Shown one piece after another: positions 1 through 64,000 of a DNA stretch of 64,000 nucleotides. The number at the start of each line of letters is the position of its first letter. Position 1 is the stretch's first letter. Position numbers and translations under genes: made by a program. The DNA lies in the NCBI RefSeq assembly GCF_900169485.1, contig NZ_LT821227.1, positions 806,001 to 870,000 of the forward strand, written 5' to 3'. The DNA comes from Phoenicibacter congonensis. GTDB lineage: Bacteria; Actinomycetota; Coriobacteriia; Coriobacteriales; Eggerthellaceae. The notes beneath the pieces are model-generated. The model saw nothing but the letters and a program-made list of their open reading frames with translations. It was not told where the DNA came from and ran no database searches.

Positions 1-235
1 CTCGGTTTGAGCCTTTTTGCGCTCTGTTGAAATTTGAGAGAGAAAAGGGCGCATCGATTACGCGAGCGCCCTTATTGTCTTCTGACATTTGGATTTGAGA
101 GTTTGAGCTTTGGCTTGTGTCTTCATTTGCATATGCTGAGTTTGTGTTACCTAAAGCTATTAAAAAAATTAGAAGTGCAAACACGCTCAGCGCAATAACA
201 GGATCAATTAAAGTTTTGGCGGTAATTCTTTTCAT
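1..235 (-). CDS. Truncated ORF after modA; exported N-terminus, function unknown
   Basis: Only the first 78 codons are inside the window; the frame is open to the left edge. It begins at ATG 235 (minus strand), 39 bases after the modA stop. The predicted product has two charged residues (MKR), a hydrophobic stretch at about residues 10-30 and a signal-peptidase-like end (NSAYA then NEDTS), followed by a polar Ser/Asn/Gln-rich segment. Position after modA suggests a molybdate transport partner such as modB, but no permease motif is visible in the part present, so that remains a guess. No strong Shine-Dalgarno (SD) is seen upstream. Confidence 0.5.
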   Translation of the reverse strand, partial: MKRITAKTLIDPVIALSVFALLIFLIALGNTNSAYANEDTSQSSNSQIQMSEDNKGARVIDAPFSLSNFNRAQKGSNR

Positions 236-274
236 TTTTTGAGTTTAGGTTTCGTTATTGCGATTAATTTAAAC

Positions 275-1162
275 TTAAGCGAGCTCGAAACCCCATTTTT
301 GCCAGATTTCTTGTGCTTTTTTGTTTGTCATGCACCAGTCATAGAACTCTTGAGTAGCCTCTTTATTTTTGCAATCTTTTGTGATTGCTGCTGGGTAAAC
401 GATAGATTTGTGAGTGTTGCTAGGAACCGTGCCCACAATCTTTACGCCGCCGAAGCGATATACATCAGAAGTGTATACAAATGAAACATCGACATCGCCT
501 GATTCAGCATGTTTGCAAACGTTTCCAACTGAAGTGTCAGTTACAACTTTGATTGAGTCTGTGTATGAACCGCCTTTGCCAGAAATGTCTTTGCCTGTTT
601 TTCCTGCGTCATCGGAACTTGGTGCGTAGACTCCCACAGTTGAAAGCGATTGAGCTGCATAGTTTCCAGCAGGAACTGAGTCGTCACCAACGCAGATTGA
701 ATATTTTCCAGCTGCAATGTCGTCAAGTGTGACTTCGTTGATGTCAGAGCTTTCTTTTGTGACCATCACGAGATCGTTTTTGAACATGTCTTTGCGAGTT
801 GTGTTGTCGATTAATTCTTTCTTGTCTGCATCATCCATTTTGCCTTTGGAAGCAGAAATGAACAGGTCAGCATAAGAACCTGCACCGAGCATTTCTACAA
901 GTTCTCCAGATGCTTTGTATTGTGTGTCAGCAAATTCAATGTTTGAGTGACCATCTTCGATGTATGCTTTTTGTGCTTCGCCCATCGCTTTTGAAAGCGA
1001 ATTTGCTGCAAAAATCTGAAGCGTAGTTTTTTCGGTTATGGTTTCTTCTTTTTTGCTGTCGCTCGAAGAGCCGCATCCCGCGAGTGCAAATGCCATGCAA
1101 AGACACACAGCAACTGCAATCAATGCTACTAACTTCGATTTTGCCTTTGTAGCGTTGTTCAT
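275..1162 (-). CDS. modA: Molybdate ABC transporter substrate-binding lipoprotein ModA
   Basis: 295 residues from ATG 1162, which is preceded by a strong SD (GGGGAGGA, 5 bases away); the open frame extends 16 codons further upstream but without this SD. Residues 1-25 form a lipoprotein signal with lipobox LAGC, so the mature protein should be lipid-anchored outside the membrane. The family hallmarks follow: LQIFAANSLSKAM near the mature N-terminus (ModA FAAxSL motif), a YADLFISAS segment and a PAGNYA segment. ModA captures molybdate or tungstate for a ModBC permease. It is divergent from a MOSC-domain gene, which fits a molybdenum theme. Specificity for Mo versus W cannot be read from the sequence. 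Confidence 0.9.
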   Translation of the reverse strand: MNNATKAKSKLVALIAVAVCLCMAFALAGCGSSSDSKKEETITEKTTLQIFAANSLSKAMGEAQKAYIEDGHSNIEFADTQYKASGELVEMLGAGSYADLFISASKGKMDDADKKELIDNTTRKDMFKNDLVMVTKESSDINEVTLDDIAAGKYSICVGDDSVPAGNYAAQSLSTVGVYAPSSDDAGKTGKDISGKGGSYTDSIKVVTDTSVGNVCKHAESGDVDVSFVYTSDVYRFGGVKIVGTVPSNTHKSIVYPAAITKDCKNKEATQEFYDWCMTNKKAQEIWQKWGFELA

Positions 1163-1211
1163 AATTCCTCCCCTTAATAGATTTAAGTCATAATTGCTTA
1201 TTATACTCAAA

Positions 1212-1261
1212 CGAACATAATGTATTTTACATCAATTTGCCTATACTATCTATGATGTTCG
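1212..1261. promoter_or_regulatory. Inverted-repeat region between divergent modA and MOSC genes
   Basis: CGAACAT at 1212-1218 is mirrored by ATGTTCG at 1255-1261, and a smaller dyad (ATGTATTTTACAT-like) lies just inside the left arm. An 11-base dyad TGTTCGAAACA covers 1256-1266. The region separates modA (minus) from the MOSC gene (plus), so it must hold at least one promoter. A shared regulator (ModE- or Fur-like in logic) is possible but not shown. Confidence 0.35.
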
Positions 1262-1296
1262 AAACAAGAAATCTTATGTAAAAGTGAGGGTTGGCA

Positions 1297-1845
1297 GTGG
1301 ATTCTGATTCCTTAGTAAAGAGCGACGCTAAAATTATTTCAATCAACATTTCAAAGAAAAAAGGAACGAAGAAAAAACCGGTTGGAGATGAACCTGTTGA
1401 GTTACTTTTAGACTTTGGTATACAAAACGATGCTCATGCTGGAGATTGGCACAGGCAAGTCTCTTTTTTGGCTGATGAGTCAATTCAAAAAGTTCGTGAT
1501 GCTGGACTAAATGTCGGTTGTGGTGATTTTGCTGAAAACTTCACTACAGTTGGCGTTGATTTAAAAAACATTCCTCTTGGAACAATGCTTTTGCTTGGTG
1601 ATGAAGTGGAAGTTGAGATTAGCCAAATTGGAAAAGTGTGCCACACAAAGTGTGCAATTTATCATTTGATGGGAGATTGCATTTTCCCGCACGAAGGAAT
1701 TTTTGCTGTTGTTAGAAAACCGGGCAAAGTTAAAGCAGGCGATTCTATAAAGATGATAAAGCTTGGTGATGGCACTTGCGATGCAACGCCACCTGAGGCT
1801 CTGCGCGAACTAGAAGAAGCTCGGAATGCCTACAACAAGAAATAG
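1297..1845 (+). CDS. MOSC domain-containing protein
   Basis: 182 residues from GTG 1297, chosen because GAGGG (1286-1290) lies 6 bases upstream; a TTG at 1291 is too close to that SD. The sequence matches stand-alone MOSC (molybdenum cofactor sulfurase C-terminal) proteins: a GIQNDAHAG segment, then GDFAENFTT, then a conserved Cys region (GKVCHTKCAIYHLMGDC) and GIFAVV near the end. MOSC domains bind Moco or other sulfur-ligated metal cofactors and act in Moco sulfuration or reductases; the stand-alone actinobacterial forms have no firmly known substrate. Divergence from modA supports a role in molybdenum cofactor use. The N-terminus is rich in Lys. Confidence 0.85.
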   Translation: MDSDSLVKSDAKIISINISKKKGTKKKPVGDEPVELLLDFGIQNDAHAGDWHRQVSFLADESIQKVRDAGLNVGCGDFAENFTTVGVDLKNIPLGTMLLLGDEVEVEISQIGKVCHTKCAIYHLMGDCIFPHEGIFAVVRKPGKVKAGDSIKMIKLGDGTCDATPPEALRELEEARNAYNKK

Positions 1846-1849
1846 TTTC

Positions 1850-1867
1850 TTTTGGCATTGGCCAAAA
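1850..1867 (+). terminator. Weak hairpin after the MOSC gene
   Basis: TTTTGGC (1850-1856) pairs with GCCAAAA (1861-1867) around a 4-base loop, starting 5 bases after the MOSC stop. There is no clear downstream T-run, so termination is uncertain. Confidence 0.3.
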
Positions 1868-2001
1868 AGTTGATTGTAAGTGTCATAGCTACATAACGAT
1901 GGATTTTTACTTGTCTTAATATAAAATTAGTTGAACTGGTGGTGGTTTTTAGTTAGCACTCGCGTGTCTCTTTTTTGAGAAGCTAGAGCAAGGAGTAAAA
2001 G

Positions 2002-2100
2002 ATGACTACGACTGGCCGATTTAAATCTATGACCATGTGCTTTATCTTTCATGTGCCGCGTTATTGCTTTTCTCTAGCTAAAAAGAATAATGTGCATTAA
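2002..2100 (+). CDS. Putative 32-residue leader peptide
   Basis: ATG 2002 follows a near-perfect SD AAGGAG (1990-1995) at 6 bases. The 32-codon frame starts MTTTGRFKSM, then MCFIFHVPRYCF, and ends at TAA 2098-2100. The stop codon lies inside the 5' arm of a strong rho-independent terminator (2099-2129). AGCTAGAG (1981-1988, just before the SD) is complementary to CTCTAGCT (2072-2079, near the end of the frame), so a long-range helix could enclose the SD and the ORF. SD, tiny ORF and terminator in this order are the layout of ribosome-mediated transcription attenuation. I do not recognise the peptide. It could instead be a spurious frame in an untranslated leader. Confidence 0.5.
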   Translation: MTTTGRFKSMTMCFIFHVPRYCFSLAKKNNVH

Positions 2101-2129
2101 CGCTGCGGTAATTACCGCGGCGTTTTTTT
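2099..2129 (+). terminator. Strong rho-independent terminator or attenuator
   Basis: Stem AACGC-T-GCGGT / ACCGC-G-GCGTT (2099-2124) closes on a 4-base loop and runs into seven Ts (2123-2129). It lies directly after the 32-codon ORF and 51 bases before the surface-protein start, hence a candidate attenuator for that gene. Confidence 0.8.
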
Positions 2130-2180
2130 ATTTTTTCCTTGGTTTTGGTTTTTAGGATCGGTTTGAATGGGGAGATGTTG

Positions 2181-3929
2181 ATGAGAAGAATACTTAGTTT
2201 TGCGATGGCGTTTTTCCTGTCTTTTTCTTTGTTGCCAACGGTAGCATTTGCAGAAGACGAAGGACTTGCTCTCGGAATGCCTGAGATTACAAAAAACCTA
2301 ACTGACAATAAAGGCACCGTTGTTGGGTTTGACTCGCAAGAGTGGTACGTAATTGGTGATCATGAAACTGGAGTTAACCCACTACCTTCGAATTTGACTT
2401 TGCTTCATAAGCTCGATGTTCACGATCAAAGCAGCTCGTTGCGCTATGGCGCTAGTCCCTATCGAGAGGTCGCCTATTTGCCTCCACTAAATGGAGAATA
2501 TCCAAAGTTTAGGGACGTAATTGGACAACGTTTTGCTTTGTATACCGATGCGAATGGTGATGTTGTTCATGTGCGCGACTCTGCAACTGGTGAAGTTTTC
2601 CCAGAGGTTGTTTATTTTGATGTCAATTTTGATGCGCCTTTAACTGATCCAGGTTATGACAGTCCAAATGATTACTATGGTTGCACAATTCAACAGCACC
2701 TTGAATTTGTTGGAGAATACATTGTGTTCGACCGTGAAAGCACCTTAATTACTCCGCGCACCCTCACTTCTCAAAACGATGATATTGCTGGCAAGGATGT
2801 TTCCAAACAGAAGCTGTGGAATTTGTCCAAAGTTGAGGCTGAGTCCTGCAGAGGAGCTTCTAACCATTATTTCGCAGGTGCCACGTGGCTCAGATCTCCT
2901 GGAACCGATTCTTTAGGAGAGATTGCACCAGATTTAGTTCAATACTATTATTCAGGTGGAAATTATGGGTTTACCAATTCTGAAAGAATTTATACTGAGC
3001 ACGGCACTAAACAAGGCAATGTTTTTAAGCCAGACCAAGATTTGATTACACCGATTCGTCCTGCCTTCAACCTAAATGTAGAAAATGTTCTTTTTGCAAC
3101 ATCAGCTAGCGGTGAACATGGAAAATCACAAGATGTGAGAAGAATGAAAGATTTCAATAGTCTCCAAGCGGGCAGTGATTTGCGCAAAGACGGCGACCCA
3201 ATCAAGTTTACAATGGCTGACAAGGAAAAGCAAACGCTAAACATCGATAATCCAAATGCAACTGTTACAGTCACAGACGGGAAAGGTGTTGTTAATTATT
3301 CCAACGCTGCAACAGGCGTCAATCAATATATTTCATGTGTAATTGCGTCTAACGATGGCAATAATATTTTGTATTACGCCAAACTCGTTGATTGTTCAAG
3401 GGATGGAAGTGCTTCTGGAGAGATAACTATTGGAGTTCCAAATGAACTTCTTGATGGCACCTATTCAATGCATTTGTTTTCTGAACAGGATAACGGCGAA
3501 AATTCGACCGACTTTGCAGGACAAAGAATACAGCTCAATTTCGACAAGGTTGAAACGTACACTGTCACCTATCATGATGGCTTAGATGGTGAAGTGTTTG
3601 AGCCTGAAAGCTATTCGGGGCTAAGAGCTGGCGATCCGACTCCGAAGTTTAAGGGAAACACCGAGCGCCATGGTTTCAGATTTGATGGGTGGGACCCTGA
3701 GTGGAGCGAAACAGTAACTGGCAGTGTCACTCATGTTGCTAAATGGACATATGTTGGAACTGGAGATGCTGATGGTAGAAAAGACCCTGCAAAACCTGCG
3801 CCTATTGCAGGAGTTACAACCCCAAAAACTGGAGATAGCATTAATTTTGCATTGCTAGCTTCAGTGTTGCTTTTAAGTGGGATTACTCTAGTGGGAGCCG
3901 CGCACTTCATACAAAACAAAAGGGATTAA
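2181..3929 (+). CDS. Secreted surface protein: DUF6273-like region, InlB-type repeat, TPKTGD sorting signal
   Basis: 582 residues from ATG 2181 (GGGGAG at 2169-2174, 6 bases upstream; ATG 2175 abuts the SD). Residues 1-24 form a signal peptide ending TVAFA. The middle part carries the pattern seen in DUF6273-type surface domains: EWYVIG, then ATWLRSPG, then IRPAFNLN. A Listeria-Bacteroides (InlB B) repeat follows (YTVTYHDG ... FDGWDPEW ... VAKW). The C-terminus has TPKTGDS, a hydrophobic helix and a basic tail (QNKRD), the three-part sortase signal with Thr replacing the usual Leu of LPXTG. It should be covalently wall-anchored. Ligand unknown. The gene stands alone behind a putative attenuator leader, and a terminator follows at 4051. 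Confidence 0.85.
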   Translation: MRRILSFAMAFFLSFSLLPTVAFAEDEGLALGMPEITKNLTDNKGTVVGFDSQEWYVIGDHETGVNPLPSNLTLLHKLDVHDQSSSLRYGASPYREVAYLPPLNGEYPKFRDVIGQRFALYTDANGDVVHVRDSATGEVFPEVVYFDVNFDAPLTDPGYDSPNDYYGCTIQQHLEFVGEYIVFDRESTLITPRTLTSQNDDIAGKDVSKQKLWNLSKVEAESCRGASNHYFAGATWLRSPGTDSLGEIAPDLVQYYYSGGNYGFTNSERIYTEHGTKQGNVFKPDQDLITPIRPAFNLNVENVLFATSASGEHGKSQDVRRMKDFNSLQAGSDLRKDGDPIKFTMADKEKQTLNIDNPNATVTVTDGKGVVNYSNAATGVNQYISCVIASNDGNNILYYAKLVDCSRDGSASGEITIGVPNELLDGTYSMHLFSEQDNGENSTDFAGQRIQLNFDKVETYTVTYHDGLDGEVFEPESYSGLRAGDPTPKFKGNTERHGFRFDGWDPEWSETVTGSVTHVAKWTYVGTGDADGRKDPAKPAPIAGVTTPKTGDSINFALLASVLLLSGITLVGAAHFIQNKRD

Positions 3930-4050
3930 GCCTTGTTGGCGAGTTGGAAAGTGCCATCAAATTAACAAAACGCTTTAGAAAACGCCATTAGTTTTTTTAC
4001 GTAATGTGTTCAGCTCAAATGGAGTTAAGTCTTTTAAAGAAACAATTCAT

Positions 4051-4085
4051 GCGGGTGAGAGGGAAATTTTTCACCCGTTTTTTAT
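4051..4085 (+). terminator. Terminator of the surface-protein gene
   Basis: CGGGTGA pairs with TCACCCG around a 13-base loop and is followed by TTTTTTATT. It lies about 120 bases downstream of the surface-protein stop. Confidence 0.75.
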
Positions 4086-4261
4086 TATCTAGCTCAAACT
4101 ATCTAATAATTTGTCTTAACTTCACGTGAATCATTCTGAGTCGATAATTGAACGCTCAGTGTGCTTTTTAAAATCAACAGTATTTAGAAACTAATGTCTT
4201 TTGGAATGTAATTCTTGAACCAAAAACTAACCAACATCTAGTTTTGAAACTTTGCAATTGG

Positions 4262-4279
4262 AAAAAAGAGGTGCCTCTT
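4262..4279 (-). terminator. Terminator downstream of tRNA-Leu
   Basis: On the minus strand AAGAG-GCAC-CTCTT (4279-4266) runs directly into further Ts (complement of the A-run 4262-4267). It lies about 70 bases after the tRNA-Leu 3' end. Confidence 0.6.
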
Positions 4280-4350
4280 ATACGTTTTTTGTCGCTTTAG
4301 ACTATTTTTAAAAGAAGTTTTTAGAGCTTAAAAAATGGTGTTTTACCAGG

Positions 4351-4434
4351 TGGTAGGGGTGAAGGGATTCGAACCCTTAAGCCGCGAGGCGGCGGATTTT
4401 AAGTCCGCTGTGTATGCCGTTCCACCACACCCCC
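4351..4434 (-). tRNA. tRNA-Leu (anticodon UAA)
   Basis: Reads GGGGGTG at its 5' end and ends in encoded CCA. The anticodon stem GCGGA/TCCGC closes a loop CTTAAAA, giving anticodon TAA (codon UUA). A variable arm (GCCTCGCGGC) and the T-loop TTCGAAT are present, the class II layout of Leu tRNAs. The first acceptor pair is G-T(U). It lies 18 bases downstream of the peptidoglycan-binding gene in the same direction. Confidence 0.95.
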
Positions 4435-4451
4435 ATGTGAGCAACAAAATT

Positions 4452-4457
4452 ATTATA
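4452..4457 (-). promoter_or_regulatory. Candidate -10 box for tRNA-Leu
   Basis: A perfect TATAAT on the minus strand overlaps the stop codon of the upstream gene and lies 17 bases before the tRNA 5' end. No good -35 is seen. Confidence 0.45.
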
Positions 4458-5364
4458 AATGAGAAAGGGCGTTGCAGAGCGCATCTAATAAATTAATTGC
4501 GTAGTGTTGCGCACTTCTTTCCTCTTTTGCATCTTGCCAAGTTTTAGACGCGATTGTTACACTCATCTTCTTTTCGCCGCTTGCATTTAATTCCTCAAGG
4601 GCCTGCGCAATGTTTTGAGGGAGAGCGTCGTCTTCTGAATACAAAACATTGATGTTTGCTGGGTTGTTTTGTTCCGCTAAAACTATTTGGAAAAGAATCA
4701 TCTCTCCATCTGGAGGGACTGAAAGTGCATCGGCTGAAACAATTTTTGATTGTGGAGTGGTTGCAATTGAGAGATTTGACATTCTTTTTGCTATTGATCG
4801 TGTGAACTCACAAGTGCCAAAAAGACAAACAGTGTTATTTTCAAGCACTTCTGCTACACGGGCAAAGCTTAAGTTTCGCTGTCCTGAATAGGCCTTTTTA
4901 CCTTCCCATGAGTGGTGAAGATTTCTGATTGTTTGATAGGTGAATGCGCCGCAAATTCCATCATTTGGAAGGCCCATATTTTGTTGAAATGAGCGAAGTG
5001 CTGCTTCTGTTGCAGCTCCAAAAACACCGTCTTCATCACCGGCAGAAAAACCGAGCGTGCCAAGAATGTGTTGTAATTCGCGGCAATCGTTTCCTCTAAA
5101 ATGAGGGATTCTCAAATAAAGTGTCCTGTCTCCAAGTGAATAGGTTGCATCAACTAACGTTTGCCACATAATTTCGTCGACGCAATTGCGCCTTTCAATT
5201 TGCATTTCGTCGCAAAAAGAATTGACTGCATCAAGCGTTCTGGCATCAAAAGTGCCAGAAACCTCATTTTCATTCATGTGGCCAAGCTTGCAGAGTCGCT
5301 GTTGAACGTCTTTTACTGCTTCGCTTTTGTCATTTTGTTTTATGTCTACAAAAACACTAGTCAT
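4453..5364 (-). CDS. Peptidoglycan-binding-domain protein
   Basis: 303 residues from ATG 5364. The start overlaps the upstream polyprenyl synthetase stop by one base (TAATG), with GGAGAG about 10 bases upstream, so translation is probably coupled. Two PG_binding_1-like repeats are visible: residues ~8-70 (AVKDVQQRLCKLGH ... GTFDARTLDAVNSF) and ~85-150 (ELQHILGTLGF ... GVFGAATEAALRSFQQ). The C-terminal half (~170-303) resembles the substrate-binding fold of amidase-type proteins only loosely, and I see no zinc ligands typical of Amidase_3. There is no signal peptide, which is odd for a murein-binding protein. Function probably tied to the envelope or lipid-carrier genes upstream; catalytic role unproven. 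Confidence 0.75.
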   Translation of the reverse strand: MTSVFVDIKQNDKSEAVKDVQQRLCKLGHMNENEVSGTFDARTLDAVNSFCDEMQIERRNCVDEIMWQTLVDATYSLGDRTLYLRIPHFRGNDCRELQHILGTLGFSAGDEDGVFGAATEAALRSFQQNMGLPNDGICGAFTYQTIRNLHHSWEGKKAYSGQRNLSFARVAEVLENNTVCLFGTCEFTRSIAKRMSNLSIATTPQSKIVSADALSVPPDGEMILFQIVLAEQNNPANINVLYSEDDALPQNIAQALEELNASGEKKMSVTIASKTWQDAKEERSAQHYAINLLDALCNALSHL

Positions 5365-6437
5365 TAATGAGTTCTCTCCAAACACCAATCTGCCATCGAC
5401 ATCAATAGTGCCTTTCCTTGTCCATCTTTTAGGCTCGTTGAAATTATACCTTTTGCTTCAGTTATGAGCTTTTCTGTGCGTTGCTTTGCATATTCTATTG
5501 CATTGGATTGTTCAATCAAATTAAGTGCTCTGGCCAGGTCTTCTTCATTGTTGTTTTTGTTTAGCAGAATCGACCTAAGTTCATTAGATTCGGTCTCGTT
5601 AAGAGTTTTTAGAGCATGTAATGCTATTAAAGTGTGTTTTCCTTCAGCAATGTCAAGAGCAAAATCTTTCGATTTGTCTTTTGCGCTTTTATCTACGTTG
5701 AGAATGTCGTCTTGGATTTGAAATGCAAGCCCGCATTTTAGACCAGCACTTCTCAAATTTCTAACAACTTCGTGACTAGCATTTGCAACAGTGGCACCAA
5801 TTGCAAAAGGTGACGCGCATGTATAATTTGCTGTCTTTAGCGTCGCCATTGTTTCGTAGTTTTCTTCGCTTTGATCAAACTCACAAGCTTTTTCCCATCC
5901 GATGTCAATTGCTTGACCCTCGATTGTCTTTGTTTTCATTTTTGCAAGTTCAAGCATGACTTCAAGTTTTTTAGAGCTGTCTAAAAGCTCATCGTTTAAA
6001 ACAAACTCGTCCATGAATGTTAGGGCGAAATCTCCTGCATTGAGTGCGATTTCAGTTCCATTAGTGACATGCATGCATGGTTTGTTTCGTCTTGTTAGAG
6101 CGTGATCGGCAATGTCATCATGAATGAGCGCTCCGTTTTGAAATATTTCAATTGCCACCGCGGGTCGAATGCAGTCAATTACTTTACCATCGCATGCAAA
6201 ATTGGCGAGAAGACAGCAAAGTGACCTTGAACATTTTCCAGGATTGGAAAAAAAGTCGCTCAATGGGTCAAACAAATATTCGTTTGAAATAGTGCTTTCT
6301 CCGTTAGGAAGGGAATTTGCGCTGATGTCTCCAATTTCTTTTGAGAATGCATTTATATATTCAATGAAATCATTGCATTCGTTAATTTCATCTAGAAAGC
6401 GCGCGCAGAATGATTCAAGGCTATCGGCGTTTAGCAT
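5364..6437 (-). CDS. Polyprenyl diphosphate synthase family protein
   Basis: 357 residues. Trans-prenyltransferases condense isopentenyl diphosphate onto allylic diphosphates. The first Asp-rich motif is DDIAD (107-111) and the second is DDILN (243-247), with Asn replacing the usual final Asp. The GKR basic signature ahead of the first motif is altered to NPGKCSRS (66-72). The KT(A) and GQAIDIG segments between the motifs are typical of the family. Length and motif order fit a medium- to long-chain synthase, but chain length cannot be assigned. It begins 3 bases after the DivIC-like gene and is coupled to the peptidoglycan-binding gene downstream. The altered motifs leave open a weakened or specialised enzyme. 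Confidence 0.85.
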   Translation of the reverse strand: MLNADSLESFCARFLDEINECNDFIEYINAFSKEIGDISANSLPNGESTISNEYLFDPLSDFFSNPGKCSRSLCCLLANFACDGKVIDCIRPAVAIEIFQNGALIHDDIADHALTRRNKPCMHVTNGTEIALNAGDFALTFMDEFVLNDELLDSSKKLEVMLELAKMKTKTIEGQAIDIGWEKACEFDQSEENYETMATLKTANYTCASPFAIGATVANASHEVVRNLRSAGLKCGLAFQIQDDILNVDKSAKDKSKDFALDIAEGKHTLIALHALKTLNETESNELRSILLNKNNNEEDLARALNLIEQSNAIEYAKQRTEKLITEAKGIISTSLKDGQGKALLMSMADWCLERTH

Positions 6438-6440
6438 GTC

Positions 6441-6959
6441 TTATTCCTGTTTGGTTGAATTATCGTATGCAAAAATTGTATCCAGAATTCCTGAATACCA
6501 TGTGTTTGGAGAAGTGATTTTCTTTGAGTCGACATATTCTGGCAGTGTGTTTGCTGAGTGTCGCTCAATGCCAGTGACAAGAACAGCTCCTTCTCCATCT
6601 TTTACATATCCATAGTCACTTTTCGCTTTGTCTTCAACACCTTCATCAGTCTTTAGTGCTTCAACGGCAGCATTGAGTTTGTCGTTTCTCTCTTGCACTG
6701 CTTGAAGTTCAGCAGTTGCTCTTTCAGTTTCGCGCACCTGAGTGTAGTAAATTTTCGCAGGTTGATAGCAAAAAATACATAAAAGAAGCACCGTCATTAG
6801 GCAGTAGGTCAAAGCTTTGCTGACACGTCCAAGACCCATGAAGTTTTCAGCAATTTTTGAAAGATTAAGTTTTGTTGGTTTGCACATTGCTGATTTTGAA
6901 AATGTGTTGCGGGCTGCTTCTTGTTGGATTTTTGCAGCCCTTTTGTGGGACCGTCCCAT
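6441..6959 (-). CDS. Septum formation initiator (DivIC/FtsB-like) membrane protein
   Basis: 172 residues from ATG 6959 (AAGG 4-5 bases upstream). A basic cytoplasmic N-terminus is followed by one membrane helix (about 48-68), a coiled coil (about 75-105, RETERATAELQAVQ) and a GYVKDGEGAVLV segment like the A-R-x-x-x-G-x-x-x-x-GE end of DivIC/FtsB coils. Such proteins hold the FtsQLB division complex together. The same frame remains open and protein-like upstream to 7076 without any ATG, GTG or TTG; a GGGGG tract (7084-7088) lies 7 bases before an in-frame ATA at 7076, so a longer 211-residue form from a rare start is possible. First gene of a minus-strand operon. Confidence 0.8.
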   Translation of the reverse strand: MGRSHKRAAKIQQEAARNTFSKSAMCKPTKLNLSKIAENFMGLGRVSKALTYCLMTVLLLCIFCYQPAKIYYTQVRETERATAELQAVQERNDKLNAAVEALKTDEGVEDKAKSDYGYVKDGEGAVLVTGIERHSANTLPEYVDSKKITSPNTWYSGILDTIFAYDNSTKQE

Positions 6960-7138
6960 TTTGCCTTCATAAATTGCCGGTCTGGGTGCAGCTTTGCGCG
7001 GCGCATCATCTTTTTCTTTGCTACAAAAGCTGATGGCGTCTTCAAATGAGAATTTATTTTTGAACAGTGGCTCTATTGAATTGCCCCCAAAGCATATTGT
7101 GTGTTTTAGTAGTTCGTTTTGCTAAAGGCTTTGAGCTA

Positions 7139-7144
7139 ATTATA
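7139..7144 (-). promoter_or_regulatory. Candidate -10 box for the DivIC-polyprenyl synthetase operon
   Basis: TATAAT on the minus strand, giving a transcript start near 7132, about 55 bases before the possible ATA start and 170 before the ATG. No convincing -35 at 16-18 bases. Confidence 0.45.
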
Positions 7145-7238
7145 CTATATGTTGTGAAAAGTAACAGATTAGGCAGCGACTTTTTCAAAGATTTAGTGGA
7201 GTTCACCTTGCATTTTTAATCTTCATCAATGGAGTAGA

Positions 7239-8018
7239 ATGTTTTACATGAATTTCCGAGAAAAAGAGAATTTTTATAACAAAGACGTTGTTTTTGAAAA
7301 GCCAAATGCGATGAAATCGTTGTTGCACCCGGTGTCGCCAAACTGCAAAAAAGGGCCATATCGCTTGGCAGTGTTTGACATGGACAAAACAACAATCGAC
7401 ACTTCATCTCCAATGCTTCTCGTTAAAAAGTTGCTGTTGGAGCACCGTCTTTCGGTAGCCGACTCCGCCTACATCATTAAATGGGCGATGAGCTACAAGT
7501 TTCATTTACCAAGACAAAATAATCCAGTTCGCGAAAAGGTGTTCACTGCTTTTATGGGCAAAGACGCTTTGGAAGTGTCGGCTGACCTCCAAAAGTTTTC
7601 TGAAGAAAGAATTGTTCCTGAGGTGCGAAAAGATGCGGTTAATGCAATGATAAAACACCTTGACGACGGAATAGTGGTAATTCTTCTTTCGGCTTCATTT
7701 GATTGTGTGGTTGCTCGTTTGATGCAAGAAATCCCAGTTAACTTTGGAATAGCGACTCTCATGCGCATCACCGACGACGGGAAATTCACAAATGAGGTTC
7801 TGGGGACAGCTCCAGAAGCGGATGGTAAACCTGTAGCATTGCGAGAATTTGCTGATGCAGAGTTTGGTGCAGGCGAGTGGGTCGTTGAATATGCCTATGG
7901 GGATCACATGTCAGACGCTGGCATTTTAGGCATGGCAAAGCATCCTGTGGCAGTTTGTCCTGATAAGCAACTAAAAAAATATGCAAAATCAAAAGGCTGG
8001 AGAATCGCCAACTGGTAA
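7239..8018 (+). CDS. HAD-IB family phosphatase (SerB-like)
   Basis: 259 residues from ATG 7239, with GGAG (7231-7234) 4 bases upstream. HAD motif I is FDMDKT (nucleophile Asp47, acid/base Asp49), motif II is LLSASF (about 150), and motif IV is GDHMSDAGIL (about 222). A helical cap sits between motifs I and II, as in HAD-IB phosphoserine-phosphatase-like or lyso-phospholipid/PG-phosphate phosphatases. The N-terminal 40 residues before motif I are an extension. Substrate cannot be told; it stands alone on the plus strand, divergent from the envelope operon, so a phospholipid or phosphoserine role would both be plausible. Confidence 0.85.
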   Translation: MFYMNFREKENFYNKDVVFEKPNAMKSLLHPVSPNCKKGPYRLAVFDMDKTTIDTSSPMLLVKKLLLEHRLSVADSAYIIKWAMSYKFHLPRQNNPVREKVFTAFMGKDALEVSADLQKFSEERIVPEVRKDAVNAMIKHLDDGIVVILLSASFDCVVARLMQEIPVNFGIATLMRITDDGKFTNEVLGTAPEADGKPVALREFADAEFGAGEWVVEYAYGDHMSDAGILGMAKHPVAVCPDKQLKKYAKSKGWRIANW

Positions 8019-8366
8019 AAACTCTCTGTCTGCGTCATCATATACAAAATTAAACGTTGATTCTGGCACCGATTTCTCGACTCTCTTTAATAGAAATGAG
8101 CGTTTCTAAAAAGGGAAATGCCTAAGAATTATCTAAATCTGTAATTGTAATGCGAGAGTCTAGAACTCGGCGAATTACTTGTTTTAAAGAAATAATGGAA
8201 TTACACAATGAAAAAGCGTCAGAGAAAAGTTGGCTGAGCAATCAGATTCTGACGAAAAAGCGAGGAGCTGTGCCCTACACTTTCCGAGGTTTTGGCAGCT
8301 ATATAAGACCAGCATACTTCTCATTTTGGATAAGCTATTCTATTTCACGATCAAAAAGCGTAAGGA

Positions 8367-8466
8367 AAATGCATCTGAACTAGCATATTTGCTCGAACGA
8401 CACCTTCGTTGGCCTTCGTGGTGCAAAAGGGGCGTTCAGGGCTAAGATGCAGTTTCAGATGCATTT
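8367..8466. repeat. Long imperfect inverted repeat, possible structured RNA
   Basis: AAATGCATCTGAA (8367-8379) pairs with TTCAGATGCATTT (8454-8466). Inside and in register are GCAT 8383-8386 with ATGC 8447-8450, GAACG 8395-8399 with CGTTC 8433-8437, and CACC 8401-8404 with GGTG 8420-8423. All four helices are nested, giving one stem of about 100 bases. Confidence 0.55.
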
Positions 8467-8480
8467 GCAGCGGTAGTAAC

Positions 8481-8501
8481 AAATCGAGCTACGCTCGATT
8501 T
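8481..8501 (-). terminator. Terminator of tRNA-Ala
   Basis: AAATCGAGC pairs with GCTCGATTT around a 3-base loop, 8 bases past the tRNA-Ala 3' end on the minus strand, ending TTTGTT. The symmetric arms could also stop plus-strand transcription. Confidence 0.7.
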
Positions 8502-8508
8502 TAGGAAG

Positions 8509-8584
8509 TGGTGGAGATGATGGGGTTCGAACCCACGGCCCCCACGTTGCGAACGTGATGCTCTCCCAGCTGAGCTACATCCCC
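8509..8584 (-). tRNA. tRNA-Ala (anticodon CGC)
   Basis: 76 bases including encoded CCA. 5' GGGGATG pairs with CATCTCC. The anticodon stem TCACG/CGTGG closes a loop TTCGCAA, giving anticodon CGC (codon GCG). The D-arm GCTCAGCTGGGAGAGC and T-loop TTCGAAC are canonical. Confidence 0.96.
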
Positions 8585-8593
8585 ACGAATTAA

Positions 8594-8950
8594 CTATTTG
8601 ATTATAAGCTCATCTTCGATGTCATTGTCGGCAAATTCCGACTCGTCATATGGCTCTTTTTTTACCGCAAGCAAATCTTGATAGTTGTCAAACAGCGGCT
8701 CGCCATTTTGCGAAACTTTCACAACGCCAGTCAATATGTCGGCAAATTGAAACGACATTCTTGCTTTTGGAACGCGCTTTCTTTGAACCTCCAAAATGAA
8801 AAGTCGTGGGTGAACTTGGTAGACGATTCCGTTATTTGTGCTGATGCGTGACCTTCCGAGATCTTGTTCGACATGGACTTTTTCTCCAATGTGTTGCTCG
8901 AAAGTTTCTTTAATTTTTCCTATCAGCTGTGCTTGTTCTGTTAAATCCAT
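8594..8950 (-). CDS. veg: Veg family protein
   Basis: 118 residues from ATG 8950 (GGAG 6 bases upstream); the frame extends 10 codons further but without an SD. Sequence pattern matches the Veg/DUF1021 family: HIGEKVHVEQDLGRSR, then HPRLFILEV, then MSFQFADILTGVV. In Bacillus subtilis Veg is a small protein that promotes biofilm gene expression; its molecular activity in other phyla is not settled. This copy is longer than the ~86-residue Bacillus protein because of an acidic C-terminal tail. It is transcribed toward tRNA-Ala, whose -10 box overlaps the veg stop region. Confidence 0.85.
   Translation of the reverse strand: MDLTEQAQLIGKIKETFEQHIGEKVHVEQDLGRSRISTNNGIVYQVHPRLFILEVQRKRVPKARMSFQFADILTGVVKVSQNGEPLFDNYQDLLAVKKEPYDESEFADNDIEDELIIK
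8601..8606 (-). promoter_or_regulatory. Candidate -10 box for tRNA-Ala
   Basis: TATAAT on the minus strand inside the last codons of veg, 16 bases before the tRNA 5' end. Confidence 0.45.
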
Positions 8951-9022
8951 CAATGCTCCATAAACTTTTTTACCAAACAATAATTATATATGCCGTGTCA
9001 AGAACGCACACCCGCTCACAAC

Positions 9023-9052
9023 TTGTGAATTTGCAATTCAAACGCATAAAAT
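9023..9052 (+). promoter_or_regulatory. Promoter of rarA, apparently leaderless
   Basis: TTGTGA (9023-9028), an 18-base spacer and TAAAAT (9047-9052). The expected transcript start falls on or next to the A of ATG 9059, and there is no SD before that ATG. Confidence 0.6.
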
Positions 9053-9058
9053 TAGCTT

Positions 9059-10378
9059 ATGGACATTAACTCATTGTTTGACATGCTTGACGAAGAAAAA
9101 GCGGAAGAAAAGTCGCTTGAGTTTGCGCCGCTTGCTCGCCGAATGAGGCCGCAAACTCTCGATGAAATTGTTGGACAAGAGGGCGCAATTGGCGAAGGTT
9201 CCTGGCTTCGAACTGCAATTAAAGCTGATGCGCTGTCGTCCATTATTCTTTATGGTCCTGCTGGCACAGGAAAAACAACTATAGCAAACGTCATTGCAAA
9301 AATGACGAGTGCTCATTTTGATGAAGTTTCAGCAGTGTCAGGAACTGTTGCCGACTTGAGAAAAGTTATCGCTGAGGCAGATGCGCGGCTTAAGTCTAGT
9401 GGAATTAAAACCATTCTTTTTATCGATGAAATTCATCGTTTTTCTCGCTCTCAGCAAGACTGTCTTTTGCATGCAGTTGAAAATCGAACAGTAATCTTAA
9501 TTGGAGCTACGACTGAAAATCCCTATTTTGAAGTGAATACAGCGCTAATTAGCCGCTCAAGAGTAGTTTTGCTAGATTCTTTAACGCAAGATGACATTTG
9601 TAAGGTCATTGATAATGCTCTTCAGTCGGAGCGAGGCCTATATAACCAATTCACAATCACTAAAGATGCAAAATCAGAAATTGTTCGCATTTGTGGAGGC
9701 GACGCCAGATGCGCTCTTAACTCGCTCGAACTTGCTTCACAAATGGCATGGTCACACAATAGAGCAGAAATCAATGAACAAGATGTGCATGACGCTAGTC
9801 CAACAAGGTCTTTAGCCTATGACAAAAACAAAGACATGCACTACGACATAATCTCAGCTTTTATCAAGTCAATGAGAGGATCAGACCCAGACGCCGCTCT
9901 TTATTGGATGGCACGAATGCTAGAGGGTGGGGAAGATCCAAAGTTTATAGCACGTCGCATTTTTATTTGCGCTTCAGAAGATGTTGGAAACGCCGACCCT
10001 CGCGCTGTTCTCATTGCAGAGGCTGCGTTTAGGGCAACCGAGGTGATTGGCATGCCCGAATGTCAAATTAATCTTTCGCAGGCAGCAACCTATGTAGCAC
10101 TTGCTCCAAAGTCAAATGCTGCTGAGGCTAGCATTCAGCGCGCTATGTCTGAAGTTAAGAATGGTCCTGAAAGAGCAGTGCCAAATTATCTTCGTGATCG
10201 ACATCGTCCTGGTTCTAAAGATTATGGCGACTATCTTTATCCTCATGATTTTGGAGGCTGGGTTCGCCAGCAATATTTGCCAGACGGCATTGAAAATGGA
10301 GATATTTACAAGCCTGGAAAAGTTGGCTGGGAAGCAGACCGAACGCGTGCTCTTGAAGACATGCGAAACGACAATTAG
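9059..10378 (+). CDS. rarA: Replication-associated recombination protein A (RarA/MgsA AAA ATPase)
   Basis: 439 residues. AAA+ ATPase of the RarA/MgsA/WRNIP1 family, a clamp-loader-like protein acting at stalled forks with SSB. Opening motif PLARRMRPQTLDEIVGQ, Walker A GPAGTGKTT (about 64-72), Walker B ILFIDEIHRF (about 120) and sensor ATTENPYFEVN are all intact, and the C-terminal tetramerisation part (RDRHRPGSKDYGDYLYPHDFGGWV) is typical. Length matches the family. It has no SD; a -10 box ends 6 bases before the ATG, so the message is probably leaderless, as is common in actinobacteria. Confidence 0.95.
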   Translation: MDINSLFDMLDEEKAEEKSLEFAPLARRMRPQTLDEIVGQEGAIGEGSWLRTAIKADALSSIILYGPAGTGKTTIANVIAKMTSAHFDEVSAVSGTVADLRKVIAEADARLKSSGIKTILFIDEIHRFSRSQQDCLLHAVENRTVILIGATTENPYFEVNTALISRSRVVLLDSLTQDDICKVIDNALQSERGLYNQFTITKDAKSEIVRICGGDARCALNSLELASQMAWSHNRAEINEQDVHDASPTRSLAYDKNKDMHYDIISAFIKSMRGSDPDAALYWMARMLEGGEDPKFIARRIFICASEDVGNADPRAVLIAEAAFRATEVIGMPECQINLSQAATYVALAPKSNAAEASIQRAMSEVKNGPERAVPNYLRDRHRPGSKDYGDYLYPHDFGGWVRQQYLPDGIENGDIYKPGKVGWEADRTRALEDMRNDN

Positions 10379-10421
10379 GGTAGAATTAGTTAATTAAACT
10401 ATTCGTCAAAGGGGTTATGCT

Positions 10422-10940
10422 GTGGAGATAATAAATGACATTCTTCCCTGGCTCTATGCTGTTATTGCAATTGTTGTAATTTGGCTTGTTGTTGAGCTTG
10501 TTATTACTATTAGAAAATCTCGTCAAACAATTGAAGAAGTCCAAAAATCACTTGACAGTGCAGTCAAAGACATGAATGACATCACAAATGAACTCATGCC
10601 TGCGCTCAAAAAAGTTGACCCGCTCATGGACAGGGTGTCTTTATCGGTTGATGCTTTGAACATGGAGATTTTGCGTGTCGACGACATTGTTACAGATGTC
10701 AAAACAATGACAGAAGTTGCCGCTAAAGCAACACAATCGATTGACACAGTAACCTCTGCTCCAGTTGAATTTGTGTCAAGTGTGGCTGACAAAGTTCGCC
10801 GCCGTTTTGGGCCTAAGCCCGCGAGCAAAGAATCTCTAAACATCGGTGCTGCTAGAGCAGAGAACACCGAAGAAAATGCTTTCAAAGGTCTTGTCGATGC
10901 GCTCGATGATGCAGTTGATTCTGTGAAGACAAACAATTAA
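10422..10940 (+). CDS. DUF948 domain-containing membrane protein
   Basis: 172 residues from GTG 10422, with AAAGGGG 8 bases upstream. One N-terminal membrane helix (about 9-28) is followed by a long helical region (about 32-120) rich in Asp/Val/Met heptads and a charged tail. This matches DUF948 proteins (YtxG-like), which are membrane-anchored coiled-coil proteins of unknown activity linked to general stress in Bacillus. It lies 43 bases after rarA and 23 before pyrH, so it may belong to the pyrH operon. Confidence 0.75.
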
Positions 10941-10963
10941 CGGCTCAATTAAATAGGAGAGAA

Positions 10964-11683
10964 ATGTCTGATTACAAATACAAGCGTGTGCTTTTAAAAC
11001 TATCTGGTGAAGCGCTAGCAGGCGATCAGGGCTTTGGCATTGATCCAAAGGTTGTTCGTGAAATCACTGAGCAAATATCTGAAATTGCAAAAGATGACAT
11101 TGAAATTGCAATTGTTATTGGTGGCGGAAACTTTTTCCGCGGATTAGCAGGTTCTTCTGAGGGAATGGATCGCGCGCAAGCCGACTACATTGGAATGCTT
11201 GCAACAGTCATGAACGCGCTTGCTCTTCAAGACGCATTCGAGCAATCAGGAATATATTCGCGTGTTCAAAGTGCAATCACAATGCAGGAAGTCGCAGAAC
11301 CATACATTCGCCGTCGTGCCGACAGACATTTGCAAAAGGGAAGAGTTGTGATTTTGGCAGCTGGCACAGGCAACCCCTACATGACCACTGACACAACAGC
11401 AGCACTTCGTGCATGCGAACTCGAGGTCGATTGTCTCATGAAGGCAACAAAAGTAGATGGGGTTTATGATGAGGATCCAAAAATCCACCCAGATGCGAAG
11501 CGGTTCGATCACATTTCCTACCTTGAAGTAATCAATCGTCATCTTCACGTTATGGACACAACAGCAATTTCTCTTTGCATGGACAACAACATTCCTATGA
11601 TTGTTTTTAATCTTGGAGTAAAAGGAAACATTAAACGCGCTTTGCAAGGCGAAGACGTTGGGACTGTAATCACAGCTGAATAA
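10964..11683 (+). CDS. pyrH: UMP kinase
   Basis: 239 residues; SD TAGGAGAG upstream of ATG 10964. Amino-acid-kinase-fold enzyme phosphorylating UMP to UDP in pyrimidine synthesis. KLSGEAL at the N-terminus, [11 protein letters not shown] (about 49-59), the uridylate-binding [20 protein letters not shown]-like region (here [17 protein letters not shown]) and [17 protein letters not shown] (about 128) are all present. It opens the classical pyrH-frr-uppS-cdsA-dxr block. Confidence 0.97.
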
Positions 11684-11722
11684 TCATTTGACCCCGATTT
11701 ATAAAACAGGAGAATTTAAATC

Positions 11723-12286
11723 ATGGCAACTGTTGAAGAAACAAAAGCAAAAGCAAAAGAGAAAATGGAGAGGGCGCTAGAGGCTCTTCATTCTAATTTT
11801 GCGAGTGTTCGCACAGGACGCGCAAACCCTATGGTTCTTGACCGCGTGTTAGTTGATTACTACGGAACTAAAACACCCGTAAACCAAATGGCGGCAATAA
11901 AAACACCTGATGCTCACCTTTTGGTAATTGAGCCCTATGACAAATCATCGCTAAAGGCTATTGAAAATGCTATCAATGAGTCAGACTTAGGGATCAGCCC
12001 TAACTCTGATGGTCAAGTGCTTCGTCTTCCTTTCCCAACTCCAACTGAGGAAAGAAGAAAAGAACTCACAAAACAATGCAAGTCATTAGCTGAGGAAGCA
12101 AAAGTGGCCGTGCGAAATGCAAGACGAGATGCTAACAATGCGCTTGATAAGATGAAAAAGGATGAAGGATTACCAGAGGATGAAGTAAAGCACGAGCAAA
12201 ACAACATCCAGAAGTTAACTGATGACTTTATTTCTCAAATTGACAGCGCTCTTGCAACCAAAGATAAAGAATTGATGGAAATTTAA
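11723..12286 (+). CDS. frr: Ribosome recycling factor
   Basis: 187 residues, the standard RRF length; SD ACAGGAG upstream of ATG 11723. RRF splits post-termination ribosomes with EF-G. The N-terminal helix (KMERALEALHSNFASVRTGRANP), the PYDKSSLKAIENAI turn, and LPFPTPTEERRKELTKQ are diagnostic. Sits between pyrH and uppS. Confidence 0.97.
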   Translation: MATVEETKAKAKEKMERALEALHSNFASVRTGRANPMVLDRVLVDYYGTKTPVNQMAAIKTPDAHLLVIEPYDKSSLKAIENAINESDLGISPNSDGQVLRLPFPTPTEERRKELTKQCKSLAEEAKVAVRNARRDANNALDKMKKDEGLPEDEVKHEQNNIQKLTDDFISQIDSALATKDKELMEI

Positions 12287-12294
12287 GCATTGTT

Positions 12295-13059
12295 TTGAGA
12301 CGAGAGTTTTCATACATATTCCCTGATGTGCCAGAAGACATCGATGTATCACAGTTTGACGAGCAGAAGGTGCCGCGTCATGTTGGCGTCATTATGGATG
12401 GAAATGGAAGATGGGCAAAAAAGCGTGCGTTAAACAGGCTCTATGGTCACAAAGCTGGAATTGAAGCAGTTCGAGAACTCATTCGCACTTCTTCTGACAT
12501 CGGGGTCGATTTTCTTACAATTTATTCTTTTTCAACTGAGAACTGGAAGAGAAGCAGTGAGGAAGTTTCAGGCTTGATGAATCTCTTTGCAAAAACTATG
12601 CTTGCCGAAGTTGATGGTTTGCATGAAGAAAATGTTCGCGTGAAAACTATTGGAAACTCACGCGCTTTGCCTAAAGACACCCGCGATGCTTTTGACGATG
12701 CAATTGAAAAAACGAAGGATAACACTGGTTTAACTCTGGTTGTGGCTGTTAACTATGGCGGTCGTGATGAGATAATGCACGCCGTGAACAAATGTGTAAA
12801 AGATGCACTGGACTCTCGACGCTCTTCAGTGGATGAAAACGCTTTTAAAAATTGCCTCTACACTGCTGGCATGCCTGATCCAGAACTCATCATTAGAACA
12901 TCTGGTGAAATGAGAGTTTCAAATTTCTTGTTGTGGCAACTTGCCTACAGCGAATTTGTGGTGACTGACTGTTTGTGGCCCGACTTTGACAGATATGAAT
13001 ATCTTCGTTGTTTATTAACATACATGTCTCGTGACAGACGTTTTGGGAATGCAAAATAA
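12295..13059 (+). CDS. uppS: Undecaprenyl diphosphate synthase (cis-prenyltransferase)
   Basis: 254 residues from TTG 12295, 8 bases after frr; no clear SD, so the start is tentative (a GTG lies in frame 11 codons later). Makes C55 undecaprenyl diphosphate for cell-wall lipid carriers. The catalytic motif VIMDGNGRWAKKR, the YSFSTENWKRS segment and the C-terminal RTSGEMRVSNFLLWQ-AYSEF signature are intact. Its stop codon TAA overlaps an ATG (TAATG) that opens a 13-codon frame out of phase with cdsA. Confidence 0.95.
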   Translation: MRREFSYIFPDVPEDIDVSQFDEQKVPRHVGVIMDGNGRWAKKRALNRLYGHKAGIEAVRELIRTSSDIGVDFLTIYSFSTENWKRSSEEVSGLMNLFAKTMLAEVDGLHEENVRVKTIGNSRALPKDTRDAFDDAIEKTKDNTGLTLVVAVNYGGRDEIMHAVNKCVKDALDSRRSSVDENAFKNCLYTAGMPDPELIIRTSGEMRVSNFLLWQLAYSEFVVTDCLWPDFDRYEYLRCLLTYMSRDRRFGNAK

Positions 13060-13065
13060 TGGCTG

Positions 13066-14106
13066 GTGTTTCCCATGACAACAATCGACGGAGCAAATAA
13101 CAAAAGCAAAAGCGCGATGGTTGAAGAGCAACAAAATGCTCGCGCTCGGATGAAAGAGCAAGCTTCTTTAGTTTATTCGACAATGAAAGAAACTGGCAAC
13201 GAGCCTTTGAACTATGTAATGCCTCAGCCTGGTCACGAATTTGGAATTGCCGATAGAATTGGGAAAGCGATTCCTGAGCCTTTAAGGAACCTAAGTTCTT
13301 TTTGGACACGCTTTTTTGTCGGGGCGATATATCTAACACTTGTTCTTGTTTGTTTCTATTTTGGGAACTTTCCAACTATGTTAGTTTTGTCACTCATTGC
13401 TGCAATTACTTCGCAAGAGTTCTATTACATGGTCAGAAGCGAGGCGCGACTTCCTAATGAGTTGATAGGTCTAGTTGGGGCTGTTGCCTATGTCCCAGCA
13501 ATGAATTATTTTGGTCTTCGCGGGTGCGCTTGCGTGACGCTTCTTATGCTGCTAGCACTTCTCGTTTGGTATGTTTTTTGGAATAAAGCTAAAATTTCTG
13601 ATGTAGGCGTGAGCCTGTTTGGCGCTGTTTACACTGGAGGATGCTTGTCGGGATTTATGTATATCTCGGCTTGCATTGAACCACCCTATGATTCGTGGGC
13701 GTTGATTTTGATTTTCGTTAGCGTTTGCGCTAATGATTCTTTTGCCTATTTAGTCGGGCGTGCTATTGGAAAACACAAGTTAGCACCAAGAACATCTCCT
13801 AATAAAACTTGGGAAGGTTTCATTGCTGGCATCATTGGATGCACTGCGTTTTGGTCAATTTTTGCAATTATGCCTGGCGTTGAATTGCCGATCGGAATTG
13901 CAATTCTTTTCGGTGTGATTTCAGCACTCTTGCAAGTTTTGGGAGATTTGGCCGAAAGCAGAATTAAGAGAAACGCTGGATTCAAAGATTCAGGTTGGAT
14001 TATGCCAGGTCACGGAGGTCTCCTTGACAGATGCGATTCTTTGTTTTTAGCTAGTGTCTCATCTGTAATCATGTTTTTATTGGCGGGAGTGATTCCTCTT
14101 GGCTAG
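13066..14106 (+). CDS. cdsA: Phosphatidate cytidylyltransferase (CDP-diglyceride synthase)
   Basis: 346 residues from GTG 13066 (ATG 13075 is the alternative; SD weak for both). Converts phosphatidate and CTP to CDP-diacylglycerol at the membrane. The C-terminal half has the family signatures SPNKTWEGFIAG and the RNAGFKDSGWIMPGHGG...D active-site region, with several membrane helices from about residue 85 onward. The first ~85 residues are a hydrophilic, cytoplasmic extension not part of the catalytic core. Overlaps dxr by 8 bases. Confidence 0.93.
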   Translation: MFPMTTIDGANNKSKSAMVEEQQNARARMKEQASLVYSTMKETGNEPLNYVMPQPGHEFGIADRIGKAIPEPLRNLSSFWTRFFVGAIYLTLVLVCFYFGNFPTMLVLSLIAAITSQEFYYMVRSEARLPNELIGLVGAVAYVPAMNYFGLRGCACVTLLMLLALLVWYVFWNKAKISDVGVSLFGAVYTGGCLSGFMYISACIEPPYDSWALILIFVSVCANDSFAYLVGRAIGKHKLAPRTSPNKTWEGFIAGIIGCTAFWSIFAIMPGVELPIGIAILFGVISALLQVLGDLAESRIKRNAGFKDSGWIMPGHGGLLDRCDSLFLASVSSVIMFLLAGVIPLG

Positions 14107-15193
14107 CAAAAAACGCGTTTTGATTCTTGGTGCAACTGGATCAATTGGCACACAAACGATTGATGTTTGCAACCATTTAAAAGATGAATTTGAAATTTGC
14201 GGAATGACCGCACATTCCAATGAATCGAAGCTTTTGCAACTTGCTCACGACAACAATGTTTCAAACACAACTTGTGATGTTGACTCACTTGTTTCTTTTA
14301 TTGATTATTGTGAACCTGACATTGTTGTCAATTCTTTAGTTGGCGCTTGTGGAGTTGAATGTAGCTACCACACGCTAACAACAACTGCCCGTTTGGCTCT
14401 GGCAAACAAAGAATCACTTGTAGTTGCAGGCGATTTGCTAATGCCTCTTGCGCAAGATGATGGTAAGTTAACTCCGATTGACTCTGAACACGGTGCAATT
14501 TATCAGTGCTTGATAGGAGAGAGCAATTCATTTGTTTCAAAGCTTTGGATAACTTGTTCTGGCGGTCCCTTCCTTGGGAAAACTAAAGATGAACTCGCAA
14601 AAGTGAAAGCAGGTGATGCGTTGAAGCACCCAACGTGGAACATGGGTGCAAAAATCACAATTGACTCAGCGACCTTAATGAACAAAGGTCTTGAGGTAAT
14701 TGAAGCGCATCATTTGTTTAATTGCAGCTTCGACAAAATTAAAGTTGTCATTCATCCTCAAAGCGTCATTCATTCCATGGTGGAGTTCATAGATGGCTCT
14801 GTTAAAGCACATTTGGGCACTACCGACATGCGAATTCCAATTGAATATGCGCTAACCCATCCGAGGAGGCGCACTTCTCCTGTTGAGCCGCTTGATTTCA
14901 CTCGACTAGGATCAATTAGTTTCGATTCTCCGGACTATGAAACATTTGGATGCCTAAAAATTGCATATGAAGCGGGCAGTGCTGGAGGCATTTTGCCTTG
15001 TGTTATGAATGCGGCTAACGAAGTTGCTAACGCTGCGTTTCGAGATGGAAAATGCAGATTTATCGACATCGAAGAGTGCGTGCGTTTTGCTATTAGTGAA
15101 ATTAAAAATGAAAATGCAGTTTCGTTGGAGCAACTAAAGATTGCTGACTCAAAAGCTAGAACTCTTGCTGCTGATTTTTTAAAACTTAAATAA
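14099..15193 (+). CDS. dxr: 1-deoxy-D-xylulose 5-phosphate reductoisomerase
   Basis: 364 residues from TTG 14099, with GGGAG about 10 bases upstream inside cdsA. Second enzyme of the MEP isoprenoid pathway (DXP to MEP, NADPH- and metal-dependent). GATGSIGTQT Rossmann start, ALANKESLVVAGDLL (about 100), the metal-binding IDSEHGAI (about 126), and SGGPF and NMGAKITIDSATLMNKGLE are intact. Slightly shorter than the usual 380-400. In many genomes rseP and ispG follow directly; here they resume 9.6 kb later. Confidence 0.96.
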   Translation: MASKKRVLILGATGSIGTQTIDVCNHLKDEFEICGMTAHSNESKLLQLAHDNNVSNTTCDVDSLVSFIDYCEPDIVVNSLVGACGVECSYHTLTTTARLALANKESLVVAGDLLMPLAQDDGKLTPIDSEHGAIYQCLIGESNSFVSKLWITCSGGPFLGKTKDELAKVKAGDALKHPTWNMGAKITIDSATLMNKGLEVIEAHHLFNCSFDKIKVVIHPQSVIHSMVEFIDGSVKAHLGTTDMRIPIEYALTHPRRRTSPVEPLDFTRLGSISFDSPDYETFGCLKIAYEAGSAGGILPCVMNAANEVANAAFRDGKCRFIDIEECVRFAISEIKNENAVSLEQLKIADSKARTLAADFLKLK

Positions 15194-15220
15194 ACACATT
15201 CTTTAATCAAAAAAATCTAT

Positions 15221-15236
15221 TTATTACACGTAATAA
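15221..15236. repeat. Inverted repeat upstream of dnaK
   Basis: TTATTAC and GTAATAA are perfect 7-base arms separated by AC, between dxr and the dnaK promoter. No T-run, so it is not a good terminator; an operator is possible. Confidence 0.35.
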
Positions 15237-15286
15237 TTATGTGTGCTACTCCTTTTAGAGTATCTAAGTATATTTTTAGTAAAAGA

Positions 15287-15316
15287 CTTGACAGACACAC
15301 ACTCACATTTTATTAT
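15287..15316 (+). promoter_or_regulatory. dnaK promoter overlapped by a HAIR-like (HspR) site
   Basis: TTGACA (15288-15293), 17-base spacer and TATTAT (15311-15316) form a strong promoter 65 bases before dnaK. CTTGACA-N7-ACTCACA (15287-15307) matches 10 of 14 positions of the actinobacterial HAIR consensus CTTGAGT-N7-ACTCAAG. With hspR third in the operon, this suggests autorepression with DnaK as co-repressor (established for Streptomyces). Confidence 0.65.
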
Positions 15317-15380
15317 GAAGATGTTTTAAAAAGGTTGCGCAGATTAGGCAACTAAAAAAATTGAAAGTGAGGAAAACAAA

Positions 15381-17333
15381 ATGGGAAAGATTTTAGGCAT
15401 TGACCTTGGAACAACAAATTCTGCTATGGCAGTTATGCAAGGTAATGAGGCTGAAATCCTTGTTAATGCGGAAGGCGACCGCACTACCCCTTCCGTTGAA
15501 GGATTTAGAAAAGATGGCGAGCGTGTTGTTGGCAAAGCTGCTAAGAACCAGGCCGTCACAAATCCTGAGAACACGATTTCTAGTGTCAAGCGTTTCATCG
15601 GTCGTTCATATGACGAAACTGCCGAAGAAAGAAAGACTGTTTCATACAACGTTTCTCGTGGCAAAGATGGCAGAAGCGTAATTTTGATTGATGGCAAGGA
15701 ATACACACCTGAAGAGATTTCATCAATGGTTCTTCAGAAAATGAAGAACGACGCTGAAAAGCAATTGGGTGAAAAAATCACAGAGGCTGTTATTACAGTT
15801 CCAGCATACTTCAATGATGCACAACGTCAGGCAACAAAAGACGCGGGCAAAATTGCTGGTCTTGAAGTGAAGAGAATTATTAACGAGCCAACAGCTGCTG
15901 CTTTGGCATATGGCTTCAATCCAGAAAATGATGACAAAGACGAAAAGATTCTCGTCTTTGACTTGGGTGGCGGCACATTCGATGTTTCAGTTTTGGAGTT
16001 AGGCGACAACGTCTTTGAAGTTGCTTCAACCGCTGGTGATAACCACCTTGGTGGCGATGACTGGGATCAGAGAATCATTGGCTGGATGGCAGACAAGTTT
16101 AAGGCTGAAAACAACATCGATCTTCTAACTGACAAAATGGCTTTGCAACGTTTGAAGGAAGCTGCTGAGAAAGCAAAGATTGAACTTTCTGCCACAACTC
16201 AAACAAACATTAACTTGCCATTTATTACTGCTGGCGCCGATGGTCCAAAGCACTTGGATTTGACTCTCACAAGAACTGAGTTTGAGACAATCACCCGTGA
16301 CCTTCTTGACAGATGCAGAAAGCCAGTTGAGCAGGCTTTGAGTGATGCTAAGATTTCTGCTTCTGATTTAAATGAAGTCATTTTGATTGGTGGTTCAACA
16401 AGGATGCCTGCTGTCCAGGAACTTGTTAAAAAAATGACTGGCAAGCAGCCAAACATGAGTGTTAACCCAGATGAAGCAGTTGCAATGGGTGCTGCAATTC
16501 AAGGTGGCGTTCTTTCAGGCGATGTTAGCGGAATCTTGCTTCTTGATGTCACACCTTTGTCGTTAGGTGTTGAAACATATGGCGGTGTCATGACAAAGAT
16601 GATTGAAAGAAACACTACTATTCCAACGCGCAAGACTGAAGTTTATTCAACTGCAGCAGACAACCAAACAAGCGTTGAGGTTCACGTTCTTCAAGGTGAG
16701 CGTCCAATGGCGGCTGACAACAAGACATTAGGTCGTTTCCAGCTGACCGGCATTCCTGCTGCACGCCGTGGAATTCCTCAAATCGAGGTTACATTCGACA
16801 TCGATGCGAACGGCATCGTGAACGTGTCTGCTAAAGATCTTGGAACTGGCAAAGAACAGCAGATTACAATCTCTGGATCAACTGCTTTGAGCGATGAAGA
16901 AGTCGATCGTATGGTTAAAGATGCAGAGGCAAATGCTGATGCTGATGCTAAACGCAAAGAGGAAGCTGAAGTACGCAATAATGCTGAGGCATTAATGAGC
17001 GCAACTAAGCAGACATTAGATGAGCTTGGTGACAAAGCTCCTGCTGACACTAAGAAAGATGCAGAAGACGCAATTGCTGAGTGCGAAGAGGCCATGAAAG
17101 GAACTGACATTGAGGCAATTAAAGGGGCTGTAGAAAAGATTCAACAAGCTGGTTATAAACTTGCCGAGGTCGTTTATCAGCAAAGTGCCGCAGCTGGTGA
17201 TGCAAATGCCGCAGGTGCTAACCCTGCAGGCGCTGCAGCAGCTGGAGCTCAAGCGGCACCACAAGGAGGCAATGGCGACGGTCCAATCGATGCTAACTTT
17301 GAGGTAGTTGACGACGACAAGAAAAGCGAGTAG
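15381..17333 (+). CDS. dnaK: Molecular chaperone DnaK (Hsp70)
   Basis: 650 residues; SD AAGTGAGG upstream of ATG 15381. The N-terminal ATPase starts [11 protein letters not shown] and carries the Gram-positive type short loop before [33 protein letters not shown] and the [11 protein letters not shown] signature are intact. The linker and substrate-binding domain ([14 protein letters not shown], then the C-terminal helical lid) follow. The last ~60 residues are Ala/Gly-rich and end in an acidic EVVDDD-KK tail. First gene of dnaK-grpE-hspR-clpB; dnaJ is missing from its usual place. Confidence 0.98.
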
Positions 17334-17338
17334 GGCAA

Positions 17339-18013
17339 ATGTCTGAAGAAGCAAAAACCGATGAGTGCAATTGCACGACTTGCGATGACAAAGAAACTTC
17401 TGAGCTAAAAGAAGAAGTTGTGACTGAAGCGGCTGAAGCTGGCGAGGGTGATTCCTCGCCAGAACCAGTTGAAAACCAAGCGCCTTCTGATGAAGCTGCT
17501 GACAATAATCACAGCAGCGCTCAAACAGAAGAAATTGATTGGAAAGATAAATATCTTCGTTTGCATGCTGATTGGGAAAACTATCGCAAGCGCATGGATG
17601 AACAACGTGCAGATGAACGCGCGCGCGCAACTGAGAACCTGATGAAGGAGCTAATTCCACTCATTGATGACATGAAAAATGCGCTTGAGTGGGCAGACAA
17701 GAATGGGTCAAGTGAAATGACGAATGGTTTTAAAGCCATTGACACTAAGTTTAGATGCGCCCTTGAAAAGCATGGTTTGCAAGAAATTGATCCAGCGGGC
17801 GAAGCTTTTGACCCACTGATTCACCAAGCTGTATCTACTGTCCCTGATGACAGCGTTTATGACGAAACAGTTCGCGATGTTTATCAAAAGGGTTACAAGC
17901 TTGGAATTAAAGTGATTAGACCTGCAATGGTAACAATCACAACTGGTGGAGAAAAACGACCTGCAGAAGATTTGAATGATTCGCAAAAAGATGAAGGAAA
18001 CAAAGAAGACTAA
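17339..18013 (+). CDS. grpE: Nucleotide exchange factor GrpE
   Basis: 224 residues, starting 5 bases after dnaK (TAGGGCAAATG gives a weak SD). GrpE releases ADP from DnaK. A long acidic, low-complexity N-terminus (~1-75, with a Cys-x-x-Cys near residue 10) precedes the conserved helix DKYLRLHADWENYRKRMD and the beta-domain signature (YKLGIKVIRPAMVTI). The C-terminal tail is short and charged. Confidence 0.95.
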   Translation: MSEEAKTDECNCTTCDDKETSELKEEVVTEAAEAGEGDSSPEPVENQAPSDEAADNNHSSAQTEEIDWKDKYLRLHADWENYRKRMDEQRADERARATENLMKELIPLIDDMKNALEWADKNGSSEMTNGFKAIDTKFRCALEKHGLQEIDPAGEAFDPLIHQAVSTVPDDSVYDETVRDVYQKGYKLGIKVIRPAMVTITTGGEKRPAEDLNDSQKDEGNKED

Positions 18014-18056
18014 TAAGAATAGAGATACAAACTGATTTTTAAGAAAAGATACTGAA

Positions 18057-18482
18057 ATGAAATCGAGAGACACATATCACAAACCGATGTTTACTATTGG
18101 CGTCGTGGCCGACCTGGCTGGTGTGCACCCTCAAACACTTCGCTCCTATGAACAAAAAGGGTTGCTCACTCCGCAAAGAACGCATGGAAACACGCGCATG
18201 TATTCTCAGGCCGACATTGACAGGTTGTTTCTCATTATCGAGCTCACCGATGAAGGAATCAACCTTGCGGGTGTCATGCGAATCTTGACACTCCAAGGAA
18301 AGCTCGATGAAACAGAAGAAGCGCTAGAAGAAGCTGAGAAGAGACTTGATGATCTCCATGATAAACTTCAGCGAATTTCTAGGCACTTCACGCAGCTCGG
18401 GCCTGCAAGGAACGATGCTAAACAGGAAAATTCCATGGTGAAAGCAAGCGACATCTCAAAGCTTTTCTTCATGGACTACTAA
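18057..18482 (+). CDS. hspR: MerR-family heat-shock repressor HspR
   Basis: 141 residues. The N-terminal MerR-type HTH (FTIGVVADLAGVHPQTLRSYEQKGLLTPQR ending in the NTRMYSQADIDRL wing) is closest to HspR, and the coiled coil EETEEALEEAEKRLDDLHDKLQ follows. HspR represses dnaK operons in actinobacteria through HAIR sites, with DnaK as co-repressor. The HAIR-like site at 15287-15307 and the position between grpE and clpB both support the name. The start codon has no strong SD; an internal ATG at 18087 would remove 10 residues. Confidence 0.9.
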   Translation: MKSRDTYHKPMFTIGVVADLAGVHPQTLRSYEQKGLLTPQRTHGNTRMYSQADIDRLFLIIELTDEGINLAGVMRILTLQGKLDETEEALEEAEKRLDDLHDKLQRISRHFTQLGPARNDAKQENSMVKASDISKLFFMDY

Positions 18483-18518
18483 TTTTTATTTTATTTTTGA
18501 AAGAAAGTGAGGCGAAAC

Positions 18519-21176
18519 ATGCGCATTGATAAATTAAGCGTAACAGCGCAAGAAGCGTTTCAAGCCTCAATGAGTGTTGCGGGAGATGCGAATAACTCGA
18601 GCATTGAACCAATTCATTTGCTGAAGGCTTTGCTTGACGCTGGCGAAAACAACATTTCATCGATTCTGAAAAGAATTGGTGCCGATCCTGAAATAATCAC
18701 AAAAAACACACAAAAGGAAATAGATGCACTGCCTAAGTCTACGGGTAGCAGTTTGCCTATGGCTGTTCCATCCCAGAGCTTTATTAGGGTTATTGACAGC
18801 GCTGTAAAGATCGCGGAAAAGCTTGGTGATAGCTATGCGACAACTGAGCATTTGCTGATTGCGTTAACTGAAGACAAAGGTGCTGCTGGCAAAGTGTTAA
18901 ACGGCGAGGGTGTGACAAGAAAAACAATTGAGGTTGCCTATGAGGAACTTCGAGGAGACACAAGAGTCACATCACAAACTGACAAAACTGAGTTTGAAGC
19001 ACTAGAGCTTTATGGGCAAAATTTAACTCAGGCTGCTCGTGAAGGAAAGCTTGACCCAGTAATTGGCAGAACTGATGAAATCAGAAGAACCATTCAGGTC
19101 TTGTCAAGAAGAACGAAAAACAACCCAGTTCTCATTGGTGAGCCTGGCACTGGCAAAACTGCAATTGTAGAGGGTCTTGCACAGCGCATTGTGGCTGGAG
19201 ATGTTCCTTCTTCATTAAAAGATCGCGATATTATCTCGCTTGATTTGGGCGCGATGATGGCTGGCGCTAAATATCGTGGTGAGTTTGAGGATCGCTTGAA
19301 GAATGTCCTTCGCGAAGTCAAAAGCTCAAATGGGCAAATCATTTTGTTTATTGATGAGTTGCACACAATCGTTGGCGCTGGTGCTGGCGGAGATTCTTCT
19401 CTTGATGCTGGCAACATGTTAAAGCCTGCTCTCGCTCGTGGCGAGCTTCATGCAATTGGTGCAACAACACTTGACGAATACAGGAAATATGTTGAAAAAG
19501 ATGCAGCTTTGGAGCGTCGTTTCCAACCTGTTCTTGTTACAGAGCCAGATGTTGAAGAGACGATTGCAATTCTTCGTGGTTTAAAAGAGAAATATGAAAT
19601 TCACCATGGCGTGAGAATTACCGACGGTGCTATTGTTGCTGCAGCAGAGCTCTCTGACAGATATGTCTCAGATCGTTTCTTGCCAGACAAAGCTATTGAC
19701 CTCATGGATGAAGCTGCTTCTCGCCTGCGCATTGAGATTGATTCAATGCCAGAAGACATCGATAACGCTCAGCGTTCAATCACTCAAATGCAAATAGAAG
19801 AACAAGCGCTCATGAAAGAAACCGATGATGCTTCAAAAAAGCGTTTGGAAGATTTGCGCAAAGAGATTGCAAGTGCTCAAGAAGATTTGGACACAAGAAA
19901 AGCTGCTTGGAAGAACGAAAAAGACGTTATCGTTAACGTTCAGAACTTGAAGTCTGAGCTCGAGACTGCCCAAAAAGAAGAAGAATGGGCAACTCGTGAG
20001 GGTGACTTAACTAAAGCAAGCGAAATTCGTTATTCCAAGATTCCAAAGATTCAAAAAGATTTGGAAGATGCTGAGAAGAATCTAAAGAAAGAACAAGATG
20101 CTGGCGCAATTTTAAAAGAAGAAGTTACTGAAGAGGAAGTGTCAGAAGTCGTTAGCACCTGGACTGGAATTCCAGTGTCTAAGATGATGCAAGGTGAGCT
20201 TGAAAAGTTGCAAAACATCGAGACTGAGCTTAAAAAACGCGTTATTGGACAAGACGAAGCAGTTGATCTCGTTTGCAGTGCAATCAGAAGAAACCGTGCA
20301 GGTCTCTCTGATCCAAATCGACCAATCGGCAGCTTCATTTTCCTCGGCCCAACTGGTGTTGGCAAAACAGAGCTTGCAAAAGCCTTGGCAGAATATCTCT
20401 TCGATTCTGAAAAGAACATGGTCAGAATCGACATGAGTGAATACATGGAGAAATTTAGCGTACAGCGTTTAATTGGTGCTCCTCCAGGGTATGTGGGTTA
20501 TGACGAAGGTGGCCAACTCACAGAGGCAGTTCGTCGCCAGCCATATTCTGTAGTCCTTCTCGACGAGATTGAGAAAGCGCATCCAGATGTGTTTAACATC
20601 CTTCTGCAAGTGCTTGATGATGGACGTTTGACTGATGGTCAGGGGCGTGTTGTTAATTTCAAGAACACAATCATCATCATGACAAGCAACATTGGGTCAC
20701 AAATTATCCAAGAAGAGGCTGAAGCTCACAAACAAACAATGGGCGAAGTTGCAGAAGAAATGATGGACATGTCACCTGAGCAGGCTGCAAAGCACATGGC
20801 AGAATTTGCATCTAAGATGCAAGACGTTTTGTCGAACACATTCCGTCCAGAATTTTTGAACAGGATTGATAACGTCATCACGTTTAAGGAACTTTCAATT
20901 GATGGAATCGAGCCAATTGCAAACATAATCCTTGATGAGGTTCGTGAACGTTTGGCAGATCGTCAAATCAAACTTGAGGTAACGCATGCCGCCCTTGACT
21001 CACTTGCCATTGATGGCTTTGACCCAGTTTATGGTGCACGTCCACTAAAACGCCTCATTCAGAAAGTTGTTGTTGACAAGATTGCAGAAAAGATTGTTAA
21101 TGGCGAAGTTGAGGATGGAGCAACTATCACAATTGATGTAGCTGATGATGATTACAAATGCACTGTTGAGAACTAA
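18519..21176 (+). CDS. clpB: ATP-dependent disaggregase ClpB
   Basis: 885 residues from ATG 18519, since the GTGAGG that could be read as an earlier GTG start is the SD. Hsp100 disaggregase cooperating with DnaK/GrpE. Clp N-domain repeat (FQASMSVAG ... HLLKALL, then [19 protein letters not shown]), NBD1 with [10 protein letters not shown] (about 205), the long coiled-coil middle domain (about 395-520, ERL-type heptads), and NBD2 with [16 protein letters not shown] and the C-terminal [15 protein letters not shown]. All Walker motifs look intact. Last gene of the HspR operon. Confidence 0.98.
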
Positions 21177-21226
21177 ATGATAGAATAAATAGCCGTTGTT
21201 AAACGCATTCATGTAAGGGGATTTTT

Positions 21227-22150
21227 GTGAAAGACAATGCTAAGTTTTGCGGAGTCATTCCACCAGTAATAATTCCTTTAAAAGAAGACCGCACGCTCGA
21301 CGTGAATTCATTCGAGAGAAGCATCGATCGAATGATTGGCGCGGGCGTCAGCGGTCTTTTCTTTTTGGGATCAAGCGGTGAAGTGGCATTTTTAACAAGT
21401 GAAGAACGACTTCATGTCATCAAAGAAGCTCTTCGTATAGTTGATGGGCGAGTTCCGGTTCTTGTTGGGGTTATCGACATGGAAACGCTTCGTGTCATCG
21501 AAAAGATCGAACAGCTCAAAGGTCTAGACATCGATGCTCTCGTTGCGACTGCTCCTTTCTATGCTCTTGGTGGCCCAAAGGAAACAGAGCGCCACTTTGA
21601 AGTTTTGCGTGAGCACACCGACCTTCCCATTTTTGCCTATGACCTTCCTTGCTGTGTCCACACTAAGCTCACGCCTGATATGCTCTTGCGTCTTGCAAAA
21701 AAAGGTGCAATTCAGGGTGTGAAAGACTCAAGCGGTGATGATGTCATGTTTAGATGGCTCATGCTTGACAATGAAGACGCTGGTCATCCATTGCAACTCC
21801 TCACAGGTCATGAAGTTGTTGTTGACGGGGCACTTTTGGGTGGTGCTGATGGTAGCGTTCCTGGTCTTGCTAACCTCGATCCATTCTCCTATGTTGAGCA
21901 ATATAAAGCCGCGAGAGCAGGCGATTGGGCAAAAGTTGCCGAGCTACAAGATCATCTTGCACGTTTGATGATGCTCACTCGTTATGTAAAAGCCACTGTT
22001 GGTTTTGGTGCTGGAGTCGGTGCTTTTAAAACTGCATTGTGGCAAATGGGCATTTTTGAAACAAACCAAATGCGCGAACCTGTTTCAAAGCTCGAAGGCG
22101 AAGATGTGGAAAAAATCGTTGAAGTTTTGAAAAAGAATGGAATGATGTAA
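21227..22150 (+). CDS. DapA/NanA family aldolase, probable N-acetylneuraminate lyase
   Basis: 307 residues from GTG 21227 (AAGGGG 6 bases upstream). Class I aldolase of the dihydrodipicolinate synthase / N-acetylneuraminate lyase family. The Schiff-base Lys lies in GVKDSSGD (about residue 166), the proton-shuttle Tyr in FAYDLP (about 139), and GSSGEVAFLT is the pyruvate-binding GxxGE motif. The family cannot be split reliably by eye, but the gene is fused in operon with an AGE epimerase (0-base gap) and a ROK kinase-like gene, the exact set used for sialic acid breakdown, and no lysine genes are near. Alternative: a 2-keto-3-deoxy sugar-acid aldolase. Confidence 0.8.
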   Translation: MKDNAKFCGVIPPVIIPLKEDRTLDVNSFERSIDRMIGAGVSGLFFLGSSGEVAFLTSEERLHVIKEALRIVDGRVPVLVGVIDMETLRVIEKIEQLKGLDIDALVATAPFYALGGPKETERHFEVLREHTDLPIFAYDLPCCVHTKLTPDMLLRLAKKGAIQGVKDSSGDDVMFRWLMLDNEDAGHPLQLLTGHEVVVDGALLGGADGSVPGLANLDPFSYVEQYKAARAGDWAKVAELQDHLARLMMLTRYVKATVGFGAGVGAFKTALWQMGIFETNQMREPVSKLEGEDVEKIVEVLKKNGMM

Positions 22151-23368
22151 ATGCCAGACGAGGTTAAAGATTTAATTGAGATCAGGCAATGGTGCCGAGA
22201 TCAGCTTAAAACTTCCATTGATTTTTGGCTTGAGCACGGAATGGACAACATCAACGGTGGTGTCTACACTTGTCTTGACAGAAAAGGTGACGTTTACTCA
22301 ACTGACAAAAGTGTTTGGATGCAAGGAAGATGTGCTTGGACTTTTGGATATTTATGCAACGTTTATGGCGCCGAGCCTGAATGGAAAAAAGCTGCGAAAA
22401 GCTGTCTCAATTTTCTAGAGGATTATTGCATCAATGAAGAAGCTGGAAAGCGTCTTTATTTCACTGTTACTGCTGATGGAAAACCGCTTCGTCAGAGAAG
22501 ATATTGCTTTTCCGAAGGTTTTTATGCAATTGCAAATGCTGAGTTTTATCAAATCACAGGCAAGAAGAAATATCTAAAGCGTGCGCGCCGAGCCTATGAA
22601 ATGATTTATGAGCTAAATAACGGCTTAATAAAAGATCCAACTGGTTTTGGTCCAAAAACTATTCCTGCAACTCGCAGCGGTTTTGCACTTGCTGACCCAA
22701 TGATATTTTTGAACATTATTGGAATTTTACGTCGTGTTGACCCAGCTCACACGCAGGAATATGACACAAGGGCGAAAGAGTGTGTTGATAGAATTATCAA
22801 TTACCACTATCATCCCGAACTCAAATGTACACTCGAATGGGTTGACAAACAGGGAAACCCTTGCCTTGATTTTACTGATGGAAGAGTTGTCAATCCTGGT
22901 CATGACATCGAATGCAGTTGGTTTTTGATGGATGAAGCAAACTACGAAGGCAATTCTGAGTTGCATGAAAAAGCACGTGACATCTTTAAAAACGCTTTTG
23001 AAGCTGGCTGGGACAACGAATATCAAGGGCTACTTTATTTCATTGATTGCCTAGGCAAACCCACTGAGGCATATGAACATGACATGAAGCTTTGGTGGCC
23101 TCACAACGAGATTATGATTGCTTCTTCTAAAGCCTATCGCGACACTGGTGATCAATATTTCTTAGATTGCTTGAAGAGAACTGTTCAATATTGCAAAGAG
23201 CATTTTGTCGATGATGAATATGGTGAGTGGTATGGCTATTTGCGCCGTGATGGACTCCCAACCATGCCTTCAACAAAAGGATCTACTTTTAAAGGACCTT
23301 TCCATGTTCCTCGAGCATTGATAATGACTGAGCGCACACTGACAGAAATTATTGGAGACGAAGACTAG
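22151..23368 (+). CDS. N-acylglucosamine 2-epimerase (AGE) family protein
   Basis: 405 residues; ATG 22151 follows the nanA-like stop with no gap, so translation is coupled. Alpha/alpha-barrel AGE family, which interconverts ManNAc/GlcNAc or epimerises mannose/cellobiose-type sugars. Family marks are KSVWMQGRCAWTF (about 55), the His-containing PGHDIECSWFLMDEA (about 250, catalytic His), and LWWPHNEIMIASS (about 315, second His). Next to a NanA-like lyase the natural reading is ManNAc to GlcNAc, the route used by Bacteroides with an unphosphorylated epimerase. The C-terminal GPFHVPRALIM is typical. Confidence 0.88.
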   Translation: MPDEVKDLIEIRQWCRDQLKTSIDFWLEHGMDNINGGVYTCLDRKGDVYSTDKSVWMQGRCAWTFGYLCNVYGAEPEWKKAAKSCLNFLEDYCINEEAGKRLYFTVTADGKPLRQRRYCFSEGFYAIANAEFYQITGKKKYLKRARRAYEMIYELNNGLIKDPTGFGPKTIPATRSGFALADPMIFLNIIGILRRVDPAHTQEYDTRAKECVDRIINYHYHPELKCTLEWVDKQGNPCLDFTDGRVVNPGHDIECSWFLMDEANYEGNSELHEKARDIFKNAFEAGWDNEYQGLLYFIDCLGKPTEAYEHDMKLWWPHNEIMIASSKAYRDTGDQYFLDCLKRTVQYCKEHFVDDEYGEWYGYLRRDGLPTMPSTKGSTFKGPFHVPRALIMTERTLTEIIGDED

Positions 23369-23415
23369 GCAATTTAAAAAGATTAGTTATTGAGAAATTA
23401 ATAAGGAAAACAGAC

Positions 23416-24792
23416 ATGAATTATTTAGGTATTGACTATTCAATCAAAAACACGCCTGTTCTCGATGAAGAATTCATTCCGTTTGGCGTTTGGATGAAAG
23501 AGTTTCTTAAAGAGGCAACAAGACCAGTTTCTGTTGCTGTAGAGCGCGAAGACGGCAAAGTTTCGGTTCGCGACACATTCATTCGCGATGACAGTTTTGC
23601 TGAAGCTAATTATCGTTTTCTTGAGAGATTCATCAAATTTGAATTGTGGAGCATTGGTGGTTTTAAGGTCTACATCAAAGGCGCAGATGAAATTGCTGCA
23701 AAGTTAAAGGAGACCTATTCTTCAACTGGTGAGCGCGAGTTTGATTTTGGCTTTGTTCGCGATGTCTATGAAAAAGATTTGCAAATTATCGCCTGCTCCG
23801 ATGCCGATTTTCCATCAGCTAACGAGTCGCCAGCTAAAATTGGCGGTCACATGGATGGTTGCAGAATCGGTTTTGATGCTGGTGGTTCCGACAGAAAAGT
23901 TTCAGCTGTAATCGACGGCGAGAGTGTTTATTCTGAAGAGGTTGTTTGGTATCCAAAAGTTACAGAAGACCCAACATACCACTTCAACGAAATTGTCACA
24001 GCGTTTAAAACAGCAGCTTCTAAAATGCCACGTGTTGATGCGATTGGCGTTTCTAGTGCGGGAACGTTTGTTGGAAATTCCCCAATGGTTGCAAGCCTGT
24101 TTATTAAAGTGCCACGTGAGCGTCGTGAAGAAGTGAAATCAATTTATGACCGCGCTGGCAAAGAAATTGGCGATGTCCCTCTAGTTGTTGCAAACGATGG
24201 CGATGTCACAGCTCTTGCTGGATTTATGAGCACAGGACATGGGAACATTCTTGGAATTGCAATGGGCACAAGCGAGGCTGTTGGCTATGTTAATGGACAA
24301 GGCAATGTTCTTGGCTGGATAAATGAGCTTGCTTTTGCTCCAGTTGATTTAAGCAAAAATGCAATGCAAGATGAATGGTCACACGATTATGGTGTTGGTT
24401 GTAAATATTTCAGCCAAGATGCTGTAATCAAGCTTGCGCCAAAAGCTGGAATTGAGCTTGATGATAATCTCACACCAGCTGAAAAATTAAAAGTTGTGCA
24501 AGGTCTTGCAGAAGAGGGTCATGCAGGAGCTCTTGACATTTTCAGGTCAATTGGCACCTATCTTGCCCACACGCTTGTTCTTTATTCAAGTTTTTATGAG
24601 ATAGAGACACTTCTTGTTCTTGGTCGCGTAGCTTCAGGTGTTGGTGGTGATCTTGTCATTTCGGAGTGCAACAGGGTTCTTGCAGAAGAATACCCAGAGT
24701 TAAAAGAGAAAATCAACGTAACACTTCCAGACGAGATGATGCGTCGCGTTGGGCAGTCTGTTGCTGCCGCTTCTCTTCCGGCTGTTGATTAG
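23416..24792 (+). CDS. ROK-fold family protein, possible amino-sugar kinase, with extra N-terminal domain
   Basis: 458 residues; AAGGA SD before ATG 23416. The ROK-like core starts only at about residue 150 (IGFDAGGSDRKVSAVIDG, a variant phosphate-1 motif) and has VVANDGDVTALAGF with the catalytic-type Asp. The Zn-binding CxCGxxGCxE motif of classical NagK/NanK/GlkA ROK kinases is absent. Residues 1-145 are an unrecognised extension that also begins with IDYSIKN. Neighbours predict GlcNAc or ManNAc phosphorylation; a regulatory or non-kinase role is not excluded. No transporter is present in the operon. Confidence 0.7.
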   Translation: MNYLGIDYSIKNTPVLDEEFIPFGVWMKEFLKEATRPVSVAVEREDGKVSVRDTFIRDDSFAEANYRFLERFIKFELWSIGGFKVYIKGADEIAAKLKETYSSTGEREFDFGFVRDVYEKDLQIIACSDADFPSANESPAKIGGHMDGCRIGFDAGGSDRKVSAVIDGESVYSEEVVWYPKVTEDPTYHFNEIVTAFKTAASKMPRVDAIGVSSAGTFVGNSPMVASLFIKVPRERREEVKSIYDRAGKEIGDVPLVVANDGDVTALAGFMSTGHGNILGIAMGTSEAVGYVNGQGNVLGWINELAFAPVDLSKNAMQDEWSHDYGVGCKYFSQDAVIKLAPKAGIELDDNLTPAEKLKVVQGLAEEGHAGALDIFRSIGTYLAHTLVLYSSFYEIETLLVLGRVASGVGGDLVISECNRVLAEEYPELKEKINVTLPDEMMRRVGQSVAAASLPAVD

Positions 24793-24813
24793 TCAGGCAG
24801 GTATTTATAGTAA

Positions 24814-25881
24814 ATGATGCTTCTCAGCGCAATTATTACAATTGGTGTCCTCATCTTCATTCATGAAGGAGGGCACTTTTTGGCTGCGCGTGCTTTTGGA
24901 GTGCGCGTTACTGAGTTTATGTTGGGCCTTCCTGGTCCACGCATTGGTTTTGTTAAAAACGGAACAAAGTTTGGCATAACTTGCATACCTCTTGGCGGCT
25001 ATGCACGTGTTTGCGGCATGACGATGGGTGACATTCCACCTCACACGCCTGAAGTTTTAGCTTCTGTTTATGCGCGTGGTGAAGTTGTGGTAGAACAAAT
25101 TGCGCTTGATGCTGGTTGCACCGTGGATGAAGCTTACTTCTGCCTTGAAGAGCTTGAAGACTGGGGAAGTGTCATTCCTCCAAAAAAAACAGACGAGCAC
25201 AACACCTATCGAACACCTGAAGTATATGCAAACAAAAAGAAGGGGGTTGAGCCTGCGAAAGAAGGAACGCCTCGCGACTTTGATTCAATTCAATCTCTTT
25301 ATGATTTGGAATTTAATCAGCAATATCGCTCTAAGAAATTCTGGCAAAAATCAATCATTCTTTTAGCTGGAATAGCTGTAAATTTGCTGTTTGCAATTCT
25401 TGCTTTTGTTGTCGTTTATTCTGTTCTTGGTATGGATGTGACTTTGCAAGATGGCACTGTCAAACATTTGACAGTTGATCCATTAACTGCAGTTGGTGCA
25501 GGGTTTAAATACATTGCTTTAACTGTGCAGGCAATCATTGGTTTATTTAATCCTGCGACAACAGCGGCGACAGTTTCAAATTCAACGAGCATTGTCGGGA
25601 TTGCGGTCTTAAGTGCTAATTATTTTGCTCAAGGGTTTTCTGAGGCCCTATTGTTCATGGCTATGATTTCTGCTTCGTTGGGACTCATGAATTTGATCCC
25701 AATTCCTCCGCTTGACGGTGGACATTTTCTTGTCGAGTTAATTCAGAAAATATCAGGCAAAAAAGTTCCAGAGCGCGTTATCAATGCAGTAGCTGCAACA
25801 GGTGTATTTTTGTTGTTGTGTTTGTTTGTGGTAACTCTCAATCAAGACATTCAGCGTTTTATATTTGGCAACTGGAGCTAA
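24814..25881 (+). CDS. rseP: M50 site-2 protease (RseP-like) with wHTH-like insert and no PDZ domain
   Basis: 355 residues. Membrane metalloprotease: HEGGH (17-21) in TM1, the PLGGYARVCGM beta-loop, TM2 (about 180-206), NLIPIPPLDGGH (293-304, third zinc ligand Asp301) and a final TM (about 325-342). In usual RseP/RasP the PDZ domain lies after TM2; here that stretch is only ~80 residues with no PDZ-like GPPA/GxVxxGS pattern. Instead the TM1-TM2 loop carries a ~100-residue insert (70-170) whose part 78-120 (VVEQIALDAGCTVDEAYFCL) reads like a winged helix. No good SD. Followed by ispG after 3 bases, as in the canonical dxr-rseP-ispG order. Confidence 0.85.
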   Translation: MMLLSAIITIGVLIFIHEGGHFLAARAFGVRVTEFMLGLPGPRIGFVKNGTKFGITCIPLGGYARVCGMTMGDIPPHTPEVLASVYARGEVVVEQIALDAGCTVDEAYFCLEELEDWGSVIPPKKTDEHNTYRTPEVYANKKKGVEPAKEGTPRDFDSIQSLYDLEFNQQYRSKKFWQKSIILLAGIAVNLLFAILAFVVVYSVLGMDVTLQDGTVKHLTVDPLTAVGAGFKYIALTVQAIIGLFNPATTAATVSNSTSIVGIAVLSANYFAQGFSEALLFMAMISASLGLMNLIPIPPLDGGHFLVELIQKISGKKVPERVINAVAATGVFLLLCLFVVTLNQDIQRFIFGNWS

Positions 25882-25884
25882 CCT

Positions 25885-26949
25885 ATGTCAACTAAAACTA
25901 ACAAGGTAGTTTTACACGGATCTAAATGCGACGTCATCATTGGTGGTGGACAACCAGTTGTTGTCCAAACGATGCTAAATATGAAGCCTGGTGACATTGC
26001 TGGCAACATCGAGCAAGCAAAATGTTGTGTTGACAATGGGTGCGAAGTGATTCGGTTCTCTGTTCCAAATGAGGAAGCCCTTGTGACTCTTGAGTCACTT
26101 GTTAAAAAAATTGACATTCCTGTTGTCGCCGACATCCATTTCGATTCTAAAATGGCAATCGAATCGGCCAAACGAGGAGCGGCGAAGATTCGCATCAATC
26201 CAGGAAATATTGGTGGTCTTGAAAAAACTGCAGAAGTCGTTGATATTTGCAAAAGAAACAATTGTGCCATCAGGATTGGCGTCAATGCAGGTTCTCTTGA
26301 TAAAAAAATTGCGGAGAGACAGGACATAAGTTTTCCTGAGAAGTTGTGCACTTCTGCAATGGAATACATCAATTTTTTGCGGGATGAATGCAATTTTTCC
26401 AATGTGGTAGTTAGCTTAAAAGCTCATGATGTAAACGCATGTGTTGAAGCAAACCGTTTGTTTGCAGGAAAAATGCCTTCTGTTCCATTACACATTGGCA
26501 TCACGGAGGCAGGTTCTGCTTTTCAGGGTTTGATTAAATCGGGAGCAGGTTTGGGAATTCTGCTTTATGAAGGCATCGGAGACACCATCAGAATATCTTT
26601 AACCGATGACCCAGAGCTTGAAGTGCGTGCTGCCTGGACGCTTCTTTCTTCTTTAAATCTAAGACGTCGAGGTCCTGAAATCATTAGTTGTCCAACTTGT
26701 GCTAGAACTCAAGTTGATTTAATCTCAATAGTGCGTGAAATTGAAGGCGAACTCTCAAAAATAACAAAGCCTGTCAAGGTTGCTATTATGGGGTGCGTTG
26801 TTAATGGCCCTGGCGAGGCGGCCGACGCTGATGTTGGTGTTGCGTGTGGTAAAGGCAGCGCTGTGCTTTTTTCGCATGGTAAAATTATTCGGAAAGTAAA
26901 CGAGAGCGAAATCGTTTTTTCTCTACTCGAAGAAATCGATAATCTATAA
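25885..26949 (+). CDS. ispG: 4-hydroxy-3-methylbut-2-enyl diphosphate synthase (flavodoxin/ferredoxin)
   Basis: 354 residues. Penultimate MEP-pathway enzyme, a [4Fe-4S] protein converting MEcPP to HMBPP. TIM-barrel half with PVVVQTMLNM, VVADIHFD and RINPGNIGG, then the cluster half: CPTCARTQVDL with two Cys and IMGCVVNGPGEAADADVG with the third Cys and the catalytic Glu. Starts 3 bases after rseP. Confidence 0.96.
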   Translation: MSTKTNKVVLHGSKCDVIIGGGQPVVVQTMLNMKPGDIAGNIEQAKCCVDNGCEVIRFSVPNEEALVTLESLVKKIDIPVVADIHFDSKMAIESAKRGAAKIRINPGNIGGLEKTAEVVDICKRNNCAIRIGVNAGSLDKKIAERQDISFPEKLCTSAMEYINFLRDECNFSNVVVSLKAHDVNACVEANRLFAGKMPSVPLHIGITEAGSAFQGLIKSGAGLGILLYEGIGDTIRISLTDDPELEVRAAWTLLSSLNLRRRGPEIISCPTCARTQVDLISIVREIEGELSKITKPVKVAIMGCVVNGPGEAADADVGVACGKGSAVLFSHGKIIRKVNESEIVFSLLEEIDNL

Positions 26950-26993
26950 CTCAAGTTCAAAATAATATTTGTTAGTTTGAAAGGTTTTTAAGA

Positions 26994-28739
26994 ATGGCAA
27001 ATTACATGTTGATGTCTAAGCTCTATGCTCCCACTTTAAAGGAGACACCAAACGATGCTGACATCGAATCTCACAAGCTCCTCACAAGAGGCGCTTTTTT
27101 GCGTAAAACTTCAAGTGGAATTTATACATTCTTGCCTTTAGGACAAATGGTTCTACACAGAATTGAAAAGATTATTCGAGAAGTCATGAATGCTTCTGGA
27201 GCACAAGAGATTCTCATGCCTGCTTTACAGCCTGCTGAGGTTTGGAAAGAGTCGGGGCGCTGGGATGATTATGGCCCTGAACTCATGCGCCTGGTTGATC
27301 GTCATGATCACATGTATTGTCTTGGGCCGACTCATGAAGAAATCGTGACAGCACTCATTAAAAATGAGCTTAATTCCTACAAGCAACTTCCTTGCAATCT
27401 CTATCAAATTCAAACAAAATTCCGTGATGAAATTCGTCCTCGCTTTGGACTTTTGCGCGGTCGTGAATTCATTATGAAAGATGCCTATTCATTTCATTCA
27501 TCACAAGAGTCGCTTCAAGAGACATATGACGAAATGAGCAAGGCATATGCGATTTTTTGTAACCGTTGTGGCCTTAATTGGAGAGCTGTTGAAGCTGACT
27601 CGGGACAAATTGGTGGAAAAGTTACAACAGAGTTTATGGCGCTTGCAAACAGTGGCGAGGCAGAGCTTGTTCACTGCGACTGTGGCTATGCTGCAAACGT
27701 TGAAGCAGCTGATTGCATTAGTGAAGCTAAAAGCTATGACGTTGACCACATGGAGAAAGTATACACTCCAGGTGTGCACACAATTGCCGAGTTAGCTGAG
27801 TTCCTACACATTGAAGAAAACCAAACTTGCAAAGCTCTTTCAGGCAAGTCTGAAAACGGAGATGTTTTCGTTTTGTTTGTTCCTGGTGACCATGAAGTAA
27901 ATGAAATTAAAGCTGCGCATGTTGTGCCTGGCTTTGAGATTTTAACCGACGAGGAAATGGAAGAACTTGGACTTCCAAAAGGATCAATGGGCCCTGTAAA
28001 CCTTCCTGAAGGTGTTAAAGTAATCGCTGACAATTCACTCAAGTCAATCGACAGATGGGTTGTTGGTGCTAATGAAGATAACTATCACTTTGTTGGTGCT
28101 AAACAAGGCGTTGATTTTGAGGTTTATGATTGGGCAGACCTTTGTGTTACCAAGCCAGGAGACAAGTGCCCAAATTGCGGAAAAACTCTAATTGGAGATC
28201 GCGGCATTGAAGTGAGCCAAGTGTTCCAACTTGGAACAAAATATTCTGAAGCAATGAAAGCTTTCTATCTTGACGAAGATGGAAAGCAGCAACCATTTAT
28301 TATGGGTTGCTATGGGATTGGTGTAACGCGCACGTTAGCTGCTATTGTTGAGCAACACTATGATGAAAATGGCATCAAATGGCCGATTTCTGTTGCCCCT
28401 GCTCACATTTGTGTTTTGGCGATTGGCAAAGAAGATTATGTTTTGGAAGCTGCAAGCAAAATTGCAGAAGATTGTGCCTGGGCTGGCTTTGATGTTGTTT
28501 TGGATGATCGAGCCGAGCGTCCTGGTGTTAAGTTTGCCGATGCTGACCTCATTGGATGGCCTCTGCAGATTATTGTTGGCAAAAAAGGCCTTGAGAAAGG
28601 TGAAATTGAGTTTAAGGTTCGCGCGAACAATCGTCGTGGAACAATACCTGCTGGTTCAATTTCTGAGAAGCTCGCCGAGGCTAACATTGCATTTCGCAAC
28701 ATCAAAAATGGTGCAGACGACATCTTCTCTAGTTTTTAG
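26994..28739 (+). CDS. proS: Prolyl-tRNA synthetase, bacterial type
   Basis: 581 residues. Class II synthetase with the editing (INS) domain between motifs 2 and 3, i.e. the bacterial ProS architecture. TSSGIYTFLPLG, the motif 2 LPCNLYQIQTKFRDEIRPRFGLLRGREF-type run, VTTEFM and motif 3 GIGVTRTLAAIVEQ are seen, with the C-terminal anticodon-binding domain (IVGKKGLEKGEIE). Follows ispG as expected in this conserved block. Confidence 0.97.
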   Translation: MANYMLMSKLYAPTLKETPNDADIESHKLLTRGAFLRKTSSGIYTFLPLGQMVLHRIEKIIREVMNASGAQEILMPALQPAEVWKESGRWDDYGPELMRLVDRHDHMYCLGPTHEEIVTALIKNELNSYKQLPCNLYQIQTKFRDEIRPRFGLLRGREFIMKDAYSFHSSQESLQETYDEMSKAYAIFCNRCGLNWRAVEADSGQIGGKVTTEFMALANSGEAELVHCDCGYAANVEAADCISEAKSYDVDHMEKVYTPGVHTIAELAEFLHIEENQTCKALSGKSENGDVFVLFVPGDHEVNEIKAAHVVPGFEILTDEEMEELGLPKGSMGPVNLPEGVKVIADNSLKSIDRWVVGANEDNYHFVGAKQGVDFEVYDWADLCVTKPGDKCPNCGKTLIGDRGIEVSQVFQLGTKYSEAMKAFYLDEDGKQQPFIMGCYGIGVTRTLAAIVEQHYDENGIKWPISVAPAHICVLAIGKEDYVLEAASKIAEDCAWAGFDVVLDDRAERPGVKFADADLIGWPLQIIVGKKGLEKGEIEFKVRANNRRGTIPAGSISEKLAEANIAFRNIKNGADDIFSSF

Positions 28740-28753
28740 GTTCTAGGAATCAA

Positions 28754-29518
28754 ATGAAGCAGCATGCCAAACAAGATTTGATTTACGGCAAGCGTCCTAT
28801 TTTGGAGGCGCTCTCTTCTGGGATGAAATTGTCTTCAATCAAGGTTTCTGAAACTGCTGAAAAAGATTCATTGCTAGACCGAATTTTTGAAATTGCTAAA
28901 AACAACTCTGTCAAGTTTGAAAGAGTTCCAAATAAAGAATTAAAGAGATTTGTCGACGACTGCAATTTTCAAGGGATTGTTGCTGTCGTTGCTCCTTTTG
29001 AATATGCTCCACTATCTCGCTGTATAGAGAATGCTAATTCCACTTTTGAGCAATGTGGTGCCGCTTTAATTGTTGTTTGTGATCACATAACTGATGTTGG
29101 TAATCTTGGCGCTATCATCAGAAGTGCCGAAAGTGTTGGGGCCGCATGCGTTGTTCTTCCTAATGCCAGGAGTGCAAGCGTGAATTCTGTTGTATATAAA
29201 ACTTCTGCAGGAGCGGTTGCGCATCTTCCAATAGTGCAAGTTTCAAACATTGCTCGAACCCTCGATGATCTTAAAAACATTGGCTTTTGGGTTGTGGGCG
29301 CAAGTGAGCACGCTGATGATGAAATTTGGGATTCAAATCTTGAGGGGAAAATCGCAATCGTTCTCGGGAACGAAGAAAAAGGCATTTCAAGTCTTTCTCT
29401 GAAAAATTGTGATGACACATTCAAATTGCCACAGCGAGGAAATGTTTCGTCTCTTAATGTCGCGCAGGCGTCTACTGTGTTTATGTATGAATGGGTTCGC
29501 CAAAATGGCCTTCACTAG
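28754..29518 (+). CDS. rlmB: 23S rRNA (guanosine-2'-O-)-methyltransferase RlmB-like (TrmH family)
   Basis: 254 residues; AGGAA SD close to ATG 28754. SPOUT methyltransferase using SAM. N-terminal YGKRPILEALSSG substrate-binding module, then knot motifs CDHITDVGNLGAIIRSAE, AIVLGNEEKGIS and LPQRGNVSSLNVAQA. It most likely 2'-O-methylates 23S rRNA (G2251 in E. coli), but TrmH paralogs are hard to separate by eye. Overlaps the NYN gene by 14 bases, a pair also adjacent in Bacillus. Confidence 0.88.
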   Translation: MKQHAKQDLIYGKRPILEALSSGMKLSSIKVSETAEKDSLLDRIFEIAKNNSVKFERVPNKELKRFVDDCNFQGIVAVVAPFEYAPLSRCIENANSTFEQCGAALIVVCDHITDVGNLGAIIRSAESVGAACVVLPNARSASVNSVVYKTSAGAVAHLPIVQVSNIARTLDDLKNIGFWVVGASEHADDEIWDSNLEGKIAIVLGNEEKGISSLSLKNCDDTFKLPQRGNVSSLNVAQASTVFMYEWVRQNGLH

Positions 29519-30038
29519 AGACAAAGTCTACATTGTTGATGGATACAACGTGCTTCGTTGCGGACCTTGTTATGAACATTTAACTGGTCCTGATTGGACT
29601 GACGATTCATTTAATCTTGCACGTGAAATGTTATTAAACGATGTGACACTTTTGGTTGGACGAGAAGCCGAGGCCACAATCGTCTATGATGGCACAGGAA
29701 ACGTTTTCTCTGATGGTCATGCAAGAAGTGTTGGCCCAGTAAAGGTACTCTTTTCAAAAACTGGCAAAGATGCCGACCAGACAGTTATTGAGCTTGCTCG
29801 TGCGGCTCGCTTGAAGACCGAAAATGTCACTGTGATCTCAAGCGATGCCAGTGTACAAAATTCTGTTATGGGACACGGTGTTGCCAGAATGAGTTCTAGA
29901 GATTTTTGTCGTGAGTGTAATCATTTGCGCTCACAGCTTTCAGATGACATCCAAGCCAAGACAAACACTAAATCGACAATAGAATCATCTCTTCCGAGCG
30001 ATGTTCTCGAAAAATTAAAAACCTTAAGAGATTCATAG
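29505..30038 (+). CDS. NYN-domain ribonuclease, YacP/Rae1-like
   Basis: 177 residues from ATG 29505, overlapping rlmB; ATG 29487 in frame is an alternative and the frame runs still further back. PIN-like NYN fold: YIVDGYNVLR (first acidic motif), EATIVYDGTGN, GKDADQTVIELARA, and VTVISSDASVQNSVMGHG. Bacillus Rae1 (YacP) is a ribosome-associated endoribonuclease that cuts mRNA in the A site. The rlmB-yacP adjacency supports this identity. The C-terminal tail is polar and unrelated. Confidence 0.82.
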   Translation: MAFTRDKVYIVDGYNVLRCGPCYEHLTGPDWTDDSFNLAREMLLNDVTLLVGREAEATIVYDGTGNVFSDGHARSVGPVKVLFSKTGKDADQTVIELARAARLKTENVTVISSDASVQNSVMGHGVARMSSRDFCRECNHLRSQLSDDIQAKTNTKSTIESSLPSDVLEKLKTLRDS

Positions 30039-30053
30039 GATAAATATAGAAAA

Positions 30054-30803
30054 ATGGTCAATTTTTTAGTTGATGTTGGCAATACTGACACCTGCGCTGG
30101 CATTGCACAAGACTACAAAATCGTTGCAGACACTCGTGCAGTTTCAAGCGTTCCAGCCGACGTTTTTTTAAGCGGCGGTCCAAAGTTTATTCCTGATCGC
30201 GCAATTATTTCAAGTGTGGTTGCAGAAAAGACCCAGGAATGGACTTGGGCAATTCGAAGAAGATGGGGGATTGATGCAATTGTTTTAACTTCAGATCGCG
30301 TCTCTGGCATTCTGAATTTTGATGTGGAAGACCCTAACAAAGTTGGAGCTGACCGCATTGCTGATGCAGTTGGTGCTGTTCTTGAATATAAGGCGCCATG
30401 CATAGTTGCCGACTTTGGAACTGCAACAAACATTGAATATGTCGATGAGAATAAAACGTTTTGTGGTGGGGTGATCGCTACAGGGCTTTGGTCGGGCATG
30501 AAATCGCTTGCTCAGTTTGCTTCGGCTCTGAGTGATGTTCGACTTGAGGTTCCAAAACAAGTTGTTGGAAGAAGCACTGAAACTGCAGTTCAAAGCGGAC
30601 TTGTTTATGGAGAGGCTGCCCGCATAGATGGCCTTGTAGCAATGATTAAAGCGCAAGCAAATAAAGACATCGTTGACGACATTAAAGTTGTCGCAACTGG
30701 AGGCTATTCAAGGCTTGTTGGTCCACTATGTTCGTCTGTTGACTTTATCGATTCGCTACTCACTTTAAAAGGCTTGAACTTTATACTTAATCACATTGAT
30801 TAG
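30054..30803 (+). CDS. coaX: Type III pantothenate kinase
   Basis: 249 residues. ASKHA-fold pantothenate kinase, first step of CoA synthesis, needing a monovalent cation and insensitive to CoA feedback. DVGNTDTCAGIA P-loop equivalent, KVGADRIADAVGAV and DFGTATNIEY (usual DFGTATT) plus GGVIATGLWSGMKSL are present. coaE is also in the window (59.3 kb), in a separate locus. Confidence 0.93.
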   Translation: MVNFLVDVGNTDTCAGIAQDYKIVADTRAVSSVPADVFLSGGPKFIPDRAIISSVVAEKTQEWTWAIRRRWGIDAIVLTSDRVSGILNFDVEDPNKVGADRIADAVGAVLEYKAPCIVADFGTATNIEYVDENKTFCGGVIATGLWSGMKSLAQFASALSDVRLEVPKQVVGRSTETAVQSGLVYGEAARIDGLVAMIKAQANKDIVDDIKVVATGGYSRLVGPLCSSVDFIDSLLTLKGLNFILNHID

Positions 30804-30839
30804 TTTGGCTAACGCAGGCCCCACTGTTAGGAGTATAAA

Positions 30840-32543
30840 TTGATATATTATAAAACTGATATTGAAATTGCTCAAGAATGTGAAATGAAAGACATTGCCT
30901 CTGTTGCTGAAAAAATTGGCATTGGAGAAGAAAGTCTTAAACGCTACGGCAACTACATTGCAAAAATTAATCTTGACTATGTAAACAATAAGATTGACAA
31001 CAGCGAGCAAGGTAAGCTCGTTTTGGTTACAGCCATTAACCCCACTCCAGCTGGTGAAGGCAAAACTACAACCACTGTTGGGCTCACCGATGCATTGTCT
31101 AAGATTGGTAAAAAGGCAGCATGTGCTCTTCGTGAACCTTCGCTCGGTCCTGTTTTTGGCATTAAAGGCGGAGCTGCTGGTGGCGGTTATGCTCAAGTTG
31201 TCCCAATGGAAGACATTAACCTTCACTTTACTGGCGACTTCCACGCAATTGGTGCTGCCAACAACCTTTTGGCTGCCATGATTGATGCTCACATTCAAAA
31301 CGGCAATGAACTCGACATCGATGTTAAGAACATAACTTGGAAGCGATGCGTTGACATGAACGATCGTCAGCTTCGAAACATTGTTTGCGGTCTTGGCGGG
31401 CCAGTTAACGGCGTCCCACGTGAGGACGGCTTTGACATTACAGTTGCCAGCGAAGTTATGGCGGTGTTTTGCTTGGCAACAAGTCTTGCCGACCTAAAAG
31501 AGCGCCTATCAAACATAATCATTGGTTATTCTCGCGCGGGAAAGCCAATTTTTGTAAAGGATTTGCAAGCACAAGGTGCAATGGCAGCTCTTCTAAAAGA
31601 CGCTATTGCTCCTAACATTGTTCAAACACTAGAAGGAACTCCTGCAATTATCCATGGAGGGCCTTTTGCAAACATAGCTCACGGTTGCAATTCAGTCATC
31701 GCCACAAAAACTGTGCTAGCAAGCGCTGATTATTGCATCACTGAAGCTGGTTTTGGTGCTGATCTTGGAGCCGAAAAATTCCTCGACATTAAATGTCGTT
31801 ATGCTGGCCTAAAACCGGATTGTGTTGTCTTGGTTGCTACTGTTCGTGCTTTGAAATATCATGGAGGAGTTGGTAAAGCCGACCTCAATACAGAAAACAT
31901 CGAAGCTCTAAAAGCTGGACTCCCAAATCTAACTCAACACATTTCCAACATTCAGGATGTCTATGGCCTTCCATGCGTCGTTGCAATTAATGCTTTCCCA
32001 ACTGACACAAAAGCAGAACTCGAAGCTGTTGAGGCCGCATGCAAAGAAGCTGGCGTTAATGTTGTTTTGAGTGAAGTTTGGGCAAAAGGTTCTGAAGGCG
32101 GAGTTGCGCTTGCTAACAAAGTTGTAGATCTTTGTGAAAACGGTGATGCAGCAGGCAGAAGCAAAGACACATTTGCTTTCTCATATGAAAACGATCTTTC
32201 AATTGAAGAAAAAATTGAGGCAATTGCAAAGAAGATATATCACGCAGACGGTGTTATTTTTGAGGCAAAGGCTAAAAAATCTTTAAAGAAATTACATGAA
32301 ATTGGCTGCGACGACATGCCAGTGTGCATTGCAAAAACACAGTATTCTTTCTCAGACGATGCCACACTTCTTGGAGCACCTCGAGGCTTTTCAGTTTCGG
32401 TCAGAGATGTTAAAGTATCTAATGGTGCTGGTTTCGTTGTTGCTCTTGCAGGAAACATTATGACTATGCCAGGGCTTGGTAAAAACCCCGCTGCAAAGAG
32501 CATCGATGTTACTGATGCAGGCCAAATTACAGGTCTTTTTTAA
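30840..32543 (+). CDS. fhs: Formate-tetrahydrofolate ligase
   Basis: 567 residues from TTG 30840, with GGAG 7 bases upstream. ATP-dependent synthesis of 10-formyl-THF from formate. The ATP loop [49 protein letters not shown]-type run (only short parts quoted) and [11 protein letters not shown] near the end are diagnostic. It heads fhs-fchA-folD, which together link formate to methylene-THF; such clusters serve acetogenesis or formate-based purine synthesis in anaerobes. Confidence 0.97.
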
Positions 32544-32551
32544 GGAGAATA

Positions 32552-33187
32552 ATGTCTGAAGAAAACGGACTATCAATTGACACTGAGTTTATTGAGCGTT
32601 TGAGCGGCGCTGATGCCACACCTGGTGGCGGCGCCGCTAGCGCCTATTGTGGAGCTTTGGCTGGTGCCTGTGCTTCAATGGTTGCAAACATCACTTTTAC
32701 GAATGAGAAGTATGCTCAAATCAGAGGGCAACTTGAAGCTTCAATCAATCGTTTAAACGATGCTAACAGCGACCTTCTCATTCTTGTTGACGAGGACGCT
32801 AAATCTTTTGCGCCAGTTGCAAAAGCCATGAAGCTTCCAAAGGGTGAGATTCGAAATAGAAAAATGGACGATGCACTTGTTCTAGCGTGTTCTGTTCCTC
32901 TTGAAATTATGCAAAAATGCCTCGACGTTATTGAGGAATGTGAGTTTTTGGCTAAAAACACCGGCAAGCTCACATTAAGCGATATTGGATGTGCAGCCTC
33001 AATGGCAAAGGCTGCATTGATTGCAGCAAGCATGAATGTATTTGTGAACGTTCGTTTATTTTCTGACCCATCAAAGGCAGAGCAATTTAGATCACTTGCA
33101 ACAAGCCTTTGCGAAGAGGGCGTAACAGAGGCTGATTATGCCTATTCGATTGTGGCAGATGAGCTTGATGCCTATCGGTTGGTGTAA
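32552..33187 (+). CDS. fchA: Cyclodeaminase/cyclohydrolase family protein (FchA-like)
   Basis: 211 residues; strong SD AAGGAG before ATG 32552. Family of formimidoyl-THF cyclodeaminase and methenyl-THF cyclohydrolase. The N-terminal ATPGGGAASAYCGALAGA helix is diagnostic, with KMDDALVLACSVPLEIM and DIGCAASMAKAALIAASMN further on. In fhs-fchA-folD clusters the protein is read as methenyl-THF cyclohydrolase. Confidence 0.9.
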   Translation: MSEENGLSIDTEFIERLSGADATPGGGAASAYCGALAGACASMVANITFTNEKYAQIRGQLEASINRLNDANSDLLILVDEDAKSFAPVAKAMKLPKGEIRNRKMDDALVLACSVPLEIMQKCLDVIEECEFLAKNTGKLTLSDIGCAASMAKAALIAASMNVFVNVRLFSDPSKAEQFRSLATSLCEEGVTEADYAYSIVADELDAYRLV

Positions 33188-33191
33188 CAAA

Positions 33192-34037
33192 GTGGCAAAA
33201 ATTCTTTTGGGGAAACCCGTTGCAGATGCAATTTATTCAGACATTGATTCGCGTGTAAACAAGCTGTGCGAAAAGGGAATTTCACCTTGCCTTTGCTTGG
33301 TGAGAATTGGAAGCGACCCGGCCTCACAATCATATGAAAACTCTTTAGTTAAAAAAGCAGAAGAACACGGCATAGTCGTGAAGCGATTTGATTATGAAGA
33401 ACTAACCCAACCGCAATTTGAAGATTTAATAAATAAAATCAACGACGATGATTCTATTCATGGTTGTCTAGTTTTTCAGCCACTTCCAGACTTTTTAGAT
33501 GCTAGTGTTTTGCAATCAACCCTTGACTCCGGCAAAGACATCGATTGTATAACAGACACAAATTCTGCCAAGATTTACTCTAATTCCGACTGCGTGTTTG
33601 TTCCAGCAACTGCGCAAAGTTGTCTTGAAATCCTTGATTATTATGGTTTCGATGTAACAGGAAAAAACGTTGTTATAGCAGGGCGTTCTTTAGTTGTAGG
33701 TCGGCCGCTGTCTATGCTTTTGCTTCATCGTCATGCAACGGTCACAATTACTCACTCCAAAACTGAAAACTTGGAGAAAACCATGAAAGACGCCGACATT
33801 GTTGTTTTGGCAACAGGACGCGCCAACGCCTTCACACCCGAGTTTTTTTCTGAAGGTCAAGTTGTCATCGATGTTGCAACTAATGTTGGCGCTGATGGCA
33901 AACTCACTGGAGATGCTGATTTCGAATCGGTTGAGCCAATAGTTGGTGCCATCACGCCGGTTCCTCGTGGTGTTGGAAGTGTGACAACATCTGTGATGCT
34001 CAAATTCGTTTGCTGCGCAGCCGAGAGGTGTGTCTAA
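33192..34037 (+). CDS. folD: Bifunctional methylene-THF dehydrogenase / methenyl-THF cyclohydrolase FolD
   Basis: 281 residues from GTG 33192, 4 bases after fchA; longer upstream frame overlaps fchA and is unlikely. FolD signatures: RIGSDPASQSYENSLVKKAEEHG (catalytic Tyr and Lys kept, the Lys two residues before Ala), VFQPLPDFLD, GKDIDCI (usual GKDVDG) and the NAD(P)-binding VIAGRSLVVGRPLSMLL, then PVPRGVGSVTTSVML. The presence of fchA could make its cyclohydrolase activity redundant. Next gene starts 3 bases later. Confidence 0.93.
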   Translation: MAKILLGKPVADAIYSDIDSRVNKLCEKGISPCLCLVRIGSDPASQSYENSLVKKAEEHGIVVKRFDYEELTQPQFEDLINKINDDDSIHGCLVFQPLPDFLDASVLQSTLDSGKDIDCITDTNSAKIYSNSDCVFVPATAQSCLEILDYYGFDVTGKNVVIAGRSLVVGRPLSMLLLHRHATVTITHSKTENLEKTMKDADIVVLATGRANAFTPEFFSEGQVVIDVATNVGADGKLTGDADFESVEPIVGAITPVPRGVGSVTTSVMLKFVCCAAERCV

Positions 34038-34040
34038 ATC

Positions 34041-36977
34041 ATGCAGAAATTCAAAATTTCCTCGATTCATGAGCTAGATGAATGTGCCAGTGCTTTTGCA
34101 AGTTTGCTCAAACCTGGAACAACAGTCCTTTTGGAAGGCCAGCTTGGAAGTGGAAAATCTGAATTCGTGCGTCATGTGGCAGCGCATCTTGGCGTGTCAG
34201 AAGAAGTTATGAGTCCAACATTTTGTTTTGTAAACGACTACTGTGCAGACAATTTCAATGTTTATCATTTTGACCTTTATCGTCTTAATTCAGAAGATGA
34301 ATTGTCAGAGATAGGCTTCGACGAACATGGATACAATCCAATAGACGGGGTCTCTTTTATAGAATGGTCAAATCTCTATCCCGATTCTATGCCTGAAGAA
34401 GCCATTAAATTGACTTTTGAAGGGCAGGGAGATGAGCCACGTGAGATCGCTGTTGAAGCTTATGGGAAAACTTCTTGTGAAATGGCAGACAAATGGCTTG
34501 CTAACAACAACAGAAAGTTTGTTCTTGCTTTTGACACCTCTAACGAAAAAGTGATCTTGGGACTTGCCGAGATTGGCCTAAACATTGCAAATAACGAAGA
34601 TAATCCGTCGAGTGTTTGTGTGGAGGAAACTCAAACTAACAATTCTCATTGCAATTCTAATCAAGAGCTTTCTAGCGGTGTTTTAGATGCCATAAAAGAA
34701 AAAGACAAGGACCCGGAGTGCTTGAGTGAAAGTTCTGCCCCAAAAGTCTTGATTAAATCGATTTTTCAAAAATCTATTGATTCAAAACGTGCTTCGAATC
34801 AAAAACTATTGCCAGAAATCGACATTCTTCTAAAAGAAAACCATGTTAACAAAAGTGAGATTGTTGCAATTGGTGTGGGTCGTGGGCCTGGATCATTTAC
34901 TGGTGTTAGAATTGCACTCGCTAGTGCTAAAGGAATTTGCTCTGCCCTAAATGTTCCTCTTTATGGGATTTCTACTCTCGATGCAGTAGCTGAAAATCTG
35001 CGCTTGAGCGGCAAGTTTGGGGACACTCTTGTTGTTGCCGATGCAATGCGCGGCGAAGTTTATCCCGTTGAATATGATGTTAAAAACAACACAATAAACA
35101 GAAAAAATGCTGACACTGTTGCAAAGCCTCAAGCTTTTGTGGACTCACACAACGTTTTGCAAGGCATGGCAGTTTGTGGTGATGGACTCATAAAGCACAA
35201 ACACTATTTCGAAGAAAAATATCATCTTTTAGATGAGTGTTTTTGGTACCCAACGGGGCAAAGCCTTGTTTCTCTTTTAGTTCAGCAAATGAATGAGGCA
35301 CTCGATTGGCAGTCGTCATTGATTCATAATGCGAGCAAAGTTTTGCCTGTATACACTCGTCTTTCCGATGCAGAGGAAAACGAACTGTCTCACATCTTGC
35401 AAAACAAGACAAAAGATCTTGTCACTGGTGTTCATGGTGACGACACGCAAATTTCAATTTCACCTGTCAAGCTTGATGATTGCAAAATTCTAGCCGAATT
35501 TGAGAAGTGCAATTTTGGAAGTGACGCATGGAGTGAAAACAGTTTTAAGACTGATGTGTGCGATTCAAACCGCGTTTGGTTAAAAGGCGTGATTAACAGC
35601 ACGATTGTCGGATATGTTGGCGCTTCAAGAAGTTCATCTGATGCTGACATTCTAAAAATTTGTGTTGATCCAAAATTTCGCAAACAAGGGATAGCTCGCC
35701 GGCTTTTGAGCGCTGCCTTTGAAACGTTACGCAATTTAGGCGCTTCAAATGTTATGCTCGAGGTTCGTGTTTCAAACTCGCCTGCCAGAGCACTTTATGA
35801 GTCTTTAGGGTTTAGCGAAGTTTGCACTCGCAAAAACTTCTATGGAAACGAAGACGCCGTTAGCTATTCGCTCGACATCTCAAATTTTTCTGCAAATGAG
35901 GAATTTGTTGAAGCTGATTCTCTTTTAAAGCCCAATGCACGCAAGCCTTTAATTTTTGCAATTGAATCGTCTTGCGATGAAACTGCTGGTGCGATTGTGG
36001 ATGGAGAGGACTCTATTATTTCAAATGTAGTTTCTTCATCAGCAAAATTTCATGCACGTTTCGGTGGTGTTGTCCCAGAAATTGCAAGCAGAAAACACAT
36101 TGAAGTCATATCTCAAGTCGCAGAAGAAACACTTCGTCTTGCAGGCATGAAAAACTATGATTCAATCGATGCTGTCGCTGTCACTGCAAAACCAGGGCTA
36201 GTTGGATCTCTTGTTGTGGGTCTAGCCTTTGCCAAAGGAGTCGCATGGGGGGCTAACAAGCCGTTGATTCTTGTTGACCATCTGGTTGGTCATTTGTTTG
36301 CAAACAAGCTTTGTTCTGACTCAATTAAAATGCCGTGTGTTGCCTCACTCATTTCTGGTGGAAACACCATGCTTGTTCTTGTGCGTGATTGGGGCGACTA
36401 TGAGGTGATCGGCGGGACAATTGACGATGCAGTGGGGGAGGCTTTTGATAAAGTTGCAAGGGCAATGAACTTGCCCTATCCTGGAGGACCTGAAATTTCA
36501 GCGCTTGCAAAGGAAGGCAACGCCGATAATGTGGAACTTCCGCGACCTCTTCTGCACAGCCACGATTTGAGAATGAGTCTCTCGGGTCTAAAAACTGCAG
36601 TTATTCTTGAAATTGAGCGCTTGAAAAAAGAGAATGCCGATGGACGTCTGACCCGCCAAAACATGTGTGACATTTGTGCCTCTTTTGAACAGAGCATTTG
36701 TGATGTTCAAGTTGCAAAAGCTCACGATGCCTTAGTAAACACGCATGCAAAGACTTTCTGCTTTGGTGGTGGAGTAGCAGCGAACCGCCAGTTGAGACGT
36801 GCATATTCAGAAATGTGTGACAATCTTGGAGTTAGCTTTTGCGTTGCTCCGACAGATGTTTGTGGTGACAACGCAGCAATGATTGGATTGGCTGCTCAAT
36901 TTGAATTTAAAAACAAACGATTCGCTTCTCTTGATGCCGATGTCAGCTCTTCATCTCGCCTAAATTCGCGTAGGTAA
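34041..36977 (+). CDS. TsaE-TsaB-RimI-TsaD four-domain fusion (t6A tRNA modification plus GNAT acetyltransferase)
   Basis: 978 residues in one open frame; GAGGTG SD before ATG 34041. Domain order: TsaE ATPase ~1-150 (Walker A GQLGSGKS 33-40, MSPTFCFVNDY, HFDLYRL); TsaB ~158-460 (FDTSNEKVILGLAE, GRGPGSFTGVRIALASAKG) with a polar 185-240 insertion; RimI GNAT ~472-613 (VDPKFRKQGIARRLL acetyl-CoA loop, SNSPARALYESLGF); TsaD/Kae1 ~635-978 (IESSCDETAGAIVDG, metal-binding HLVGH 747-751, CGDNAAMIG). TsaB, TsaD and TsaE transfer threonylcarbamoyl to A37 of ANN-decoding tRNAs; TsaC is not seen. TsaB-RimI and RimI-TsaD fusions are known, and all four in one chain is notable. Confidence 0.93.
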   Translation: MQKFKISSIHELDECASAFASLLKPGTTVLLEGQLGSGKSEFVRHVAAHLGVSEEVMSPTFCFVNDYCADNFNVYHFDLYRLNSEDELSEIGFDEHGYNPIDGVSFIEWSNLYPDSMPEEAIKLTFEGQGDEPREIAVEAYGKTSCEMADKWLANNNRKFVLAFDTSNEKVILGLAEIGLNIANNEDNPSSVCVEETQTNNSHCNSNQELSSGVLDAIKEKDKDPECLSESSAPKVLIKSIFQKSIDSKRASNQKLLPEIDILLKENHVNKSEIVAIGVGRGPGSFTGVRIALASAKGICSALNVPLYGISTLDAVAENLRLSGKFGDTLVVADAMRGEVYPVEYDVKNNTINRKNADTVAKPQAFVDSHNVLQGMAVCGDGLIKHKHYFEEKYHLLDECFWYPTGQSLVSLLVQQMNEALDWQSSLIHNASKVLPVYTRLSDAEENELSHILQNKTKDLVTGVHGDDTQISISPVKLDDCKILAEFEKCNFGSDAWSENSFKTDVCDSNRVWLKGVINSTIVGYVGASRSSSDADILKICVDPKFRKQGIARRLLSAAFETLRNLGASNVMLEVRVSNSPARALYESLGFSEVCTRKNFYGNEDAVSYSLDISNFSANEEFVEADSLLKPNARKPLIFAIESSCDETAGAIVDGEDSIISNVVSSSAKFHARFGGVVPEIASRKHIEVISQVAEETLRLAGMKNYDSIDAVAVTAKPGLVGSLVVGLAFAKGVAWGANKPLILVDHLVGHLFANKLCSDSIKMPCVASLISGGNTMLVLVRDWGDYEVIGGTIDDAVGEAFDKVARAMNLPYPGGPEISALAKEGNADNVELPRPLLHSHDLRMSLSGLKTAVILEIERLKKENADGRLTRQNMCDICASFEQSICDVQVAKAHDALVNTHAKTFCFGGGVAANRQLRRAYSEMCDNLGVSFCVAPTDVCGDNAAMIGLAAQFEFKNKRFASLDADVSSSSRLNSRR

Positions 36978-36988
36978 ATCTCATTTTG

Positions 36989-36994
36989 TATAAT
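36989..36994 (+). promoter_or_regulatory. Candidate -10 box, near-leaderless
   Basis: Perfect TATAAT ending 8 bases before ATG 37003; the transcript would start almost at the ATG. A TG directly precedes it. The -35 region is poor. Confidence 0.5.
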
Positions 36995-37002
36995 TTATAA
37001 GC

Positions 37003-38076
37003 ATGCGTGTGAAAAACGTGGAATTCATATATAAAAAATTTAGTAGCTCATTTTTGACGGTTGCGTTAGTTTTGAGCACATCTTTGCTGTTTTCTTCCCC
37101 TGATAAATTAGCATTTGCGGAAACTAATGACACCGATGCAAAGCCTGATGCTCTTCAACAACAGGTTGAAGATTCCGCAAAAAAATATGAGGAAGCTAGT
37201 GCAAGGGCAGAAGAGCTTCAGGGTCAAATCGACAATAATCAAAAAAGAATTGATGAAATTAACAAGCAGATTCCTGAGCAACAAGAAAAAGCAGGCGGCG
37301 CTTTGAGACAGCTTTATTTTCTTGATTCAGGATTTGGTGTTTTGTTAAATAGCATTCTTGGAATTGAAGATTTGACAACTGCCATCAATAACTTTAACTA
37401 TCTTGAGCACATTCGCGACAAGAACATGACAGAACTCGAGTCGCTGTCTTCAATGAAAAAAGAACTCGATGAACTTCAGTCGGGTCTTGACCAGCAAAAA
37501 AGAGATGCTGATCAGCAGGTCACACAAGCACAAATTGCTCTTCAAGAGGCACAAGCTGCACGTGAAGAGGCTCAAAGGAAGGCTGAGGAAGAAGCGCAGC
37601 GTGAGCGTAAAGCAGCAGAAGAAAAGGCTAAGAAAACTGAAGAGGCGTCTGATTCATCAGACAGCAACACCTCTATTAATGTTCCTAATAGTGACAATGC
37701 CGACTGGTCTGTTGATAAACAGAGTTTTGTAAACGAATGGACCCCACGCATTGACTCCTATCTGTCTGGATCTCCAATGTCAGGAACAGGTCAAGTTTTT
37801 GCTGAAGCCGCGTGGGACTATGGTGTAGACCCAAGATGGTCTCCTGCTATTGCCTACACCGAGAGCTCAAAGGGAGCGGTATGTTTCTTGCCGCACAACG
37901 CATGGGGTTGGGGCTCAAGCTCATGGGGCAGCTGGGACGAAGCAATTAGAGCACATGTGGCTGGTCTTAAGCGAGGATATGGCTACACAATTTCGGAATC
38001 TGCAGCTAAAAAATATTGCCCTCCTAATTGGCAACACTGGTATAACACAACTAGTGCACAAATGAACTTAATCTAA
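37003..38076 (+). CDS. Secreted coiled-coil protein with lysozyme-like C-terminal domain
   Basis: 357 residues. Signal peptide 1-39 (ends KLAFA). Residues ~45-225 form a long coiled coil with Lys/Glu/Gln heptads and an EEAQRKAEEEAQRERKAAEE stretch, as in FtsEX-linked murein hydrolase regulators. A Ser/Thr/Asp linker follows, then ~105 residues (GQVFAEAAWDYGVDPRWSPA ... AYTESSKG ... HNAWGWG ... YGYTISESAAKKYCPPNW) resembling the goose-type lysozyme/glucosaminidase fold, with Glu in YTES as the likely catalytic residue. It probably trims murein at the surface. Likely leaderless transcript. Confidence 0.8.
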   Translation: MRVKNVEFIYKKFSSSFLTVALVLSTSLLFSSPDKLAFAETNDTDAKPDALQQQVEDSAKKYEEASARAEELQGQIDNNQKRIDEINKQIPEQQEKAGGALRQLYFLDSGFGVLLNSILGIEDLTTAINNFNYLEHIRDKNMTELESLSSMKKELDELQSGLDQQKRDADQQVTQAQIALQEAQAAREEAQRKAEEEAQRERKAAEEKAKKTEEASDSSDSNTSINVPNSDNADWSVDKQSFVNEWTPRIDSYLSGSPMSGTGQVFAEAAWDYGVDPRWSPAIAYTESSKGAVCFLPHNAWGWGSSSWGSWDEAIRAHVAGLKRGYGYTISESAAKKYCPPNWQHWYNTTSAQMNLI

Positions 38077-38090
38077 CTTCAATCCACTTT

Positions 38091-38128
38091 TTCACGTTAA
38101 AATAAAACTTTAACGTGAATTTTATTTT
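38091..38128 (+). terminator. Terminator after the lysozyme-like gene
   Basis: TTCACGTTAAA (38091-38101) and TTTAACGTGAA (38109-38119) form an 11-bp perfect stem with a 7-base loop and a TTTTATTTT tail. Confidence 0.8.
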
Positions 38129-38145
38129 AAAAGGAAATACACTAA

Positions 38146-39921
38146 ATGTTGCATAGCGATTCTAATGATACCCTTGCATGTGGTATTGATGTTGGATCTA
38201 CCACAGTTAAATGTGTTGTTTTAAATGACAACAATGATGTTTTGTGGAGCGTCTATCAGCGTCACATGAGCGATGTTAGAGCAACGGTAAGAGACGTTCT
38301 AGAGCAAGCACAAGAGCAGTTTCCAGATTCTCTAATGTCAATCGCTATCACCGGTTCTGGTGGATTGTTGTTGGCAGAGGCTTTAAAGGTTCCTTTCGTT
38401 CAGGAAGTCATAGCTAACAAAACAGCTGTTGAAACTCTCATTCCCTCAACCGATGTCGCCATCGAACTTGGTGGGGAAGATGCAAAAATAGTTTATTTTG
38501 ACAATTCTATTGAGCAACGAATGAATGGAACTTGTGCTGGTGGTACAGGCGCTTTTATCGATCAAATGGCATCGCTTTTAAATACCGATGCTGCTGGTCT
38601 AAATGAACTTGCTAAATCTCACACAATCATTTATCCAATTGCTTCAAGATGCGGGGTATTTGCGAAAACCGATGTTCAACCTTTGTTAAACGAGGGTGCG
38701 AAGCGTGAAGACATTGCAGCTTCTATTTTTCAATCTGTAGTAACTCAAACAATTTCGGGTCTTGCATGCGGCAGACCAATTAGGGGAAACGTTGCTTTTT
38801 TGGGTGGTCCTCTTCAATATCTAAGCGAGCTGCGCAAGCGTTTCTATGAAACTCTTGAGCTCACCGATGATGAAATCATCGTTCCTGAAAATGCACATTT
38901 ATTTGTGGCAACGGGCTGTGCAATTGCCTCGAAAAAGGAAGACTTTGAACCGTCTAAATTAGGTGATATCCTTGATCGTTTTTCAAAAGTTGGGACAATT
39001 CAGGGTTCAGAAGTTGAAAGACTGCCACCTCTCTTTAAAGACGAGGAAGACTATAGAGAATTTAGGTGCAGACATGATGCTGAAAAAGTGAAAAAATGCT
39101 CGATCGATGGTTATGAGGGCCCTGTGTTTCTTGGCATTGATGCCGGGTCGACCACCTTTAAAGCTGCAATTGTAAACGACAAAAAAGAACTCATGTGGAC
39201 GACCTATGCATCAAATAAGGGTGATGTTTTGGGTTGCGCAAAAGCAGCTCTCACTGAACTCTATGGATTGCTTGGTGATAAAGTCTTTATTGGTCACTCG
39301 ACAGTGACTGGCTATGGAGAGGGACTCCTTTTGCAGGCGTTAAAAGTTGACTCAGGCGAAATCGAAACAGTTGCGCATCTTCGTGGTGCCCAAGAATTGA
39401 TGCCTGACGTTGAATTTATTCTTGACATCGGTGGTCAAGATATGAAGTGTTTGCGTGTTAAAAATGGAGTCATTGACCACATTATGCTAAATGAGGCATG
39501 TTCGAGTGGATGCGGAAGTTTCATTGAGTCATTTGCCTCGGGTCTTGGTCTTTCAGTGCATGAGTTTGCAGAAGCTGCATGTAAAGCAAAAGCCCCAGTT
39601 GACCTTGGCTCTCGCTGCACTGTGTTTATGAATTCTCGTGTAAAGCAAGCTCAAAAAGAAGGCGCAGCTGTTGAAGACATTGCTGCTGGTCTTGCCATTT
39701 CTGTGATTAAAAATGCTCTTTTTAAAGTAATTAAAATTAGAGACCCAAAAGATGTTGGCAAGCATGTTATTGTGCAGGGTGGCACTTTCTTAAACGATGC
39801 TGTTTTGCGTGCATTCGAACAACTTTCGCATGTAAATGCAGTTAGGCCCGACATAGCAGGAAACATGGGGGCATATGGCGCAGCTCTTCTTGCCCATGAG
39901 CGTTGGGAGAAGGGAGAATAA
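38146..39921 (+). CDS. Tandem BadF/BadG/BcrA/BcrD-type ATPase (2-hydroxyacyl-CoA dehydratase activase-like)
   Basis: 591 residues; SD AAAGGAA before ATG 38146. Two activase modules: module 1 (1-~290) with [26 protein letters not shown] and [11 protein letters not shown]; module 2 (~325-591) with [28 protein letters not shown] and [11 protein letters not shown]. Each module keeps both Cys that, in HgdC-type dimers, bridge one [4Fe-4S] cluster, so two clusters may form per chain. Activases use ATP to push an electron into a dehydratase. The next gene, one base away, carries the partner regions normally in the same polypeptide. Confidence 0.88.
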
Positions 39922-39922
39922 A

Positions 39923-42616
39923 GTGGCTAAAGTCAGAAAATCTTCCATTCTTGGAATTGATGAATTAAATAAATTAAATCCATCGCACAAAACTGTCAGG
40001 TGCAAAGGTTGTTCAAACTCGTGTCTTTTGACAATCAATGATTTTGGAATTGACGAAAAAACTGGAAAACACAGAAGATTCATTACTGGCAACAGATGCG
40101 AACGCGGTCAGTCGATGGGTGAGAGACGTGTGAAAAATAATGTTCCGAATTTGTTTGAGTGGAAAAGTTCGCGCCTTTTTGATTACTACACTCCTCTAGA
40201 TGAAAAAGATGCGCCTGCTGGCACTGTTGGCTTGCCTCGGGCTTTGAATATGTATGAGAATTACCCGTTTTGGTTTACTTTTTTTACAAAACTTGGCTAT
40301 CGGGTAATTCTGTCTGACAAATCAAGCAAAGATATTTATAACGCTGGCATTGAGTCAATGCCTTCGGAAAGTGTTTGTTATCCAGCTAAGCTTTCCCACG
40401 GGCACATTATGAATTTGCTAGAAAAACCCGTTGATTTTATTTGGATGCCGTGCACAAAATGGGAACGTGGAGAAGATGAAACTGCTGGCAATCATTTCAA
40501 TTGCCCAATCGTGGCAAGTTATCCTGAAGCTTTGCGTTTAAACATCGACGAGCTAATAAATTCTGACATTCAGCTCATCACCCCATGGGTTCCCTATGAC
40601 AAAAAAGACAAATTAAAAAAGCGCCTTTTTGAAATTATTACAAAAGAGCATAAAGCTGAGATGTGCAAGAATGGCGTTGTTCCAACAAAAAAACAAATTG
40701 AAGATGCAGTCGATTGTGCATGGGCAGAAGATGAAAACTTCAAGCGAGACATTCGCATTAAGGGAACTGAAACTTTAAAGTGGATGGAAGAAACTGGCAC
40801 GCACGGCATTGTTTTGGCTGGGCGTCCCTATCATCAAGATCCCGAAATAAATCATGCGATACCTGAACTTCTGAACTCTTTTGGGCTTGCAGTTTTAACC
40901 GAAGACTCTATTGCTCACCTTGGCCAGCTCGAACGTCCAATTCGTGTTGTCGACCAATGGATGTATCACACGCGTCTATATGCTGCGGCAAAAGTGGCAG
41001 CCAAACGAAGCGACCTTGATTTAATTCAGCTAAATTCTTTTGGTTGTGGTCTTGATGCCCTGACAACCGACCAGGTCCAAGAAATTTTAGAGTCGGCTGG
41101 AAAAGTTTACACTGTCCTTAAAATTGATGAGGTTTCAAATCTTGGTGCAGCAAAGATTCGTGTCAGAAGTTTGCTCGCTGCTTTAAAAGATAAAGCTGAT
41201 GAAATTAATGAAGTTAAAGACGAAAAGGCTGCTATTGAGCGTGGGTGCCCTGTGAGCTGCTTGTCATCAGTAGACATTAAAGAACTCATCCCCGACTTGC
41301 CAACCGAAAAGTCGGTCATTGCAGACACCGATGAAGTTGGTGACAGAGAGTCGGTTACCACTGAGTTTGGCAGACCTGAGTTCACTAAGAAGATGTTTGA
41401 TGAGGGCTACAAAATCTTGGCTCCCCAAATGGCTCCGATGCATTTCGAATTGCTCGTTCCGATTTTTGATCGCTTCGGATTCAATGTTGACCTTTTACCT
41501 TCTGTGGACCATGAAGCAGTTAATTATGGCTTGAAATATGTTAATAATGACATTTGTTACCCTTCAATTCTTGTGACGGGTCAAATAATGGAAGCTGTGC
41601 TTTCTGGTCGCTATGACACAAACAAGCTGGCTGTTTTAATCACTCAAACTGGCGGAGGTTGTCGAGCAACAAACTACATCGCGCTCATCAGAAAAGCACT
41701 TAAAGCAGCAGGTCTTGGCCACATCCCAGTTATTGCATTGAGTTTTAAGGACCTAGGCGAACACAATTCTGGATTTAAGCTATCTCCAAAAATGCTTTTG
41801 CAGGCAGGCTATGCCATTTTCCTTGGCGATTTGTTAATGCAATGTTTATATAAAACTCGTGCCTATGAACTCGAGAAAGGTTCAGCCAACAACATATTCA
41901 GCCACTGGACGGAAGAATGCAAAAAGGCGCTTCGAAAGGGAGTTTCGAGAAGTGACTTTAAGCGTTTGTCTGAAGACATAATTGCCGATTTTGACAATCT
42001 TCCAATTGATGATTCTGTTAAAAAACCAAAAGTTGGTGTGGTGGGAGAGATTCTCGTTAAGTTCCATCCAACTGCAAACAACAACATTACTGACAAGATT
42101 GAAGAAGAAAACTGCGAAGTTGTTGTTCCAGGCTTAACAGAATTTTTCTTGTTTGGGCTTGTAGGAGGCATTTTCCAGCAAGAAATTGGAAGACCTAAAA
42201 AGTCGGAACTTGGTTCAAAACTTGGGCTTGCAGCAGTAAGAAAGATTAGACAACCGTTAGTTGAAGCATTAAAGAATTCAAACCGTTTTGAGCCACCAAC
42301 TGACATTCTTGAACTCGGGGAATATGCTTCTGAAGTTTTGAGCCTTTGCAATTCAATGGGTGAAGGTTGGCTTTTGACAGCCGAGATGGTTGAACTAATT
42401 AAGTCTGGTTGCCCAAACATTGTTTGCACGCAGCCTTTTGCATGTCTGCCAAATCATGTTGTCGGCAAGGCTGTCATTAAAGAACTTCGCAGGAAATATC
42501 CAAAAAGCAACATTGTTGCTGTCGACTATGACCCTGGTGCATCAGAGGTAAATCAGCTAAACAGAATCAAGCTCATGATTGCAGTTGCAAAATCTAACCT
42601 TGAAGCAGGTCTTTAA
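39923..42616 (+). CDS. Activase-associated protein: DUF2229 and dehydratase-like (HgdB-type) regions
   Basis: 897 residues from GTG 39923 (GGAG 6 bases upstream), one base after the activase gene. N-terminus has a CKGCSNSC cluster-like motif; residues ~100-330 fit DUF2229 (VGLPRALNMYENYPFW ... ESVCYPAKLSHGH), and the rest fits the HgdB-like part (VLITQTGGGCRATNY, VVGEILVKFHP, CTQPFACLPNHV). Well-conserved Cys throughout suggest Fe-S clusters. Many anaerobes encode these together with the activases as one 1400-1500-residue protein; the split here may be ancestral or derived. The chemistry is unknown; amino-acid fermentation is one possibility. Confidence 0.85.
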   Translation: MAKVRKSSILGIDELNKLNPSHKTVRCKGCSNSCLLTINDFGIDEKTGKHRRFITGNRCERGQSMGERRVKNNVPNLFEWKSSRLFDYYTPLDEKDAPAGTVGLPRALNMYENYPFWFTFFTKLGYRVILSDKSSKDIYNAGIESMPSESVCYPAKLSHGHIMNLLEKPVDFIWMPCTKWERGEDETAGNHFNCPIVASYPEALRLNIDELINSDIQLITPWVPYDKKDKLKKRLFEIITKEHKAEMCKNGVVPTKKQIEDAVDCAWAEDENFKRDIRIKGTETLKWMEETGTHGIVLAGRPYHQDPEINHAIPELLNSFGLAVLTEDSIAHLGQLERPIRVVDQWMYHTRLYAAAKVAAKRSDLDLIQLNSFGCGLDALTTDQVQEILESAGKVYTVLKIDEVSNLGAAKIRVRSLLAALKDKADEINEVKDEKAAIERGCPVSCLSSVDIKELIPDLPTEKSVIADTDEVGDRESVTTEFGRPEFTKKMFDEGYKILAPQMAPMHFELLVPIFDRFGFNVDLLPSVDHEAVNYGLKYVNNDICYPSILVTGQIMEAVLSGRYDTNKLAVLITQTGGGCRATNYIALIRKALKAAGLGHIPVIALSFKDLGEHNSGFKLSPKMLLQAGYAIFLGDLLMQCLYKTRAYELEKGSANNIFSHWTEECKKALRKGVSRSDFKRLSEDIIADFDNLPIDDSVKKPKVGVVGEILVKFHPTANNNITDKIEEENCEVVVPGLTEFFLFGLVGGIFQQEIGRPKKSELGSKLGLAAVRKIRQPLVEALKNSNRFEPPTDILELGEYASEVLSLCNSMGEGWLLTAEMVELIKSGCPNIVCTQPFACLPNHVVGKAVIKELRRKYPKSNIVAVDYDPGASEVNQLNRIKLMIAVAKSNLEAGL

Positions 42617-42619
42617 AGA

Positions 42620-43468
42620 ATGGATGTTTCTCATAAGCTGATTTTAGTTCCAACACCGATTGGCAATTTGGATGACATTTCAAAGCGTGCATTTAGTGCG
42701 CTTGAAAATTGTGATGCCGTTTATTGCGAAGACACAAGGGTTACTGGCAAGCTTTTAGCTGCCTATTCTATTAAAAAACCAATGTTTCGAATGGATGAAA
42801 ATTTAATTGCCAGACATGTTGAAGCTTTGGTTGAAAGAATTAACTCTGGTGAAACGATTTGCTATTGTTCTGATGCAGGCATGCCTGGAATATCAGATCC
42901 TGGGTCTAGAATTGTTGCAGCATGTCGCAAAGCAGGCGTTGAAGTCGAGGTTTTGCCTGGTGCGAATGCATGTCTTCTTGCATTAGTTGCAAGTGGCTTT
43001 AATTCAACACATTTTTTCTTTGAGGGATTCTTGCCCAAAAAAAAGACTCAAAAATCGTTGAGACTTCAAGAATTAATGGCATTGGATTGCCCAGTGGTCG
43101 TTTATGAGTCTCCAAACAGGGTGCTTGACACAATTCGTGCAATTAAAGAAGTTGACTCTGAGCGACCAGTTTGCGCCGCCCGTGAACTAACAAAGCTGCA
43201 TGAGGAGGTTATAGTTCTACCTGCAACCCAGATGCTTTCAGCTTTTGAAAAAAAGGTTGAGAATGGAACGTGCAGGGGAGAATTTGTTCTTGTGATTGAG
43301 GGATGCCCTACTATTACAAACTCTGATTCTCAGACAGAGCTTTTAGACGAAGCTCGTGAATTTGTTAATGAGTTAGTCGAATGCGGAGTGCCAAAACACA
43401 AGGTTAGAGAGCTTTTAATCAAACATTTTAACGTTTCAAAAAACAAGGCATATGAGCTTTCTATTTAG
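42620..43468 (+). CDS. rsmI: 16S rRNA (cytidine1402-2'-O)-methyltransferase RsmI
   Basis: 282 residues, starting 3 bases after the dehydratase-like gene. Tetrapyrrole-methylase-fold SAM methyltransferase acting on C1402 of 16S rRNA. LVPTPIGNLDDISKRA, YCEDTRVTGKLL, SDAGMPGISDPG, VLPGANACLLAL and YESPNRVLDTI are the ordered signatures. C-terminal helical tail typical. Confidence 0.95.
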   Translation: MDVSHKLILVPTPIGNLDDISKRAFSALENCDAVYCEDTRVTGKLLAAYSIKKPMFRMDENLIARHVEALVERINSGETICYCSDAGMPGISDPGSRIVAACRKAGVEVEVLPGANACLLALVASGFNSTHFFFEGFLPKKKTQKSLRLQELMALDCPVVVYESPNRVLDTIRAIKEVDSERPVCAARELTKLHEEVIVLPATQMLSAFEKKVENGTCRGEFVLVIEGCPTITNSDSQTELLDEAREFVNELVECGVPKHKVRELLIKHFNVSKNKAYELSI

Positions 43469-43548
43469 CTTAAAAAGCGCGATTATACCCCTAAAACAAT
43501 CTTTTTGCACGTGTTTTTTTCTAATTCATTTATAGAATTTATCGGGAT

Positions 43549-43579
43549 TTGTTCAGTTAATTTGGCTTAAAATGAACAA
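43549..43579 (+). promoter_or_regulatory. Inverted repeat around a -10-like box upstream of atpB
   Basis: TTGTTCA (43549-43555) and TGAACAA (43573-43579) enclose TAAAAT (43568-43573), about 45 bases before atpB. It could be an operator or transcript hairpin; the -35 is unclear. The rest of 43469-43620 shows nothing else. Confidence 0.35.
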
Positions 43580-43620
43580 GGTTTTAGTTTATAGGTGTTA
43601 TCAGGAAAGAGAATATCTAA

Positions 43621-44406
43621 ATGGATCCATTACAAGCGCTAAATTCAAAGGTTGGACACGTTAAGGCCGCTCTGGAATCCACAGTCATGTTTGGCTCTAG
43701 TGATTTTGGAATGACTCAATACATCCTTTTCATGATTTTGATTTGGATTATTACTCTTGCACTCATCATTGGCGTGGGTCGCAAACTCACTTTAATTCCA
43801 ACAAACAAGTTTGTTAACACTGTTGAATATGGTTATCAACTTGTTCGACGAGACATTTCAGAAAGTGTTATTGGAGAAGGATACAAAAAACACGTTCCTT
43901 TCCTTGCAACCCTTTTCTTTTTCATTCTCATTTCGAACTTCTGCGGATTAATTCCAGGTTCGAAAACACCAACTGGTTCAATTTCGGTTGACTGGGCATT
44001 GGCTACTTGCTCATTCTTCTATTTCAATTACTGGGGCATCAAAGCTCATGGTGGCTGGGGCTACATTAAATCAATCGCTCCATCAGGACTTCCAAAAGTG
44101 CTCGTTCCAGTAATCTGGTTCTTTGAGACTGTTAGTTTGTTCCTTCGCTGGCTCACTCTTGCAGTCCGACTTTATGGCAACATGTTCGCAGGACACATGG
44201 TCTTGGGAATTTTTGCATTGGCAACTGGCGTGTTTATGACCACAGGAATTCAAGCAATGCAAGTTGGCGTCGCTGGCGTAAGCTTGCTTTGGTTTCTGCT
44301 TCTTGTGCTTATGTATGCGTTGGAAACACTTGTGGCATTCCTGCAAGCATATGTATTCACGATGCTTTCATCGGTATACATTTCCCTTGCAGTGTCAGAA
44401 CATTAA
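43621..44406 (+). CDS. atpB: F1Fo ATP synthase subunit a
   Basis: 261 residues; AGGAAAGAG before ATG 43621. Membrane subunit forming the proton half-channels. Several hydrophobic helices, the PGSKTPTGSIS segment, and the essential-Arg helix AVRLYGNMFAGHMV near residue 180. First gene of atpBEFHAGDC; no atpI is present. Confidence 0.95.
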   Translation: MDPLQALNSKVGHVKAALESTVMFGSSDFGMTQYILFMILIWIITLALIIGVGRKLTLIPTNKFVNTVEYGYQLVRRDISESVIGEGYKKHVPFLATLFFFILISNFCGLIPGSKTPTGSISVDWALATCSFFYFNYWGIKAHGGWGYIKSIAPSGLPKVLVPVIWFFETVSLFLRWLTLAVRLYGNMFAGHMVLGIFALATGVFMTTGIQAMQVGVAGVSLLWFLLLVLMYALETLVAFLQAYVFTMLSSVYISLAVSEH

Positions 44407-44430
44407 CGGTTTCTTTTTAGGAGGAAAAAC

Positions 44431-44649
44431 ATGGATGTAACACTCGTACTTGCTGCATTAAAGGTCGTGGGATATGGCCTTGGCGCGATTGGACCTGGCG
44501 TAGGCATCGGCCTTGCATGCTATGGTTGCTGCGTCGGTACAGCTCGTCAGCCTGAAGTTCAGGGACGTTTGTTCACTAACTTCATCATCGGTGCTGCTTT
44601 GGCAGAAGCTCTTGCATTGATTGGCTTCGTTCTCGCATTGATTTCTTAA
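44431..44649 (+). CDS. atpE: F1Fo ATP synthase subunit c
   Basis: 72 residues; excellent SD AGGAGG before ATG 44431. Two helices: GAIGPGVGIGLACYG and the ion-binding helix GAALAEALALIGFV with Glu at about 57, joined by the polar RQPE loop. The Glu is followed by Ala and no Ser/Thr pair is present, so proton rather than sodium coupling is expected from known c-ring signatures. Confidence 0.97.
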   Translation: MDVTLVLAALKVVGYGLGAIGPGVGIGLACYGCCVGTARQPEVQGRLFTNFIIGAALAEALALIGFVLALIS

Positions 44650-44694
44650 TTAGTAATGGTTTATTAAACCAAGAAGAGAAGGTTAGTAAAACTG

Positions 44695-45339
44695 ATGAAC
44701 AAAACAGCAAACATTAAGACAGCCTCAAACGCACTAAAAATTGGTGCACTGGCGAGCGCTGTTGTGTTGGCTATGTCAGTTTTTGCTGGACTGCTGAGTC
44801 CAACATTAGCTTTTGCTAATGAGGAGGCTTCTTCATCTGGAATTGGAGCAATCATTCCAAATCCAATCGAGTTCTTCCCAATGCTCATTGCGTTCATTAT
44901 TCTTTGCATTGTTTTAGGCAAATTTGGATGGCCAATGTTTAACGGAATGCTCGAAAAGCGAGAGAAGTCAATCCGCGATGCACTCGAGCAGTCAGAAAAT
45001 GCGAAGGTTGAAGCAGAAAAGGTTCTCGAGGAGTACAAAAAGCAACTCGAGTCAGCTAAAACAGAATCAGCAGAAATCGTTGCAACTGCACGCACAAATG
45101 CAGAAGCAATTGAGGCTGATTTGAAGAAGAAGGCTGAAGCTTCTGCTGAAGAGATTATTGCAAAAGCAAAAATATCTATCGAGGCAGAGAAGAAGGCAGC
45201 CATTGCTGAACTTCAATCTAGCGTTGCTGACATGTCAATTGATGTCGCATCAAAACTGATCGCAAACGATTTAAGTGATGATGAGCATCGCAAAATAATT
45301 GAGAAGTACATTGTTGAGGCAGGTAGCTTCAATGACTAA
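44695..45339 (+). CDS. atpF: F1Fo ATP synthase subunit b
   Basis: 214 residues, ATG 44695. A signal-peptide-like N-terminus (about 1-42, ending TLAFA) precedes the real membrane anchor (FFPMLIAFIILCIVLGKFGWP) and the long stalk helix rich in Glu/Lys/Ala. The extra N-terminal hydrophobic segment is longer than classical b subunits. atpH begins inside its last codons. Confidence 0.93.
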   Translation: MNKTANIKTASNALKIGALASAVVLAMSVFAGLLSPTLAFANEEASSSGIGAIIPNPIEFFPMLIAFIILCIVLGKFGWPMFNGMLEKREKSIRDALEQSENAKVEAEKVLEEYKKQLESAKTESAEIVATARTNAEAIEADLKKKAEASAEEIIAKAKISIEAEKKAAIAELQSSVADMSIDVASKLIANDLSDDEHRKIIEKYIVEAGSFND

Positions 45340-45892
45340 CAGACACTCAACACCTCAAGCACGCGCAGAAGTTTACGCAAAAGTGCTATTTGATTCATCA
45401 AACTCTGCAGGTAGCGTTGATGCTGTAGTTAATTCAAGAAATGAATTTCTTGAGATTATTAACACACTGTCTAACAACGTCGATGCCAGAAGCATTCTTG
45501 CATCAAATGATGTTGAGTTTGAAACAAAGAAAAAGCTTATTTCCATCATTTGTGAAGGAAAGAGCGAGGCAGCTTCCGCGGTCTTTAGCAGTGCTGTAGA
45601 ACTTGGAGATTCTGGACTTTTGAAAGTCGTTTTGAGAAAACTCGAAGACTTGATTTCAGAAGACTTGAAGGTTTGCATTGTAGACGTAACAAGTGCTGTC
45701 GAGCTTGACGACCATCTTCGCGAACTCATTAAGGATAAAGCGAAGCGTGAGCTTGGTTTGGATGCAATTCTTTATGAGAAGGTCGATCCTGAAATTCTCG
45801 GTGGTGTGATTATGAGCGTAAATGGTAAATGCATCGATGCGAGCATGATTACTCAGCTAAATCGTGCACGCAGTGTACTAAAGGCTAGTTAG
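45332..45892 (+). CDS. atpH: F1Fo ATP synthase subunit delta
   Basis: 186 residues from ATG 45332, overlapping the atpF stop (ATGACTAAC), with GGCAGG upstream; the frame extends 11 codons further upstream without SD. N-terminal helical domain begins RAEVYAKVLFD; C-terminal DVTSAVELDDHLREL and GGVIMSVNGKCIDASM fit the delta/OSCP family. Joins F1 to the b stalk. Confidence 0.92.
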   Translation: MTNRHSTPQARAEVYAKVLFDSSNSAGSVDAVVNSRNEFLEIINTLSNNVDARSILASNDVEFETKKKLISIICEGKSEAASAVFSSAVELGDSGLLKVVLRKLEDLISEDLKVCIVDVTSAVELDDHLRELIKDKAKRELGLDAILYEKVDPEILGGVIMSVNGKCIDASMITQLNRARSVLKAS

Positions 45893-45904
45893 GGGGTAAC
45901 CTAA

Positions 45905-47470
45905 GTGGCAGAAATTACTGCAACAGAAATTGATAAGGCGTTGCGCGCCCAGCTCGATGCTCTTTCTGTGAGCGTAGAGTCTAACGACGTGGGCACCGTA
46001 ATCCAAGTTGGTGACGGAATTGCTCGTGTTGATGGGTTAAGAGGCGCTATGGCTGGTGAGCTTCTAGAATTCACTTCTAGCACAGGCAAAACAGTCATGG
46101 GTCTTGCGCAGAACCTTGAAGACGATGAGGTTGGTGCAGTTTTGCTCGGTGATGTTTCTTCTATTAAAGAAAATGACCAAGTTAAAACTACCGGCCGCAT
46201 TATGGAGGTTCCTGCAGGACCAGAACTTCTTGGTCGTGTTGTGAATCCTTTGGGCATGCCAATAGACGGCAAAGGTCCAATCAACGCTAGTGCTACTAGA
46301 CCAGTTGAGTTTAAGGCACCTGGCGTTATTTCCCGCCAACCAGTTTGCGAACCAGTTCAAACTGGAATTTTGGCTATTGACTCAATGATTCCAATCGGAA
46401 GAGGTCAACGTGAGCTCATCATTGGTGACCGTCAAACTGGCAAAACTGCTATTGCTATTGACGCAATCATCAACCAAAAAGAAACCGATTTGATTTGTAT
46501 TTATGTAGCAATCGGTCAAAAGGCATCAACTGTCGCTGGTGTTGTTGAAACACTGGAGAGACATGGAGTTATGGACAAAACAATCGTTGTGTCTGCTACA
46601 GCTTCAGATTCAGCTCCTTTGCAATACATCGCTCCAATGGCTGGCGCTGCTATGGGTGAGCAATTCATCTACAACGGCAAAGACGGCAAACCTGCTTCAA
46701 AAGAAAATCCAGGTCAAGCTGTTCTCATTATTTATGATGACTTGTCCAAACAGGCAGTTGCATACCGCCAGATGTCTTTGACACTTCGTCGTCCTCCAGG
46801 GCGTGAAGCATATCCTGGCGACGTTTTCTATTTGCATTCACGTTTGCTCGAGAGAGCTGTAAAGATGAGTGAGGAAAACGGTGGCGGTTCAATGACAGCT
46901 TTGCCTATCATTGAGACTCAAGCTGGTGACGTTTCTGCATACATTCCAACGAATGTTATTTCGATTACTGACGGCCAAATCTTCCTTCAGACTGACTTGT
47001 TCTTCCAAGGACAAAGACCAGCTGTTGACGTGGGCATTTCAGTTTCCCGCGTAGGTGGTGCCGCTCAGATTAAAGCTATGAAACAAGTTGCTGGATCTTT
47101 GCGTCTTGACTTGGCTTCCTATCGTGAACTTCAGGCGTTTACACAGTTTGGTTCCGATTTGGACAAAGCAACTCAAGATCAGTTGACTCGTGGTTCTCAC
47201 ATGACTGAGATTTTGAAGCAAGGTCGTTATGTGCCAATGCCAGTTGAAGAGCAAGTTCTTGTAATCTTTGCAGGCAACGAAGGCTTCCTTGATGACTTGC
47301 CACTCGGTGATGTTACACGCTTCTCTTCTGAACTTCGCACATACACTCGCAACAACAATCCTGCACTTTTGCAAAAGATTGCAAGCGAAAAGGTCTTGAG
47401 CGACGAGATTAAATCTGATGCAAAGCAGACAATTGAGGCATTTAAAAAGACATTCGCAGTTACTGAATAA
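45905..47470 (+). CDS. atpA: F1Fo ATP synthase subunit alpha
   Basis: 521 residues from GTG 45905 (GGGGGT upstream). Non-catalytic nucleotide-binding subunit: Walker [16 protein letters not shown] (about 170), PALSRG-type turn replaced by the usual [20 protein letters not shown], and the DELSEED-distal C-terminal helices ([13 protein letters not shown]). Complete. Confidence 0.97.
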
Positions 47471-47497
47471 AGGCTAATTACTAAGAAAGATATTTAA

Positions 47498-49901
<2,404 letters not shown>

Positions 49902-49906
49902 AAACC

Positions 49907-50362
49907 ATGGCACAGTCGCCTACGATACATTGCACAGTAGCTGTCCCAAATCGTCAACTTTTTGATGGGGATATCTACTATGCATCCGTGCCTGGTTCTG
50001 AAGGTCAATTTGGCGTGCTCCCTGGCCATGAGCTAATTTTGTCGCTCACAAAAAAGGGCGGGGTTTGCACACTTTACCTCGACGAGGCACACAACGATAA
50101 ATTTGAAATTCTCTTGTATGACGGCATTGCTCAAATGGTTGGAGACAATCTTCTTATTTTGGGTAAGCTTGGCAAAATAACCGAGAGAATTCATGGTGAT
50201 GAGATGCGTGATCGCGTCGAAGCACAAAAACAACTCGTTGCCGACTTAGAGGCAAGGGCATCTGAAAGTGATGACGATATGAAAGCTCAGCTTGAGCAAG
50301 AGAAATACAGACTTGATTGGTATCAAATTCAAGTAGATTGGGCTGAAAAAAATAACAAGTAG
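49907..50362 (+). CDS. atpC: F1Fo ATP synthase subunit epsilon
   Basis: 151 residues, 5 bases after atpD. Beta-sandwich domain: TVAVPNRQLFDGDIYYASVPGSEGQFGVLPGHE, then a C-terminal two-helix arm (about 95-150). Last gene of the ATP synthase operon. Confidence 0.95.
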   Translation: MAQSPTIHCTVAVPNRQLFDGDIYYASVPGSEGQFGVLPGHELILSLTKKGGVCTLYLDEAHNDKFEILLYDGIAQMVGDNLLILGKLGKITERIHGDEMRDRVEAQKQLVADLEARASESDDDMKAQLEQEKYRLDWYQIQVDWAEKNNK

Positions 50363-50383
50363 TGACTCAGCTGGAGGTTAAAA

Positions 50384-51976
50384 ATGTTGGAAAGAATTGA
50401 CCTAAGCGAACAACCACTTGATAAAGAAAGCTACAAGGCGCTGCGTAAGGATTTAACTCGGCGCCTTATTTCTTTACAACAAGAGGCTGTCCAGAATGGA
50501 TGTGGTCTTGTTGTACTTTTTGAGGGTTGGGATGGCGCTGGCAAAGGCTCGCGTTTGTCAGACCTTCTTTATAATCTTGATGCTCGTGCAACCAAAGTTC
50601 ATGTTCCTGAAGATGTAAAAAAGCATGAAGTTAACGATTTTGAGGAACTCAATTCAGGTGTGCGTGGCTATGATCCTTTTATGAAAGAATATTGGCAAGC
50701 CCTCGGGCCACGTGGTCACATTACTTTTTTCGATCAGGGCTGGTACATGAAGGCAGTTCAGCGTGCCATTTATTCGAAAGAGCAAGTTCCAACAGAACTC
50801 TTCCAAGACGCAATCATGTCTGCTCACGATTTTGAGCAACAACTTGTTGACAATGGATATGTTTTGGTAAAGTTCTTCTTGCATGTCAGCAAAGAATCTA
50901 TTAAAAAACGTCTTCACTTGATGGCAAAAGACCCTGCTACATCATGGCGAGTTAGCAAAAGAAAACTAGAGTTTCTCGATTATTACGATGATGCATATGT
51001 TGGATTTGACACTATGCTCGAAAGGTCAAACTATAGCTTTGCTCCGTGGACTTTAGTTAATGCAGAAAGCAAACGAATCGCAAACATAACCATCTTAAAG
51101 ACAATGATTGACGCATTGTCGGTTGCTATTACGCGCAAAAAAGCAGAGAATAAATTGTCTCAAGTTAAGGTGACCGATGAAAACGATTTAGCCGAAACAA
51201 GAGCCGAAATTCAGCATTCTTTTGCTCCCATGGCATCGGAATTTGCAATTGAGCATCAATATCCAATAGTTGAAAACATCTCTCATGAGTTGTCCTATTC
51301 GCCTGAGCTCTACGACAAACATTTAAAGAGGCTTCAAAAAGAGATTTTTGAACTACAAAACTTGTGTTTTCAGAAAAGAATACCAGTGCTTGTTATGTAT
51401 GAAGGCTGGGATGCTGCTGGAAAAGGTGGAGCAATAAAAAGGCTTGCACAATCGCTTGACGCTCGTTCCTATTCAATCATTCCTTCTCCAAAGCCTAGTG
51501 TCGATGAGTTAGCGCATCCTCACCTTTGGCGTTATTGGACGCGTTTGCCAAAAGCAGGGCACGTTGGCATTTTTGACAGAAGTTGGTATGGTCGTGTGCT
51601 CGTTGAGCGAGTCGAAGAAATTACAAAGGCAAGCGATTGGGCTCGTGGCTATGACGAGATCAATGAATTTGAGCGTGACTTGTTAAAGTGGGGCGCTATT
51701 CTAATTAAATTCTGGGTTAACGTATCTCAAGCAGAGCAGTTGAATCGTTTTAAGGCGCGCCAGGAAGACCCCGATAAACAATGGAAAATTACCGATGAAG
51801 ACTGGCGCAATCGCGATAAATATGTACTATATAAGTCGGCTATCGATGACATGTTCCGTTTGACTTCAACTGAACAAGCGCCCTGGTTTGTTCTTGAAAG
51901 TGATGATAAACTTTATGCTCGCATTAAGTCGTTAACGGTTATTCGCGATGCAATGAAGGAAAGACTAGATGGCTAA
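50384..51976 (+). CDS. pap: Polyphosphate:AMP phosphotransferase (two-domain PPK2)
   Basis: 530 residues; strong SD GGAGG before ATG 50384. Two PPK2 kinase domains: ~15-240 (FEGWDGAGKGSRL) and ~305-525 (MYEGWDAAGKGGAIKRL, then IFDRSWYGRVLVERVE). Class II PPK2 proteins make ADP from AMP using polyphosphate, usually only one half being active; the Walker-type GxDxAGKG loop is intact in both halves, while the second half also keeps DRSWYGR. Follows atpC by 21 bases and overlaps sortase by 8. Confidence 0.92.
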   Translation: MLERIDLSEQPLDKESYKALRKDLTRRLISLQQEAVQNGCGLVVLFEGWDGAGKGSRLSDLLYNLDARATKVHVPEDVKKHEVNDFEELNSGVRGYDPFMKEYWQALGPRGHITFFDQGWYMKAVQRAIYSKEQVPTELFQDAIMSAHDFEQQLVDNGYVLVKFFLHVSKESIKKRLHLMAKDPATSWRVSKRKLEFLDYYDDAYVGFDTMLERSNYSFAPWTLVNAESKRIANITILKTMIDALSVAITRKKAENKLSQVKVTDENDLAETRAEIQHSFAPMASEFAIEHQYPIVENISHELSYSPELYDKHLKRLQKEIFELQNLCFQKRIPVLVMYEGWDAAGKGGAIKRLAQSLDARSYSIIPSPKPSVDELAHPHLWRYWTRLPKAGHVGIFDRSWYGRVLVERVEEITKASDWARGYDEINEFERDLLKWGAILIKFWVNVSQAEQLNRFKARQEDPDKQWKITDEDWRNRDKYVLYKSAIDDMFRLTSTEQAPWFVLESDDKLYARIKSLTVIRDAMKERLDG

Positions 51977-52850
51977 AGCCAGGCATGGCAGACGAAATTT
52001 TGCTGGTGTGATTTTTAAAATTGCACTTATTGTTTTTCTTGTTTCTGCAGGAGTTTTGGTCTATTTGTTTGGAACCTACTATTATGGGCAAAAGCAATAT
52101 GACGATTTAAAATCCTTCACCGACATTGAAGCGAAAACTCTTGGTGATGTGACGATAGACTGGGATGCACTAGCCGAAATAAATCCCGACATTGTTGGGT
52201 GGGTTTATGTCCCCGACACTGTGATTTCCTATCCTATTGTGTGGAAGAAAGACGATAACGACTATTATTTGAATCACAATTTCAACAACAAATCAACTCA
52301 ATTTGGCGCTGAATATGGATGCATTTTCTTAGCGGGAACCAACAACAAAGACTGGTCTGATAATTCTAATTTTGTGTTCGGCCACAACATGTGGAATGGC
52401 TCCGTTTTTAGTGTTTTTAGTGATGAGCAAGGTAATAGCGACTGGTTTAACAAACATCGATTGATTTATGTTTTTACGCCTCAAGGTAATTATGCCTTGC
52501 AAACATATGCGGAAAATAAAGTAGATGAATCAGCCAAAAATATTTTTTATAGCACGTTTCCAACGACTTCATCACTTCAAGAATATGTTGACACAAGAAA
52601 AGCTGAATCAATCGTGACGCCAGATCCTCCAGCTAAGGAGACTGCCAAAATTGCTCGATTGTTCACTTTTTCGACATGTTCTAGCCCTGATGATGACAAG
52701 CGCATTGTTGTTTTTAGTGATGTGGTTGAATATTACGATTTTTATGACCAAACAAAAAACATAAACATTGCACCTGGCACTAAAGGGTCTGCGGTCTCGC
52801 AACAAACTATTAACACAATAGCCGACACTTCTGCGTCACGCCAGCAATAG
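51969..52850 (+). CDS. srtB: Class B sortase
   Basis: 293 residues; AAGGA about 7 bases before ATG 51969. N-terminal membrane anchor (about 12-37). Catalytic triad visible: His in VFGHNMWNG, Cys in LFTFSTCSS (TLxTC motif), Arg in DDKRIVV. Two features, the GWVYVPDTVISYPIV start and the long insertion helix before the Cys, place it in class B. Anchors surface proteins to the wall; the only candidate substrate in the window is the TPKTGD protein at 2.2 kb. Overlaps the PPK2 gene. Confidence 0.9.
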   Translation: MAKARHGRRNFAGVIFKIALIVFLVSAGVLVYLFGTYYYGQKQYDDLKSFTDIEAKTLGDVTIDWDALAEINPDIVGWVYVPDTVISYPIVWKKDDNDYYLNHNFNNKSTQFGAEYGCIFLAGTNNKDWSDNSNFVFGHNMWNGSVFSVFSDEQGNSDWFNKHRLIYVFTPQGNYALQTYAENKVDESAKNIFYSTFPTTSSLQEYVDTRKAESIVTPDPPAKETAKIARLFTFSTCSSPDDDKRIVVFSDVVEYYDFYDQTKNINIAPGTKGSAVSQQTINTIADTSASRQQ

Positions 52851-52913
52851 TTCTATAATTAAAAAGCTTGAAAAATTGTGAATAAATGTGAGTTTTAAGG
52901 AGAAGTGCGCTAT

Positions 52914-55553
52914 ATGAAATATATGACAACCGCAGAAATTCGCGAGGCATATCTTTCTTTCTTTGAGAAAAAAGGGTGCAAGAGAATGCCTTCGTCTTCA
53001 TTGATACCTGACGATCCATCTCTTCTTTTGACGAGCGCAGGAATGGTGCAATTTAAGCCCTACTTCTTGCAGCAAAAGCACCTTGATGACAAATATATTG
53101 GAGCTACCACTTCTCAAAAATGTGTTCGCACAAACGACATCGACATCATTGGCACAACAGGACGCCATTTGAGCTTCTTTGAAATGCTCGGAAATTTTGC
53201 TTTTGGCAAATATTTCAAAAATGAGATGTGTTCTTGGGCGCTCGAATTTTGCCTCGATGTATTGGAGTTGCCGAAAGAAAAACTCTATTTTACTGTTTTT
53301 GAAGATGACGATGAGACCTACAACAAGTGGCTTGAACTTGGGATTGAAGAGTCTCACGTTTCTCGTTTGGGTGAAGATGACAACTTCTGGCGCGCGGGAC
53401 CAACTGGACCTTGTGGTCCATGCTCCGAGATTTATTTCGACAAAGGCGAAGAGTGTGGATGTGGCAGCCCTGACTGCAAACCAGGCTGTGATTGTGATCG
53501 CTATGTAGAGTTTTGGAACTGCGTTTTTACTCAGTTTGATGCGCAAGAAGATGGCTCGATGCCTGAACTTCCATTCAAAAACATTGACACAGGCATGGGA
53601 CTTGAACGCATGGCTGCAATTATGCAGGGTGTAACTTCGAATTATGACACTGACGTTTTGCGCAGTCTTGTTGGAGTTGGAGAAAAACTTTCTGGTTTTG
53701 AATATGGCAAAGACCCAAAAATTGACTTGGCGTTGCGCATTATGGCAGACCACTCAAGAGCTGTCACATTTATGATTGCTGATGGCATTTTGCCATCAAA
53801 CGAAGGCAGGGGATATGTTTTGCGTCGCCTTCTTCGTCGTGCAATCATGAAGGGAACTCTCATTGGAATCAAAGGCGAGTTTATTAACGACTACGTTGAT
53901 GAAATTGTTCGATTGATGGGAGATGTTTATCCTGAAATTGTCGAAAATCGTGAGTTGATTCGTCGTCTCATAACTTCTGAAGAGAAACGCTTTGGCGCAA
54001 CCCTTCATCAGGGTCAATCATTCCTCGAAGAGGAACTCAAAAATTTGGAGGGCAACACCCTTTCTGGAAAAGTTGCTTTCAAACTTCATGACACATATGG
54101 ATTCCCACTTGAGGTCACAAATGACATTTGCTCTGAGCAGGGGATTGTTGTTGACATTGATGAATTCAACACCGAAATGGAGGCTCAGCGCGAGCGTGCG
54201 CGTCATGCTGGCGAAAGTGATGCCGATGCTGCTTGGTCAACATATGGTGGTGTTTTCGCTAAAATGCTTGACAAGTTTGGGAAAACTGAGTTTGTTGGAT
54301 ATGACAATTTGGAAGCGTCAGGCAAAGTTTTAGGTCTTGTTCGCAAGGGTGTTAGCGTCGATGCTGCTTATGAAGGCGAAAATGTTGACGTTGTTCTAGA
54401 TAAAACGCCAATGTATGCTGAGATGGGCGGTCAAGTTGGAGATGTTGGAACGATTAGTTCTGACGAGGTGTCAATCGAGGTGTCTGACGTTACAGCGCCT
54501 GAAGCTGGACTCAATGTTCATCATTGCAAAGTTTTGAGCGGAAAGATTGAGGTGGGCGATGAAGTAATTGCTCGTGTTCAATCGAAACATCGTCATTTAA
54601 CTGAGAGAAATCACACAGCAACTCACGTTTTGCATGCAGCTTTGCGTCGTGTTCTTGGGGATCACGTTAAGCAGGCAGGATCATATGTGGGGCCTGATCG
54701 CCTCCGTTTTGACTTTACTCACTTTGAGAAAATGACAAATGAACAAATTGCTGAAGTTGAAAAGATTGCTAACAACGTGATTATGCATGCAATTCCAACA
54801 AACATTTTCTCATCAAGTCTTGAAGAGGCAAGAAAACAAGGTGTCACTGCTCTTTTTGGCGAAAAATATGGAGAAGTGGTGCGAGTCGTTCAAATTTCTG
54901 ATTTCTCTAAAGAACTGTGTGGCGGTTGCCATGTAAAAAACACTGCTGAAATTGGCCTGATTAAAATTGTCAGTGAAAGCAGCGTTGGATCTAACATGAG
55001 AAGAATTGAGGCTGTTACAAGCGCTGGTGCTGTAGATTATTTGAACAAGATTACTGCTGAGCTACGCGAAACTGCTGACCTTCTGAGAGTGCCAATTTTT
55101 GATGTTTCTGAAAGAACAGCTGCTAATTTAAAGATTATGAAGGGAATGGCAAAGACTGCTGAAACTGGCAAGGAAGTCATTTCTGAGAACAGATTGAATG
55201 AGATTTTCGATTCTGCAGTTAAATCTAAGAATGGATATCCAGTAGTTGTAGTTAATGTTAGAAGAACGCTGTCTTCTTCAATTGCTCGCAATCTTTGGGA
55301 CATTATTCGAGCAAGGATGAGCGAACCTGGTGCATGTGTGCTTGCCGGAAAAACTAGTGACAACAAGCCTATTGTTATGGCTGCTGGCACAAAAGAGGCA
55401 GTTGAAGCTGGGTTTAATGCTGTTGATTTAATTAGAGTCGCTGGTCCTGCAATTAAGGGTGGCGGCGGCGGAAAGCCAGACATGGCACAAGCTGGCGGAA
55501 AAAATGTTGATGGAATCAATGATGCCATCGAGGCAATAAAGGAAGTGCTTTAA
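52914..55553 (+). CDS. alaS: Alanyl-tRNA synthetase
   Basis: 879 residues from ATG 52914, 11 bases after GGAG; a GTG at 52905 is too close to the SD and an ATG at 52923 too far. Class II catalytic core (REAYLSFFEKKGCKRMPSSSL, GRGYVLRRLLRRAI, SRAVTFMIADG), editing domain with the HTATHVLHAAL zinc motif and ELCGGCHV, then the C-Ala region. No T-box is seen in the short upstream gap. Starts the alaS-ruvX-mltG-aroE run. Confidence 0.97.
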   Translation: MKYMTTAEIREAYLSFFEKKGCKRMPSSSLIPDDPSLLLTSAGMVQFKPYFLQQKHLDDKYIGATTSQKCVRTNDIDIIGTTGRHLSFFEMLGNFAFGKYFKNEMCSWALEFCLDVLELPKEKLYFTVFEDDDETYNKWLELGIEESHVSRLGEDDNFWRAGPTGPCGPCSEIYFDKGEECGCGSPDCKPGCDCDRYVEFWNCVFTQFDAQEDGSMPELPFKNIDTGMGLERMAAIMQGVTSNYDTDVLRSLVGVGEKLSGFEYGKDPKIDLALRIMADHSRAVTFMIADGILPSNEGRGYVLRRLLRRAIMKGTLIGIKGEFINDYVDEIVRLMGDVYPEIVENRELIRRLITSEEKRFGATLHQGQSFLEEELKNLEGNTLSGKVAFKLHDTYGFPLEVTNDICSEQGIVVDIDEFNTEMEAQRERARHAGESDADAAWSTYGGVFAKMLDKFGKTEFVGYDNLEASGKVLGLVRKGVSVDAAYEGENVDVVLDKTPMYAEMGGQVGDVGTISSDEVSIEVSDVTAPEAGLNVHHCKVLSGKIEVGDEVIARVQSKHRHLTERNHTATHVLHAALRRVLGDHVKQAGSYVGPDRLRFDFTHFEKMTNEQIAEVEKIANNVIMHAIPTNIFSSSLEEARKQGVTALFGEKYGEVVRVVQISDFSKELCGGCHVKNTAEIGLIKIVSESSVGSNMRRIEAVTSAGAVDYLNKITAELRETADLLRVPIFDVSERTAANLKIMKGMAKTAETGKEVISENRLNEIFDSAVKSKNGYPVVVVNVRRTLSSSIARNLWDIIRARMSEPGACVLAGKTSDNKPIVMAAGTKEAVEAGFNAVDLIRVAGPAIKGGGGGKPDMAQAGGKNVDGINDAIEAIKEVL

Positions 55554-55564
55554 GCATTCGCCAC

Positions 55565-55969
55565 ATGGCATTTGACATAGGGTCAAAAAGGACTGGCATT
55601 GCAATTTGTGATTCAGCTGAGAAAGTTTCTTCGGCTGTAAAAGTAGTGCCAACCGCCGATTTGCTTGCTGATGCACGAATTATAAAAAGACTTGTTGAAG
55701 ATTGGGAGCCTGAAGTGCTCATTTTTGGGCTCCCAAAAACTTTATCGGGTGAAGAAGGCCCGCAAGCTAGCAACATTCGCAAAGTTGCTAATCAAATTAT
55801 TTCTATTTCAGGTTTACCTGGTAAATTTGTCGATGAACGCCTTTCTAGCAAAGAGGCTAAGGTTTACATGCACGAGTGTGGAATGTCTGAGCGTGATATG
55901 CGTGGTAAGATAGACATGGTTGCAGCACAAATATTTTTGCAATCCTATCTTGAGAGTAAAAGCATTTAA
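55565..55969 (+). CDS. ruvX: Holliday junction resolvase RuvX (YqgF)
   Basis: 134 residues from the first ATG (55565), but an ATT at 55556 adds Ile-Arg-His and would start RHMAFDIG, aligning with the MR-I-L-G-L-D start of homologs; AAGGAAG (55539-55545) is 10 bases before that ATT and 19 before the ATG. No ATG, GTG or TTG occurs earlier in the open frame. RNase H fold: FDIGSKRTGIAI, FGLPKTLSGEEG, and FVDERLSSKEA are family motifs. Role: 16S rRNA maturation and/or junction resolution. Confidence 0.9.
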   Translation: MAFDIGSKRTGIAICDSAEKVSSAVKVVPTADLLADARIIKRLVEDWEPEVLIFGLPKTLSGEEGPQASNIRKVANQIISISGLPGKFVDERLSSKEAKVYMHECGMSERDMRGKIDMVAAQIFLQSYLESKSI

Positions 55970-55996
55970 TGACTTTTAAGACACAAGGGGTGTAAC

Positions 55997-57136
55997 GTGC
56001 CAAGACATGCAAGGGGAGTCCCGTCTTCATCTAAACCTTCTAGGCGTGCAAGAAAAGCGCACGACCTTGCCAGGAAGGAATTCGTGACATATGACACCTC
56101 ATACATTCGTCCAAAAAAATCAAAAGCACCTGTCATAATTGTTTCAATTATTGCAGCGCTTGTTGTGATTATTGCCTGCATTTTAATTGTTCCAAAAGTT
56201 TTCGGGGGATCAAATGAAGGGTCTCTTCCGTCCAATGAACAGGCAACAATTGTGATTGAGTCGGGTGATAATGCAACCACAGTTGCTGGCCATTTCAAAG
56301 ATGCTAATCTTGTTGCTGATGCTGGGGCGTTTGCAAGCGAACTTGACAAGTGTGGCGCCGCTAACAATTTGGTGCCTGGCAGCTACACTTTTAATGGTCA
56401 AACTCCAACTAGCGAGATGGCAGAGCGCCTGAAGAAGGGCGAGAAAGATTCCACCCCAAAAGTTACCGTCGTAGAAGGCTACACTGTCAAAGCAACAGCA
56501 GAAGCGCTTGACGCAGCATCGTCTGGGCAAATTAAAGCTGCTGATTTCGAGACGGAATGTGCAGATGCTTCTAGATATGCATCTAGCTATTCTTTTCTAA
56601 AAGACGTTGGCACAAATTCTTTAGAAGGATTTTTGTTCCCTAAAACATATGAAATCGAGCAGAATGACAACGCGGCTTCGATGGTTCAAAAAATGCTAAA
56701 TCAATTCCAAAAAGAAACTGAAGGAATTGATTTTTCCTTTCCAACCTCAAAAGGATTGTCAATTTATGAAGCGATTAATTTAGCTTCAATCGTGCAAAAA
56801 GAATCGCCTTCCGACCTTCATGCGCGAGTGGCTGGTGTTTTTTATAATAGACTATCTAGCGATTCTCCCTATTTGCAAAGCGATGCTACTACTGCCTATA
56901 AAGTTGGGCATGATCCCACTGCCGAAGAGGTTCATGCTGATGACCCCTATTCAACATATTCGAATCCTGGTTTACCACCAACCCCAATTTGCAATCCATC
57001 GCTAGACTCAATTAAAGCAGTTTGCAATCCTGAGCAAACTGACTATTTGTTTTTTTACACAAATGATGATGGTTCCTACTCTTTCTCGAAAACTTACGAC
57101 GAACACAAAGATGCCATAAAAAAAGACACTCAATAG
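55997..57136 (+). CDS. mltG: Endolytic transglycosylase MltG
   Basis: 379 residues from GTG 55997 (AAGGGG about 6 bases upstream). Basic N-terminus, one membrane helix (about 38-58), a LysM-like subdomain (ESGDNATTVAGHFKDANLV) and the YceG catalytic domain with NLASIVQKES (catalytic Glu), FLFPKTYEI, YNTYSNPGLPPTPICNP-type (YSTYSNPGLPPTPICNPS) motif. Cleaves nascent glycan strands at the membrane. Follows ruvX as in Bacillus and many actinobacteria. Confidence 0.93.
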   Translation: MPRHARGVPSSSKPSRRARKAHDLARKEFVTYDTSYIRPKKSKAPVIIVSIIAALVVIIACILIVPKVFGGSNEGSLPSNEQATIVIESGDNATTVAGHFKDANLVADAGAFASELDKCGAANNLVPGSYTFNGQTPTSEMAERLKKGEKDSTPKVTVVEGYTVKATAEALDAASSGQIKAADFETECADASRYASSYSFLKDVGTNSLEGFLFPKTYEIEQNDNAASMVQKMLNQFQKETEGIDFSFPTSKGLSIYEAINLASIVQKESPSDLHARVAGVFYNRLSSDSPYLQSDATTAYKVGHDPTAEEVHADDPYSTYSNPGLPPTPICNPSLDSIKAVCNPEQTDYLFFYTNDDGSYSFSKTYDEHKDAIKKDTQ

Positions 57137-57154
57137 TTATAGAGTGTTATTCAT

Positions 57155-57919
57155 ATGACTAACTTAAATAAAATGTATCTATTGGGAGCAGGCATCTCCC
57201 ATTCAAAATCTCCTGCGCACTGGCGGGCAACATTTCTGGAGCGAGGTCTTGATTGGACCTATGAATTGATGGACCTGCCCTCTGAGCCCGCTGCTCGCGA
57301 GTTTATTTTGAGCAAAGACTATGTTGCAATAAACATCACAACTCCATGGAAAAGTTTGGCGCTTGAGTGCGCTGATGAAGTTGATTATCCTTCGGATTTT
57401 TCGAGTGGATGCAATTTTATTGTGAACAAGGGCGGAAGGCTTTTGGGACACAATGTCGACGGTGGCGGTTGTTTGATAGATTTGCAAGCACGTGGCTATG
57501 ACATGCGTGGTGCTAATGTTGTAGTTTGCGGTACTGGCCCTACTGCCAAGTCGGTTTCTTGTGCTTTAGCTTTTGTTGGCTCTAAAGTCACTTTACTCAC
57601 GCGTTCACAAAAGAAAACTGGTGAATTGCGTGTAAATGGTCACACAGTTTTGGTTGAAACATATAATCGTTCTGTTGACAGAATTGTGCATGCTGACTTT
57701 ATTATCAACGCCACAACACTTGGAATGATGCTATCTGACCCAAGCCCAATTGACAGTGACCTGCTAAACAAAAATCAAGTTGTTCTGGATTGCATTTATG
57801 GTCATGGCGACACCCAGATTATCAAGGATGCAAGAGCTGCTGGGGCAACATGTTTTGACGGGTCTGGAATGCTTGAAGCGCAAGCAGTTTGTTGCGAAAA
57901 AATACTATTTGAAGGCTAA
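57155..57919 (+). CDS. aroE: Shikimate dehydrogenase (AroE family)
   Basis: 254 residues; no SD before ATG 57155. NADP-binding dehydrogenase of the aromatic pathway. Substrate half: GAGISHSKSPAHW, INITTPWK (catalytic Lys) and GHNVDGGG (catalytic Asp). Nucleotide half: VVVCGTGPTAKSVSCAL with GxGxxA replaced by GTGPTA, then NATTLGM. Divergent enough that a quinate/shikimate relative cannot be excluded, but no second aromatic gene is near. Confidence 0.9.
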   Translation: MTNLNKMYLLGAGISHSKSPAHWRATFLERGLDWTYELMDLPSEPAAREFILSKDYVAINITTPWKSLALECADEVDYPSDFSSGCNFIVNKGGRLLGHNVDGGGCLIDLQARGYDMRGANVVVCGTGPTAKSVSCALAFVGSKVTLLTRSQKKTGELRVNGHTVLVETYNRSVDRIVHADFIINATTLGMMLSDPSPIDSDLLNKNQVVLDCIYGHGDTQIIKDARAAGATCFDGSGMLEAQAVCCEKILFEG

Positions 57920-57922
57920 ATA

Positions 57923-57953
57923 ATGACTTTAGAAATTTATAGTTTGTTATAAT
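57923..57953 (+). promoter_or_regulatory. Extended -10 promoter of rpsA
   Basis: TGTTATAAT (TATAAT at 57948-57953) is a perfect extended -10; ATGACT 57923-57928 is a poor -35 at 19 bases. Transcripts would start near 57960. Confidence 0.6.
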
Positions 57954-57959
57954 TTGTTG

Positions 57960-58050
57960 GTGTCTGTGAAAAGTCGCAGACACTTGTATTACTGGCCCCC
58001 GAGTTTATTTTCTATTATTAGCAATCTATCTCGGGCCCTAATATTTTTTT
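57960..58050 (+). promoter_or_regulatory. Structured rpsA 5' leader with terminator-like hairpin
   Basis: Hairpin 1: GTGTCTG (57960-57966) with CAGACAC (57977-57983). Hairpin 2: GGCC-CCCGAG (57994-58003) with CTCGGG-CCC (58030-58038), followed by a TAATATTTTTTT tail (58039-58050). CCCCC in its 5' arm can also pair with the SD AAAGGGGTCC (about 58052-58060), so terminator and SD access could be mutually exclusive. Candidate S1 autoregulation or attenuation. Confidence 0.55.
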
Positions 58051-58066
58051 GAAAGGGGTCCTGTAA

Positions 58067-59245
58067 ATGACCGAAATTAAAAACACTAGCATTATCGACT
58101 ATCAGGACATTTCTGATGAAGATTTTGCGAACCTCATTGACGGTTCAATTTCATCATTTGATGAAGGTGATTTAGTCAATGGTAAGGTTGTCAAAATTGA
58201 GCACGACGAAGTGCTCGTTGACATTGGCTTTAAGAGCGAAGGTGTGATCCCTGCTCGCGAGCTTTCAATCAGAAAAGATGTTGATCCTGCAAGCTGTGTG
58301 CAACTCGGCGACGAAATTCAAGCACTTGTTCTCACTAAAGAAGACAAAGACGGTCGCCTTGTTCTTTCTAAGAAACGTGCTGAATATGAAGTTGCTTGGA
58401 AACAGGTTGAAGAGAAGTTCAAAGCGGGTGAGATTGTTACTGGTGAAGTTATCGAGGTTGTTAAGGGCGGTCTCATCGTTGACATCGGTCTTCGTGGCTT
58501 CCTTCCTGCTTCACTCGTTGACATTCGTCGTGTTCGCGAACTCGACTCCTACCTCGGCACCGAAGTTGATGCTCGCATCATTGAGATGGACAGAAATCGC
58601 AACAATGTTGTTCTTTCACGTCGTGTTCTTCTTGAGGAGGGTCGCAAGGCAGAGCGTGCTGAGATTCTTTCTAAACTCTCAAAGGGCATGCGTCTTAAGG
58701 GCACAGTTTCAAGCATCGTTGAGTTCGGCGCATTTGTTGACCTTGGCGGAATTGATGGCCTCGTTCACATTTCAGAGCTTTCTTGGAACCATGTCAACCA
58801 TCCAAGCGAAGTTGTTTCAGTGGGAGACGAGCTTGAGGTTGTTGTTCTTGACGTTGACCTTGACCGTGAGAGAATTTCTCTTGGACTCAAACAAACTCAA
58901 CCTGATCCATGGACAGAACTCATGGAGAAATATCCTGCTGGCATGATTGTTGATGGCAAAGTCACAAACGTTGTTTCATTCGGTGCATTTGTAGAGTTTG
59001 CTCCTAATGTTGAGGGTCTTGTTCACATTTCAGAACTTGCAACTCAGCACATCGACTCACCTAAACAAGTTGTTCATGTCGGTGATCAAGTTAAAGTAAA
59101 GATTGTTGAATATGATCTTGAGAAGAGAAGAATTTCTCTTTCTTGCAAAGCAGCTGCAGAAGAGCTTGGCTACGAGATTAAAGTAGAAGGCGCTGAACCA
59201 GCTGAGGCAAAAGAAGAAGCTCAAGCAGAAGAGGCTGCTGAATAG
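58067..59245 (+). CDS. rpsA: 30S ribosomal protein S1
   Basis: 392 residues; strong SD AAAGGGG before ATG 58067. Four S1 (OB-fold) repeats at about 25-95, 105-175, 190-265 and 275-350, the last two with GMRLKGTVSSIVEFGAFVDLGG and GMIVDGKVTNVVSFGAFVEF, then a short acidic tail (AEAKEEAQAEEAAE). Four repeats is the usual Gram-positive/actinobacterial number. A leader and a hairpin terminator flank it. Confidence 0.96.
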   Translation: MTEIKNTSIIDYQDISDEDFANLIDGSISSFDEGDLVNGKVVKIEHDEVLVDIGFKSEGVIPARELSIRKDVDPASCVQLGDEIQALVLTKEDKDGRLVLSKKRAEYEVAWKQVEEKFKAGEIVTGEVIEVVKGGLIVDIGLRGFLPASLVDIRRVRELDSYLGTEVDARIIEMDRNRNNVVLSRRVLLEEGRKAERAEILSKLSKGMRLKGTVSSIVEFGAFVDLGGIDGLVHISELSWNHVNHPSEVVSVGDELEVVVLDVDLDRERISLGLKQTQPDPWTELMEKYPAGMIVDGKVTNVVSFGAFVEFAPNVEGLVHISELATQHIDSPKQVVHVGDQVKVKIVEYDLEKRRISLSCKAAAEELGYEIKVEGAEPAEAKEEAQAEEAAE

Positions 59246-59258
59246 TTAATTTTTTGCT

Positions 59259-59308
59259 TTTAAACAGGTGGGTCTCCTGAGGGGGGTTCTAAGGCTCACC
59301 TGTTTAAA
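59259..59308 (+). terminator. Terminator-like inverted repeat after rpsA
   Basis: TTTAAACAGGTG (59259-59270) and CACCTGTTTAAA (59297-59308) are perfect 12-base arms around a 26-base G-rich loop, followed by a T-rich tail. It lies between rpsA and coaE. Confidence 0.55.
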
Positions 59309-59333
59309 TTTCTTTAAATCGAGAGGGTGCCTT

Positions 59334-59927
59334 GTGAAAGTTATTTATGTAATTGGCGGGATTTGCAATGGGAAGTCTATTATTGGGAAATCATTCGCTC
59401 AAAAAGGCGCAGTTTATTTCGATTTAGATAAAATCTCACAGTTTGTTCTTGAAAAGCCAGAAGTCATTGAGCAAGTTAAAAAGCTGAGTGACGACGTTGT
59501 CGTTGAAAATGGAATCATTGACAAAGAGGCGCTTCAAGACTATCTGTTCTCAAATAAATTAGTCACGCACGCATTTGATAGAGCTATTTTTCCTCACATT
59601 AAAGAGGAGCTAGACCGACAGCTGAGTGATCTTGATGATGATTCAATTGTCGTCGTTGAATATTCTGGTTATTTTGGCGACAGTCGCGATGAAGACATTT
59701 TCCTTAAAGATGCCGATGCTGTTGTTTGGGTTGAATCGCGTCTCAAAGACAAAATTGAGCGTGGCAAAAAGCGTGGGATTGAAAATTTTGAACTAACTTG
59801 GAGAATGAGAGTTCAGCCTTATGATGAAGAATATGAGGCTGTTGCTGATTATGTTATTCACAACAATTCAACGATAGAGGCACTAGATGAGCGAATCGAC
59901 GAAATCTGGGCTTCATGTTGTAAGTGA
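59334..59927 (+). CDS. coaE: Dephospho-CoA kinase
   Basis: 197 residues from GTG 59334 (GAGGG SD); the long upstream frame lies in the rpsA terminator and is not used. P-loop [14 protein letters not shown] (GxxxNGKS, slightly atypical), FDLDKISQ, and [10 protein letters not shown], then the basic lid [20 protein letters not shown]. Final step of CoA synthesis. Divergent but complete; overlaps uvrB by 41 bases. Confidence 0.88.
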
Positions 59928-61950
59928 ATATGAACCCAGCGGAGACCAACCTAAAGCTATAAATGAACTTGCTTTAGGCGTCGAAAAAGGTCTTCGATAT
60001 CAAACACTTCTTGGAGTCACGGGCTCAGGTAAAACCTTTACCATGGCCAAACTCATTGAGAAGGTTCAAAAGCCAACACTTGTAATGGCTCCCAACAAAA
60101 CTCTCGCAGCACAACTAGCAGGGGAGTTGCAGCAGTTTTTCCCTGACAATTCTGTTGTATATTTCGTGTCCTATTACGACTATTATCAGCCAGAAGCATA
60201 TGTTCCTTCAAGCGACACTTTCATCGAAAAAGATGCGTCGATAAACGAAGAAGTTGAAAAACTTCGCCATGCTGCCACAAGCGCTCTGCTCTCAAGGCGT
60301 GACTGCATTGTTGTAGCTTCGGTGAGTTGCATTTATGGCATTGGATCTCCCGAAGATTATGCAGGAATGGCAGTGTTTTTGAATAGGTCAGAAGAAGTTG
60401 ATCGTGATGATTTAATCAAACGCCTTGTTGAGATCCAATATGACCGAAACGACTATGAGCTCGATCGTGGGAATTTTAGAGTTCGAGGGGACTCAATTGA
60501 CATTTTCCCTCCATATGACGACAACCCTTTGCACGTGAGTTTTTGGGGTGACGAAATAGAAGAGCTCGCAATTGTTGATCGAGTTACTGGTGAAGTGATA
60601 AAGGAGCTAGACACTACGCCAATTTGGCCTGCTTCTCACTATGTTACTGCGCGCCCGAAACTAAATAACGCAATTAAAACAATTCAAGAAGAACTGCAAC
60701 AACGTTTGCAGGAGTTAAAGGCTAACAACAAGCTGTTAGAAGCCCAGCGACTCGAGATGCGCACTTCCTATGACCTTGAAATGATTGAATCACTTGGATT
60801 TTGTTCTGGAATTGAGAACTATTCAAGGCACCTCGATGGCAGAAAACCAGGTGAGCCGCCAAACACGTTAATTGACTATTTTCCTGACGACATGTTGTGC
60901 ATAATTGATGAGTCTCACGTCACAGTTCCTCAAATTCGTGGGATGCATGAAGGGGACCGATCGCGCAAAGTTACGCTAGTTGAGCACGGATTTAGGCTTC
61001 CATCTGCTCTTGACAATCGGCCGCTTCGTTTCGATGAATTTGAGCAAAAAATTCCGCAGTTTGTTTATGTGTCAGCTACACCAGGTGACTATGAAGAGCG
61101 AGTTAGTCAACAGACTGTTGAGCAAATCATTCGCCCAACTGGACTTTTAGATCCAATTATTGATGTGCGTCCAACAAAAAGTCAAATCGATGATGTAATT
61201 GATGAGGTTAAGGAACGTGCTGCAAAAAATGAGCGTGTTTTAATTACGACACTCACAAAGCGCATGGCAGAAGCTTTAACAGAGCATCTTCTTGATAATG
61301 ACATCAAGGCACGATACATGCACTCCGACGTCGCTACTTTAGAACGTGTTGAAATCTTGAGAGATTTGCGTGCTGGAAAATTTGACTGTCTTGTTGGAAT
61401 TAACTTGCTTCGCGAGGGGCTTGACTTGCCAGAAGTTAGCCTTGTTGCAATTCTTGATGCCGACAAAGAGGGTTTTTTGAGAAACAAGCGCTCGTTAATT
61501 CAAACAATTGGCAGAGCAGCTAGAAACGTTTCTGGCAAGGTAATCATGTATGCCGACAAAGAAACAGATTCTTTGAAAGCAGCTGTTGATGAGACTAGAC
61601 GTCGACGCAAAATCCAAGAGGAATATAACGTCGAGCATGGAATTGAGCCTGAAACAATTCGGAAGAAAATCTCTGACATCACCGACAAAATAAAAGACAT
61701 TTCAGATGTTTCTGCAGAAGAAGTTAACGCTGAACTTGCAAATTTCTCAAGATCAGAAGTTCTTCGGATGATTGATTCGTTGGAAGAACAAATGTATGAA
61801 GCCAGTGAGGCATGCGATTTTGAGGAAGCAGCAAGACTTCGCGATGAGATAGTGCAAACGAAAGCGCACTTGTCAGGAAGTGCTGAGGAAGATATTCTTG
61901 CCGATTTGAAAAAAACTGCTCGCAAAGCAAAGAAGCGTCACACGCGATAG
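59887..61950 (+). CDS. uvrB: Excinuclease ABC subunit B
   Basis: 687 residues; GAGG SD 6 bases before ATG 59887, inside coaE. Damage-recognition helicase: [12 protein letters not shown] Walker A (about 44-54), the beta-hairpin [32 protein letters not shown], and the C-terminal UvrC-binding region with the [26 protein letters not shown]-type coiled coil. Complete. Confidence 0.98.
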
Positions 61951-61971
61951 CGCTTGAATGTCTCAATTACA

Positions 61972-62000
61972 CTGGCACATTTTTTCATGTGTCCTATAAT
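61972..62000 (+). promoter_or_regulatory. Promoter of pheS
   Basis: CTGGCA (61972-61977), 17-base spacer and TATAAT (61995-62000), 42 bases before pheS. A dyad ACATtttttcATGT sits in the spacer. No T-box fits in this gap. Confidence 0.55.
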
Positions 62001-62041
62001 TTTTAACTAATCACTTTTAATTGAAAATGGGAGTTTAATTT

Positions 62042-63103
62042 ATGTCATTAGTCGATGAGATTCATTCACTAGTTAGTGATGTTTCTTCAAAAGTCAGCGA
62101 CTCCAACACTCTTGATGCACTAGAAGAAGTTCGTGTCGCAGTTCTTGGAAAATCTGGATCTTTAACAGGATATCTTCGCAACATGGGAAATGTTGCAAAA
62201 GAAGAGCGCGCTGAAGTTGGCAAACTTGTCAATTCTGCTCGAAATGAAATTGAAAATAAACTAGCAGAGAAAAAAGAGAAGCTAAAAAATTCCGAAATGC
62301 AGGCAAAAATTGAGTCATCTGCAGTTGACATTACTCTTCCAGGACGCTGTCAGCACCCTGGACATCAGCATCTAATATCAAACATAATCGACGAATGCAC
62401 CGACATTTTCTTAGGCCTTGGCTACACAGTAAAACACGGTCGTGAGGTTGAGACTGATTACTATAACTTTACTGCTCTTAATGCGCCTGCTGATCATCCT
62501 TCACGAAGCATGCAAGACACTTTTTATTGCGTTGACAATTCAGGTGAAGTTGCAAATGTTAGGGGCGAGAGTGACGTTTTGCTTCGCACCCAAACAAGTG
62601 GTGTTCAAGTTCATGCAATGGAAGATGAAGAACTTCCAATTTACATAATTGCGCCTGGTAAAGTCTATCGTCGCGACGTTGCTGACCCTTCTCACTTGCC
62701 TCAATTTCACCAGATTGAGGGGCTTGTTGTTGACAAAGGAATCACTTTTGGTGATTTGAAAGGCACGCTTGAATTTGTGTGCAAAGCAATTTTTGGAGAA
62801 GAAAGAAAGACTCGTTTTCGTGCGCACTATTTCCCATTTACTGAGCCATCTTGCGAGGCCGATGTTTCATGCGGGATTTGTGGAGGAAAAGGCTGCCGCA
62901 TGTGCAAAGGCACTGGTTGGCTTGAAATTTTGGGATGCGGAATGGTTGATCCTAGCGTATTGCGCATGAGCGGAATTGACCCTGAAATTTATTCTGGCTT
63001 CGCGTTTGGAATGGGCGTTGAGCGCATCGCTTGCTTGAAATACAACGTCCCTGACCTGCGCATGCTTTTGCAGGGTGATGAAAGATTCTTAAAACAGTTC
63101 TAG
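62042..63103 (+). CDS. pheS: Phenylalanyl-tRNA synthetase alpha subunit
   Basis: 353 residues; GGGAG SD before ATG 62042. N-terminal coiled coil, then the class II core: DTFYCVDNSGEVANVRGES, LLRTQTSGVQVHAM (motif 2), PFTEPSCEADVSCGICGG with a common CxxC-x4-CxxC zinc-like insert, and FAFGMGVERIA (motif 3). Pairs with pheT 18 bases later. Confidence 0.97.
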   Translation: MSLVDEIHSLVSDVSSKVSDSNTLDALEEVRVAVLGKSGSLTGYLRNMGNVAKEERAEVGKLVNSARNEIENKLAEKKEKLKNSEMQAKIESSAVDITLPGRCQHPGHQHLISNIIDECTDIFLGLGYTVKHGREVETDYYNFTALNAPADHPSRSMQDTFYCVDNSGEVANVRGESDVLLRTQTSGVQVHAMEDEELPIYIIAPGKVYRRDVADPSHLPQFHQIEGLVVDKGITFGDLKGTLEFVCKAIFGEERKTRFRAHYFPFTEPSCEADVSCGICGGKGCRMCKGTGWLEILGCGMVDPSVLRMSGIDPEIYSGFAFGMGVERIACLKYNVPDLRMLLQGDERFLKQF

Positions 63104-63121
63104 AGCGATGCGGAGATAAAC

Positions 63122-64000
63122 ATGTTAGCACCATTAAAATGGATAAACGAATATACAAACATTCCTTTCTCGACAGATGAGGAAATTAAAACTCTATGTG
63201 ACCGCCTTGACCTAACAGGAACTGGCGTTGAGGGCATCGAAAAGATGGGCAGCCAATTTGACCACGTTGTCACAGGCGTTGTTCTCAAGAAAGAAAAGCA
63301 CCCTGATTCTGACCACATGTGGGTTTGCAAGGTTGGTGTTGGTGACAAAAACGTCGGCGCTGACGGCGAGCCTGAACCATTGCAAATTGTTTGCGGCGCT
63401 CAAAACTTTAATGAGGGAGACCACATTGTTGTTGCAATGATTGGAGCTGTTCTCCCTGGTGATTTTAAAATCAAGAAGTCAAAACTTCGCGGTGTTGCGT
63501 CTTGTGGGATGAATTGCTCAGCTCGAGAATTGGGACTTAGCAACGATCACGAAGGAATTATGATTTTGCCAGAAGATACTCCAGTTGGAATGCCTTTGGC
63601 GCAATATTTGGACAAGAATGAGGTTGTGCTTGATCTTGAAATCACACCTAACCGCCCCGATTGTCTGTCGGTGCGTGGTCTTGCGCGCGAGTTTGCTGCA
63701 ATGAATGGCAGAGATTGGACCGACCCAATTGCAGATGATTTCGCAAAGTTAAAAGCTTCTAAAACTGAAACGACAGTTGAAGACGAAGTTGACGTTACTG
63801 TTGAAGATTCAACTCGTTGCCCTCGCTACACAGCAGCTGTAATAAAAGGTGTAAAAGTTGGGCCTAGCCCACAATGGCTTGTTGACAAACTTTTGTCGGT
63901 AGGGCAGAGAAGTGTCAATAACATTGTTGATGTTACAAACTACATTTTGTTCCTCTATGGTCAGCCAATGCACGCTTTTGATTTGGACTGGCTAAAAAAT
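63122..64000 (+). CDS. pheT: Phenylalanyl-tRNA synthetase beta subunit (3' truncated)
   Basis: First 293 codons; frame open to the window end. Begins MLAPLKWINEYTNIPF, then the tRNA-binding (EMAP-type) domain with EKHPDSDHMWVCKV and VCGAQNFNEGDHIVVAMIG, GCGMNCSARELGL-like (CGMNCSARELGL), and DLEITPNRPDCLSV, with the B3/4 region starting RSVNNIVDVTNYI. Truncated by the window edge, not by a mutation. Confidence 0.96.
   Translation, partial: MLAPLKWINEYTNIPFSTDEEIKTLCDRLDLTGTGVEGIEKMGSQFDHVVTGVVLKKEKHPDSDHMWVCKVGVGDKNVGADGEPEPLQIVCGAQNFNEGDHIVVAMIGAVLPGDFKIKKSKLRGVASCGMNCSARELGLSNDHEGIMILPEDTPVGMPLAQYLDKNEVVLDLEITPNRPDCLSVRGLAREFAAMNGRDWTDPIADDFAKLKASKTETTVEDEVDVTVEDSTRCPRYTAAVIKGVKVGPSPQWLVDKLLSVGQRSVNNIVDVTNYILFLYGQPMHAFDLDWLKN

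What the first reader, a model, noticed from the sequence alone, without database searches (positions are those of the whole stretch)
21227..24792. Lyase-AGE epimerase-ROK trio: Bacteroides-like sialic acid or amino-sugar route, with an atypical kinase
A NanA-like aldolase, an unphosphorylated AGE epimerase (0-base gap) and a ROK-fold protein suggest Neu5Ac to ManNAc to GlcNAc to GlcNAc-6-P. The ROK protein lacks the zinc CxCG motif and bears a 145-residue N-terminal domain that itself starts with an ATPase-like IDYSIKN. Transporter, sialidase and NagA/NagB are absent here.
Basis: inference. Interest (0 to 1): 0.5.

Follow-up and report, generated by a model that had tools for sequence, protein, structure and literature searches.

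The report
Sialic-acid operon with an atypical kinase
Three adjacent genes in a gut bacterium most likely break down sialic acid by the route known from Bacteroides, and the last step seems to be done by an overlooked kinase family that carries an extra domain of unrecognised fold.

Summary
The trio is real: lyase 21227-22150, AGE-type epimerase 22151-23368, ROK-like protein 23416-24792, in a Phoenicibacter-like Eggerthellaceae genome. AGE and the ROK-like protein occur in the same 18 of 246 Coriobacteriia genomes, at most 173 bp apart in all 18. Of 27 Eggerthellaceae loci, 22 also carry this lyase, 20 nagA and 16 a peptide-type ABC transporter. The own genome has nagA-nagB about 0.7 Mb away. 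NanE was not found in 57 of 60 genomes with the ROK-like protein, so the order Neu5Ac, ManNAc, GlcNAc, GlcNAc-6-P fits best. The lyase resembles C. glutamicum Nal more than E. coli NanA. AlphaFold gives residues 147-458 a ROK kinase fold with phosphate loops and catalytic Asp kept; the zinc motif is absent in 59 of 59 and the ExGH histidine is Phe in 59 of 59. Residues 1-146 form a confident separate domain without a clear PDB match; the 'ATPase-like' start is not conserved. The route is known. The kinase subfamily looks like a new variant that may be the 'missing rokA' of Eggerthellales. No activity, substrate or transporter is shown; all are inferred.

The parts
21227..22150 (+). Lyase (class I aldolase, DHDPS/NAL superfamily, C. 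glutamicum Nal type), 307 aa, GTG start; Tyr138 (21638-21640), Schiff-base Lys166 (21722-21724), GSSGE motif
   Evidence: PF00701 148.1 bits; 5c54 E 2.7e-70; active-site residues by alignment and PMC5380162 passages; a separate dapA exists in the genome
22151..23368 (+). N-acylglucosamine 2-epimerase (AGE, NanE-II type), 405 aa, starts directly after the lyase stop; His251, Glu254 and His385 line up with AGEs
   Evidence: PF07221 171.7 bits; NF052547 325 bits of a 600-bit cut-off; 8bry, 2gz6, 1fp3, 6f04 E 2e-76 to 7e-69
23416..24792 (+). Two-domain ROK-like protein, 458 aa, the proposed GlcNAc kinase
   Evidence: PF00480 15.1 bits, under cut-off; AlphaFold model pLDDT 91.0, pTM 0.89; fold matches
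23416..23853 (+). N-terminal domain of the ROK-like protein, residues 1-146, alpha/beta, fold without a clear PDB match
   Evidence: model of the domain alone pLDDT 93.9; Foldseek best E 0.044, VIA best Z 4.8
23854..24789 (+). ROK kinase domain, residues 147-458
   Evidence: VIA Z 25.5, rmsd 3.0, 281 aligned, to 2yhy; Foldseek E 2.3e-17 to 2qm1
23863..23907 (+). Phosphate-1 loop RIGFDAGGSDRKVSA (residues 150-164)
   Evidence: 15 positions invariant in 59 of 59
24193..24204 (+). Catalytic loop N260-D261-G-D263
   Evidence: invariant in 59 of 59; lines up with the ND motif of 1z05 and of E. coli ROK proteins
24265..24285 (+). Phosphate-2 loop GTSEAVG (residues 284-290)
   Evidence: G284, T285, S286, E287, A288 and G290 invariant in 59 of 59
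24325..24336 (+). ELAF (residues 304-307), in place of the ROK ExGH sugar motif
   Evidence: invariant in 59 of 59; placed by hhalign
24370..24420 (+). Segment in place of the zinc loop CxCGxxGC (residues 319-335, DEWSHDYGVGCKYFSQD)
   Evidence: CxCG in 0 of 59 homologues

Best explanation
The three genes are the cytoplasmic core of a Bacteroides-type sialic acid route. The C. glutamicum Nal-like lyase splits Neu5Ac into pyruvate and ManNAc; the AGE epimerase turns ManNAc into GlcNAc without phosphorylation; the two-domain ROK-like protein phosphorylates GlcNAc to GlcNAc-6-P; NagA and NagB, encoded elsewhere in this genome and often beside the trio in relatives, lead it to fructose-6-P. The ROK-like protein is a zinc-free subfamily with an extra N-terminal domain of unknown role. 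Shown by computation: families of lyase and epimerase, kinase fold and conserved catalytic motifs, gene linkage, presence of nagA/nagB, lack of NanE. Inferred: every enzyme activity, the sugar that is phosphorylated, the transporter, and the role of the N-terminal domain.
For: AGE and the ROK-like protein in the same 18 of 246 class genomes, gaps 1 to 173 bp. 27 Eggerthellaceae loci: AGE within 250 bp upstream in 27, lyase in 22, nagA in 20, nagB in 13, all four transporter genes in 16. Transporter SBP is SBP_bac_5, the ST3 sialic acid type by PMC8754123 section 10. In 64 Bacillota loci AGE is divergent within 300 bp in 20, nagA or nagB follows on the same strand within 3 kb in 15, and a second lyase whose representative scores best as N-acetylneuraminate lyase (227 bits against 124 for dapA, under cut-off) lies in 11. 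Of 22 such genomes without a detected AGE, 8 keep nagA/nagB within 3 kb of the ROK-like gene, which points to GlcNAc as the sugar. NanE not found in 57 of 60. nagA 294 bits, nagB 299.5 bits in the own genome. No ROK hit over the Pfam cut-off in the own genome. Kinase fold and motifs.
Against: No assay. 5 of 27 Eggerthellaceae loci have AGE and ROK-like but no lyase in the stretch, and 22 of 42 Bacillota genomes asked have the ROK-like gene without a detected AGE, so the kinase is not tied to sialic acid. The ExGH histidine is Phe and the Glu of the zinc-loop segment is not in its usual place, so the sugar cannot be read from the pocket. CgNal has Km 33.5 mM for Neu5Ac and is also a DHDPS. No convincing transporter of the relatives' type near the hits looked at in the own genome, and no BNR_2 sialidase. 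PF00480 does not report the window's own ROK-like protein even at E<=1, so 'no other ROK' does not rule out another diverged kinase; Glk and BadF-type GlcNAc kinases were not searched in the genome.
Confidence: 0.68

Rival explanations
1. The ROK-like protein is a ManNAc kinase, so that phosphorylation comes before epimerisation as in E. coli; AGE then serves another purpose.
For: The top fold row is human ManNAc kinase 2yhy, Z 25.5.
Against: GlcNAc kinase 7p9l (Z 24.8) and repressor Lmo0178 (25.3) are ties. NanE, needed after a ManNAc kinase, was not found in 57 of 60 genomes, among them 18 of 18 Eggerthellaceae. The gene sits beside nagA/nagB also in 8 of 22 genomes without a detected AGE.
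Confidence: 0.08
2. The lyase acts on another 2-keto-3-deoxy acid (KDG, KDGal) or is a second DHDPS, and the trio serves a different sugar or plain ManNAc/GlcNAc use.
For: By profile the lyase is nearest to dapA (143.9 bits against 91.3 and 77.5 for NanA models, all under cut-off). It lacks the Asp191/Glu192/Ser208 set of E. coli NanA. The aldolase YagE is a PDB match (E 6.7e-31). 5 of 27 Eggerthellaceae loci lack it.
Against: 5c54, which I take to be C. glutamicum Nal, is nearer by 30 orders of magnitude in E-value than any other solved protein, and CgNal cleaves and makes Neu5Ac. nagA is in 20 of 27 loci. In Bacillota a different, NanA-like lyase is near the same kinase in 11 of 64 loci.
Confidence: 0.15
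3. The ROK-like protein is a regulator or a sugar sensor, not an enzyme.
For: In 20 of 64 Bacillota loci it is divergent from AGE within 300 bp, as many regulators are. The repressor Lmo0178 fits the fold as well as kinases do. The ExGH histidine and zinc are missing.
Against: No winged helix: the extra domain is predicted as beta-alpha-beta-beta-alpha-beta-alpha-alpha-beta. Phosphate-1, Asn-Asp and phosphate-2 positions are invariant in 59 of 59. In 13 of 18 Eggerthellaceae genomes with it PF00480 finds only fragments or nothing, so without it the pathway would have no ROK kinase there.
Confidence: 0.09

Closest known systems
Bacteroides fragilis NanL - NanE-II (AGE) - RokA pathway (PMC10017367 passages; PMC8754123)
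   Same: Order of steps: lyase, epimerase acting on free ManNAc, kinase last, then NagA/NagB
   Different: The kinase here is under the Pfam ROK cut-off, has no zinc motif and an extra N-terminal domain; the lyase is of CgNal type; ABC transporter in relatives. BfRokA itself was not compared, as I did not hold its sequence
Putative Bacteroidetes-type route in Rubneribacter badeniensis and 'Arabia massiliensis' (PMC8754123 section 5)
   Same: nanA clustered with nanE-II in Eggerthellales; R. badeniensis ResAG-85 is my locus L022, with lyase, AGE, ROK-like, nagA and nagB
   Different: That survey took rokA by BLASTP (over 30% identity) and found both genes in 2 of 7 nanE-II species; the passages and sections I read do not mention a kinase beside nanE-II
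C. glutamicum Nal (PMC5380162; I take PDB 5c54/5c55 to be this protein)
   Same: Tyr138, Lys166, GxxGE and the unusual Gly, Glu and Val at the recognition sites
   Different: Thr199 of CgNal is Val197 and Ser143 is Cys143 here
Zinc-free NanK of Fusobacterium nucleatum (5nck; PMC5458393 passages)
   Same: ROK fold without the CxCGxxGC zinc site
   Different: FnNanK keeps ExGH with its His and has no extra N-terminal domain; here the His is Phe in 59 of 59

Membership tests
ROK kinase family | ROK fold (ASKHA, two lobes) | tested here: met
   residues 147-458, VIA Z 25.5 to 2yhy, Foldseek E 2.3e-17 to 2qm1
ROK kinase family | Pfam PF00480 over its gathering score | tested here: not met
   15.1 of 22.9 bits for the window protein; 56 of 59 homologues match at E<=0.1, best 3.4e-6
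ROK kinase family | DxGxT phosphate-1 motif | tested here: inconclusive
   DAGGS in 59 of 59: Ser in the place of Thr
ROK kinase family | Catalytic Asp in the Asn-Asp loop | tested here: met
   N260-D261 in 59 of 59, aligned to ROK proteins
ROK kinase family | ExGH sugar motif | tested here: not met
   ELAF in 59 of 59; alignment by hhalign, probability 40%
ROK kinase family | CxCGxxGC zinc motif | tested here: not met
   0 of 59; also missing in F. nucleatum NanK
ROK kinase family | Sugar kinase activity | not testable with these tools
   needs an assay
AGE (N-acylglucosamine 2-epimerase) | GlcNAc_2-epim profile over cut-off and closer to AGEs than to cellobiose epimerases | tested here: met
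   171.7 of 23.4 bits; AGEs E<=7e-69 against 8e-28 for cellobiose epimerases
AGE (N-acylglucosamine 2-epimerase) | NCBIfam NF052547 equivalog cut-off | tested here: not met
   325.4 of 600 bits
N-acetylneuraminate lyase | Catalytic Tyr, Schiff-base Lys, GxxGE | tested here: met
   Tyr138, Lys166, GSSGE
N-acetylneuraminate lyase | Classical NanA recognition residues Asp191/Glu192/Ser208 | tested here: not met
   replaced, as in CgNal
N-acetylneuraminate lyase | NCBIfam NanA equivalog cut-offs | tested here: not met
   91.3 of 281 and 77.5 of 382 bits
Bacteroides-type sialic acid route | Clustered lyase and AGE, a kinase, nagA and nagB, no NanE | tested here: met
   the kinase by fold and linkage only
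Bacteroides-type sialic acid route | Sialic acid uptake system in the same genome | tested here: inconclusive
   two SBP_bac_5 proteins, neither with the relatives' full transporter; other transporter classes were not searched

The most novel reading that the evidence does not exclude
A kinase subfamily shared by Eggerthellaceae and Oscillospiraceae/Lachnospiraceae-type gut bacteria has rebuilt the ROK sugar site: zinc and the ExGH histidine are gone, and a 146-residue domain of unrecognised fold, perhaps new, is fused in front and may help to form or gate the pocket. It is the overlooked GlcNAc kinase of a sialic acid route that was thought to be rare in Actinobacteria.
Probability: 0.45. Interest if true: 0.55.

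Novelty: new variant of a known kind. Interest (0 to 1): 0.4.

Why it matters
Surveys that look for RokA or a Pfam ROK hit would miss this protein: PF00480 does not report it in its own genome even at E<=1. Sialic acid and GlcNAc use may therefore be under-called in Eggerthellaceae and related Bacillota; Li and Huang 2022 credited 2 of 7 nanE-II species of Coriobacteriia with the route. It also gives a test case of how a ROK-fold kinase could work without its zinc and ExGH histidine, and ties a conserved domain without a clear PDB match to a plausible pathway.

Tried and rejected
ATPase-like N-terminus: rejected on conservation and on the domain's lack of a clear PDB match. Weak rows to RNase H1 (Z 3.0), Ssz1 (2.8) and Thermus ROK hexokinase (2.7) do not rise above unrelated rows, so a worn-down RNase H-like half is neither shown nor excluded. 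hhalign of the N-terminal profile to four E. coli ROK proteins found nothing. No winged helix was listed for the domain; only solved structures were searched. Eukaryotic hexokinases align from residue 13-16 on in the whole model, which I did not follow.

Lyase as the housekeeping DapA: rejected, a full dapA lies at G000:340232-341080.

Own transporter: an SBP_bac_5 protein at 143767 (46% to the SBP of L030, no permease of that type in the 17 kb around it) and a peptide-type system near 1050868 (SBP 23%) were read. Neither convinces. No genome search was left for permeases.

Weak PF00480 hits in the own genome: 428692 is a hydantoinase/oxoprolinase protein; 844179 is the BadF-type ORF of the window; 1237976 was not followed.

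The first neighbourhood table used a greedy ORF caller that fails in GC-rich loci; the counts come from tblastn with reference proteins. Two AGE pieces cut by contig ends (L053, L084) are not in the count. Of the 80 loci I put 58 plus the window into A1; L074 was dropped for its stop and the rest left out to thin near-copies. Of the 20 AGE matches, 15 have 58-68% identity, four 44-46% and one 27%.

Literature: (open-access PMC only) showed no description of this ROK-like subfamily. Seen: outline, passages and sections 5 and 10 of PMC8754123; passages of PMC5380162, PMC5458393 and PMC10017367; passages and section 20 of PMC5583593; of other papers only the listings.

Odds were lowered slightly after it (best reading 0.68, novel case 0.45), because one search shows that PF00480 misses this very protein.
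Full report
What is there. The window is G000:C1:806001-870000 of a single-contig 1,447,956-base genome. The nearest named relative found is the MAG L019, titled Phoenicibacter congonensis (ROK-like protein 93%, lyase 91%, AGE 85%), so this is a Phoenicibacter-like Eggerthellaceae; I did not establish the species. L019 has the same block in the same order.

Lyase. It belongs to PF00701. NCBIfam gives 143.9 bits for dapA, 91.3 and 77.5 for two NanA models, all below cut-off. A true dapA sits elsewhere (347.5 bits). By far the best solved relative is 5c54, labelled DHDPS/N-acetylneuraminate lyase (E 2.7e-70; the next different protein 4.3e-40). I take 5c54 to be C. glutamicum Nal because its residues agree with those listed for CgNal in PMC5380162 (passages); the paper does not name that entry. 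CgNal cleaves and makes Neu5Ac, with weak affinity for Neu5Ac (Km 33.5 mM at pH 7.5) and DHDPS activity besides. The window protein keeps Tyr138, Lys166, GSSGE and the CgNal-type Gly, Glu and Val, with Val for Thr199 and Cys for Ser143. Neu5Ac lyase is the best guess, not a shown fact.

Epimerase. PF07221 at 171.7 bits. The four closest solved chains are AGEs (E 2.3e-76 to 7.4e-69); cellobiose epimerases follow at 7.8e-28. The His residues in NPGH and FKGPFHVPR line up with those of 8bry, 2gz6 and 1fp3; that they are catalytic is recalled.

ROK-like protein. Pfam gives 15.1 bits (cut-off 22.9), NCBIfam nothing, PDB no sequence hit better than E 0.19. A profile of 59 homologues finds only weak ROK hits in PDB, and hhalign to four E. 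coli ROK proteins gives E 2.9e-4, probability 40%. The AlphaFold model (pLDDT 91.0, pTM 0.89) settles the fold: residues 147-458 match ROK kinases and repressors, Foldseek E 2.3e-17, Z 25.5 to human ManNAc kinase 2yhy, 25.3 to repressor Lmo0178, 24.8 to GlcNAc kinase 7p9l; these are ties and do not tell the sugar. RIGFDAGGSD, Asn260-Asp261 and GTSEA are invariant in 59 of 59; the place of ExGH reads ELAF in 59 of 59; CxCG occurs in 0 of 59. Loss of the zinc loop is known in F. nucleatum NanK, which keeps ExGH (PMC5458393 passages).

N-terminal domain. Residues 1-146 fold confidently alone (pLDDT 93.9). Foldseek has no match at E<=0.001 (best 0.044), VIA best Z 4.8 to a designed protein, and a PDB sequence profile search best E 0.33.

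Context in Coriobacteriia. The ROK-like protein is in 18 of 246 genomes and AGE in 18 of 246: the same 18, with gaps of 1 to 173 bp. Relatedness inflates such a match. In 27 Eggerthellaceae loci (16, 11), AGE is within 250 bp upstream on the same strand in 27, this lyase is in the stretch in 22, nagA in 20, nagB in 13, and all four transporter genes in 16. Several stretches are cut by contig ends, so the last four are lower bounds. In L030 the transporter is an SBP_bac_5 protein, a permease, a permease fused to an ATPase, and an ATPase. SBP_bac_5 is the ST3 sialic acid type in Actinobacteria (PMC8754123 section 10), though the same fold serves peptides.

Context in Bacillota. Of 64 loci (L035-L098), AGE is divergent within 300 bp in 20, nagA or nagB follows on the same strand within 3 kb in 15, nagA or nagB lies somewhere in the stretch in 33, and a second lyase in 11. 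One representative of that lyase scores best as N-acetylneuraminate lyase (227.3 bits against 123.6 for dapA; under the 281-bit cut-off). A gene of the c31 cluster starts 7 to 45 bp after the ROK-like gene in 18 of 64; its representative is a GDSL-type hydrolase. I asked 42 of the 64 genomes, mostly those without AGE close by: 20 have an AGE match at E<=1e-20 (15 of them at 58% identity or more), 22 have none (completeness unknown). Of those 22, 8 keep nagA/nagB within 3 kb. NanE was not found in 57 of 60 genomes, among them 18 of 18 Eggerthellaceae. Together this favours GlcNAc over ManNAc as the sugar.

Own genome. nagA (294 bits) and nagB (299.5 bits) lie at 87424-89638, about 0.7 Mb from the trio. 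nagB is followed by a 755-aa protein without a Pfam match that is 53% identical to the gene beside nagB in L030. So nagA/nagB kept their old neighbour and the trio is the part that sits apart. No ROK hit passes the Pfam cut-off, but that search does not report the window protein itself even at E<=1, so another diverged kinase could hide. Of the 18 Eggerthellaceae genomes, four have a full-length ROK match (G030, G074, G200; G154 in two pieces), one a partial one (G188), and 13 only fragments or nothing. In the Bacillota most genomes asked do have ordinary ROK proteins, so the argument from absence is an Eggerthellaceae one. No BNR_2 sialidase: the organism would depend on free sialic acid, ManNAc or GlcNAc.

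Origin. In a tree of the 59 ROK-like proteins the Actinomycetota rows with the window form one clade (100/98) that lies among Bacillota rows under a midpoint root. Transfer from Bacillota is a fair guess; the root is not independent.

What is known. The order of steps is that of Bacteroides fragilis (PMC10017367 passages). Li and Huang 2022 found nanE-II in seven Coriobacteriia species, nanE-II clustered with nanA plus rokA in only two, and called the route rare (PMC8754123 section 5). Their rokA search was BLASTP at over 30% identity to known proteins. The gene described here sits beside AGE in all 27 Eggerthellaceae loci I held, R. badeniensis ResAG-85 (L022) included, and could be the kinase that search did not see in the other species; I did not match the seven species one by one. 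Ravcheev and Thiele 2017 (PMC5583593, passages and section 20) mention NagK1 and NagK2 as non-orthologous GlcNAc kinases; I could not tell whether either is this family.

Verdict. This is a new variant within a known pathway; the kinase subfamily with its extra domain is the part worth testing.

Noticed in passing
window 34041-36977: One 978-aa ORF carries TsaE, GNAT acetyltransferase and TsaD domains; from its middle part a TsaB domain is likely too (by eye), so several tRNA t6A genes seem fused.
   Followed up: partly
window 38146-42616: BadF/BcrA-type ATPase (591 aa) followed by a 913-aa DUF2229 protein: a CoA-enzyme activase pair; another ASKHA protein that weakly rings the ROK profile.
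   Followed up: partly
window 50384-51976: 530-aa protein with two PPK2 polyphosphate kinase stretches.
   Followed up: no
L030:4724-6748: A permease fused to an ATPase (675 aa) in the peptide-type transporter beside the trio in relatives.
   Followed up: partly
L120:7498-9108 (own genome near 143,500-145,100): SBP_bac_5 protein, 46% identical to the SBP of the relatives' cluster, without permeases of that type around it; it may be a leftover or may borrow a permease.
   Followed up: partly
L119:9658-11928 and L030:13626-15830: Large membrane-type protein without a Pfam match beside nagB in both genomes, 53% identical.
   Followed up: partly
L045, L047, L048 and 15 other Bacillota loci: A GDSL-type hydrolase gene starts 7 to 45 bp after the ROK-like gene in 18 of 64 loci; a sialate O-acetylesterase is conceivable.
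   Followed up: partly
L074:10001-11383: The ROK-like gene copy of this MAG holds a stop codon in frame: a pseudogene or an assembly error.
   Followed up: no

Follow-up and report, generated by a model that had tools for sequence, protein, structure and literature searches.

A single open reading frame in the genome of Phoenicibacter congonensis joins the proteins TsaE, TsaB, RimI and TsaD. It lies on the + strand at 34041..36977 of the window, which is the whole stretch of 64,000 nucleotides that was analyzed, and runs from an ATG to a TAA through 978 codons that specify 978 amino acids. These four proteins are usually separate, with three of them responsible for an essential tRNA modification and one acetylating a ribosomal protein. 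The presence of all four in one frame, which an earlier note had described, is confirmed. The source genome is that of a gut-type actinobacterium in the order Coriobacteriales, and it is assigned to the Eggerthellaceae since its family code, f1, includes a locus 100% identical to Adlercreutzia sp. ZJ176 (code f10 holds Collinsella, and f4 a close relative of Thermophilibacter). On the best reading, which we judge to be probably correct, the product is a t6A transferase made as one chain, in which TsaE is tethered and RimI is carried as a passenger; translation as one chain, activity and the docking cycle are inferred. No second copy of the 978-aa protein was found, as no other match at E <= 0.001 exists across the 1.45-Mb genome.

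The domains were assigned with the curated NCBIfam equivalog cut-offs, with Pfam in agreement, and all of them are on the + strand. The first is a TsaE (YjeE-type ATPase) domain at residues 1-157 (34041..34511), which scores 101.5 bits against TIGR00150 (cut-off 60.1, residues 10-140) and 110 bits against PF02367. It is followed by a TsaB domain at residues 159-455 (34515..35405) that scores 150.8 bits against TIGR03725 (cut-off 69.3, residues 162-440) in two stretches flanking an insert, and that also has a fold match to YeaZ chains. A RimI (bS18-alanine N-acetyltransferase) domain at residues 470-612 (35448..35876) reaches 101.4 bits with TIGR01575 (cut-off 86.4, residues 482-605) and can be aligned to the solved RimI structures 5isv and 2cnm. 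The last is a TsaD (YgjD/Kae1-like transferase) domain at residues 636-978 (35946..36974) with a TIGR03723 score of 401.1 bits (cut-off 296.1, residues 638-956). All four cut-offs are passed, which bears out the claim of the earlier note that the four parts are intact.

The key motifs of each domain are present, and most of them are invariant across 10 aligned TsaE-containing fusions. TsaE has a Walker A motif (G33-Q-L-G-S-G-K-S40), SPTF at 58-61, D78 (DLYR) and E108-W109, and TsaB has GRGPGSFTGVR at 280-290, in which GPGSFTGVR (282-290) is the GPGxxTGxR motif. The catalytic Glu and Tyr of RimI are E574 (LEVR) and Y586 (ALYESLGF). The HxxxH...D metal site of TsaD is formed by H747xxxH751 and D943. 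These positions are consistent with alignments to solved TsaE, RimI and TsaD chains. The TsaD domain also carries SGGNT (residues 772-776), a motif that occurs in 33 of 48 Coriobacteriales proteins and reads SGGHT in most other bacteria compared.

An AF2 model built from 77 aligned relatives has four folded domains (mean pLDDT 86.4, pTM 0.76), with folds that match YgjD, YeaZ and YdiB. The best fold match of the TsaD domain is E. coli YgjD (4wq5, TM 0.93 normalised by target). Model confidence is low only at the TsaB insert (187-229) and at the inter-domain linkers 460-469 and 618-629. The last TsaE helix (143-156) is predicted to lead into the first TsaB strand (159-165) through a joint of about two residues. 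The insert, a polar segment of about 53 aa that is in frame and specific to the window (residues ~182-234, 34584..34742, +), would sit at the tip of the beta2-beta3 hairpin, between modeled strands 170-181 and 235-247. The segment that contains it is 79 aa long in the window, and the corresponding segment is 26 aa long in G001, a relative of the same genus, and in most others. The lack of an insert in G001 and the pLDDT of <50 at 187-229 support the earlier view that a polar stretch at 185-240 is a flexible, non-conserved insertion.

The triple fusion is ordinary in Coriobacteriales, and a survey of ~274 genomes of the order with >= 90% completeness indicates that the form containing TsaE is rare and recurrent. 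TsaB, RimI and TsaD share one ORF at most of the loci inspected, including those of Slackia, Rubneribacter, Adlercreutzia, Collinsella and Thermophilibacter, so the triple fusion is indeed a precedent as had been proposed. TsaE is a separate ORF at most of these loci, and as a rule its gene either immediately precedes tsaB or overlaps it. It is fused in the same frame in 12 of the ~274 genomes: the source genome (G000), G009, G222, eight species of the genus g57, and G049, which belongs to another family. One of the g57 fusions (G265) is interrupted by a contig end past RimI. The inclusion of TsaE, which had been singled out as the striking part, is therefore unusual but not unique, since these 12 genomes span five genera. 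No TsaE fusion occurs in about 145 other genomes of the phylum, and in an even draw of 158 phylum genomes the source genome is the only one with such a fusion. It is also absent among the 80 loci listed from genome contigs, which are the loci that cover genomes outside the phylum.

Several other gene arrangements were encountered in this survey. G183 (780 aa), G203, G022, G216, G081 and G145 have long TsaE frames that were rejected as TsaB fusions because they are GC-rich N-terminal extensions or overlaps. A uracil-DNA glycosylase domain is in frame with TsaE in a Coriobacteriia MAG (L109, 2838-3944, +). TsaB-TsaD ORFs in which a RimI domain was undetected are found in two other Coriobacteriales families (L063 in G026 and L065 in G029).

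A tree of the TsaB-RimI-TsaD part from 48 loci, made by a quick method with the insert columns omitted, requires five changes of the TsaE-fused state, and at least four of these are forced by well-supported branches. The window and G001 form their own long, well-supported branch with a weak deeper placement. Fusion to TsaE thus appears, from these comparisons, to have arisen several times within the Coriobacteriales. In comparisons between g57 species, the domains have dN/dS values of about 0.1-0.25, indicating purifying selection, and the TsaE-TsaB linker evolves nearly freely (dN ~0.9-1.2, the closest pair excepted). This pattern of constrained domains and a nearly free linker is what would be expected for a flexible tether that joins working domains.

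The fusion of TsaE could instead have come about by neutral chance among closely packed genes and have no effect on mechanism, with the linker proteolysed or TsaE acting as if it were free. We regard this alternative as unlikely, though it deserves the most serious consideration. Given the usual position of tsaE in Coriobacteriales, one mutation, or a few, would be enough to fuse it to tsaB, and the TsaE-TsaB linkers of the other fused species, which are about 20-75 aa long, are unrelated to each other in sequence and wholly different in length. However, the fusion is retained in all eight g57 species examined, where every domain is under purifying selection. The joint of about two residues between secondary-structure elements predicted for the window would also give a protease little to cut and TsaE little freedom to move.

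The TsaE-TsaB junction is at residues 157-158 (34509..34514, +) within GCTAACAACAACAGAAAG, as located by comparison with G001 and by the AF2 model. G001 is 69% identical across the shared part. It has GCATAATGGCTAAAAAC at the junction, where the stop and start codons overlap as TAATG, and its tsaE end and tsaB start read GCATAATGGCT where the window has GCTAACAACAACAGAAAG. Relative to G001, the window has a net gain of 1 nt, both the TAA and the ATG are gone, and the two frames are joined. The fusion probably arose by this loss of an overlapping tsaE stop and tsaB start.

Translation of the full chain may begin at the ATG at 34041, which is 4 nt downstream of the folD stop codon. It is preceded by a plausible Shine-Dalgarno-like sequence, GAGAGG (34023..34028, +), with a predicted anti-SD duplex energy of -8.4 kcal/mol. 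The median for in-frame ATGs of the ORF is -2.3 kcal/mol. Internal starts at the domain borders are not likely from the sequence. The only in-frame ATG near the TsaE-TsaB border, and the only start codon there with any Shine-Dalgarno pairing, is codon 148 (-4.2 kcal/mol versus -8.4 for the true start), the only start codon near the TsaB-RimI border is TTG453 (-3.3 kcal/mol), and there are none in codons 600-645 ahead of TsaD.

If codon 148 or reinitiation were used, then a shorter TsaB-RimI-TsaD protein would be made beside the full chain and complexes free of TsaE would also exist. This ATG is 10 codons ahead of the TsaB strand, and ancestrally the genus had the stop and start coupled as TAATG. 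We nevertheless consider a second product improbable. The Shine-Dalgarno pairing at codon 148 is weak, and no stop codon is left that could prompt reinitiation. Two fused relatives have a TsaE-TsaB linker with no ATG, GTG or TTG at all, and a TsaB started separately there would consequently lack part of its first strand.

It is quite improbable that a one-base sequencing or assembly error has joined two overlapping genes in the source genome. A single extra base at GC|TAAC would give TsaE its stop back exactly as in G001, and an overlapping TTG could then serve to start TsaB. However, the junction is no homopolymer, and the ATG of G001 is also lost, so there has been more than one change. The genome is a single contig of 1.45 Mb that is 99.7% complete, and ORFs of >=90 aa tile 95% of the length of the window (GC content 42.6%), which gives no sign of many indel errors. 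The same fusion also recurs in other genera, and this recurrence stands regardless of the outcome for the source genome.

A suspicious split gene 3 kb downstream was considered as a sign of indel errors and rejected, because G001 has the same split. It encodes an acyl-CoA dehydratase activase-type protein in two + strand ORFs at 38146-39921 (591 aa) and 39875-42616 (about 900 aa, with a likely GTG start near 39923). In eight relatives this protein is one ORF of about 1400-1630 aa, and in G001 it is interrupted at the same place. The split at 38146-42616 is, by this comparison, a real gene fission adjoining the gene fusion.

There is only the slimmest chance that the fused TsaE is degenerate and purely structural, with reset achieved otherwise: the Thermotoga TsaD-TsaB complex has basal activity without TsaE (PMC9654439), but the Walker A, SPTF, D78 and E108-W109 motifs are kept and are invariant among fused relatives, and no second TsaE was found in the source genome.

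The RimI domain in the window looks intact from its sequence. The S18 protein of the source genome begins MADYKRQ, which makes Ala position 1 once Met is removed, and no other RimI in this genome scores above the TIGR01575 cut-off. A RimI-less chain occurs in G009, where a 969-aa TsaE-TsaB-TsaD ORF (L033, G009:C10:46500-53000, at 1494-4403) has a Gln-rich linker in the place of RimI, and no RimI elsewhere in that genome is over the cut-off. The proposal in the earlier note that the fusion ties t6A synthesis to S18 acetylation is doubtful on this evidence. Because G009 keeps the rest of the chain without RimI, this domain is more likely to be a passenger than a functional link.

No report of a fusion containing TsaE was found in the open-access literature searched, although protein databases may hold unremarked sequences. 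The closest precedent is the YeaZ::RimI::YgjD (TsaB-RimI-TsaD) fusion of Coriobacterium glomerans reported in 2013 (SyntTax, PMC3571937), which comes from the same bacterial order and has the same domain order but lacks TsaE. Identical gene order is also found in the tsaE-tsaB-rimI-tsaD operons of Mycobacterium tuberculosis, Bacillus and Selenomonas (PMC5335608, PMC4926160), where the genes are separate or only part-fused (RimI-TsaD, TsaB-RimI). Two further systems have other modules in one chain. TsaN (PDB 8ide), a modular TsaD-TsaC-Sua5-TcdA enzyme attributed to Pandoraviruses in PMC11077089, is also a multi-domain t6A-pathway protein, but it has the TC-AMP synthase joined to TsaD, acts on nucleotides and contains no TsaB, TsaE or RimI. 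The archaeal Kae1-Bud32 fusion MJ1130 (PDB 2vwb, 3en9) likewise combines a TsaD-family transferase with an ATP-hydrolysing partner, but Bud32 is a kinase-like ATPase that is unrelated to TsaE and is C-terminal to Kae1.

The TsaB-TsaD-TsaE complexes of E. coli and Thermotoga maritima (PMC4330362; PDB 4ydu, 6n9a, 6s84) have the same three families and motifs and are 1:1:1 when bound to ATP. In E. coli, TsaE binds TsaB-TsaD 1:1:1 with AMPPNP (Kd 0.6 uM) and does not bind with ADP (PMC4330362). In thermophiles, TsaE and tRNA are mutually exclusive on one TsaD-TsaB unit (PMC11648230). TsaE has also been described as resetting TsaD with every turn (PMC9654439). TsaE as known from these studies acts as a dissociating factor (PMC4330362, PMC9654439, PMC11648230), which counts against the reading of a working tethered chain. 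The TsaE of E. coli and T. maritima is a protein of its own that competes with tRNA and departs together with ADP, whereas that of the window is covalently fixed to TsaB in frame with no intervening stop. A fixed 1:1:1 ratio is predicted to follow from the single chain, and it would be the same as that of the E. coli complex (PMC4330362). The oddity is the lost release of TsaE and not the stoichiometry.

In the proposed working model, TC-AMP would be made by TsaC, which is encoded elsewhere as a separate 187-aa gene (G000:C1:1184889-1185452). An apparent extra TsaC copy at G000:C1:27065 was rejected as the YrdC domain of HypF; this protein (L173) has both YrdC-like and Kae1-like domains. The TsaD domain would transfer the threonylcarbamoyl group to A37 of the tRNA, partnered by the TsaB domain of its own chain or of a second chain. 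TsaE, held to TsaB by its two-residue joint, would dock with ATP, and RimI, a passenger from the old operon order, could still acetylate S18.

Since TsaE normally competes with tRNA and departs once ATP has been hydrolysed, the fusion raises the question of whether release is needed. A TsaE fixed to TsaB must, after hydrolysis, either swing clear of its site or work on the partner chain in a dimer, in both cases without diffusing away, and tRNA could then bind. The swing is the simpler option, and action on the other chain would fit the modeled TsaD2B2-TsaE-tRNA state. We tentatively suggest, at somewhat less than an even chance, that the bacterial t6A transferase can function while TsaE stays permanently tethered and that release of ADP-TsaE into solution is not essential. 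TsaE would swing, or it would reset the neighboring chain of a dimer in which one chain holds TsaE and the other holds tRNA, as modeled for thermophilic TsaD2B2.

The chain with TsaE is a rare, recurrent extension of a known triple fusion and not a new kind of system, and it serves as a useful experiment of nature on how TsaE cycles. It would offer a single-gene enzyme of fixed ratio for structures of tRNA-bound states in an essential bacterial pathway, and in the RimI-less chain of G009 the t6A part stands apart from the acetyltransferase. TsaE is thought to bind and leave TsaB-TsaD in an ATP-dependent manner, competing with tRNA (PMC4330362, PMC11648230). A natural chain that keeps TsaE from leaving, made several times independently, is a direct test of this leave-and-compete model.
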